From Carboxylicivirga marina (GTDB lineage: Bacteria; Bacteroidota; Bacteroidia; Bacteroidales; Marinilabiliaceae), in contig NZ_JAENRR010000048.1 of the NCBI RefSeq assembly GCF_016612505.1, positions 1 through 38,023 of the forward strand: 38,023 bases of DNA, given 5' to 3'. Made by a program: the position numbers and the translations under genes. Each line of letters starts with the position of its first letter. The stretch's first letter is position 1. Of this stretch, positions 1-38,023 are shown in pieces. The notes under the pieces were generated by a model, which worked only from the letters and a program-made list of their open reading frames with translations, had not been told where the DNA came from and did not search any database.

Positions 1-44
1 CGAAGACAACAAAATCTTCAGGCTAATAGAAATGCAGCTTTCAA

Positions 45-770
45 GTGCTGCCTAATAGACATGGGAAATGTCAGTTAATGAATTACACTGGTCAGTACAA
101 CGAAGTGAGTACGTTAACGCACGAACTGGGTCATACCATGCATAGCTATTACTCAAATAAAACACAGCCGTTTGCTACTGCCGATTATGCCACCTTTGTA
201 GCCGAAGTAGCTTCTACTTTTAACGAGGTTTTGCTTAACGATATGATGCAAAAGAAATTGAAAGATGATGACATGCGTCTATCATTGTTAATGAGCATGC
301 TTGATGGCTTCAAAGGCACCTTATTCCGCCAAACGCAATTCGCCGAATTTGAATTGGCGATTCACGAAGCAGCTGAGAAAGGCACACCATTAACCGGTAA
401 AGTATTAACACAAATGTACGGCGATATCACCCGTAAATATTACGGACACGATAAAGGTGTATGCACCGTGGAAGACAACGTAGCCGTTGAATGGGCAGCG
501 ATACCTCACTTTTACATGAATTTCTACGTCTATCAGTACAGCACATCATTTGTTGCATCACAAGCCCTGGCTGCCAAGGTACTTGATGGTGATAAAGAAG
601 CTAAAAAACGTTACATCGAATTTATCTCATCTGGGGGTTCAGACTATCCAATTGAGTTATTAAAAAAGGCAGGCGTTGACATGACATCTTCGGAGCCGTT
701 TGATAAAACAATAGAAGCTATGAATGGTATAATGGATGAGATTGAAACCATATTAGATAAACAGAAATAA
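45..770 (+). CDS. pepF: M3 family oligoendopeptidase (PepF-like), C-terminal part with broken 5' end
   Basis: This is the C-terminal 241 residues of a zinc metallopeptidase of family M3 that would cleave peptides, probably in the cytoplasm. The zinc site is visible as HELGH (H26, E27, H30 counted from the GTG at 45) with the third ligand likely E54 in FVAEVAST. Family members are about 600 residues, so roughly 360 are missing. The frame does not simply run off the window: two stops in a row, TAA TAG at 24-29, close it, and the conserved block normally just before LMNY is not recognisable. GTG 45 is only the first possible start after those stops and is unlikely to be a true start. Either the gene is frameshifted or deleted here, or the first 60 bases are a faulty contig edge. 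The family call is firm; the state of the gene is not. Confidence 0.8.
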   Translation: MLPNRHGKCQLMNYTGQYNEVSTLTHELGHTMHSYYSNKTQPFATADYATFVAEVASTFNEVLLNDMMQKKLKDDDMRLSLLMSMLDGFKGTLFRQTQFAEFELAIHEAAEKGTPLTGKVLTQMYGDITRKYYGHDKGVCTVEDNVAVEWAAIPHFYMNFYVYQYSTSFVASQALAAKVLDGDKEAKKRYIEFISSGGSDYPIELLKKAGVDMTSSEPFDKTIEAMNGIMDEIETILDKQK

Positions 771-795
771 TACTTCATACTACATCATAATTTAC

Positions 796-826
796 AAAGG
801 TCACTCATTTTGAGTGGCCTTTTTTG
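796..826 (+). terminator. Rho-independent terminator of the M3 peptidase gene
   Basis: The arms AAAGGTCACTCA (796-807) and TGAGTGGCCTTT (811-822) form a hairpin with a 3-base loop and one G-T pair. A T-run to 825 follows directly. It lies 26 bases after the stop codon. Confidence 0.85.
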
Positions 827-852
827 ATGTTTAAAAAATAAAAGTATTTTTG
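824..852 (+). promoter_or_regulatory. Possible Bacteroidota promoter upstream of the FKBP lipoprotein
   Basis: TATTTTTG at 845-852 matches the -7 consensus TAnnTTTG exactly, and a TTG lies 18 bases upstream at 824-826. It would leave a leader of about 235 bases before the ATG at 1091, so a closer unseen promoter is possible. Confidence 0.3.
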
Positions 853-1008
853 TGCCCATTCCTACTTCAAATCAATGCTACAAATAATTCCCATTTTTTT
901 TTAATGTTTGAAGCAACCATTTGTTTTTAAATGAATCTAACAGACAGAATCGCACAGGGGAAAGTAATTTTAAAAGAATAGCAAAAAAATTGGTCTTACA
1001 AATTCGTT

Positions 1009-1029
1009 CCGCAAGCATTTAAATTGCGG
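1009..1029. promoter_or_regulatory. Dyad in the leader of the FKBP lipoprotein
   Basis: CCGCAA (1009-1014) and TTGCGG (1024-1029) are perfect 6-base inverted arms around a 9-base loop, 61 bases before the start codon. It could be an operator or a leader hairpin. The rest of the 320-base gap (771-1090) holds only the terminator and the candidate promoter listed, plus A/T tracts. Confidence 0.25.
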
Positions 1030-1090
1030 CATATACAATAAACCAATATCAATAAAGAAGAAAGTATTAAATAATAAAGTGATTTTAATA

Positions 1091-1945
1091 ATGAGAAAGT
1101 TAGTTTTATTTGCGTTGATTTTGCCTTTACTGGCAAGTTGTATGAAAGATGATTATGTCGATTATACCATTGTTGATGAAGAAATTATTAGTGAGTATAT
1201 AGAAAATAATAACATTGTTGCCGAACGTCATGCTTCAGGTTTATATTACCAAATTATAGATCAAGGTAGTGGTGAACCTATTGGTGCCGATGATAATGTG
1301 GATGATAAAGTCACATTTTCATTCAAAGGTTACCTAACAGATGGCGAAGTATTTACTGATAGTGAAGGAGAAAATATTACACAATACTTATCGCGATTGC
1401 TCTATGGTTTTCAAATAGGTTTACCTAATATTAATCGCGAAGGAGAGATACACCTCTATATCCCATCAGGGCTAGCGTTTGGGTCTAATGGAGCTAATGG
1501 TGTGCCTGCCAATTCAGTAGTTATTTTTGAGATAAAAGTGGACCGTGATCAGGATGATATAGATGCAGATATTCTGGCAGCTCATATCATAGAGAATCAG
1601 ATAATGGCAGAGCAAGATGAAGAATCTGGTTTATACTATGAGATTCTGGTTGAAGGTGAAGGAGAAAATGTACATGAAAATGCAATAATAGATGTCAGCT
1701 ATAAAGGCTCTTTATTAAATGGTGAAGTCTTTGATGAAGGCACTTTAAGTTATAGTAATCTTTCCGGACTGATTGAAGCTTGGCAAATTGGCGTGCCAAA
1801 ACTAAAGAAAGGTGGTAAAGGTATTTTTTATTGTCCATCACAAATGTGCTATGGCAGTAGCACCCGTTATGATAATGAAGGCGAAGTGTCAATACCAGCC
1901 AACAGTATCTTAATTTTTGAGATTGAAGTGGTAAACTTCCGATAG
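1091..1945 (+). CDS. Lipoprotein with two FKBP-type peptidyl-prolyl isomerase domains
   Basis: The predicted product is a 284-residue envelope lipoprotein that would catalyse proline cis-trans isomerisation or act as a folding chaperone. I chose the ATG at 1091 over the GTG at 1079 because it begins a normal lipoprotein signal: MRK, a hydrophobic stretch, and lipobox LLASC with the lipidated Cys at residue 17. Two FKBP domains follow in tandem, at about residues 55-150 and 180-284. Each shows the FxGxLxDGEVF-like strand, a QIGLP or QIGVP turn, a YIP or YCP segment before an [AC][FY]G motif, and a closing IPAN/VPANS...FEI strand. Some active-site aromatic positions differ between copies, so one may be non-catalytic. 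A strong terminator follows. It is monocistronic by spacing. Confidence 0.85.
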   Translation: MRKLVLFALILPLLASCMKDDYVDYTIVDEEIISEYIENNNIVAERHASGLYYQIIDQGSGEPIGADDNVDDKVTFSFKGYLTDGEVFTDSEGENITQYLSRLLYGFQIGLPNINREGEIHLYIPSGLAFGSNGANGVPANSVVIFEIKVDRDQDDIDADILAAHIIENQIMAEQDEESGLYYEILVEGEGENVHENAIIDVSYKGSLLNGEVFDEGTLSYSNLSGLIEAWQIGVPKLKKGGKGIFYCPSQMCYGSSTRYDNEGEVSIPANSILIFEIEVVNFR

Positions 1946-1965
1946 TCATATACTTAAATGCATTT

Positions 1966-2000
1966 ATGCCCTGCTTCACTTTTGAATCAGGGCATTTTTT
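1966..2000 (+). terminator. Rho-independent terminator after the FKBP lipoprotein
   Basis: Perfect 8-base arms ATGCCCTG (1966-1973) and CAGGGCAT (1988-1995) enclose a 14-base loop and are followed by a T-run to 2000. Confidence 0.9.
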
Positions 2001-2026
2001 GTATTTTGCATTAAAATCAACTGATT

Positions 2027-2596
2027 ATGAGCGATACATTTTTCGAAAGAGAAGAAAATGTGAAACAATACATCGAAATGACAGCCGACTATGACGGACG
2101 TTGGTTTTTTGAGCAATTCAAGAAATTTATACCTCGCTCCCATAAGGCTCTTGAATTGGGTATGGGGCCAGGTAAAGATCTGGATAATATTCGCCAGGAA
2201 TACGATGTGGTGGGCTCGGACTTTTCCTTTGTTTTTGCCGAACTATACAAGCGGAGTCATCCTGAGGTAAAGATTAAAGTAATTGATGCAGTAAAAATTA
2301 AGACCAAGGAATATTTCGACTGTATTTATACCAATAAAGTACTACATCATTTGACTTTTGATGATATAAAGGCTTCCATTAAACGTCAGGCTGAGGTACT
2401 GAACGATAAAGGCATAGTACTACATACATTCTGGAAAGGAACAGGACAAGAAAACTATGGTGGAATGCTGTTTCATTATTACGAAACCGAAACCGTAAAA
2501 GAGTTATTTTCAGAACTATTTAACATCATTCATATAGATACTTATCAGGAATTTAAGGAAGATGATTCGATCATTATTGTAGCACAAAAGCGATAA
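2027..2596 (+). CDS. Class I SAM-dependent methyltransferase
   Basis: The 189-residue cytoplasmic protein has the Rossmann-type methyltransferase layout. Motif I is LELGMGPGKDL near residues 43-53, which binds S-adenosylmethionine. An acidic residue follows in VVGSDFS, then DAVKI and a CIYTNKVLHHL segment that fits motif IV and the following helix of small-molecule methyltransferases. The substrate cannot be told from sequence. The gene starts 26 bases after the preceding terminator and ends 6 bases before the DksA-like gene, so the two very probably share a transcript. That pairing is the only hint of a job and does not define one. Confidence 0.8.
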   Translation: MSDTFFEREENVKQYIEMTADYDGRWFFEQFKKFIPRSHKALELGMGPGKDLDNIRQEYDVVGSDFSFVFAELYKRSHPEVKIKVIDAVKIKTKEYFDCIYTNKVLHHLTFDDIKASIKRQAEVLNDKGIVLHTFWKGTGQENYGGMLFHYYETETVKELFSELFNIIHIDTYQEFKEDDSIIIVAQKR

Positions 2597-2602
2597 ATAC
2601 AT

Positions 2603-2932
2603 ATGACAGTTGATACTCACGAGATAAAAGAACTAATTGATAAACAGATTGCCACGGTTCAGCGCAAGGTCAAATCGCTTAAGGAGCTCACACAAGCCAT
2701 TGCACCTGATGATGCCATTGGTCGTGTAAGCCGTATGGATGCCATCAACAATAAAAGTGTTAACGAAGCTGCATTACGACAAGCTGAGGCCAAGCTCCAG
2801 AAGCTACACGAAGCGCTTGAACGTATTAATGATGCCGATTTTGGCATATGTATCAAATGCAAAGGTGCCATTCAGCCGGGCCGATTAGTGCTTATGCCCG
2901 AAAGCCGAAAGTGCATGAAATGCGCCAGGTGA
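2603..2932 (+). CDS. TraR/DksA-family zinc-finger protein
   Basis: The 109-residue protein has the TraR/DksA layout: a long helical hairpin (about residues 5-75) and a C-terminal four-cysteine zinc finger (CIKC and CMKC) in the context FGICIKCKGAI and MPESRKCMKC. Family members enter the RNA polymerase secondary channel and tune transcription initiation, often with ppGpp. The coiled-coil tip carries DDAIGRVSRMDA, an acidic arrangement like the DxxDxA tip of DksA. At 109 residues it is shorter than E. coli DksA (151) and longer than TraR. It is probably co-transcribed with the upstream methyltransferase. No simple terminator follows; the 41-bp repeat array does. Confidence 0.85.
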   Translation: MTVDTHEIKELIDKQIATVQRKVKSLKELTQAIAPDDAIGRVSRMDAINNKSVNEAALRQAEAKLQKLHEALERINDADFGICIKCKGAIQPGRLVLMPESRKCMKCAR

Positions 2933-3039
2933 CAAGGGAGCACAACCAGCTCATATATCAATATCCTTTCATTGGCATTGCCACAAATATTCAATAAACC
3001 TGCCGGAAATAAAAAAGGAAAAACGGTCTGGTATAACAC

Positions 3040-3316
3040 TACCAAATGGTATTGGCACTATTCTATTTTTTTCCTGATACCAAATGGTATTCGCTAGTTT
3101 TCTCCCTGGAGAGGTCAATACCAAATAGTAATAGCTTGTTTTAGTACTAAGTTTTGCTGATACAAGTTGTATCGGCACATTTTGGTCTTAAAACAAGTAG
3201 ATACAAGTTGTATCGACATATTTTAGTCCTAAAACAAACAGATACAAATTGTATCGACACATTTTAGTCCTAGAACTAACAAATACATCATGTATCGACC
3301 AGTTTTAGTAAAAAAC
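3040..3316. repeat. Degenerate 41-bp tandem array of seven units, two dyads per unit
   Basis: Seven copies of a 41-base unit lie between convergent genes. The first dyad of each unit is at 3040-3051, 3077-3090, 3118-3132, 3160-3172, 3201-3213, 3242-3254 and 3283-3295, giving periods of 38, 41, 42, 41, 41 and 41. Its sequence drifts but stays symmetric: ATACCA/TGGTAT, then ATACAA/TTGTAT, then ATACAT/ATGTAT. A second dyad sits half a unit later: TCTCC/GGAGA at 3101-3112, TTAGTACTAA at 3141-3150, TTTTGG/TTAAAA at 3180-3193, TTTTAG/CTAAAA at 3221-3234, and a decayed copy at 3262-3275. From 3118 on, dyad centres are 20.5-21 bp apart, about two helical turns. An isolated dyad, TGGCA-T-TGCCA, lies at 2973-2983. 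Function is unknown. Confidence 0.85.
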
Positions 3317-3380
3317 TATCGCTTTACATTGAAAAAATATTTTGCGTATACTAAAGCCAACTCTTTAGCGAATACAGTCA

Positions 3381-3423
3381 CAAAAAAAAATGTGAGCACC
3401 ATTCTTTAACGATACTCACATTT
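3381..3423 (-). terminator. Terminator of the chemoreceptor operon
   Basis: Perfect 9-base arms AAATGTGAG (3388-3396) and CTCACATTT (3415-3423) enclose an 18-base loop. The run of nine A at 3382-3390 is a T-run on the minus strand, so it ends transcription coming from 3476. Confidence 0.85.
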
Positions 3424-3475
3424 ACAACCTAAACCTACTAATCTATAATCCAAACTTTAAAAACCCACTTGTATA

Positions 3476-4591
3476 TTATTTTTTCTCTGTATTAAAAAAT
3501 GAAATGACTTCTCTTAACTGCTCGGCCTGTACAGCTAACTCTTCGGCACTGGTAGCCAACTCTTCGCTGGATGCTGCCGTCTGCTGAGTGACTTTATTTA
3601 ATTGTTGAATCGCATTATTTACCTGACTTGCTCCATTGTTTTGCTCGTTACTCGCCGCCGATATCTCTTGCACCAGGTTGGTGGTATTTTCAATTTTAGG
3701 TATCACCTCATCCATCACCTCTCCTGCTCCATTGGCCAGTTCAACACTGTTTTGAGCAAGTCCCACAATTTCTTCAGCTGCTTTTTTACTGTTTTCAGCC
3801 AACTTTCTTACTTCGGCTGCCACTACTGCAAACCCCCTACCGTGCTCACCGGCACGAGCTGCTTCCACCGCTGCATTTAAAGCCAAAATATTGGTCTGTG
3901 TAGATATATCATTAATAACTGTAATTTTTTCTGCTATTTCCTGTGTTGCTGCCACAGTTGCTTCTGAACTCTTTGCAACATCTTTTATGCTCTTATTGGC
4001 ATCCACAGTCACATTTTCTGTCTGTTTTGAATTCTCAGTATTTTGGCTAATATTAGCCGATATCTCCTCAATAGTCGATGATACCTCCTCCAATGAGCTA
4101 GCTTGCTCATTGGCTCCTTGCGATAATTGTTCCGAAGCACTACTAACCTGACTACTGGCCCCTACCAAATTATCGGCATTTGTTGATACTTCTCTTATAA
4201 TGCCCCTCAAATTATTTACCAGCTTGTACAATGCATTCGTTAAGATACCCAATTCATTGTCTTTATCCGATGTGTTAAGCTGGATACTCAAATCTCCTTC
4301 AGCAACTTTTTTCAGATTAACAATTGCTTGCTCAAGTGGCTTTTGAGTTCTCGCTTTAATAAGCAAATACATAGGCAAGCCAATAGCATATAATAATGGT
4401 ATTATCCAAAGAGCAGACTTCAGCCCCAATTGTCCTGCCAAAAATCCAAACCATAAACATACGAGTACATAAACGGTTACTGCAAAAAATACATTCAATA
4501 AGAATGATTTTTTAAATATCAGTTTAAAAACGAAATACACTGCCGGTAAGTTTGCCAACAGGATTAAACCAAATACCAATAATTCACTCAT
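3476..4591 (-). CDS. Methyl-accepting chemotaxis-like protein without a periplasmic sensor
   Basis: The 371-residue membrane protein would pass signals to a CheA/CheW-type complex. Three hydrophobic helices lie at about 4-24, 31-52 and 60-78, with only short loops between them. A HAMP-like linker spans about 79-131. The signalling hairpin follows, and its conserved tip runs from I226 to E266 ([19 protein letters not shown] and [16 protein letters not shown] parts). Glu/Gln-rich pairs on both arms fit methylation sites. There is no C-terminal NWETF-like pentapeptide. Most receptors have a large domain between TM1 and TM2, so any stimulus must be sensed in the membrane, at the HAMP region, or through partners. 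It lies 19 bases after a receiver gene and no cheA, cheW, cheR or cheB is in the window. Confidence 0.9.
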
Positions 4592-4610
4592 AACTTCCCC
4601 TATTATGGAT

Positions 4611-5018
4611 TTATAGTTTTAAATTAAGCGGTATTGCCAACTGATTGGCCAATACTTTTATAACAACATCTGTCAATGTTTGATACACTTTCGGTTTATA
4701 GATAAAGCCTTTAAATCCGGCTTCTACTATTTCTTTTAAATATATACGTTCCTCATGCATCGTGATAGCTACAACAGGCAATTGCGGATGTTTGTAATTT
4801 ACCTGTTGAGTAGCTTTTATACCATTCATCTCAGGCATTTCAATATCACAAAAGACCAAATCTGCTTTATCTAACAATTCACTTTCTGCAAACGCTAAAC
4901 CATTGTTGTACTTAGCCACAATAACACAATTGAAATTCTTTTTCAGATGCAGTTCCAATGCATCAATAAAATCCTGACTATCGTCAACCAATATAATTTG
5001 TAAACACTTATTTTTCAT
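4611..5018 (-). CDS. Single-domain response regulator (CheY-like receiver)
   Basis: The 135-residue protein is a receiver domain and nothing else. All key residues are present: acidic pair D12/D13, phospho-acceptor D58 in [11 protein letters not shown]86 in AITMHE, and K108 in IYKPK. An upstream reading frame extends to 5138, but the ATG at 5018 starts exactly before the first receiver strand (CLQIILVDD), so I take it as the start. With no output domain it probably works by protein contact, like CheY or a phosphorelay intermediate. The neighbouring chemoreceptor-like gene (19 bases downstream) and kinase (upstream) suggest it belongs to the same pathway. A 160-base spacer with its own promoter-like box separates it from the NarL-type regulator. 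Confidence 0.85.
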
Positions 5019-5037
5019 CAATAAAAATATACAGCTA

Positions 5038-5129
5038 CAAATGTATAACGATGGATAATCAAACCTGGTAATGTTTACATCAAAAACGAATGTGGTAAAC
5101 ACTGCAAATACAATGTGGTAATCCACATT
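5038..5129 (-). promoter_or_regulatory. Promoter-like box and repeated dyad before the receiver gene
   Basis: On the minus strand TACATTTG (5045-5038) matches TAnnTTTG, with TTTG at 5063-5060; the 14-base gap is short for this promoter type. Further upstream AATGTGGTAA occurs twice, at 5089-5098 and 5112-5121. The second copy is part of the dyad AATGTGG-TAAT-CCACATT (5112-5129). This could be an operator for the co-encoded LuxR-type regulator; that is inference. Confidence 0.35.
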
Positions 5130-5178
5130 AAATTTCATAAATCAGTACTACAAAAAAACAGATAATTGCCAGAAAGGT

Positions 5179-5829
5179 TTATATCGAAACAACTTTATTC
5201 TTGATAGCCCACACAATGAGGCCTGCATTATTCTTAGTCATCGTTTTTTGCATGAGTCTTGACTTGGTGGTTTCAACAGTACGTAAACTCACAAATATTT
5301 TTTCAGCAATTTCTTTATTACTCAATCCATTGCATAGCAATTGCAATATCTCTGTTTCGCGATCACTTATATTCAATATTTCCTTTTTCTCTTCGATTAT
5401 CTCCTTCTCTATTCCATGCATTTCCACAATTACAGAGCGCAATAATTCTTCAGAGAAATAATTATCTCCATTATTTACATCTCGAATAGCATACTCCAAC
5501 TCATTTGTTGGTGATTGTTTAAGCACAAAGCCTTTAGCACCGGCAGTAACCATTTTATAATAGAATTTTCTATCTGCAAACATGGTGAGGGCGATTATCT
5601 TAAGATCTGGTTTTAAACTTAAAGCCATATGTGTCATTTTCACGCCATCCATTACAGGCATGTCAATATCGGTGAGCACAACATCGGGTTCAATTGTTGG
5701 TAAGGCATCAATAAATTCCTTTCCATTAGTGTATTCACCAATAAACTCAAAATCTTCGACTTTACTAATTACAAGCTTCAAACCTTCACGTATCATAGCA
5801 AAGTCTTCAACGATAACCAACTTAATCAT
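5179..5829 (-). CDS. NarL/LuxR-family response regulator
   Basis: The 216-residue protein has an N-terminal receiver (about 1-120) with E8/D9 and phospho-acceptor D54 in LTDIDMP, and a lysine in FVLKQSP. A C-terminal LuxR-type helix-turn-helix (about 150-210) contains LSNKEIAEKIFVSLRTVE, whose second helix should read DNA. Phosphorylation would drive dimerisation and transcription control. Its start overlaps the stop of the histidine kinase by 4 bases (ATGA-type overlap at 5826-5829), so translation is probably coupled and the kinase is almost certainly its partner. The target genes are unknown; the dyad before the receiver gene downstream is one candidate site. Confidence 0.92.
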   Translation of the reverse strand: MIKLVIVEDFAMIREGLKLVISKVEDFEFIGEYTNGKEFIDALPTIEPDVVLTDIDMPVMDGVKMTHMALSLKPDLKIIALTMFADRKFYYKMVTAGAKGFVLKQSPTNELEYAIRDVNNGDNYFSEELLRSVIVEMHGIEKEIIEEKKEILNISDRETEILQLLCNGLSNKEIAEKIFVSLRTVETTKSRLMQKTMTKNNAGLIVWAIKNKVVSI

Positions 5830-7733
5830 ATGCCCTTAGTTTTTAGTTTGATTTTCACCTCCACCCCTTTTCCGGGCGCTGTTCGATATTTATATTTGCC
5901 ACTAATCTTTCTTATTCGATTTTCCAGATTTAACAAACCGAATCCCTGATTGGCATCTTTTATTTTTAAAAGATCAAAACCGACACCATCATCACTGTAT
6001 GTCACTTCTAATAACTGATGTTTCATTGAAAAACCAATTTTAACATGTTTGGCATTGGAGTATTTTATCGCATTATTAACCAGCTCAACTAACGTACGGT
6101 AAATGGTAAATTCAATTATTTCTGGAAATCGCTGGGTAAGGGTATCTGTTATAGAAAAATTTATGTGTGTTGCATTCTTAATTTTTTCGATAAATGAACG
6201 AATGGCCTGAGTAATACCGTATTCGTTTAATATGACTGGACTCAGGTTATTGGATATTTCTTTAACCGTATTGGTTGAATCAATTAATATGGAATGGGCA
6301 CGCTGAGCATATTCTTTTAATTGTTCATTGTCGCTTTCATTAAAAATGGTATCAACATATATTAAACCTGTAGAAAGCAAAGGCCCTAAACCATCGTGTA
6401 ACTCCTTGGCATAACGTTCCCGCTCCTTTTCTTCTGATTTAACCATGGTACTATATATGCGTTTATCCACATTCTTTTGTTCAGTTAAATCCTTCATATT
6501 TCCCAAACAGAATGGTTTCCCATCAATCATGATTTTGCTGGTATTCATTTCAACAGGCACAATTGTACCATCTTTTTTTTGAGCATCGATTTCAAAAACA
6601 TTCGAAGTAAAGGGTTTGTTGCTTGCTTGATCAAAAAACATATCCCATTCATTACCTTCATTCAAAAGGAAAGACTTATAGCTTTGATTAATCAATTCAT
6701 CTTTATCAAAGCCAAAAATGCTACAAAAACTAGAATTACAATCAACGATTTTTTTCTCTTCATTAATAAGCACAATTCCATTGGCACTGGTTTCAAATAT
6801 TGAGCGATACTTAGCTTCACTATCTTTCAATTGTATTTCAGCAAGTTTGCGTTCAGTAATATTCTCCTCAAACATTACCACATTGGTAATTTCTCCTTCA
6901 TTATTTTTAATAGGATAAAAATAACATTCCACCCATCGCTTTACATTGAGCGGAGATTTAAACTCAAGCTCATCTGAGGTAATGGCAGCGTCATAATACA
7001 CAGATGGCAGTTTGATAATTTCACCTTGCATAGCTCTTTGAACAAATGGAGTGAGCCCCAGTTCAGCAACTTGCTTATCATGCAGTATGTTAAACTTCTG
7101 GAGTAGTTCATTTAGATTATTCTTATTAAAACCCCACAACTTAATGTAGGCGTCATTTAAATGATTAATACTACCATCTGTATTACAAATAAGTATCGCC
7201 AAGGGAGATTGTTTCATCAGGTATCGAAAACGCTCTTCACTTTCCATAAGCTTGGCTTCGGCCTTTTTGCGTTTCGATACATCACGGGTAATACCAACGA
7301 CCTCAATTTGGTTGGTATTTGCATTACGGTGAAAGAAGGAAACCAATTCGGCCGATACCTCAGAGCCATCTTTATGAATTAAGGTCATGTTATCGGTATA
7401 ATTCCGAATATTTTTTGTTTGGATAAAATCAGAATAACGAGGAGGTGTAATAGCCTGTATTAATTTAATCGATGACTCTGAAAGGATATCATCAATGGTT
7501 AAATTAATATATTCAACATGTGTGTAGCCAAGCACCTTTTGCACTGAAGGACTGATGGTGAGCATTCTATAGTTCACTGGATCGAAAGTCCAGATAACAT
7601 CTGATATATTGGTGGTTAGATAACGAAATGCATCTAATTCATTCAATGATTGCTGATATCTTGACTCCAGTTCTGCCATTTCTCGTCGAAGTATCTCAAG
7701 CTCTTGCACCAATTTATCGTTATCACCCTGCAT
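5826..7733 (-). CDS. Cytoplasmic PAS sensor histidine kinase (HisKA_3 type)
   Basis: The 635-residue kinase begins with a short coiled coil (about 5-35) and has no membrane segment or signal peptide, so it senses a cytoplasmic cue. Three PAS domains follow in order (about 38-155, 165-290, 300-420), each ending in a PAC-like strand such as ITRDVSKRK. The HisKA_3 dimer helix has the phospho-acceptor H446 in KELHDGLGP. The ATPase domain shows the N box in ELVNNAIKYS, a G1 box DDGVGFD, and a GFGLLNLENRI G2-type motif. This NarX-like architecture pairs with NarL regulators, which is exactly what follows with a 4-base overlap. The PAS ligands cannot be read from the sequence. Confidence 0.92.
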   Translation of the reverse strand: MQGDNDKLVQELEILRREMAELESRYQQSLNELDAFRYLTTNISDVIWTFDPVNYRMLTISPSVQKVLGYTHVEYINLTIDDILSESSIKLIQAITPPRYSDFIQTKNIRNYTDNMTLIHKDGSEVSAELVSFFHRNANTNQIEVVGITRDVSKRKKAEAKLMESEERFRYLMKQSPLAILICNTDGSINHLNDAYIKLWGFNKNNLNELLQKFNILHDKQVAELGLTPFVQRAMQGEIIKLPSVYYDAAITSDELEFKSPLNVKRWVECYFYPIKNNEGEITNVVMFEENITERKLAEIQLKDSEAKYRSIFETSANGIVLINEEKKIVDCNSSFCSIFGFDKDELINQSYKSFLLNEGNEWDMFFDQASNKPFTSNVFEIDAQKKDGTIVPVEMNTSKIMIDGKPFCLGNMKDLTEQKNVDKRIYSTMVKSEEKERERYAKELHDGLGPLLSTGLIYVDTIFNESDNEQLKEYAQRAHSILIDSTNTVKEISNNLSPVILNEYGITQAIRSFIEKIKNATHINFSITDTLTQRFPEIIEFTIYRTLVELVNNAIKYSNAKHVKIGFSMKHQLLEVTYSDDGVGFDLLKIKDANQGFGLLNLENRIRKISGKYKYRTAPGKGVEVKIKLKTKGI

Positions 7734-7880
7734 GTTTTAATTGTTAAATGTGAAATAATTGATACCCCAAAATTAAATTCTAATCTCAAGTCTGAATTTG
7801 TATTTAAAAATCAATTTACAAATAAGAATTTTACTCTGCCTGTTTTTTTAAATAAACAATGATGCACTTATTCACAGAAA

Positions 7881-7920
7881 CAAAAAACCTTGGCCAGATT
7901 TATAACAAATCAGACCAAGG
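7881..7920 (-). terminator. Terminator of the prmA / giant exported protein operon
   Basis: Arms at 7888-7901 and 7907-7920 (CCTTGG...CCAAGG ends, 14 positions with one mismatch and one wobble pair) form a hairpin around a 5-base loop. Six A at 7882-7887 give the T-run on the minus strand. It lies 42 bases after the stop of the 1488-residue gene. Confidence 0.85.
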
Positions 7921-7962
7921 CTTCCTATTCTTTAATAAGTAAAAACTATGTTCACATCCTAT

Positions 7963-10900
7963 TTAATCTGATGATGCCACCTTATTTTCCTCGCTACTTT
8001 CTTCATCCACAGTTACTGATGCCTGAGTTAGTTTCTTATTGAACTTGGCAACAAACTTCTTTTTCATACTTTCTGGTGCAGGAAGAAAAGTGAAGTTTTC
8101 TCCTTTTTGTTTGCGCTCATCAGGCTTAAGCTCCTTGATGATACTATTGTAATCCTTGGCCGAGCATATAGTATACATTGAAGAATTTTTGTACCTGAAA
8201 TATACCCATGTTTCGGCATCAAACTCAATATAGATCTCAATAGAGTTACCACTTCGCTTGCGTGTTATCTCAGCCATTACTTTGGCCTCACGATTAACAA
8301 CAAACTCTTTGATATACGCCAAATCTGCTTTTCCGTTGGCCACAAAAGCACGTTTATTAGTATCCCATTTAAAGTCAATATTACTAAATAATAGCATTTG
8401 CTGAAGCTCGGCTGGGATACCAGTACCAGCACCTGTTTTGTTACGCTCCTGCTCGGCTGAGTTAGCCTGTTTGCGACCACTCCATTCGGCCAATCGCTTT
8501 ATGAAGGTTTCTTTACTGAGTTTTGAAGCTTTTGCACTCGAACGCAGAATTGAACTATACAGTACATCTTGTGCTTCGCTGTTAAAGAAAAAGTCAATAC
8601 CCATCATCGATGATAGGGTTATTTCATTTTCATCACGATTGTGTATAATAGTACCGCTCGACTTTAGCTTCACCGGCTCGAGATTAACACCAACATCAAT
8701 TACACCATGTCCCTGAATATTACAGGCTGCTTCAGAAAAACGCATGAGTGTGCCAGTTGTATCAGGACTGGCCAGTTTAGCTTCAGAAGCTATATCAAAA
8801 GATTTCTCCTCATCGTTATACACCAAATAACCCGTTGCATTAATCATTGGCACATCGCTATAATCTTTTCTGTCCTCAACAAACGATGAATACACATGGG
8901 TACTGTCTTTGGTGATAAAGAAATCTTTATAAATATTGTCAAAATCAAAATTTTGAAGCTCCTCACCTATTGGTATCCTGACATTGGAAGGATCAATAGC
9001 GGCATCGAAACGTACATAAGTTTGTGGTCCACGCGAGCAGCGATGCAGCATTTGCACACCTCCATCAAAGGTTAATAATTGATCACTTGCTCGCAAAGTA
9101 GCATTACCCTGATATGCAAAATGAGAATCAAAGGTAAATAAGTCTTTTGGTACTATCTTACTTTCGGCAACTGTCATTTCCTCTTTTCCATACTCAATGT
9201 TATGCATGGTTAAAGTCAGTTTTTTACCATCGCCATTAAAATAATCGTATTTACCATTGGCCTTATAAGCATATCTACCTGTAATAAATACTCGAGCATC
9301 GTACATGGTATGCTTCACTAACGAATCTTTATCGAGAACTATTCGAACGCTATCGAGCGGATCAATGGCTGCATCTTCACGAATGGTAACCAATCCATCA
9401 TTAAGTAAAAGGTTAGCATCTCCAACTTCAATATTTTTTACCTCCTCGGCAAAAATCGTTTCCGTTTCAACGTCGTACATAGCCATTGGAACATAGAATG
9501 CCAAAGAATCCTGACGACGGTGCGTAGAAACAAAACGGTTACCCTTAGATCCGCGTGCACCCATGTAGATATCATTTCTATCCATATCCCATGAGAACTC
9601 ACTTACATAAGACACATAGCGATTTCTAGTAAAATCAACCCTACTACCTCCCGAACGCGAACGGAATGTTCCTTGTCGGGTTTCAAAGTTAATATCTGAA
9701 ATCAAGTTGGTGGTGGCAAAACTCATTCCCTCCACTTCTGCACCTGACAAATTAAAGTCTGATGAATCAGCCAGTATGCTATGATCTGTAAAATCAATAT
9801 CCACCGATTTCACATTAGCCCTTGCCAGATAAAATGTACCTCCACCCGTCATGCCATATGGTGTGATTTTAATCTTACCCTGCAATTCGGCTTCTTCGTT
9901 ATACATGGTAAAGTTTTCTTCCTGGCTTTTTGCATGAAACTCATCGTCATGTGGCATATATTCTACGTAAATATATTGCGAACTAACATCGGGAAAAGGA
10001 GGGCTATCTGTTTGTTTACCAACAGTAAAGTCATATACCTGCCCTTTCACCATATTGGGTAAAAACGTAAAATCTTCTGAGAACGAAGTTGATGTCAGAT
10101 AGTTTAATTCACCATTTCCTTTAAGCCCTCTGTTACTCAAATCAATATCACTGGTAAAGGTGGCCTTTCCACCATATATCGGATAACCGTTTTCTGGTGT
10201 TTGACGTTTGAATCCAAGCGAGAAATCAGGTCGAATAGTCAGGTTCTCACGAAACGTAGGGAATATATTGGATTCGAATTCTCCGCTAAAGTTAAAGTTC
10301 GATCTGGATAAAGTATTGATACTGTCCATTTCGAAAGGGTCAAGTGTAAAGAACAGTTCATCTTTATGGTATGCACCACCTTGTATGGCAGGATTATCGA
10401 AATACACATATGATTCAATCTGGCTATTAATAACCGGGTAATGAGGGTTACTTTTCGCTCCTGACTTATTATCTGGCTCATCAATTTGCAAATAACCTGA
10501 CAACTGAGAAATTGTGTTACCTACATCTCTGAGTATTGGCATACCAAAGTAATCTTTCTCACCAGATTGCACCTTCATTGTTAACGAATCGATATTGCTC
10601 ATATCAATCCTAAAATCATCATACATAAACTTAAAACCCTCACCCGATAGTTTAAGCATACCAGCATTAATGGTTCCGTTAAATAAAAAATTTCGATTCT
10701 CTTTCAAGATGATTTTTTCATCTCGCGGAAAGAAAACAACGTTCTGGTGATCACAAATGGAGATAGTTTGAACACCATTTAAATCTAAATCGAAGTTTAA
10801 TAGGTCAATTCGGGCATTGGTAGTTTCACTGTCGGTCAATGACGTAAATCGAATAACATCGAAATCTTTCTTACCTAATCGAAAATCCAGATAATCGCGT

Positions 10901-12429
10901 AAACGCTGACGAATGGTTATTTCATCGGTATTAACATTGTAACCAATAAAACCATGAAAAGACAAGTCTATAATTTGCTGCCGTATTGGACTTAATGGAA
11001 AACCCATGTATTCGGCATATTCAGCCGCCGTAAACGGTTGCCCTCGAAAGTAATTACTGCAGTTGGCAAGCCCCTGCAAAGGATGAATAGCATCCATGCC
11101 TTGTAAGCGGTTATAAAATTCCTCACGAAAATAGCTAAGAGATTCGAAAAAAGCCTGATTTTGAGCAGCGCCTGTCAGCATGCGTAAATCAATAAACTGC
11201 TCACCTATTTTCCAACGAATTAACTCCACATCCATACTTATATTATGGTATGTATTAAAGTACGGACTGAGGGCCAGACCTTCTCCATTTCGTATCAAGT
11301 GTACCTCTTCAAGCTCAGCCATATACTTGAAAATAAGTCCCGGATGGTAGATAAACCCTCTGTTCATCACAATTGACACTTCGGTATCGTTACTTAATAT
11401 CTGGTCTTTACGCAAAGCAAAATACAATGATTTGGCTGTTATAAACGTTGTATCATTTCGCGAAATGGTAATGGTTGCAGGGTTCTCTTGTGTTCCGGCT
11501 CCTAAGAACTTTGCGCCATTTTGTGCAAAACCTCCTTCATAATCAATATTAGGATGGATCTTATCAATTTTAAAACGTTGCTCGCGGGTCACAAACTTGG
11601 GGTAAATAGTCGATTCTGGCGAAGTTATCTGCATGACCTTGTGCGACAGGCTACCATGCAGTGCGTAATCGAAATAATGACGATTATAAAACTCCACTGA
11701 GTCAAGCTCAATCTTAGGTTTATCAATATTTAACTCATAGCTGTTAAATGTCGCATACACCATATTGGCCTCAAAACCTGAACGTTCCCAAGTAATTTTA
11801 CCATTTTCGCCTCGCCATTTTTTCTCTAAAGGATACAATATGCCTGACGTATTTTCAATGACAATACTGTCTTTCTTAGATACACAAACCAGGTTGGTTT
11901 TATCGACTTTAAGCGTTAAGGTTTTATCGTGATATTCATAACGATAATTACCCGAACGTGCATACCAGGCCAATGCCGGCGTTGTATATATAGCATCGTT
12001 CTCTACCAGATTTTTACTAATAGCCAAAAACGACTTAAGGTGCCGAAGTGCATAACGTGGTTTATGCAATAAATCACTCACTGCAGCATGCCAGTTGTTG
12101 AAGCTACTTTGCTCATGGCCGCTTTGCTCAAATGCCATCACGGTTGTTAAGTAAGTATGGTAATCAGGGTAAGGACGTGCTTTTTTCTTAGCCATCTGAT
12201 TACATGTCTCAATCATCAGGCTTTTTAAATCAGCGTCTGCACTCAACCAAAAGCCTTCTAATGATTCTATAAAGACTTTTGCAGCCTTTTTATCAGTAGC
12301 TCCCTTAAATACTTCATTCATCTCGTCAACAAACAACTCGCTCTGCTCGCTAAACTTATTTTGAGCTGTTGTTAGTTCTAATCCAATGCTATTGATAAAT
12401 ATTAATACGGCTAGTAGTCGTTTAATCAT
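7963..12429 (-). CDS. Giant exported protein of unknown function (1488 residues)
   Basis: I do not recognise a named family. I chose the ATG at 12429 over an in-frame TTG at 12450 because it opens a standard signal peptide: MIKR, a hydrophobic core, and a likely cleavage after TTAQ near residue 23. The next 150 residues look helical. From about residue 230 to 1400 the chain is dominated by short alternating polar and hydrophobic strands with many Gly, Asn and Asp, as in long beta-helix or beta-sandwich envelope proteins. There are few cysteines, no lipobox and no clear transmembrane helix. The last 50 residues are rich in Lys then Ser and Glu, and I see no type IX sorting domain. It lies 36 bases after prmA and ends at a strong terminator, so it is probably co-transcribed with prmA. 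A periplasmic or outer-membrane role is likely. Confidence 0.6.
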   Translation of the reverse strand: MIKRLLAVLIFINSIGLELTTAQNKFSEQSELFVDEMNEVFKGATDKKAAKVFIESLEGFWLSADADLKSLMIETCNQMAKKKARPYPDYHTYLTTVMAFEQSGHEQSSFNNWHAAVSDLLHKPRYALRHLKSFLAISKNLVENDAIYTTPALAWYARSGNYRYEYHDKTLTLKVDKTNLVCVSKKDSIVIENTSGILYPLEKKWRGENGKITWERSGFEANMVYATFNSYELNIDKPKIELDSVEFYNRHYFDYALHGSLSHKVMQITSPESTIYPKFVTREQRFKIDKIHPNIDYEGGFAQNGAKFLGAGTQENPATITISRNDTTFITAKSLYFALRKDQILSNDTEVSIVMNRGFIYHPGLIFKYMAELEEVHLIRNGEGLALSPYFNTYHNISMDVELIRWKIGEQFIDLRMLTGAAQNQAFFESLSYFREEFYNRLQGMDAIHPLQGLANCSNYFRGQPFTAAEYAEYMGFPLSPIRQQIIDLSFHGFIGYNVNTDEITIRQRLRDYLDFRLGKKDFDVIRFTSLTDSETTNARIDLLNFDLDLNGVQTISICDHQNVVFFPRDEKIILKENRNFLFNGTINAGMLKLSGEGFKFMYDDFRIDMSNIDSLTMKVQSGEKDYFGMPILRDVGNTISQLSGYLQIDEPDNKSGAKSNPHYPVINSQIESYVYFDNPAIQGGAYHKDELFFTLDPFEMDSINTLSRSNFNFSGEFESNIFPTFRENLTIRPDFSLGFKRQTPENGYPIYGGKATFTSDIDLSNRGLKGNGELNYLTSTSFSEDFTFLPNMVKGQVYDFTVGKQTDSPPFPDVSSQYIYVEYMPHDDEFHAKSQEENFTMYNEEAELQGKIKITPYGMTGGGTFYLARANVKSVDIDFTDHSILADSSDFNLSGAEVEGMSFATTNLISDINFETRQGTFRSRSGGSRVDFTRNRYVSYVSEFSWDMDRNDIYMGARGSKGNRFVSTHRRQDSLAFYVPMAMYDVETETIFAEEVKNIEVGDANLLLNDGLVTIREDAAIDPLDSVRIVLDKDSLVKHTMYDARVFITGRYAYKANGKYDYFNGDGKKLTLTMHNIEYGKEEMTVAESKIVPKDLFTFDSHFAYQGNATLRASDQLLTFDGGVQMLHRCSRGPQTYVRFDAAIDPSNVRIPIGEELQNFDFDNIYKDFFITKDSTHVYSSFVEDRKDYSDVPMINATGYLVYNDEEKSFDIASEAKLASPDTTGTLMRFSEAACNIQGHGVIDVGVNLEPVKLKSSGTIIHNRDENEITLSSMMGIDFFFNSEAQDVLYSSILRSSAKASKLSKETFIKRLAEWSGRKQANSAEQERNKTGAGTGIPAELQQMLLFSNIDFKWDTNKRAFVANGKADLAYIKEFVVNREAKVMAEITRKRSGNSIEIYIEFDAETWVYFRYKNSSMYTICSAKDYNSIIKELKPDERKQKGENFTFLPAPESMKKKFVAKFNKKLTQASVTVDEESSEENKVASSD

Positions 12430-12465
12430 ATGACTCAGGTTCTGCTCCAAATGTGCGTTCTATAT

Positions 12466-13305
12466 TTACTCGGCCTTTATATACGCAAGCGACGTCCAAT
12501 TGTTATCAGTTTTTCTAGATTTTAGCTGTAAATTATATTTTTGAGCTTCACGATCCATTATTTCAACATCTTCGCTATAGAAACCACTGAAATAAATGCT
12601 CCCGCCAGGTTTTAGTACTTTGGCATAATTAGCCATATCGGCCAATAAAATATTGCGATTAATATTAGCTAATATTAGATCATATTGCTGGTCTTTTAAT
12701 AAGTCAGCACCTCCTAACAATACCTCCATATTAGAAACCGAATTTAATTCCAGATTTGTAATTGCATTATTATAAGCCCATTCATTAATATCGATACCAG
12801 TCACTTTGGCCGCTCCTTTCATTGAGCATAGCATACCTAAGATGGCCGTACCACAACCCATATCAAGCACATCTAGTCCAGCTACATCTATTTCAAGCAA
12901 ATAGTTAAGTATCAAGCTTGTTGTTTCATGATGTCCGGTGCCAAAGCTCATCTTAGGATCGATAATAATTTCATATTTAGCCTCTGAGTCAACCTGATGA
13001 AAGGAACTACGGATAATACATTTATCTTCAATAATAATAGGTTGAAAAAAATTCTTCTCCCACTCTTTATTCCAGTTCTGATCGGGTATTACTTCTGTAC
13101 TATAATCAATGGAGATGCCTTCCAATGGACAATATATTTCAGATAATGTAATGTCTTCAAATAAAGGGCTTGGAATATAAGCATTAAAACCCTTGTCGTT
13201 TTCTTCGAAACTTTCAAAGCCCATCTCTCCCATTTGTGCCATTAGCAACTCATTGGCCACTTCATTTACAGGGCTAACCTTTACTTCTACTTTGGTATAT
13301 TCCAT
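12466..13305 (-). CDS. prmA: Ribosomal protein L11 methyltransferase
   Basis: The enzyme methylates ribosomal protein L11 in the cytoplasm using S-adenosylmethionine. The 279 residues comprise a short N-terminal substrate-recognition domain (about 1-75) and a class I methyltransferase domain. Diagnostic motifs are the PrmA-specific FGTGHHETT (121-129), SAM motif I DMGCGTAILG (148-157), the acidic D172 in GIDINEWA, and LANINRNIL, which matches the family's NPP-like LANI segment. Length is typical. A good minus-strand promoter lies just upstream, and the giant exported protein gene follows after 36 bases. Confidence 0.93.
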   Translation of the reverse strand: MEYTKVEVKVSPVNEVANELLMAQMGEMGFESFEENDKGFNAYIPSPLFEDITLSEIYCPLEGISIDYSTEVIPDQNWNKEWEKNFFQPIIIEDKCIIRSSFHQVDSEAKYEIIIDPKMSFGTGHHETTSLILNYLLEIDVAGLDVLDMGCGTAILGMLCSMKGAAKVTGIDINEWAYNNAITNLELNSVSNMEVLLGGADLLKDQQYDLILANINRNILLADMANYAKVLKPGGSIYFSGFYSEDVEIMDREAQKYNLQLKSRKTDNNWTSLAYIKAE

Positions 13306-13319
13306 TATCCTTTTTTTGA

Positions 13320-13351
13320 CAAAAGTATTTAAAAAGCTGATTCCACCGCAA
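13320..13351 (-). promoter_or_regulatory. Promoter of prmA
   Basis: On the minus strand TACTTTTG (13327-13320) matches TAnnTTTG exactly, with TTG at 13351-13349 and a 21-base spacer. Transcription would start near 13313, leaving a very short leader before the start codon at 13305. Confidence 0.5.
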
Positions 13352-13364
13352 GCAGAAAATCATA

Positions 13365-13409
13365 ATAATGGCCGAATGTGTTGATTTGTGTATTACATTC
13401 GGCCATTAT
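13365..13409 (-). terminator. Long hairpin after the TapB-like gene
   Basis: Perfect 15-base arms, ATAATGGCCGAATGT (13365-13379) and its complement (13395-13409), enclose a 15-base loop. It lies 56 bases after the stop of the minus-strand gene at 13466. The T-run on the minus side is broken (ATTATTATGATTTTC), so it may be a weak terminator or an mRNA-stabilising 3' hairpin. Confidence 0.65.
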
Positions 13410-13465
13410 ATATTTTCAACTATTAATTCAACAGTTTATGGTTTTTTAAACTTAGTCAGCTCACT

Positions 13466-14122
13466 TTAGCCAATCAACTTTCCTTTTTTAATTGTTTCTG
13501 TTTTAACAACCCCAACACCTTCGGCATACCATTCTACAGAGCTTATTTTTATATTGACAATTGATTTGGTTACTATATCCTGAGATATTTTTACACAATC
13601 AAAGGTTCCCGCAGGTGTCGTTAACTCTTCTTCGGCCACAATTAACCGATTAACCACATTTACCGTCATATTAATCGGAAAAGGACCACCATTTACTTCC
13701 ATCTTTATGTATCCATCCTTCAGGTTTTCACCAATTTTGTAGGATGACGGAATACTTATTTCATCCATCGAAAGTTTAACCTCCATGCCTTCATAGGCTT
13801 CCATTTGCTTTTTATCAATGTAGCCATTCATATCAATATAAAACTCACCATCAATGCACTTAAATGTCATTTCGTTTTCCACCAATTCCTCCTTAGACTT
13901 AGGGTCTTCAAACTTCTGGTGTACCGTAAATGTAGTTGTATTTCCTTTGCTTTCAACTTGCGAAACATGTTGGGTGACAATCCCAACCACTTTACCTTTT
14001 TTGTCGTAATTAGTCATTTCGCTAATGGTGCCTTTTTCAAACGGAATATAGGCTTTACAGTCTTGTGCTTCTGTAAGTGTCAATTGTAGCAGCAATAATG
14101 CTACACTCAAAAAAAATTTCAT
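13466..14122 (-). CDS. Secreted TapB/DUF3108-like protein
   Basis: The 218-residue protein starts with a clear signal peptide (MKFF, hydrophobic core, cleavage likely after TEAQ at residue 19-20). The mature part is beta-rich with a single likely structural pattern: CKAYIPF near the start, EMTNYDKKGK, a GENLKDG turn, TPAGTFDCVKI, and a closing YAEGVGVVKTE strand. That last pair of segments is typical of secreted Bacteroidota proteins of the TapB-like/DUF3108-like group, where a G[TV]F[DE]C[YV]K signature precedes a W[YF]A.G[IV]G strand. Function in this group is not established. It is probably monocistronic; a long hairpin follows the stop. The family call is from memory of the signature, so moderate confidence. 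Confidence 0.6.
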   Translation of the reverse strand: MKFFLSVALLLLQLTLTEAQDCKAYIPFEKGTISEMTNYDKKGKVVGIVTQHVSQVESKGNTTTFTVHQKFEDPKSKEELVENEMTFKCIDGEFYIDMNGYIDKKQMEAYEGMEVKLSMDEISIPSSYKIGENLKDGYIKMEVNGGPFPINMTVNVVNRLIVAEEELTTPAGTFDCVKISQDIVTKSIVNIKISSVEWYAEGVGVVKTETIKKGKLIG

Positions 14123-14312
14123 AATCTAAGGATTAAATTTGATAATTGGCTAACTAAGGTATTACATATTTTATCAGGAGATAAAGGGTAAACAAGCATT
14201 CAAATCGTAGAAATGATCATCTAATAAAGATATTGATTATTGATGACTAAACACTTCATTAGTAAAATTGAATTCTTTGATTATCTTTAGCTAACAATTG
14301 CTTACCCAGTTA

Positions 14313-16571
14313 ATGATGCAGTCTTTTAATCGAACGACAATAACTTCCTGTCTAACAGTTCTCATACTGTTACTATGTACTTTTAGTACTGCAAACGACT
14401 TAAAAGAAGTCGTTGTATTAAACTCATACCATTATGGTTTCAAATGGACAGCTGACATTAATGAAGCCATTTCGGAGCAATTCAGGCAAGACGAATCTAC
14501 ACGTCTGTTTTATGAATTTATGGATAGTAAGCGATTTCATTCAGATGAGTATTTCCAGACTTTGTTTGAACAGTATCGCTTAAAGTATAAAAATCATAAA
14601 GTCGATGGTGTTATATGCTCCGACAACAGAGCATTTGATTTTTTTAGCGAACACGGTAAAGAGATTTGGGGCAACGTTCCGGCAATATTTTGTGGTGTTA
14701 ATGACATTGGTGAGCAATTAGATCGTGTTGATTCTACAAGGCAAGCGATTGTTCATGAAATAATTGATGTAAAAGGTACCATTGATTTAATTGAATTACT
14801 GCAACCTGAACTGGAAGAAATAATTGTCATTTCAGACAAAACCTTATCTGGTAACATATTTTTAAATCAATTTATCGAGGCATTTGATAGTAAACACCGA
14901 AATTATACCTATCGAATAATAAACAATACAAAACCGGATTTATTAAAAAAAGCGCTTAATAAGATACCATCAAGCAACCGAGCTATATATCTTTTGAGCT
15001 TATACACAGAGCACAATGGCATACCGAATGAAATGGTATTAGAGAGTCAGTATTTCTTTAACGAACTAAATATACCCCTATATAGTAATTGGGATTTTTT
15101 GATGCCCGATTTAATCGTTGGAGGAAAAATTTTAAAAGCAGCTGACCAAGGGCAACTATCTGCCATACTCATGCAACAACTGCTGAATAATGAAACAATA
15201 CCAACCCACAATTACCCCGAAGATCAAATTATTATTGATGAAATAACGCTGTTAAAGAATCAACTATCAGAGGAATACTTACCAGATAACATTCTGCTAA
15301 TTAATGAAGACAACCATTTTATCGAACGTCATAAAAAGGAATTAACTATTATACTAATTATCCTTATCATTTTCATTTTTATCATTTTACTCCTTGTGAG
15401 TGATATTATCAAACGTAAAAGTGTTGAAATAAGTTTTATTGATAGTGAAAAGCGATTAGAATTAGCCATAAGTGGTGCTAATGAAGGATTGTGGGATATA
15501 GATCTGGAGAAAAAAACCTTCTTTATAAATGAACAATATGCTAAACTTCTTGAGTACAAAACGGCCAGTGAATTTCGATTTAACTTGAGCAACTGGCAAG
15601 AGTTTGTCTTTTCGCAGGATATTGAACAAATTAAAGAGGCCTACAATATCCATAGAGATGGTATTGCTGAAGTATTCCAGTGTGAAGCTCGTTTAATAAA
15701 AAAAGATGGTTCTTTATCCTGGTTTTCGATACACGGTAAAATAACCGAGCGTATTAACGGTAAACCCATCCGAATAACGGGTATTATTCTGAATATAAAC
15801 AACCAAAAAGCATTCGAAAAAGAGTTGCAGAATGCGAAGGAGAAAGCTGAAGAAAGCGATCGTTTAAAATCTTCATTTTTGGCGAATATGTCTCACGAGA
15901 TTCGTACACCAATGAATGCTATTCTGGGCTTTACTGATTTACTTATATATGGTCAGTTATCTGGAATTGAACAGAACGAATACCTCAATATGATTAAGCG
16001 AAGTGGTGAAAACCTGTTAACGCTTATCAACGACATTATTGATATTAGTAAAATTGAATCGGGAGAACTTAAAATATCTGCCGATAAAATTAATATTAAT
16101 GAGCTGATAAAGGAAGTACACATTGTTGGCTTAAGCTTATGTTCTAGTTTAAATAAACCGGTTGACGTACGAATTAATCCTCTCGCCAATAGTTCAGCAG
16201 AAATATTAACCGATCCTTTACGTGTTTATCAAATACTACTTAACCTGGTTTCCAACGCCATAAAATTCACCAATAAAGGTTTTGTCGAAATTGACTATTC
16301 CATAATAAATGACAACGAACTTAAGTTATCTGTAAAAGACAGCGGACCTGGCATTTCCGACGAAGACCAAAAAGTTATTTTTGAGCGCTTCAGACAGGTT
16401 GATGAGTCAACTATTAAAAAACATGGCGGTACAGGTTTAGGATTATCAATTACTAAAAGTCTGGTTGAATTAATGAATGGTAACATAACCCTTATTTCAA
16501 AGCCTCGAAAAGGCTCACAATTTATCGTTAAGTTACCCGTTAAAACGATCAGTTCGATACCTACAAACTAA
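14313..16571 (+). CDS. Histidine kinase with periplasmic ABC-substrate-binding-like sensor
   Basis: I start at the ATG at 14313 rather than the TTG at 14298; a second ATG at 14316 is equally possible. The 752-residue protein has an N-terminal signal/anchor helix, then a periplasmic domain of about 300 residues beginning VVVLNSYHYGFKWT and containing DGVICSDNRAFDFF and PAIFCGVND, which resemble the ABC_sub_bind sensor family. One strong membrane helix lies at about 344-365. A PAS domain (about 375-500), a HisKA domain with H528 in NMSHEIRTPMN, and a complete ATPase domain follow (NLVSNAIKF, DSGPGIS, FERFRQ, GGTGLGLSI). No receiver domain is fused and no response regulator is adjacent, so it is an orphan kinase. 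The ligand is unknown. Confidence 0.88.
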   Translation: MMQSFNRTTITSCLTVLILLLCTFSTANDLKEVVVLNSYHYGFKWTADINEAISEQFRQDESTRLFYEFMDSKRFHSDEYFQTLFEQYRLKYKNHKVDGVICSDNRAFDFFSEHGKEIWGNVPAIFCGVNDIGEQLDRVDSTRQAIVHEIIDVKGTIDLIELLQPELEEIIVISDKTLSGNIFLNQFIEAFDSKHRNYTYRIINNTKPDLLKKALNKIPSSNRAIYLLSLYTEHNGIPNEMVLESQYFFNELNIPLYSNWDFLMPDLIVGGKILKAADQGQLSAILMQQLLNNETIPTHNYPEDQIIIDEITLLKNQLSEEYLPDNILLINEDNHFIERHKKELTIILIILIIFIFIILLLVSDIIKRKSVEISFIDSEKRLELAISGANEGLWDIDLEKKTFFINEQYAKLLEYKTASEFRFNLSNWQEFVFSQDIEQIKEAYNIHRDGIAEVFQCEARLIKKDGSLSWFSIHGKITERINGKPIRITGIILNINNQKAFEKELQNAKEKAEESDRLKSSFLANMSHEIRTPMNAILGFTDLLIYGQLSGIEQNEYLNMIKRSGENLLTLINDIIDISKIESGELKISADKININELIKEVHIVGLSLCSSLNKPVDVRINPLANSSAEILTDPLRVYQILLNLVSNAIKFTNKGFVEIDYSIINDNELKLSVKDSGPGISDEDQKVIFERFRQVDESTIKKHGGTGLGLSITKSLVELMNGNITLISKPRKGSQFIVKLPVKTISSIPTN

Positions 16572-16626
16572 TATAGTGAAGGGTTGAACCGACCATTTTT
16601 TTATCTTTACGGTAAATAAAAAATAT

Positions 16627-17319
16627 ATGGAGTTATTTTACGATCCTGACTTCAAGGGTCAAGGTGTTTTAAATGAAAGCGAAAGCAAGCATTGCATTAA
16701 CGTATTAAGACATAAAATTGGAGACATTATAACTGTTGCTGACGGCAAGGGACACTATTTCAGATGCACAATAGTAACTGCTCATCCTAAGAAATGCGAT
16801 TTAGAGTTAGTAGAAACACAAAAATTTGCGGAACCTGATGTTAAGATTCATCTGGCAGTTGCTCCTACTAAAAATATTGATCGCTTTGAATGGCTAATCG
16901 AAAAAGCCATGGAGTTAGGCGTTAGCGAAATCACTCCTTTATTATGTAATCATTCGGAACGCAAAAAAGTAAGAACAGATAGACTTGAACGTATTGTGGT
17001 TGCTGCCATGAAACAATCGTTAAAAGCTCACATGCCCATAATTAATGAGCTAACGCCTTTTGATTCTTTCATTAAGCAAGAAAACCCTAAAGGCTATATT
17101 GCACATTGCTATGATTCTGTCAAAACTCCCTTGAAGAACGCTTATCAGACAAAATCAGATTGCACCCTATGCATTGGGCCTGAAGGCGACTTTTCGTTGG
17201 AGGAAGTTAATAAAGCGACTGCGGCCAATTACGAAGCTGTTTCACTGGGTCAAAGTCGTTTACGTACTGAAACTGCAGGCCTTATTGCTTGTCATACCAT
17301 CCATCTTCTAAATGAATAA
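16627..17319 (+). CDS. rsmE: 16S rRNA (uracil-1498-N3)-methyltransferase
   Basis: RsmE methylates U1498 of 16S rRNA in the decoding region. The 230-residue protein has the small N-terminal PUA-like domain (about 1-70, with HCINVLRHKIGD and VADGKG) and a C-terminal SPOUT knot domain. Diagnostic segments are KNIDRFEWLIEKAMELGV, CNHSERKKV, AAMKQSLKAHMP, the knot motif CIGPEGDFS, and the SLGQSRLRTETAG end that binds S-adenosylmethionine. Length is normal. Its stop overlaps the start of the next gene by 8 bases, so the two are translated from one message. Confidence 0.94.
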   Translation: MELFYDPDFKGQGVLNESESKHCINVLRHKIGDIITVADGKGHYFRCTIVTAHPKKCDLELVETQKFAEPDVKIHLAVAPTKNIDRFEWLIEKAMELGVSEITPLLCNHSERKKVRTDRLERIVVAAMKQSLKAHMPIINELTPFDSFIKQENPKGYIAHCYDSVKTPLKNAYQTKSDCTLCIGPEGDFSLEEVNKATAANYEAVSLGQSRLRTETAGLIACHTIHLLNE

Positions 17320-18649
17320 GGAACACATTTACGTTACGCTGATATTTGGGTTTGGCATGCTCATAGCCATGGCCTTTATTGTTGATGCTTATTTTAAGTT
17401 TAAGCGTTCAAACACTATCAATACAAAAGTGGCCAGACAATCGGCCAAATGGAAGAAAATCAAAGATATACTTGATGAACAATTTGCTTACTACAATCAT
17501 CTACCCAATAATCTTAAAACAGATTTTATAGGTCGCACCTATCATTTTATGCAACAACGCGAATGGGTTTCATCTAGTCAGCCACGAGTAAGTTTATTGC
17601 AAAAAACCTTGATATCGGCATCAGCAACACAACTGACATTTGGACTTAAGCATGTCAGTTTTGGACGGTTTAAAACCATATTGGTTCACGAAGATGCCTA
17701 TTACAACCGCCTAACAAAGCAATACCACAGAGGAGAAGTTAACCAAGCGGGGTTAATTGTTTTATCGTGGAAACATTTTAAACAAGGCTATGCTGATGAT
17801 AAAGACAAAATAAACCTCGGCTTGCATGAGATGGCACATGCACTCGATTTAGCACTTCATTTATCAGAAGGACGACGTTACAATGTTCACAGGTTGATGG
17901 AAAAATTCAGACAATCTGCATTTGAAGAAATTATTGCATTACGCAGAAAACCTGATGCTTTCCTAAGAGCATATGGAGGAACTAATCCGCGTGAATTCTT
18001 TTCTGTTGCTGTGGAGCATTTTTTTGAGGCTGCCGATGATTTTAAATCTACCATGCCCGATTTATATTATGAACTTTGTCAGCTGCTAAATCAGGATCCA
18101 TCGAATAATATTTTTAGAGGTTTTAAATCAACACATGCCAAACTCTTTAAAAATACATTTAAAACCAGCGACCTGCGTTTATACAAACCTAAATTAGCCT
18201 TAAAACCCAATGCCAATATTCTTATTCCGGTTGCAACTTTTAGTTTCCTCTTATTTTTAGTAATTCCTATTGTTAATTCCTTCATCGGGCATTGGTCGAA
18301 TTTAAGCAAATTGATTACTGCTTCCTCCTACTTATTGGGTTTGTTATGGCTTTTAAGTAAAAAAGGAAATCAACTCATTCTATTGGAAACATACCTGATA
18401 AGTCATTCCATAATTTCGAAGAATGACTTCTGCTCTGTGCATCTAAAAAATGTTGTAGATATCAATTTCGTGTACATGCTAACGTACTACAAGACAGAAA
18501 TATCGTATTTTGAAGGTGAAGAAATAAAAACGAAAGCACTGTCATTATACTTTTCACCGGCAAGCATAAAAAAGCTGGAGCGATTATTACTCCAGCAAAG
18601 CATTAAAATTAAGCACAATAACAGATGGCTTAAACGAGAGGATTTTTAA
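17312..18649 (+). CDS. MtfA-like zinc metallopeptidase with membrane-anchored C-terminal extension
   Basis: The core resembles E. coli MtfA, a zinc aminopeptidase linked to glucose-PTS control. The catalytic motif is H172-E-M-A-H176, and E235 in VEHFFEAA stands 63 residues after H172, matching the third zinc ligand spacing of MtfA. At 445 residues it is far longer than MtfA (about 265). Extra parts are an N-terminal membrane helix (about 8-26), two further hydrophobic helices (about 298-320 and 327-345), and a roughly 95-residue soluble tail. So the peptidase is probably membrane-bound and the tail may sense or recruit. It overlaps rsmE by 8 bases. Its stop faces the Rrf2 gene stop 4 bases away, with no terminator between them. 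Confidence 0.8.
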   Translation: MNKEHIYVTLIFGFGMLIAMAFIVDAYFKFKRSNTINTKVARQSAKWKKIKDILDEQFAYYNHLPNNLKTDFIGRTYHFMQQREWVSSSQPRVSLLQKTLISASATQLTFGLKHVSFGRFKTILVHEDAYYNRLTKQYHRGEVNQAGLIVLSWKHFKQGYADDKDKINLGLHEMAHALDLALHLSEGRRYNVHRLMEKFRQSAFEEIIALRRKPDAFLRAYGGTNPREFFSVAVEHFFEAADDFKSTMPDLYYELCQLLNQDPSNNIFRGFKSTHAKLFKNTFKTSDLRLYKPKLALKPNANILIPVATFSFLLFLVIPIVNSFIGHWSNLSKLITASSYLLGLLWLLSKKGNQLILLETYLISHSIISKNDFCSVHLKNVVDINFVYMLTYYKTEISYFEGEEIKTKALSLYFSPASIKKLERLLLQQSIKIKHNNRWLKREDF

Positions 18650-18653
18650 ATGA

Positions 18654-19052
18654 CTACAAATACTCATTTAAATAATGACTCTCCATATATTCCTTAAACT
18701 CTTTGGTCATATTACGAGATAAGTCGCCTAACATACATGCTCCGATAATACACGAACGCTTATCACCCGGACATGACTGGATGGCTACCTTACCTTCAAT
18801 TGCTTCATATATCATTAATAATGATATTTCTGTTGGCTCTTGCTTTAGTATAAAACCTCCGCTTGGCCCACGGTTAGAAGCCACAAAATCCTCTTTTGCT
18901 AATCGCTGCATCACTTTAGCAACATGATGTTTAGAACTATCAATAGCTTCTGAAATTTGATTAACATTGAGTTTTGTCTCACTGCGAGCAATAAGAACCA
19001 TTGAATGTAAAGCTATTGATGCTGCTTCTGAAAGTGTAACAATTTTCGACAT
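18654..19052 (-). CDS. Rrf2-family transcriptional regulator, probably iron-sulfur
   Basis: The 132-residue protein has an N-terminal winged helix (about 1-65), including the family's ISEAIDSSKHHVAKVMQRL recognition region and the RGPSGGF wing. Three cysteines at C94, C101 and C106 (SCPGDKRSCIIGACML) stand where Rrf2 members such as IscR and NsrR bind an iron-sulfur cluster, so it probably senses redox, nitric oxide or cluster supply. The Cys spacing (6 and 4 residues between) differs from IscR (5 and 5), and the closest subgroup cannot be set by eye. It is transcribed alone and convergently to the MtfA-like gene. Its regulon is not visible here. Confidence 0.85.
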   Translation of the reverse strand: MSKIVTLSEAASIALHSMVLIARSETKLNVNQISEAIDSSKHHVAKVMQRLAKEDFVASNRGPSGGFILKQEPTEISLLMIYEAIEGKVAIQSCPGDKRSCIIGACMLGDLSRNMTKEFKEYMESHYLNEYL

Positions 19053-19104
19053 GATTGAACTAAAAAGGAAATTAAATACTCAAATATCTCTTTGTGCAAA
19101 AATA

Positions 19105-19138
19105 TATAAAAAACCCGTAACTAATCGCGTTACGGGTT
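19105..19138 (-). terminator. Terminator of the pyrophosphate phosphofructokinase gene
   Basis: Perfect 10-base arms AACCCGTAAC (19112-19121) and GTTACGGGTT (19129-19138) enclose a 7-base loop. The A-rich stretch at 19106-19113 is the T-run on the minus strand. It lies 17 bases past the stop codon. Confidence 0.9.
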
Positions 19139-19155
19139 ATTATCTGAAAAGTTAC

Positions 19156-20802
19156 TTATTCTTGCTCGTATTTCAATGTTTTAGTGGTGATATCACAAAC
19201 TTCTGATGGTCCAAAGTACTGAATAGGACCTGGGTAAACATAGTTTGTATTGATAGCCCACTCTTCACGGCTTTCTACTAACTTTTTAAATGGCGCGCCA
19301 TTTAACTGAACCAATGCTTTCTGAATTACAGGCTTCATCTCACCATGACGCTTTTCCATATTCATCATCATGGTAACAGGTACACCACCAGCAATCCACT
19401 CAGTAGATGGAGCAGTTAAGTTACGCACAGAAGCCATGTAACCAGTTTTGCCTTCTCCAATTAACATTGAAGCTGTGTTACCTAACGAGTAACAGTAATC
19501 AGCATCGAAATTAGATGGAGCAGCACAACGTCCTTCATAACCAAAGAAGTGTGGCTGGCCTTTGAATTTACCTTTAAACTCACCTGCTTTCTTCATCTTC
19601 TTCAACTTGGCTTTCACCATATCAATTAACATCTTTTCCGTTTCAATTAACGAAACCTGCACGTTACCATGCGGATCACGGTCAAGCATTAACTGGTTGG
19701 CAATTGAATTTGGTAAAGATGTGAATACAGAACGTGATTCGTCTGAAATGCGCTCAGCTACAAATTCACGTTTTTCTTTATTTCCTTCTAAAGCGTTCAC
19801 TTCAGCTTCGTTATGCGCTAAGAAATCATTCAATTCAGCAATTAACTTCTTCATTGCAGGAATAAATTCCACTAAGCCTTCCGGAATAAGAACAGTACCA
19901 AAATTATCGCCATTTTCAGCTCGCTTAGCAACAATATTAGCAATGTAGCTTACAACATCATCTAATGTTTGCTGTTTAGCTTCAACTTCTTCTGATACAA
20001 TTGTAATATTTGGTTGAGTTTGCAATGCACACTCTAATCCAATATGAGAAGCCGAACGCCCCATTAATTTAATGAAGTGCCAGTATTTTTTAGCTGAATT
20101 AGCATCGCGTTGAATGTTACCAATTAACTCACTGTATACTTTACAAGCTGTGTCAAAACCAAATGATGTTTCAATCATTTCGTTCTTAAGGTCGCCATCA
20201 ATGGTTTTTGGAACACCAATAACCTGTACACCAGCATCTTTAGCTTTATAATACTCAGCCAATACACAAGCATTGGTATTTGAATCATCACCACCAATAA
20301 TTACAATCGCTGAAATATTTAGTTCTTTACAGTTCACAAGTGCCTGCTCAAACTGTTCTTCTTCTTCTAATTTGGTACGACCTGAACCGATAATATCGAA
20401 ACCACCTGTATTTCGGTAGTGATCAACAATGTCAGCAGTCAACTCAATATATTGGTTATCAACCAATCCACCAGGACCACCTAAAAAACCATATAATTTG
20501 CTGTCTTTGTTTAATTTCTTTAATCCATCATAGATTCCAGAAATCACATTATGTCCTCCTGGTGCCTGACCACCTGAAAGAATAACGCCAACATTCTTAG
20601 CCTCATTTGCTTTCGCCTCACCCGGTTCAAATGATAAAACAGGCATTCCATAGGTATTCGGGAATATCTTATTAATATCAGCCTGATCAGCTACAGACTC
20701 AGTTGCTTTTCCTTCTACTATTTTAACACCACCTTGTAAAGATGATGGTACTTTAGGCACATAGCTTTCGCGTGCAATCTGAAGTGGACTTTTAATCATC
20801 AT
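19156..20802 (-). CDS. pfp: Pyrophosphate-fructose-6-phosphate 1-phosphotransferase (long form)
   Basis: The enzyme reversibly phosphorylates fructose 6-phosphate using pyrophosphate, in glycolysis or gluconeogenesis. I start at ATG 20802 (MMIKSP); an open frame continues to 20922 but its residues look non-coding. The 548 residues match the long PFP class of about 550. Visible motifs are GGQAPGGHN (77-85), GGDDSNTN (170-177), PKTIDGD (198-204), and an MGR motif in [10 protein letters not shown]173 in GGDD and K199 in PKTIDGD are the two residues that, by family knowledge, block ATP and favour pyrophosphate. A terminator follows. The gene is divergent from the second phosphofructokinase across 320 bases. 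Confidence 0.93.
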
Positions 20803-21122
20803 ACTGTTTTGTATTGTTTTTTTTATTTGGAATCTATTCAAATGTGTTTTACAACACGTTTTTCTTAATTTCATGCAAATTTGCTCATATTTTTTCAATT
20901 CAGGAAGTCTCAATATTAACAATTTACAATCTTTAACTTATTTAGAGTGAATTTGATTAAAGTAGCACTATAAAAACAACTTTTATTTACATTTCATCAG
21001 CGAATATGTTACTTTCTTATTATTTCTGTCTTTTATCAGTTTTTAAGGCTTTAATATTGATTTGCAATTTTTTAGGCAATAACTTGTAGTATCTATATTA
21101 AAAACCAAAATCATTTTTCGAT
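20803..21122. promoter_or_regulatory. Divergent promoter region of the two phosphofructokinase genes
   Basis: This 320-base AT-rich gap must hold the start signals of both genes. I found no exact TAnnTTTG box with a correctly spaced TTG for either gene, and no convincing dyad. The part from 20803 to 20922 is an open minus-strand extension of pfp that I regard as non-coding. Confidence 0.4.
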
Positions 21123-22340
21123 ATGATACTTAAGAGTCACACATCAAAAACAATTGCCATTCTAACCGGAGGTGGAGATGTACCAGGATTAAATCCTGCC
21201 ATAAGAGCTATAACCATACGAGCCACACGAGAAGGCTATAAAGTAATTGGTATTAAAAATGGCTGGAAAGGAGTGATTTCCATTAACCCACTATACCCCT
21301 TGGAAGAACAACCATACTGCATGCTTCTGGATGACCATATTGTTAATCGCCTGGGGCGTACCGGCGGTACCTTCCTACATTCGAGCAGAACCAAAGCAGA
21401 TAAAGTACATCTTAGCGAAGTGCCTGACCATTTAAAAGCCACATACAAAGATGAATTTAATGATTTAACACAAGAAGCAGTTACTAACCTTAAGCACATA
21501 GGTATTGATTACCTCATTCCAATAGGCGGTGACGATACACTTAGTTATGCTGTTCGCCTCCACCACGAGGGAGTAAAAACAATAGGCATACCCAAGACGA
21601 TGGATGGCGATGTACCTGGAACAGAATATTGCATTGGTTTTAGCACCTGTGTAACACGTACAATTGAGTTAACGCATGCTTTACGAACATGTGCAGGTTC
21701 GCACGAGCGCTTTCTTGTACTAGAGGTATTTGGACGTAACGCAGGTTTTTCGGCCCTTTTACCAACGGTAGGCGGTGCTGCTGATCGTTGTGTTATACCT
21801 GAGCATGAGATTAATATTGAGCAACTAACTGCTTTAATGGTTGAAGATAGGAATAACAATCCAAGTAAGTATTCCGTTGTATTAGTGTCCGAAGGAGCTA
21901 GTTACGAGGGCGGTAACATCTCGTATACAAGTCATGAAACAGATGCATTTGGGCACAAAAAACTCGGAGGAATTGGTGAAGACATTGGCCAACAACTCAA
22001 ACGTATTTCTTCGAAATTTAATGATGGAAAAACCATAAATGTGATTAATCAAAAGCTGGGATATCTCGTTCGTTCAGGTGAGCCAGATGCACTCGATTCA
22101 ATAGTACCTACAGCTTATGCAAATTTGGCAATGGACTTAATCACACAAGGAAATTCAGGCCAAATGGTGTGTATTAATGATGGAAAATACAATCACATTT
22201 CCATTGAAACCGTCAAAAAAGACGATAAAGGAGAAAGTACTAAAAAGGTAAATATTAGTAAGTTTTATGACACCAACAGGTATCGGCCTATTTATTCAAA
22301 TATCATTGGTGACCCTATGTTAATATTAACTCGTGAATAA
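21123..22340 (+). CDS. 6-phosphofructokinase, pyrophosphate-type residues
   Basis: The 405-residue protein belongs to the group A phosphofructokinases. Motifs are LTGGGDVPGLN (14-24), RTGGT (79-83), GGDDTLS (135-141), PKTMDGD (157-163) and EVFGRNAG. The length and the VPGTEYCIGFSTCV segment resemble the clade III ATP/PPi-PFK group rather than E. coli PfkA (320). D138 in GGDD and K158 in PKTMDGD stand where E. coli PfkA has two glycines (G104 and G124), and family knowledge ties this pair to pyrophosphate use. Automatic annotation would probably call it ATP-dependent. It is divergent from pfp. The phosphofructokinase call is firm; the donor is a prediction. Confidence 0.88.
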   Translation: MILKSHTSKTIAILTGGGDVPGLNPAIRAITIRATREGYKVIGIKNGWKGVISINPLYPLEEQPYCMLLDDHIVNRLGRTGGTFLHSSRTKADKVHLSEVPDHLKATYKDEFNDLTQEAVTNLKHIGIDYLIPIGGDDTLSYAVRLHHEGVKTIGIPKTMDGDVPGTEYCIGFSTCVTRTIELTHALRTCAGSHERFLVLEVFGRNAGFSALLPTVGGAADRCVIPEHEINIEQLTALMVEDRNNNPSKYSVVLVSEGASYEGGNISYTSHETDAFGHKKLGGIGEDIGQQLKRISSKFNDGKTINVINQKLGYLVRSGEPDALDSIVPTAYANLAMDLITQGNSGQMVCINDGKYNHISIETVKKDDKGESTKKVNISKFYDTNRYRPIYSNIIGDPMLILTRE

Positions 22341-22409
22341 AACATCTATTTAGTAATAGAAATTGATACCCTTTAACGTTCAATAACCTTTTCGGATGGC
22401 AATAATTAC

Positions 22410-22417
22410 TATATTTG
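22410..22417 (+). promoter_or_regulatory. -7 box of the glycosyltransferase gene
   Basis: TATATTTG matches TAnnTTTG exactly, 18 bases before the ATG at 22436. The upstream element is weak (TTTTCG at 22389-22394), so the promoter is plausible but not certain. Confidence 0.4.
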
Positions 22418-22435
22418 GTGGCATAAAACGCGCAC

Positions 22436-23431
22436 ATGCAATTTTCAGTAATAATCCCTATTTATAACAGACCAGATGAAATCGTTGAGTTATTAGAGTC
22501 CTTAACTCTGCAATCTGCTAAATCTGCATTTGAAGTAATTATTATTGAAGATGGTTCAGCATTTCCTTGCAAAGAGGTTATTGAGCCATATTTCAATCAA
22601 TTGAATCTGCATTATTATACACAAGAAAACAAAGGACCTGGCCCTGCGCGTAATCACGGGGCAAGCAAAGCCATAGGTGAATACCTTATATTTTTCGATA
22701 GCGACTGCATCATTCCGTCTAACTACTTCAACCACATAATTGAGCATTTAGATATTCAACCACTAGAATGTTTTGGAGGACCAGATGAGTCACATCCTTT
22801 TTTTACGCCTATTCAAAAAGCTATAAGTTACTCGATGACATCGCCAGTAACAACCGGAGGTATTCGTGGTGGCAGCCGAAAAATGGATAAATTCTACCCG
22901 AGAAGCTTTAATCTCGGCATTAAAAAGGAAATATTTGAATCCATTAGTGGATTTGCCGATATGCGCTTTGGTGAGGACTTAGATTTAAGTATGCGCACCA
23001 TGGATAAGGGGTACTCAGTAGGCCTTATTAAGGAAGCCTATGTGTACCACAAACGACGTACTCATTTTAAAGCGTTCTTTAAACAGGTCTTCAATTCAGG
23101 TATAGCACGTATTGATCTGTCATTGTTGCATCCCGGCACATTAAAGCCTGTCCACCTTTTACCTTCTGCCTTTACAATTGGTTACCCGTTATTGTTGATA
23201 ATGACTATATGGCTTTCGTCATGGTTTTTAATACCATTCTTGCTATTTCCAGCCATTATTTTCACCGATGCATTCGTAAGAACAAAAAGTTTCTACGTCG
23301 CGCTTTTAAGCACCTGGGCCTCATTAACTCAATTAACTGGATATGGCACAGGTTTCCTTAAAGCATTTTGGGTGCGCATTGTCAAAAAGAAAGGCGCGTT
23401 TCATAACTTCGCTAAGTCATTTTACGACTAG
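22436..23431 (+). CDS. Family 2 glycosyltransferase, membrane-associated
   Basis: The 331-residue enzyme has a GT-A fold of family GT2 (about 1-220): SVIIPIYNRPDEI at the start, IIEDGS for the nucleotide site, GPGPARNHGA, the metal-binding DSD in IFFDSDC, and FGEDLDLSMR near the acceptor base. Two or three hydrophobic helices (about 240-310) anchor the C-terminus to the inner membrane, ending in a basic tail. It would transfer a sugar from a nucleotide or lipid donor, perhaps for surface polysaccharide or glycolipid. No other polysaccharide gene is nearby, so the substrate is open. Its last 4 bases overlap the convergent small gene. Confidence 0.88.
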   Translation: MQFSVIIPIYNRPDEIVELLESLTLQSAKSAFEVIIIEDGSAFPCKEVIEPYFNQLNLHYYTQENKGPGPARNHGASKAIGEYLIFFDSDCIIPSNYFNHIIEHLDIQPLECFGGPDESHPFFTPIQKAISYSMTSPVTTGGIRGGSRKMDKFYPRSFNLGIKKEIFESISGFADMRFGEDLDLSMRTMDKGYSVGLIKEAYVYHKRRTHFKAFFKQVFNSGIARIDLSLLHPGTLKPVHLLPSAFTIGYPLLLIMTIWLSSWFLIPFLLFPAIIFTDAFVRTKSFYVALLSTWASLTQLTGYGTGFLKAFWVRIVKKKGAFHNFAKSFYD

Positions 23432-23634
23432 TTCATTATTACTTCGCTTTCTTTTCCTAAAACAACAACCGGTTCATAAGCACGGGCAAATGCTTTAATT
23501 TTGGTAAGTATAAAGGCACGCGGCATTACTTTGCTATCGGCAAACAATGCATCTGGCATCTTTTCAAAGACTGATAACCAATAATTTGCGTCCTCTTCCT
23601 CTGCTAAATAATCGTGAGTAGATGTATTGCTCAT
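23428..23634 (-). CDS. Small acidic protein downstream of the ECF sigma factor
   Basis: I do not recognise a family. The ATG at 23634 gives 68 residues; a TTG at 23649 would add five. The sequence is soluble with no membrane segment or signal peptide: an acidic start (DYLAEEEDANYW), a helix SVFEKMPDALFADSK, and a basic-hydrophobic helix FILTKIKAFARAYEPVV. It begins 61 bases after the sigma factor stop on the same strand, so it is probably co-transcribed. That position is where an anti-sigma factor often sits, but nothing here shows the membrane helix or zinc motif of known ones. It could be a small sigma-binding partner; that is inference. Confidence 0.55.
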   Translation of the reverse strand: MSNTSTHDYLAEEEDANYWLSVFEKMPDALFADSKVMPRAFILTKIKAFARAYEPVVVLGKESEVIMN

Positions 23635-23695
23635 AGGCACTTGTTTCAAGTTATATAAAATAACTAACGCAGTGCTTGAGCAATTATTATATCCT

Positions 23696-24289
23696 TTACG
23701 ACAATGTCAACGAAATATTCCGCTCTTCAGCCAATCGACGTAAATTCATCAATGCATAACGCATGCGCCCCAGAGCTGTATTGATACTTACATTTGTTTC
23801 TTCTGCGATTTCTTTAAAGCTTAAATCACGATAATGACGCATAACCACAACCTCTCGCTGGTTATCAGGCAATAACTTCACCAATTGACCTACTTCATTT
23901 AAAACCTGCTCGGCAACCATTTGCTCTTCAATAGACTTGTCAGAAAACTTCGTAGAATTAAACAAATCATATTCGTAGTTATCGTTTGAGATAACCGACT
24001 GGTTTTTTTGCTTTCGATAATAATCGATAATCAGATTGTGTGCGATACGCATTACCCACGAAGAAAACTTTCCATTATCAGAGTAACGACCATTCTTTAA
24101 AGTCCTGATTACACGTATAAAAGCCTCCTGAAAAATATCTTCAGCTAACTCTTGTTGCTTAACACACATTACAATGTAAGAGAAAATCTTTGCCTTGTGA
24201 CGTTCAATCAGTACATCAATTGAACCACGATCACCTGCAACAAAATCCTTCACGAGTTTCTCATCAGAAAGCACTAATTGCTTTTCCAT
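23696..24289 (-). CDS. ECF-type RNA polymerase sigma factor
   Basis: The 197-residue sigma-70 family protein has region 2 (about 25-95, with EDIFQEAFIRVIRTL and FSSWVMRIAHNLIIDYYRK) for -10 recognition and core binding, and region 4 (about 130-185, with LPDNQREVVVMRHYRDLSF and IAEETNVSINTALGRMR) for -35 recognition. Regions 1 and 3 are absent, as usual for the group. It directs RNA polymerase to a set of stress or envelope promoters. No FecR-like anti-sigma or SusC/SusD pair lies nearby, so it is not a polysaccharide-utilisation sigma of the usual kind. A 68-residue protein of unknown family follows on the same strand. Confidence 0.92.
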   Translation of the reverse strand: MEKQLVLSDEKLVKDFVAGDRGSIDVLIERHKAKIFSYIVMCVKQQELAEDIFQEAFIRVIRTLKNGRYSDNGKFSSWVMRIAHNLIIDYYRKQKNQSVISNDNYEYDLFNSTKFSDKSIEEQMVAEQVLNEVGQLVKLLPDNQREVVVMRHYRDLSFKEIAEETNVSINTALGRMRYALMNLRRLAEERNISLTLS

Positions 24290-24436
24290 ACTATTTCATT
24301 TTAAACATCTCGTAAAGTTGCTTCTATAGGCACATGATTTTAATAGGAATGAATATTTGATTGTTTTCGCATGTAAAAAAAGTAAAAAATTGTTTAAAAA
24401 CCAAATCCATGTAAATTTCAACTAAGTGATCTGTTT

Positions 24437-24472
24437 TTTGTTTCTATACTAAATGGCGGATGCCTATCTTTG
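24437..24472 (+). promoter_or_regulatory. Promoter of uvrA
   Basis: TATCTTTG (24465-24472) is an exact TAnnTTTG box 26 bases before the start codon. TTTG at 24437-24440 stands 24 bases upstream, a little farther than the usual spacing. Confidence 0.45.
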
Positions 24473-24498
24473 TTTGCACTTAATTTCAATACCAAATA

Positions 24499-27309
24499 AT
24501 GCAGGAGAAAGCGATAACAGTTAAAGGCGCAAGAGTTCATAACCTTAAGAATATTGATGTAAAAATTCCTCGTAACCAATTTGTTGTTATTACGGGCGTT
24601 TCAGGTAGTGGTAAATCATCATTAGCCTTTGATACTCTGTATGCCGAAGGCCAGCGAAGGTATGTTGAAAGTCTGAGTTCATATGCACGTCAGTTTTTGG
24701 GTAGATTGGATAAACCAGATGTTGATTTCATAAAAGGTATTCCTCCTGCCATTGCGATTGAACAAAAGGTAAATACACGAAACCCACGTTCAACAGTAGG
24801 AACTAGCACCGAGGTTTATGATTACCTAAAACTATTGTTTGCTCGAATTGGCACAACGATATCACCTGTAAGTGGTAATGAAGTAAAAAGACATCATACC
24901 AGCGATGTAGTTGATTTTGTTAGTGAACTAGATGAAGGAACAAAATTAGCTGTTTTATCTCCGATTATCTCAGGTGATACCAGAGGTTGCCAACAGCAAT
25001 TAGAGATACTTCTAAAGCAGGGGTTTAGCCGAGTTGAAATCAAGAACAGTTTCCAACGAATTGAAGATATACTTGCTGATAATTCTATTTTGAATAATGC
25101 CTGTGGTGAACTCAACTTAGTGATTGATAGGCTGGCTGCATCCACCGATAATGATACGCTAAGCAGACTTGCTGATTCTGTTCAAACAGCATTCTACGAA
25201 GGAAAGGGTGAATGCCTTATAAAGGTATATGACTCTAAATCAACCAGCAGCCATACATTCTCTAACAAATTTGAACTAGACGGCATTGAATTTGAGTTAC
25301 CAACAGAACATATGTTCACCTTCAACAATCCGGTTGGAGCCTGTCCCGAGTGCGAAGGCTTTGGAAATGTCATTGGTATTGATGAAGACCTAGTGATTCC
25401 CAATAAAAGTTTATCTGTTTTTGAAGATGCAATCGCCTGTTGGAAAGGTGATAAAATGAAAGCGTGGAAAGAACAATTAATCAGAAGTGCTCACCACTTT
25501 GATTTTCCGGTACATAGCCCCTACTTTGAATTAGAACAGGAACAGAGGGATATATTATGGACCGGTAATCGACACTTTAAAGGTCTCAATGCATTTTTTA
25601 AGCACGTTGAAGAGAAGCAATACAAAATTCAATTTCGTGTGATGTTGTCACGTTATCGGGGCAAAACTATTTGTCCGTCATGCAATGGCACACGACTTAA
25701 AAAAGAAGCATCCTGGGTTAAAGTTGATAATAAGAGCATACACGAACTTGTGGTTACGCCGGTGGACAAGCTACTCGCATTCTTCGACCAATTATCACTT
25801 AAGCCTCATGAAGCAGATGTATCAAAACGAATACTTCACGAAATAAAGACTCGTTTATTGTTCCTTAATAATGTAGGCTTAGGTTACTTAACTCTCAACA
25901 GGCTTTCATCAACACTTTCGGGTGGCGAAAGTCAACGAATTAATTTAGCAACCAGCCTAGGAAGCAGCCTTGTTGGTTCACTTTATATACTCGATGAACC
26001 CAGTATTGGGCTTCACTCACGCGATACAGAGCTTTTAGTAAACGTGCTTAAAAACCTTCAAAAAGTAGGTAACACTGTAATTGTGGTAGAGCATGATGAA
26101 GACATCATACGCTCAGCTGATACCATAATTGACATAGGCCCGTTGGCCGGACGATTGGGGGGTGAACTGGTCTTCCAAGGCGATATCAAACAACTCGAAA
26201 CTTCTGAAAGTAGCCTGACAACCAAATACCTTAATGGCACGGAAAGTATAGAAGTACCAGATTCCCGACGACCTTTTAATGATTTTATTGAAATAACCGG
26301 AGCCTGTGAAAACAACCTTAAAAATCTCACCACCAAATTCCCATTAAATGTGATTACTGCAATTACAGGTGTTTCCGGAAGTGGTAAATCGTCATTGGTA
26401 AAGAAAATTTTATACCCGGCAATAAAAAAACATCTGGGAGGATATGCAGATAAAACTGGCTCTTTTGACTTAATTCAAGGCTCCATCAACAAATTAACCG
26501 AAGTGGAGTTTGTTGACCAAAATCCAATTGGTAAAAGCTCACGATCAAACCCAGCTACCTACTTAAAGGCTTACGATGAAATACGAAAGTTAATGGCCGA
26601 CCAGCAAGCCGCGAAAAACAATGGCTTCAAACCTTCTCATTTTTCCTTTAACATAGATGGTGGTCGATGTGAGGAATGCCAAGGTGAAGGAACCATAAAA
26701 GTTGAAATGCAGTTTATGGCTGACATTGTTCTTGAATGCGAAAACTGCAAAGGTAAACGCTTTAAAGATGATGTGCTAGAAGTGAAATACAATGGAAAAA
26801 ATGTTCATGACATACTTGAAATGACCATTAATGAAGCGATCAATTTTTTCGGCGAAAGCACTAAGTCAACTGAAAAACGAATTATCAAACGCCTGAAACC
26901 ATTACAAGATGTTGGACTTGGCTATATCAAACTTGGGCAATCATCAAGTACCTTAAGTGGTGGTGAAAGTCAGCGGGTTAAATTAGCATTTTTCCTTGCT
27001 AATGAAAGAAGTCAACCAACCATGTTCATTTTTGATGAGCCAACAACCGGCCTTCACTTTCATGATATTAAAAAACTTTTAGATGCCTTTTCGGCACTTA
27101 TAAAAAATGGGCACACATTAATTATTGTAGAACACAACATGGATGTGATCAAATCGGCCGATTGGGTGATTGACCTCGGACCGGAAGGTGGTAACGAAGG
27201 TGGACATTTAGTTTTTGAAGGAACTCCTGATGATTTAATTCACTGTAAAGAGTCACACACAGGTAAGTATCTGTTACCATACATAACAAAAAAGAGCTCT
27301 AAAAAATAG
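24499..27309 (+). CDS. uvrA: UvrABC excinuclease subunit A
   Basis: UvrA finds bulky DNA lesions and loads UvrB in nucleotide excision repair. The 936-residue protein has two ABC ATPase halves: Walker [10 protein letters not shown] (33-41) and a second copy GVSGSGKSS in the C-terminal half, and signatures [12 protein letters not shown] and [12 protein letters not shown]. The C-terminal zinc finger is intact (CEEC ... CENC around [11 protein letters not shown]). In the N-terminal zinc module only the second pair is present (C282 and C285, ACPECEGFG); the usual first CxxC, about 20-30 residues earlier, is replaced by [13 protein letters not shown] believe this variant is common in Bacteroidota UvrA, but could not check. 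Length and the remaining motifs are normal. Confidence 0.95.
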
Positions 27310-27319
27310 AGCTCTTTTT
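27289..27319. terminator. Bidirectional terminator between uvrA and the exported protein gene
   Basis: Perfect 13-base arms AAAAAGAGCTCTA (27289-27301) and TAGAGCTCTTTTT (27307-27319) enclose a 5-base A loop. The uvrA stop codon TAG (27307-27309) is the first codon of the right arm. The A-run and T-run serve both convergent genes. Confidence 0.9.
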
Positions 27320-27339
27320 ACTTTATATTTTTCGTTCGT

Positions 27340-27783
27340 TTATCGCTTCTTTTCCTTTGTTGGCTCTAATCCAAACATGACTGATACACAGCCGTTGATT
27401 AACTCTAACGAATCGCCTTCCCGCTCTAACACATTTAATTCAACAATTAACATTTGAGTTGATTCTACCTTAAAATCCCATGTTAACTGGTAATCATGCT
27501 CAACATTATCAAACAAAACATTGCCTTCTTTATCTAATAAGCGCATGTGAATATCAGGCAGTGCTTCAACCTTTGATATAGCTACTCGATATTTTTGCTC
27601 ACTAAAAAAGGTTTTAAAGAGTTCTGCACTTTCCCCTTCTTCAAGAATAGTGGCATTGTAATTACCATCGTGGATATAATCTCCCAATTGTTGCTTGCCA
27701 ACCTTTTTAGCAAAGTTAATACATTGCCCAAATGTGGTTGATATACACAACAGAAAAAAACAAAATAGAGATAGGATGCGCAT
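27340..27783 (-). CDS. Small exported protein, unknown function
   Basis: I prefer the ATG at 27783 to the GTG at 27798 because it starts a good signal peptide: MRI, a hydrophobic core, cleavage likely after TTFGQ near residue 20. The mature part is about 125 residues, with a cysteine just after cleavage (CINFAKKV) and one near the end (GCVSVMFG), which may form a disulfide. Pattern and length suggest a small beta sandwich: YRVAISKVEALPDIHMRLLD, then a DNVEHDYQLTWDFKV stretch. The domain type is not recognised. It follows the lipoprotein gene by 17 bases, so the pair probably works together at the envelope. A bidirectional terminator ends the unit. Confidence 0.7.
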   Translation of the reverse strand: MRILSLFCFFLLCISTTFGQCINFAKKVGKQQLGDYIHDGNYNATILEEGESAELFKTFFSEQKYRVAISKVEALPDIHMRLLDKEGNVLFDNVEHDYQLTWDFKVESTQMLIVELNVLEREGDSLELINGCVSVMFGLEPTKEKKR

Positions 27784-27800
27784 GTAACCAATATTCACAA

Positions 27801-28727
27801 TTATGAAACAAATTCAGTTCTAATCTCTTTTACTTTCTTCATCAACTGCTCAAATACAATAGGCGAAATTACAGCCTCCGACTCAGCTTTTATGGTCGTC
27901 ACCTTAGTTTCAGCATCTGTTTCTGCTTCGATCTTTGAGGTATTATTAATCTCCACCTGCTCAAATATTTCATTAAGCTCGGTAATACGACTTAACAAAT
28001 AGCTGATATCATCATTGTTCTTGTATTCTTCAAGTAGGTTAATAACCGTATATAAGCTAAGTTTCTGATAAACAATTCGGTCAATTAAACGCTTATTATT
28101 ATCAACTGAACCATTGGTTAATCGGGTCGCTAAATACAAACCTTCAACCCATCCACCTACTAATACCATTACTGCAATTGCAGGTCGGTCATTTTCTGTT
28201 AAATAAGCATTTGACGACATAAATGTTTCAGAGATGATATCAAGCATTACATCGCGGTTATCGATATTCTCTTCTAATTTACGTAAGGTATTTTCATCAA
28301 TAGCATCCATTATACCAAGTGCATCAGCTAAGCGTTTAGCATTACCCATGTACTTAATAGAACTTTGTGTTTGATCAAACAGGCTGGTATAACTTAAATC
28401 TGCTGAATAAATACCAAGATTAAGCGCCATCTGACGGTTAGTGGAATACTTATCAATATTTGAAAGTGGATTCAATAAATCTTCATTATAGGTGGCCCCT
28501 GCTCTTTTTATCAACATGGCCGTTTCTAAAGGTGAAGGCAAAGAATAAAAAATAAGCTTTGACTTCTTAAAGTCATCTACCAATTTTCCATCAACACTTA
28601 CTGACTCAACAATATCTTTTTCTTCGGCATTTTGCTTCTTCTGATTTGAATTACATGAAATTAACAAAACAGCTCCAAGCATTACTGTTAGAATATAGAC
28701 GGTAGATTTGGTCATTACACTTCTCAT
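27801..28727 (-). CDS. Helical lipoprotein of unknown function
   Basis: The 308-residue protein starts with a lipoprotein signal ending in lipobox LLISC (Cys 25 from the ATG at 28727; a second ATG at 28715 is possible). The mature part is predicted mainly helical, with segments SLPSPLETAMLIKRAGA, ALNLGIYSADLSYTSLF and VMVLVGGWVEGLYLATRL. I recall proteins of this pattern as conserved, uncharacterised lipoproteins in Bacteroidota, but can name no family. It is the first gene of a two-gene unit with the small exported protein. Whether the mature protein faces the periplasm or the surface cannot be told; there is no acidic surface-export signal right after the Cys (NSNQKKQN). Confidence 0.75.
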   Translation of the reverse strand: MRSVMTKSTVYILTVMLGAVLLISCNSNQKKQNAEEKDIVESVSVDGKLVDDFKKSKLIFYSLPSPLETAMLIKRAGATYNEDLLNPLSNIDKYSTNRQMALNLGIYSADLSYTSLFDQTQSSIKYMGNAKRLADALGIMDAIDENTLRKLEENIDNRDVMLDIISETFMSSNAYLTENDRPAIAVMVLVGGWVEGLYLATRLTNGSVDNNKRLIDRIVYQKLSLYTVINLLEEYKNNDDISYLLSRITELNEIFEQVEINNTSKIEAETDAETKVTTIKAESEAVISPIVFEQLMKKVKEIRTEFVS

Positions 28728-28917
28728 AATGATATAAATTAAAACTTCTTTAAATTATTATCTTAATAGTTTTGAACTTGAAAATTAATATAAAAATATT
28801 AAATAATACGAAATTGCTGTGTTTTTACTCGTAATTAATATGTGTTAAGTAGGATTTCGTTTTTGACCAACAAATAAGCACTTCAACATCTTTCACTATA
28901 AACCAGATACTTATAAT

Positions 28918-28955
28918 AAAAAAGTCCTTCTTTCAATTGAAAAAAGGACTTTTTT
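28918..28955 (-). terminator. Terminator of the DHODH-like gene
   Basis: Perfect 12-base arms AAAAAAGTCCTT (28918-28929) and AAGGACTTTTTT (28944-28955) enclose a 14-base loop, 18 bases past the stop. The A-run gives the T-run on the minus strand. The rest of the gap to 28727 shows nothing clear. Confidence 0.9.
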
Positions 28956-28973
28956 AAAAATCAGTTATATTTC

Positions 28974-29960
28974 TTACTCATATGAAGAGAAATACTTCAT
29001 AAACTGAGCTCTTTCGTACATTACAGGGTTATCAATCTTACTGTAACTCATCATACCTCTAAAATCATCAATGGACTTATAACCTTTTTCATCCATCCAT
29101 TGCGTTAAGCGTTCAAGCATCTCGGTAATCACTTTAGGACCGTGCTTATATACTGCCGAACAAGTTTGAACACTTGCTGCTCCTGCTAACAACTGCTTAA
29201 CTACTGCTTCTCCATCATGCACACCGGTTGATGCCGAAATATCAAAATTCTGTATTTTATCAGATGTAATGGCTACCCAACGTAAAGTACGTCTCATATC
29301 GGCTGATGAACTCAATACTTCTGCTGAAGTAAGGGTCATTTTGTCGATATCAATATCTGGCTCATAAAAACGATTAAAAAGCACAACACCTTTTGCTCCC
29401 GAAACTGATAAACGATTTACCACATTCACCAAATTTGAAAAATACAAACCAAGCTTAACTGATACCGGCATATCAACAACCCTACTTACGTTAGATACGA
29501 TATCAACATACAGTTGCTCGTATTCTTCAGAATTACTGTTTTTATCGGTATTTAAAACAAATACATTCAACTCAAGAGCATCAGCTCCGGCTTCCTGAAT
29601 TTGTTGGGCAAAATCAATCCATTCATCAGATGAATAGCAATTAATACTTGCGATTACGGGAATATCATATTTGGCCTTTGTTTCTTTTATGACATTAAGG
29701 TAATCACCAACAGAGTTATCGCGTGTATAACCCTTTACATAGTCAGCAGCTTCGGGGTAATCAAAACCTTCACCTTTATATATGATGTTATTGATTTCAT
29801 GATTAATTTGCTCTTCAAAAAGAGATTTTAACACTACTGCACCAGCTCCTGCCTCAACCAATTTACCAATCTTATCGGCACTGTTAGTTAAGCCTGAACT
29901 ACTTACTATAATCGGATTTTTTAAGTTTAATCCCAGGTATTTAGTTTCTAAATTTGCCAT
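28974..29960 (-). CDS. Dihydroorotate dehydrogenase-like flavoprotein
   Basis: The 328-residue protein has the FMN-binding TIM-barrel of class 1 dihydroorotate dehydrogenases: NLKNPIIVSSSGLT at the start, GAGAVVLKSLF (phosphate-side lysine), PVIASINC, VSVKLGLYFSN with a conserved lysine, GAKGVVLFNRF, and STGVHDGEAVVKQLLAGA for the FMN phosphate. The loop that in true class 1 enzymes reads NxSCPN with the catalytic base nearby is here LNVFVLNTDKNS, with no Cys or Ser at the expected place. It may act on another substrate or not make orotate at all. No pyrimidine gene is adjacent. It has its own promoter and terminator. Confidence 0.82.
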   Translation of the reverse strand: MANLETKYLGLNLKNPIIVSSSGLTNSADKIGKLVEAGAGAVVLKSLFEEQINHEINNIIYKGEGFDYPEAADYVKGYTRDNSVGDYLNVIKETKAKYDIPVIASINCYSSDEWIDFAQQIQEAGADALELNVFVLNTDKNSNSEEYEQLYVDIVSNVSRVVDMPVSVKLGLYFSNLVNVVNRLSVSGAKGVVLFNRFYEPDIDIDKMTLTSAEVLSSSADMRRTLRWVAITSDKIQNFDISASTGVHDGEAVVKQLLAGAASVQTCSAVYKHGPKVITEMLERLTQWMDEKGYKSIDDFRGMMSYSKIDNPVMYERAQFMKYFSSYE

Positions 29961-29997
29961 CGGGTCAATTATTTTTTATACAAGACTTGATTTGAAC

Positions 29998-30026
29998 AAA
30001 TATAAACAAAACTCATCCACACAAAA
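29998..30026 (-). promoter_or_regulatory. Promoter of the DHODH-like gene
   Basis: On the minus strand TATATTTG (30005-29998) is an exact -7 box with TTTG at 30026-30023 and a 17-base spacer. The leader would be about 32 bases. Confidence 0.55.
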
Positions 30027-30062
30027 GCCAACACAATAAATTAATGCTTATATAGAATGGTT

Positions 30063-30734
30063 TTAATGATAGTTTCTGGCACCAAAAATAGAGCTTCCTA
30101 TGCGCACCATTGTGCTTCCTTCTTCAATGGCTAAAAGGTAATCGCCTGACATGCCCATGCTTATTTCTGTAAAACTTTTACTTTTGGCGAATACTGTTTG
30201 CTGAAGCTCATCAAAAATTTTCTTGAGGTTAGCAAACTCCTGTCGAACCTGTTGATCGTCCCTGGTAAATGTTGCCATGCCCATCACACCTTTTATCTCT
30301 ACATTTGACAATGACTCCAATAGTTCAGCATTCAATAAGCTTTGAATCTCACTCTTCGAAAAACCAAATTTAGTGTCTTCTTCAGCAATATGCATTTGCA
30401 ATAGAACTGGTATTTTTCGGTTATTCTTTATTCCTTCTTTATTAATTGTTTTCAGAAGCTTCTCTGAATCAACACCATGAATAAGGCTTACAAATGGTGC
30501 AATATATTTTACCTTATTCGACTGTAAGTGACCAATCATGTGCCACTCTATATCCTTAGGTAAGGATTCGTATTTACCCGTTAATTCCTGTACTTTATTT
30601 TCACCAAAAACACGCTGACCAGCATTGTAAGCCTCCATCAAATCTTCATTAGGCTTTGTTTTAGAAACGGCCACCAATAAGGCTCGTTCGCTAATTTGCT
30701 CTTTAACAGTTCGTAAGTTATTTTGTATTGACAT
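30063..30734 (-). CDS. yggS: YggS/PLPBP-family pyridoxal-phosphate homeostasis protein
   Basis: The 223-residue protein carries pyridoxal 5'-phosphate and buffers it in the cell, affecting amino-acid metabolism; it has no known catalysis. I use the ATG at 30734 (MSIQNN) instead of the TTG at 30755, which lies inside the promoter. The PLP lysine is K25 in LVAVSKTKP. Further family marks are FGENKVQEL, EWHMIGHLQSNK, GVDS, VLLQMHIAEEDTKFGF, GVMGMATF, SMGMSGDY (phosphate loop), and VRIGSSIFGARN at the end. It has its own strong promoter and is followed on the same strand by the DHODH-like gene after 102 bases. Confidence 0.93.
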   Translation of the reverse strand: MSIQNNLRTVKEQISERALLVAVSKTKPNEDLMEAYNAGQRVFGENKVQELTGKYESLPKDIEWHMIGHLQSNKVKYIAPFVSLIHGVDSEKLLKTINKEGIKNNRKIPVLLQMHIAEEDTKFGFSKSEIQSLLNAELLESLSNVEIKGVMGMATFTRDDQQVRQEFANLKKIFDELQQTVFAKSKSFTEISMGMSGDYLLAIEEGSTMVRIGSSIFGARNYH

Positions 30735-30752
30735 TTTTCTAAATTTAAAGTA

Positions 30753-30783
30753 CAAATTTACGCAACAGACTTAATTGTACAAA
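30753..30783 (-). promoter_or_regulatory. Promoter of yggS
   Basis: On the minus strand TAAATTTG (30760-30753) is exact, with TTTG at 30783-30780 and a 19-base spacer, the best promoter match in the window. The -33 element overlaps the T-run of the upstream terminator. The leader would be about 13 bases. Confidence 0.65.
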
Positions 30784-30808
30784 AAAGCCTCCTGCTGAAA
30801 GGAGGCTT
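30781..30808 (-). terminator. Terminator of the DUF1015 gene
   Basis: Arms AAGCCTCCT (30785-30793) and AGGAGGCTT (30800-30808) enclose a 6-base loop; the A-run at 30781-30786 is the T-run on the minus strand. It lies 38 bases past the stop. Confidence 0.9.
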
Positions 30809-30846
30809 AAAACGGATATTTAGTTAGTCTGAATTTTTGGTAAAGA

Positions 30847-32103
30847 CTATTTGGATTCTAATTTATGAATTACCAAACCTGAACGCAACTTCGGTTCAAA
30901 CCATGTTGTTTTAGGAGGCATGATATTACCAGTGTCTGCAATATCAATTAATTGCTGCATTGATACAGGATACAATGCAAATGCAACTTTCATATCGCCA
31001 TTGTCAACACGCTTTTTCAACTCTCCTAATCCACGGATACCACCGATAAAATCAATGCGAGTAGAACGACGTAAATCTTCAATACCTAACATTTTATCTA
31101 AAACATGGTCAGAAAGAATGGTTACATCCAGCACGCCAATTGGATCGTTATCGTTGTATGTTCCTTCTTTAGCATTAAGTTTGTACCACTTTCCTTCAAG
31201 GTACATGCTGAATTCATGCAACTGAGCCGGACGATACTCATCCTCTCCCATGCACTCAACATCAAATACACCTTCAAGTTTCGTTAATAATTCTTCAGGA
31301 GATAAACCATTTAAATCTTTAACAGCACGATTGTAGTCAATGATTTTTAATTGATTATCCGGGAAGTGAACAGCCATAAAGAAGTTATACTCCTCTTCGC
31401 CTGTATGATTGGCATTCTGACCTCTTTTTTCATCACCAATGCGCGCAGCAGCAGCTGTACGGTGGTGACCATCGGCTACATAAGTTGCCGGAACTTTGGT
31501 TTCGAATAACTCCTCTAAACGCTTGTTTGTCTCTGCATCATTGATGGCCCATAAGTGGTGACCAAAACCATCTTCAGCAGTAAAATCGTAATCTGCAGTC
31601 TGATTTTTAACGATATTTTCTACAATTTCGTCAATTTCAGGTACCGCCTTATATGAAAAGAATACCGGCTCAATATTAGCATCCAGGTAGCGCGTCAATA
31701 TCATGCGATCTTCCTCTTTATCCGGACGTGTTAACTCATGCTTTTTGATTATGCCATTTTCATAATCTTTGCAAGCTGCGGCACCAACAATACCATACTG
31801 AGTACGACCATCCATTGTTTGTGCATAGATATAATACTTTGCATCTTCATCTTGCACTAACCAACCTTTTTCCTGGAAAGCTTTAAGGTTTGAAACAGAT
31901 TTTTCATACACTTCATCAGAGTGAATATCGGTTCCGGCAGGGCAATCAATCTCTGCACGCGTGATGTGTAACAAAGAACAATCCTTACCTTCTGCCATTT
32001 GAGCAGCTTCCTGACTGTTCATTACATCATATGGTAAACAGGCTAAATCCTGTGAAATGTTTTGTGGCGGTCTCAGGCCTTTGAATGGTTTAATAATTGC
32101 CAT
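30847..32103 (-). CDS. DUF1015 family protein with a DGHHR motif
   Basis: The 418-residue cytoplasmic protein matches the DUF1015 family throughout: IKPFKGLRPP start, LPYDVMN, KHELTRPDKEEDRMIL, IEPVFFSY, and the strongest motif ADGHHRTAAAARI (210-222). DUF1015 has no established activity. DGHHR recalls the nucleotide-binding GxxR-type motif of the ParB/sulfiredoxin fold, which includes free serine kinases; that likeness is my reading and not shown. The gene lies downstream of serC and serA on the same strand, a neighbourhood I believe is common in Bacteroidales. A 389-base gap with its own terminator and promoter-like box separates it, so it is probably a separate transcript. A role near serine metabolism is plausible only. 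Confidence 0.85.
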   Translation of the reverse strand: MAIIKPFKGLRPPQNISQDLACLPYDVMNSQEAAQMAEGKDCSLLHITRAEIDCPAGTDIHSDEVYEKSVSNLKAFQEKGWLVQDEDAKYYIYAQTMDGRTQYGIVGAAACKDYENGIIKKHELTRPDKEEDRMILTRYLDANIEPVFFSYKAVPEIDEIVENIVKNQTADYDFTAEDGFGHHLWAINDAETNKRLEELFETKVPATYVADGHHRTAAAARIGDEKRGQNANHTGEEEYNFFMAVHFPDNQLKIIDYNRAVKDLNGLSPEELLTKLEGVFDVECMGEDEYRPAQLHEFSMYLEGKWYKLNAKEGTYNDNDPIGVLDVTILSDHVLDKMLGIEDLRRSTRIDFIGGIRGLGELKKRVDNGDMKVAFALYPVSMQQLIDIADTGNIMPPKTTWFEPKLRSGLVIHKLESK

Positions 32104-32192
32104 CTCTTTATATTTAGTTAGTTTAATTATTTACTTCACACAGTAATCAGATATTGCTAAAACAATTTCAAACAACTCCAATTTCTTAATTA

Positions 32193-32219
32193 CAAATGTA
32201 GGTAAAGTGACATTGTCAA
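32193..32219 (-). promoter_or_regulatory. Possible promoter of the DUF1015 gene
   Basis: On the minus strand TACATTTG (32200-32193) matches the -7 box, with TTG at 32219-32217 and a 16-base spacer, slightly short. The leader would be about 84 bases. In the rest of the gap 32104-32492 I see only the serA terminator. Confidence 0.4.
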
Positions 32220-32423
32220 TTAGGTGACTTTCGTCAACATCAAATGTGATTTTTTACTGTTTTAAAACACATAGTCATGAAATGCGGAGCAACTTATTGA
32301 AAAGTGAGGTTTGTTCGGATAAGAATTTCACCGAAGTTAAATTATCAGTTACTATTCACTAAATCAAGTTCAATAATCACATTATATACTTTTCAACTTA
32401 ACTATTTAGTTACGGCTTCTTTC

Positions 32424-32464
32424 AACAAAAAAAATAGCAGAACACTGTTGCGCCCTGCTATTTT
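32424..32464 (-). terminator. Terminator of serA
   Basis: Perfect 10-base arms AAAATAGCAG (32431-32440) and CTGCTATTTT (32455-32464) enclose a 14-base loop. The A-run at 32427-32434 is the T-run on the minus strand. It lies 28 bases past the stop. Confidence 0.9.
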
Positions 32465-32492
32465 CTATATCGCTAATTAGCAAATTCACTAA

Positions 32493-33416
32493 TTACTTAT
32501 TTACTCTAAAAGTCTCATCACCATTTTCAAAGAAACCAATGATTTGCTTCGCTCCTGCAACACCAGCATTGATATTAGCTTCGGCAGTTTGAGCACCCAT
32601 TTTCTTAGGTGTAAAGAAGAAACGACCTTCAAAACCAGCCTCAAAATCAGCTTTATTATCAGGTGCAATATCTGAAATATAAGTAAAGTCAGGACGATCA
32701 GCCATTAACTTTAAAATCTCCTCTTCATGAATTACTTCTTTACGCGCTGTATTAACTAAAGTACCACCTTTAGGCATTTTATTTAATAAATCGTAATTGA
32801 TCGACTGTTTCGTATGTTGGTTTGCTGGAATATGTAAAGAAATATAATCGCAAGTTGAGTATAACTCTTCAACTGTATCAAGAGGCTTAATACCTGCTGC
32901 TTCAATTTTTTCTTTAGCAACAAATGGGTCGAAAGCATAGATTTCCATACCAAAACCTTTAGCAATTTCAGCCACATAATGACCAACATTACCATAAGCA
33001 TGGATACCAATTTTCTTTCCACGCAACTCAGTTCCTGCTGTGCCGTTATAGCCATTACGAGCCATAAATACCATCATACCCAGCACTAACTCACCCACAG
33101 CATTTGAATTCTGACCAGGTGTATTCATTGCTACAATACCTTTTTCAGTACATGCTTCTAAATCCAAATTGTCATATCCTGCACCTGCACGAACAACAAT
33201 CTTTAATTCAGGAGCTGCTTCAATAACTTCACGAGTTACTTTGTCAGAACGTACAATCATAGCATGAACATCCTTTACTGCAGCTAACAATTCAGCTTTG
33301 TCAGTATATTTTTCAAGAAGAACCAATTCGTAACCCGCTTCTTTTACAACAGGAGCAATTTGGTCAATAGCCGCTTTAGCAAATGGCTTTTCGGTAGCAA
33401 CTAAGATTTTTTTCAT
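32493..33416 (-). CDS. serA: D-3-phosphoglycerate dehydrogenase, lysine-type active site
   Basis: SerA oxidises 3-phosphoglycerate to phosphohydroxypyruvate, the first step of serine synthesis. The ATG at 33416 ([11 protein letters not shown]) is the natural start; the open frame to 33458 runs into a hairpin. At 307 residues it is the short form without an ACT or ASB regulatory domain, so serine feedback through those is absent. The NAD site is [14 protein letters not shown] (137-150), with Ala for the first Gly of GxGxxG. R76 and R225 (TARKEVI) fit the substrate site. The usual catalytic His in TPHIGG is replaced: the sequence is TPKKMGAQT with K271. Literature distinguishes His- and Lys-type short enzymes, and this looks like the Lys type. 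It follows serC by 75 bases. Confidence 0.9.
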
Positions 33417-33441
33417 TGTTTTATTAATTAAGTGTGGTGAT

Positions 33442-33471
33442 AAAAAAGTAAGCCCCATACAGGGGCTACTT
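33442..33471 (-). terminator. Hairpin with T-run between serC and serA
   Basis: On the minus strand GCCCC and GGGGC (33466-33462 and 33456-33452) form the core of a 10-base stem with one bulge, a 5-base loop, and a run of six T (33447-33442). It looks like a full intrinsic terminator inside the serC-serA unit, and would lower serA expression or act as an attenuator. Confidence 0.75.
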
Positions 33472-33491
33472 CTATAATATGGAAATTGTTT

Positions 33492-34562
33492 TTAGTGCTT
33501 AGCTTCGAACTCTTTCATAGCATCAGCTAATGCCTGAATACTTGACTTAGGCATAGCGTTATAAGTAGAAGCACGGAATCCACCAACTGAACGGTGACCT
33601 TTAATTCCGCTCATTCCACGAGCAGTTGCAAAATCAAAGAAATCTTTTTCTAATTCTTTGTACTCATCATTCATGATGAAACAAATATTCATTAAAGAAC
33701 GATCTTCCAAATCAGCAACAGGCGCTTTGAATAGACGACTACTGTCAATTGCATCATAAAGCACAGCAGCTTTTTCAATGTTGATTTTCTCCATAGCAGC
33801 AACACCACCCATATCTTTCAACCACTTTAATGTTTGAAGAGCAGAGTATACCGGGAATACTGGAGGTGTGTTAAACATTGAACCACCGTCGATGTGTGTT
33901 TTATAGTTTAACATGGTTGGAATATGACGATCAACCTGACCCAAAGCATCTTCTTTAACGATGGCAAAGGTAACACCTGCAGGCGCTAAGTTCTTTTGAG
34001 CACCACCATAAATCAATGTGTATTTTGAAATGTCGACCGGACGAGAGAAGATGTCAGATGACATATCTGCAATTAAAGGTACGTTTACATCTAAATCTTT
34101 TTTGATTTCAGTACCGTAGATAGTGTTGTTGGTAGTGATGTGGAAATAATCGGCATCAGAAGGAATATCGTATCCTTTTGGAATATGGTTGTAGATTGAA
34201 TCTTTAGAAGATGCTACTTCTACAACTTCACCAAATCCTTTTGCTTCTTTTAGAGCTTTGTTAGCCCAAGTACCTGTATTTAGGTAGGCAGCTTTCGATT
34301 TCATAAAGTTATAAGGCACCATACAGAACTGTGTACTAGCACCACCACCTACGAAAACCACTTCGTATCCGGCAGGGATATCCAACAATTCTTTAAACAA
34401 AGCTGTCGCTTCATCCATTACAGCCACAAACTCTTTGCTACGGTGCGACACCTCTAACAATGATAAGCCTGTTCCGGCAAAATTCAATACGGCTTCTGCC
34501 GAATTCTTAATCGTTGACTCAGGCAAAATAGAAGGCCCTGCTGAAAAGTTGTGAATTTTCAT
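33492..34562 (-). CDS. serC: Phosphoserine aminotransferase
   Basis: SerC transaminates phosphohydroxypyruvate with glutamate to phosphoserine, the second step of serine synthesis, and may also act in the pyridoxal phosphate pathway. The 356-residue class IV (fold type I) enzyme has the PLP lysine K190 in YGGAQKNL, an N-terminal FSAGPSILP motif, GGGASTQF for the cofactor phosphate, [20 protein letters not shown] and a [11 protein letters not shown] arginine motif near the C-terminus. Length is normal. serA follows after 75 bases and a terminator-like hairpin. No serB (phosphoserine phosphatase) lies in the window. The 290 bases upstream hold no exact TAnnTTTG box that I could find. Confidence 0.95.
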
Positions 34563-34793
34563 TTTATAAATTTTTAAATACTGCTAATTAACTTTTGTTT
34601 GTGTGATTAATGTTTTGAGTGTATAAAATTATGAAATATCTACCGCAAAGCACACAAAATCAGATAAAATATAGCTTACAGATTAAAAGCTAACAATCCA
34701 CATTTTTCGTTCTATGAAGCATTTTATTCATTGAGTGACAATCGCTAAATAGCCAATTATCAATTAAGTACAATAAACACTCAAAGCACAAAC

Positions 34794-34820
34794 AAAAACA
34801 TGATAATTATCACGTTTTTG
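34794..34820 (-). terminator. Hairpin after gcvT containing the palindrome TGATAATTATCA
   Basis: AAAAAC (34794-34799) and GTTTTT (34814-34819) flank the perfect palindrome TGATAATTATCA (34801-34812), with one A-C mismatch. It lies 33 bases past the gcvT stop and may end transcription, though the stem is AT-rich. The same core occurs upstream of gcvT. Confidence 0.45.
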
Positions 34821-34852
34821 TTTGATATTTTTTCAACAATCGATATTACTTT

Positions 34853-35935
34853 TTAAACAAATGGTATTTTAACCACTTTTGCTTTTAACTTTCGATTACG
34901 CACTTTGATAAATATTTCAGTATCAAATTTGGTGTTACCTTTATTGATATAGGCCATACCTATACCCTTTTGAAGCATAGGCGACATCGTACCCGATGTA
35001 ACGCGACCAATTACTTCGTCATTTTCTGTTACAACTTCATAATCTTTGCGCGGAATACCTCTATCCTCTAATACAAAGCCACGTAGACGTTTTGTAACAC
35101 CCTCTTCTTTTTGCTTCAATAAATACTCGCAATCGATGAATTTATTGCCGTCATTAAACTTTGTTATCCAACCTAATCCAGCTTCAATTGATGAAGTTGT
35201 ATCATCAATATCATTTCCGTAAAGGCAGAAACCTTTTTCTAAACGCAATGTATCACGGGCAGCTAAACCAATTGGTAAAATTCCTTCTTCTTTACCGGCT
35301 TCAAAAATAGCTTCCCATACTTTACCAGCATCTGCATTGTACATATATAATTCGAAACCACCAGAACCAGTGTAACCTGTATTTGAGATTATCACATTAT
35401 CGGCACCGGCTATGGCTCCTACCGTAAAGGTATAGTAAGGTACCTCTGAAAGATTGACTTCAGTTAGTTTTTGAAGAACAGCTTCTGCTTTAGGCCCTTG
35501 AATAGCCAACTGCGAAATAGAATCACTGGCATTCTCAATATCGGCACCCATGGTGTTCTGTTCGCTTACCCACGCCCAGTCTTTATCAATATTTGAGGCA
35601 TTTACAACCAATAGATACTTTTCCTCTTCGTATTTATAAACTAACAAATCATCTACAATACCACCTTTTCCATTAGGGAAACAAGAATATTGAGCCTGAC
35701 CAACAGTTAAAGCAGCAACATCGTTTGAAGTAACCTTCTGAACAAGGTCAAATGCTTTAGGCCCTTTAACCCAAAACTCACCCATGTGCGACACATCAAA
35801 AACACCTACGCCATTACGTACTGTCATGTGCTCATTATTAATACCCGAATACTCAATTGGCATTTCGTAACCAGCAAAAGAAACAATTTTTGCTCCCAAT
35901 GCCTCATGATAATCGAAAAAGGCTGTTCTTTTCAT
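34853..35935 (-). CDS. gcvT: Glycine cleavage system T protein (aminomethyltransferase)
   Basis: GcvT moves the aminomethyl carbon from the H protein's lipoyl arm to tetrahydrofolate, releasing ammonia. The 360-residue protein has all family marks: [11 protein letters not shown] near the start, [16 protein letters not shown] with the catalytic aspartate region, [19 protein letters not shown], the folate-binding [37 protein letters not shown]-type segments (here [17 protein letters not shown]), and TSGTMSPML. Length is normal. Other glycine-cleavage genes (gcvH, gcvP) are not in the window. A good promoter lies upstream, with a palindrome next to its -33 element. serC-serA downstream on the same strand supply serine and so glycine. 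Confidence 0.95.
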
Positions 35936-36017
35936 TTGTATAACGTTATTAAATCCTATTTATAATCTTAAAAAACCGCTCAATAATGGCGGATATAATT
36001 GCTTTGTGCAATGTCAA

Positions 36018-36060
36018 CAAATTTAAAAAAATAATTAGCTGTCAAAAAATGATAATTATC
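36018..36060 (-). promoter_or_regulatory. gcvT promoter with an adjacent palindromic site
   Basis: On the minus strand TAAATTTG (36025-36018) is exact, with TTTG at 36046-36043 and a 17-base spacer. The element ATGATAATTATC (36049-36060) is nearly palindromic, lies just upstream of the -33 box, and is repeated at 34800-34811 after gcvT. The place suits an activator site. A CCGC...GCGG dyad (35976-35992) lies in the leader. Confidence 0.5.
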
Positions 36061-36190
36061 GGCTTTAAAACCTAATTAATATCACTTCTGAACAATGAGA
36101 CCACCTATCCGGGCAAATAAATTCATTTAAAAAAGTTACTTTTACCAAATAATTTGTAATTTAACCTTGAATTAAATTCGATAGAAATCT

Positions 36191-36646
36191 ATGCCAAACC
36201 CTTATACACACATTGACCTAGGTTATCTGGAAAGCATAACCGATGGCAGCTACGACCTTATTAAAGAATTAATAAGTATTTTCATTGAGCAAATTCCAGA
36301 GTTTAAAGAAGATTTTGAAGAAGGGTTGACTTCTCAGGATTGGGGGAAAATTGCAGCGGTAGCTCATAAGGCCAAATCTTCTGTTATGTCAATGGGGATG
36401 GAAGAGTTGGGCAACAAAGACTTAAAGAATCTCGAATTATTAGCAAAATTACTTAAGGTTGATGAACTCGATGGTAATTCAGACGAAGCTATCCAGATTA
36501 AAAAAAGTATCAACAACTACGAAGATGAAAGACAGCAATGGTTGATAGACAACAAGAATGAGACTGCTGTTAAAAATATAATTGAACATTTTAACCAAAC
36601 TTGTGATTCAGCATTAATTGAGTTACAGGAAGTATTGGAGAATTAA
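36191..36646 (+). CDS. Histidine phosphotransfer (Hpt) domain protein
   Basis: The 151-residue cytoplasmic protein has an Hpt four-helix bundle with phospho-acceptor H59 in AAVAHKAKSSVMSMG, matching the AHxLKSS family motif. Preceding helices are DLGYLESITDGSYDLIKEL and FIEQIPEFKEDFEEGL. The C-terminal 50 residues (from about 100) form a second helical stretch rich in Glu, Gln and Asn. It would shuttle phosphate between receiver domains in a phosphorelay. It lies 15 bases before a STAS protein with which it surely shares a message. No kinase or regulator is adjacent; the receiver-only protein at 4611 is a conceivable partner but lies far away. Confidence 0.88.
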   Translation: MPNPYTHIDLGYLESITDGSYDLIKELISIFIEQIPEFKEDFEEGLTSQDWGKIAAVAHKAKSSVMSMGMEELGNKDLKNLELLAKLLKVDELDGNSDEAIQIKKSINNYEDERQQWLIDNKNETAVKNIIEHFNQTCDSALIELQEVLEN

Positions 36647-36661
36647 AATAAAAGAAGAACT

Positions 36662-36988
36662 ATGCTACAAGTTAAAGAACATAAAGGAGTAATGTTCGGC
36701 TTATTAGCTGATACTGACAGATTAAATGCCACCATTGCACCCGATGTAAAAGCCGATTTAACATCTGCACTTTCTAATAAAGGAGTTCGAATGGTACTTA
36801 ATTTATCTAACATTAGTTTTATAGACAGTACAGGTATTGGCACACTTATTAGCGCCTTGAAAACAGCCAGACAAAATGGAGGTTCTTTTCAATTATGCTG
36901 TCCAAAAGCCGAAGTATTAAGCTTGTTAAAACTCATGAAGCTTGATATGGTCTTTGACATTTTTGATTCGGAAGAACAAATTGCATAA
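36662..36988 (+). CDS. STAS-domain anti-sigma factor antagonist
   Basis: The 108-residue protein is a single STAS domain like SpoIIAA/RsbV: VKEHKGVMFGLLADTDRLN for the first strands, a helix over 28-40, the strand VRMVLNLSNISFID, and S56 in DSTGIGTL, the serine that anti-sigma kinases phosphorylate. The usual second conserved region LxxL follows (SLLKLMKLDMVFDIF). Such proteins free a partner when unphosphorylated, so a serine kinase (RsbW-like) and a PP2C phosphatase should exist, but none is in the window. It is 15 bases after the Hpt gene, which is an unusual pairing of His- and Ser-based signalling. A terminator follows at once. Confidence 0.92.
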   Translation: MLQVKEHKGVMFGLLADTDRLNATIAPDVKADLTSALSNKGVRMVLNLSNISFIDSTGIGTLISALKTARQNGGSFQLCCPKAEVLSLLKLMKLDMVFDIFDSEEQIA

Positions 36989-36994
36989 GATATT

Positions 36995-37021
36995 AAAAAC
37001 CGCGAAAGCGGTTTTTTTTTG
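36995..37021 (+). terminator. Terminator of the Hpt-STAS operon
   Basis: Perfect 9-base arms AAAAACCGC (36995-37003) and GCGGTTTTT (37008-37016) with the stable loop GAAA, then a T-run to 37020. It lies 6 bases past the stop. Confidence 0.95.
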
Positions 37022-37070
37022 TGCCTTATTACACTAACGACTGCTTAATCAGACATATACACATATATGA

Positions 37071-37322
37071 AACCAATATTGTCCTAATTATTTTTTGAAA
37101 TTGGGCTATCCGCCCAAACCCGACTTACTTTTTGATCTTGATGTCAAAAACTAAGGAAAAAGCATCAAGGCTGCACCAGCTTCGATCAAAAAACTACAGT
37201 TGATGACTGAAATTGTTTTAAACTCGACTTTTTACGTTCCTCCAAAAGCCTCAAGCAGAAAACAATTCTTAAGCGTCATTTCAACCTTGTTTTTTGTCTC
37301 ATCTGCTGAGGCCCTTTCGTAA
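37071..37322 (+). pseudogene. Possible decayed ORF in a gene-poor stretch
   Basis: The 495-base gap between the STAS gene and the next gene has no intact gene. On the plus strand one frame is open from 37071 to 37322 except for a single TAA at 37152-37154: 27 codons before it and 55 after it. The second part includes an ATG at 37203 and a 39-residue ORF with a varied composition (FYVPPKASSRKQF then FFVSSAEAL). The composition looks more like coding than the AT-rich gaps elsewhere, and the base mix (clusters of GC such as GGGCTATCCGCCC at 37103-37115) differs. It may be the remnant of a gene or part of a dispersed repeat. I recognise no family. From 37323 to 37483 I see nothing definite. Confidence 0.3.
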
Positions 37323-37483
37323 CAATACATCTCGTGGCACAACTAAAAACGTTTAGGACGCTATTGATATGAAACTAAATCGTCCAGTATTCCAATAAGT
37401 CAGAATCTTTTATTGGGTTAATCTATTCAGCTTCAAAGTCAATTAAACAATTTGACACTATAGAAACATACTAGGTTTGTAAC

Positions 37484-38023
37484 TTACTTCAGACAGTTCT
37501 CGCAATGCGTTTTCCTGAGATGACTATTCTCCAATAACTGAAATGATATTCCCCCTTCTCCAAAAGGCTCAAAAACTTTACAAAACCTGTCTCTATTTAA
37601 ATTTATTGCGTTGAGCATTATAGTGCGATAATCTGCTTTCTTTACCATTTTAGGGTCGCTTAAAGTCAGGTTTAAATAATAAAATAATAAGTCTTCATCA
37701 ACGTCAATACTCTTAACTTTTTTATGAAGTAGCTTCTTAGCCCAGTCATATTTTGAATACGATGAAAAATACTGTGCTAAGCTTAAATAATCACCCGTTG
37801 ATAATGGTAAATACTTATAGTTTGAGTAGATATATCTTAATGCTCTGTCTTTATTTTGAAACTCTTCCCGAGCCATATAATGTTCACTCATTACAATATT
37901 ATAATTAACAAGCATTCGCTTAACAAGGCTAGTAGTAATACCAAATTTCTTAAGGGGACTTCTATAAATTAAAACTTTGACATACAGATGTGTATTAGTA
38001 TTTTCAGGCGATAAAATCAGCCG
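37484..38023 (-). CDS. C-terminal part of a helical (TPR-like) protein, runs off the window
   Basis: The frame is open from the stop at 37484 through the last base of the window, so the ATG at 37915 is probably internal and the gene starts beyond 38023. The visible 179 residues are helical with TPR-like spacing: YIYSNYKYLPLSTGDYLSLA, then FSSYSKYDWAKKLLHKK, and LLFYYLNLTLSDP. The end is distinctive, FGEGGISFQLLENSHLRKTH, closed by a CENC motif, two cysteines four residues from the stop. I recall uncharacterised Bacteroidota proteins with this ending but know no function. No terminator is obvious past the stop. Confidence 0.6.
   Translation of the reverse strand, partial: RLILSPENTNTHLYVKVLIYRSPLKKFGITTSLVKRMLVNYNIVMSEHYMAREEFQNKDRALRYIYSNYKYLPLSTGDYLSLAQYFSSYSKYDWAKKLLHKKVKSIDVDEDLLFYYLNLTLSDPKMVKKADYRTIMLNAINLNRDRFCKVFEPFGEGGISFQLLENSHLRKTHCENCLK

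Follow-up and report, generated by a model that had tools for sequence, protein, structure and literature searches.

Palindrome arrays on a 41-42 bp step in Carboxylicivirga marina and its relatives, many of them next to DUF6261 genes

The window, meaning the whole stretch of 38,023 nucleotides analysed here, comprises positions 1 to 38,023 of contig NZ_JAENRR010000048.1 (assembly GCF_016612505.1) of Carboxylicivirga marina. A tandem array of palindromes (dyads) lies in it between a dksA/traR-type zinc-finger gene and a gene for a methyl-accepting chemotaxis protein (MCP), and no ORF of at least 80 aa overlaps 2933-3475. The features of the locus are as follows.

2603-2932, + strand: dksA/traR-type zinc-finger ORF, 109 aa (Pfam PF01258), a neighbour only
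3039-3295, - (polarity, with the short A/T-rich interval as terminal end): core array of seven primary dyads, spacers 27-28 nt (24 nt at the low end); chain score 18 for 2973-3316 (0/1000 shuffles)
3039-3052, no strand: dyad 1, CTACCAAATGGTAT, 14-bp class, imperfect
3053-3076, no strand: terminal short interval, 24 nt, A/T tract, found in relatives too
3077-3090, no strand: dyad 2, ATACCAAATGGTAT, 14-bp class
3118-3131, no strand: dyad 3, ATACCAAATAGTAA, 14-bp class, arms imperfect
3160-3172, no strand: dyad 4, ATACAAGTTGTAT, 13-bp class
3201-3213, no strand: dyad 5, ATACAAGTTGTAT, 13-bp class
3242-3254, no strand: dyad 6, ATACAAATTGTAT, 13-bp class
3283-3295, no strand: dyad 7, ATACATCATGTAT, 13-bp class
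3173-3282, no strand: stretch with a half-unit TTTTAG/CTAAAA element at spacer midpoints; consensus symmetric at the exact midpoint, no within-unit covariation
3388-3423, - strand: terminator-like hairpin outside the array
3476-4591, - strand: MCP (Pfam PF00015), a neighbour only

An earlier note on this DNA had described a tandem array with a 41-bp period at 2973-3316. The period is borne out by a TRF call (3159-3309) and by the starts of the seven primary dyads at 3039, 3077, 3118, 3160, 3201, 3242, and 3283. There is an array in that range, but its core is narrower, at 3039-3295. The dyads come in two lengths, ATACC-N4-GGTAT of 14 bp and ATACA-N3-TGTAT of 13 bp, and the reported succession of arms from ATACCA/TGGTAT through ATACAA/TTGTAT to ATACAT/ATGTAT is present in the window. 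The arms of the dyads at 3039 and 3118 are imperfect. Spacers of 27-28 nt set the dyad centres 41-42 bp apart, save at the low end, where the first interval has centres 38 bp apart over the A/T-rich 24-nt spacer at 3053-3076. This short interval, which the earlier note does not mention, gives the array a polar end.

Regularity was measured with a palindrome-chain score that uses no sequence pattern, was devised for this analysis, and had its thresholds set after the first data were inspected. The stretch 2973-3316 scores 18 versus a mean of 3.3 and a maximum of 9 in 1000 dinucleotide shuffles, none of which reaches 18. Within 438 kb of the same genome (the window plus twenty 20-kb stretches) only the window array reaches a score of 11 or more at period 41 or 42, and nothing in that sample reaches 11 at periods 29, 35, 47, or 53. 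An intrinsic terminator or other RNA element was considered and rejected, as one of seven array units is terminator-like (3155-3177, + strand) and folding is equal on both strands. Matches to Rfam microRNA precursors at 3113-3259 fall far below gathering scores and are probably an effect of long self-complementarity.

The window array is not a single case. A DNA search found a second array of this ATAC type on C132 of the same genome, along with further ones in the genus. A covariance model, R1, made from 20 of 27 unit pairs, added a third array in the same genome (C111), with matches in eight of 14 genus genomes and one in another genus of the family. After this profile search of genome and relatives, which the earlier note had proposed, the analysis drew on 17 more arrays with this geometry, taken from the genus and from one sister genus. 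Spacers in the 18 ATAC arrays are 28 nt (47) or 27 nt (17), plus 18 shorter ones of 24-26 nt. Centre steps are 41 bp (30) or 40 bp (9) for short dyads and 42 bp (13) or 41 bp (7) for long dyads, and centres flanking the short intervals are 37-39 bp apart. Nearly all of the 16 arrays inspected share the polar end, in which the last interval measures ~37-38 bp and covers an A/T tract.

The dksA link of the window array is local. In nine other genomes that carry the dksA-like gene, inspection by eye of the 520 nt behind it showed no array, and a dksA-linked element was rejected on these nine relatives. Relatives without symmetry at the same locus had been taken in advance as a sign of minisatellite drift; the array is indeed absent there, but drift does not follow since arrays elsewhere stay symmetric. 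The gap between the LolA and carboxyltransferase genes is a natural occupied/empty pair, with an array in G000 (the C. marina genome), G007, and G011; in G009 and G010 it keeps the same ends and measures only 217 and 167 nt. In G004 and G013, where LolA was also located (it was located by script in seven of 14 genomes), no array lies there. Convergent genes flank the window array as had been described, but this setting is not general; 26 array rows comprise eight convergent, 15 tandem, and three divergent contexts, a tally that rests on crude ORF calls and in which row G004:C52 missed its array.

A scan of a species collection with the ATAC pair returned 94 stretches, many being lone pairs that could have arisen by chance. 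Among the 94 are arrays in records of Aerococcaceae, Tannerella, and Planctomycetaceae, the last from a metagenome bin and possibly contamination. Mutual comparison of the flanks of 33 pattern-scan loci gave a few pairwise matches and spurious in-array frames, with no common neighbour. The Aerococcaceae arrays (L078, L084, L093, L113, L133) have up to 12 dyads of the ATACAAGTTGTAT type with steps of mostly 41-42 bp, several of them with extended palindromic flanks (TGATAC..GTATCA). The Bacilli bin Lapin-012 bin21 (L079, L083, L087, L097, L100, L110, L114, L124, L147) carries many dispersed dyad pairs of the ATACCATTGGTAT type, 41 bp apart. At L165, a locus from the same scan, the spacer itself is palindromic (taacaaactaaaatattttagtttgtta). 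At L081 (Myxococcales, 4147-4496) nine 42-bp units fall within a 276-codon open frame; the DNA pattern has probably picked up a coding repeat here and not the present element.

Four of the 18 ATAC arrays adjoin a gene of the Pfam family DUF6261, with the polar end facing the start codon. DUF6261 matches, 2-11 each, occur in 12 of 14 genus genomes, and upstream of other paralogues lie arrays that share the step but consist of quite different palindromes (TTTCCAAACGTTTGGAAA, TGTCATCATGACA, TGACTAAATAGTCA, TTTCGTCCCGGGACGAAA). A pattern-free spacing spectrum of 39 DUF6261 upstream regions from ten genomes gives a mean z of 5.1 at 41 and 4.8 at 42, and below 3 at every other tested period from 24 to 65. 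At 41 or 42, z is at least 3 in 22 of the 39 regions and below 3 in 17, counts that are inflated by orthologues in the set and are not of independent events. The set comprises ten of 11 genes from G000 (C176 was dropped for too little upstream DNA), all nine from G007, three of seven from G011, one of seven from G004, and all 16 non-G000 genes from the class search. A chain score of at least 11 occurs upstream in 16/39 versus downstream in 1/39, the downstream stretches often being shorter (127-340 nt). Two further DUF6261 sets reach a chain of at least 7 in 11/20 and 7/20 loci, against 5/20 and 4/20 at the best of six control periods, with a doubtful reading frame at two loci of the first set (L387, L389) and at least four of the second.

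The association has exceptions and a wider reach. Two DUF6261 clades are mostly without arrays, and one array lies 3' of its DUF6261 gene. At L234 (G014:C9, ~2150-2350, reverse strand) a G+C-rich array of the CCCCAGCCTTCAGGCTGGGG type is 3' of DUF6261, with a downstream chain score of 21, and is followed by a gene judged by eye to be IS200-like. DUF6261 was found in six of 13 genomes reached via the DNA pattern versus seven of 395 in the class, under E-value limits that differ (stricter for the class); the 13 derive from 15 loci hand-chosen from the 94, of which 14 were placed, and 13 genomes were searched. By inspection, related DUF6261 genes have related dyads, linked DNA being inherited together. 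The proteins are acidic in 33/39 cases, with a mean net charge of -5. Scans of seven DUF6261 proteins gave no known DNA-binding family above cut-off, PADLOC, PHROGs, and NCBIfam returned only weak matches, and a profile of four sequences matched no PDB chain. No relative turned up on viral contigs, nor any plasmid or phage relative of P0001. An AlphaFold model from two sequences (pLDDT 50) is too poor for use and suggests only helices.

Two other palindrome types were followed through the genus. TTCC-N8-GGAA pairs occur in seven and GTCA-N3-TGAC pairs in three of 14 genomes, counts that include single matches in G004 and G008 that may be chance, and a reversed control pattern had no match in any of the 14. 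Each type has an array beside DUF6261 plus others without DUF6261. In G013 two related DUF6261 genes stand beside two different TTCC subtypes, both of which also occur on contigs without a DUF6261 match. The TTCC dyad type is uniform in G007 and G010 and mixed in G000 and G009. Because the TTCC and GTCA types also have both DUF6261-linked and unlinked arrays, we infer that the window array is an orphan of the ATAC specificity group, whose DUF6261 gene in this genome is the one on G000:C132.

Genes and arrays do not coincide in every genome. G006 and G012, the genus genomes without DUF6261, have none of the three array types searched (ATAC, TTCC, GTCA), and ATAC matches are absent from four DUF6261-bearing genomes (G001, G002, G005, G013). 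G010 has ATAC and TTCC arrays, yet both of its DUF6261 genes fall into other clades. In G009, ATAC arrays persist and the ATAC-clade DUF6261 match is found only in a short frame (G009:C67:14871-15299, L387; 196 aa open) that has possibly decayed. Arrays without a matching clade are either orphans that outlive their gene or are read by another protein.

Arm covariation, which the earlier note had proposed to test across strains, is present in the 13-bp dyads, weaker in the 14-bp dyads, and not seen for the second dyad of the ATAC group. The 13-bp dyads were picked by the outer four bases on each side and the step, and in these the innermost pair, across a single base, is Watson-Crick in 46 of 72 distinct dyads versus 24.0 expected (0/1000 shuffles), the rows being related and not a count of events. 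Of the 50 14-bp dyads the innermost pair is complementary in three versus 19.3 expected, most central pairs are AA or TT, and the arms covary modestly (p 0.007 for pair 3 and 0.009 for pair 5). A second dyad half a unit on had also been described, with changed but matching arms. In the window it is visible, and the group consensus TTTTAGTACTAAAA is symmetric about the exact midpoint. Within units, however, its arms match no better than with partners shuffled (0.38 vs 0.45, 43 distinct spacers), and the phase profile of the ATAC group has no half-unit peak (0.71 vs ~0.55). Where the chain reaches at least 7, in 21 of the 39 DUF6261 regions, symmetry peaks a second time exactly half a unit on (2.15 vs ~0.6).

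The innermost pair of a 13-bp dyad cannot form in a hairpin because one base separates the partners. The central pair of 14-bp dyads is rarely complementary, and therefore this argument is limited to the 13-bp class. It bears on the proposal that the arrays act as RNA hairpins, which could stabilise or terminate transcripts at their 3' ends or form structures in the 5' leader of DUF6261 mRNA. Predicted folds are strong (z about -6.5), many arrays lie at 3' ends or in leaders, and the 4-nt centre of the 14-bp dyads would suit a loop. However, the two strands of the window array fold alike (z -6.47 and -6.55), covariation in 13-bp dyads reaches the pair around the single central base, and arrays occur in all gene orientations. 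No Rfam family matches at gathering score, and the 41-42 bp step common to unrelated palindromes corresponds to a length of DNA helix but has no evident meaning for RNA. Hairpins in general are very improbable, and those suggested earlier for the dksA-like message were set aside on the equal folding of strands, the pair spanning one base, and the range of gene contexts.

Drift of a minisatellite, in which a chance palindrome is duplicated in tandem and its symmetry has no function, is hardly credible. The units of an array do share sequence, and no array was seen behind the dksA-like gene of relatives. Against this, spacers diverge while dyads and step stay, unrelated arrays keep a common step, and arms change together. 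Chance or drift was rejected on the shuffles (0/1000) and the control periods.

Coordinated change of both arms can also be followed at two unlinked GTCA loci. Spacer identity at the same locus between species is 75% (G000 C129 vs G007 C1) and 69% (G000 C126 vs G007 C37), compared to 54% and 50% between loci within a genome, 49% and 54% across locus and genome, and ~38% for unrelated background. As same-locus spacers are the most alike across species, the arrays stayed in place. At both loci the outermost dyad base differs between the genomes, being C in 17/20 arms and T in none in G000, and T in 14/20 and C in four in G007. This contrast (Fisher 1.6e-6 pooled; 0.009 and 0.0004 per locus) concerns one position in two genomes, chosen after inspection, and arms within an array are not fully independent. 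Full C-G outer pairs are found in 7/10 units of G000 and full T-A pairs in 5/10 units of G007. Parallel two-arm change at unlinked loci with spacers unexchanged is the effect that would be expected of a shared trans-acting symmetric reader, and gene conversion restricted to dyads could also lie behind it. Two-arm covariation in duplex DNA, as in a symmetric operator array, is present in the 13-bp class and at the GTCA loci.

The earlier suggestion that symmetry is selected over sequence is upheld by three lines of evidence: arm covariation, unrelated palindromes on one step beside DUF6261 paralogues, and the parallel two-arm change at unlinked loci. The same three lines, which extend beyond the window, favour its further suggestion of a putative binding array for a dimeric DNA protein. 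Symmetry, step, polar end, DUF6261 link, array-specific palindrome types, and the coordinated change at two unlinked loci are direct observations. The best explanation of these, to which we give about an even chance, is that the array would be a duplex-DNA recognition lattice read by a symmetric protein acting in trans, for which DUF6261, the linked partner, is a candidate. DUF6261 is the first candidate because its gene travels with the arrays. Counting against this reading are the mostly acidic DUF6261 proteins, the seven scanned without a DNA-binding match, the 17 of 39 upstream regions with z below 3, the mixed TTCC dyad types, the arrays of G010 and of Aerococcaceae that lack a matching DUF6261 gene, and the second dyad of the ATAC group, which does not covary.

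Under this recognition-lattice reading, each dyad would be read by a two-fold-symmetric (dimeric) protein, presumably diffusible. The 41-42 bp step corresponds to four helical turns, which would place the dimers on one face of the helix and make cooperative stacking possible. The reader may be the linked DUF6261 protein itself or a complex containing DUF6261. Arrays adjoining DUF6261 genes could then let each paralogue regulate itself, and orphan arrays, including that of the window, may be further sites of the same specificity group, in this case that of the DUF6261 gene on G000:C132. The best guess for occupancy of the orphan sites is that it would shape local DNA or transcription in intergenic space, whether by looping, as a domain border, or by blocking transcription.

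It may instead be that the same duplex sites are read by an unlinked dimeric transcription factor or nucleoid protein, with DUF6261 merely regulated by it or hitch-hiking, and that orphans persist as the reader remains. This alternative is doubtful but deserves weight, as DUF6261 proteins are mostly acidic (33/39), G010 keeps ATAC and TTCC arrays without those DUF6261 clades, and Aerococcaceae arrays occur in genomes without DUF6261 (none was found in the two array-bearing genomes searched). However, an unlinked reader leaves unexplained why DUF6261 paralogues have different palindromes and close paralogues related ones, and why the three array types are absent from G006 and G012, which have no DUF6261.

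A further alternative is mobile palindromic DNA like REP/BIME elements and their REPtrons, in which case the arrays would be non-autonomous copies that owe their spread to either a single-strand nuclease (RAYT) or DUF6261. The REPtron plan likewise combines one gene, palindromes proper to it, and dispersed copies, and the LolA-carboxyltransferase gap is occupied in G000, G007, and G011 versus empty in G009 and G010. RAYT-like genes (178-204 aa) lie within 3.5 kb of DUF6261 at L343, L344, L345, and L346 (G007:C52, G008:C114, G001:C99, and G000:C44, respectively), and the one tested, L343, is above the cut-off of NCBIfam REP_Tyr_transpos (REP-associated tyrosine transposase). For subclass 2.6 of the Bacteroidetes RAYTs, structures called 'atypical' that lack GTAG have been reported, with copies elsewhere (PMC6006769).

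Mobile DNA is nonetheless an unlikely origin. No PF01797 match was found in G013, whose TTCC arrays number at least five, while G006 and G012 have five and six PF01797 matches, yet no DUF6261 and none of the three array types. In a scan of 50 Y1 loci (49 distinct of 54 PF01797 matches) a 41/42 chain of at least 10 was found at two, both with a DUF6261 gene; at a control period, seven of the 50 score 10-17, indicating that palindrome chains on other steps occur near Y1 genes. The innermost covarying pair of 13-bp dyads is impossible in a hairpin, and GTCA spacers indicate descent in place and not copying. RAYT-driven REP as a general cause was rejected on the G013 arrays without PF01797 and on the Y1-locus lattices found only alongside DUF6261.

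To return to the recognition lattice, a bolder version is possible but tentative. DUF6261 proteins could make up a novel family that reads specific DNA sequences by no known DNA-binding fold, in which each paralogue has its own palindrome code, assembles as a one-faced filament on the four-turn lattice, and has its orphan arrays as a private binding network. If so, a single genome would naturally contain several DNA recognition codes side by side, each distinct from the others. Should the recognition lattice itself prove right, a chance-looking minisatellite would become a general genetic element with a gene family, many mutually different palindrome codes, and one four-turn step. It would also give DUF6261 a testable function, allow protein-DNA co-evolution to be measured within single genomes, and perhaps yield sets of dimeric DNA binders that do not cross-react. 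Searches of an open-access library (PMC) turned up neither these arrays nor a connection between arrays and DUF6261, a name that occurs there in one paper, on Streptococcus oralis. The arrays apparently constitute an undescribed family, many of them next to DUF6261, in which the letters vary and symmetry and four-turn spacing are kept.

Several known systems share parts of this organisation. Iteron and parS/parC-type arrays consist of helix-phased repeated sites read cooperatively by dimeric proteins, often near the gene of the reader. The present arrays differ in being palindrome arrays on chromosomal contigs with several unrelated palindromes on one step, and no match to Rep, ParB, or ParR families was found among 26 neighbour proteins scanned. 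Like CRISPR arrays, they have short palindromic repeats and spacers of near-constant length. However, their spacers are not unique but follow a group consensus and are homologous between species at the same locus, and a CRISPR array was rejected on this consensus and on the orthologous spacers.

PARCELs are likewise tandem palindromes in diverse bacteria, but are described as coding, with 75-nt repeats (PMC2996958), whereas the window array is intergenic and its type mixes 41 and 42 bp steps. A PARCEL was rejected as no ORF of at least 80 aa lies over 2933-3475 and 41-bp steps are not a multiple of three. The BrickBuilt MITE of Porphyromonas gingivalis, also in Bacteroidales, forms tandem intergenic arrays with a defined leader and tail (PMC4596501). 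Its units are 23 nt without spacers, its ends are inverted repeats, and the abstract names no linked gene or specificity groups (PMC4596501).

The nearest known organisation is that of REP/BIME elements and REPtrons, in which, as outlined for REP/RAYT systems, a gene has its own palindrome family with dispersed intergenic copies and the two co-evolve (PMC2817692; PMC6006769). BIMEs, like the arrays, have regularly spaced palindromes, in their case of alternating orientation. The linked gene differs, being DUF6261 and not a tyrosine transposase, and the arrays follow DUF6261 and not Y1 genes; across the 50 Y1 loci scanned and the G013 arrays without PF01797, no RAYT gene generally accompanies them. 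A handful of arrays was found per genome and type, whereas REPs are reported at usually over 100 per genome (PMC2817692). The strict 41-42 bp step and covariation through the centre of 13-bp dyads also set the arrays apart. By eye, no GTAG/GGAG foot is conserved beside the dyads of inspected units, although RAYT subclass 2.6 reportedly lacks the foot too (PMC6006769). Because of the results for G013, for G006 and G012, and for the Y1 loci, the arrays are not filed as a REPtron, though they may resemble one in function, as dispersed palindromes that belong to a gene.
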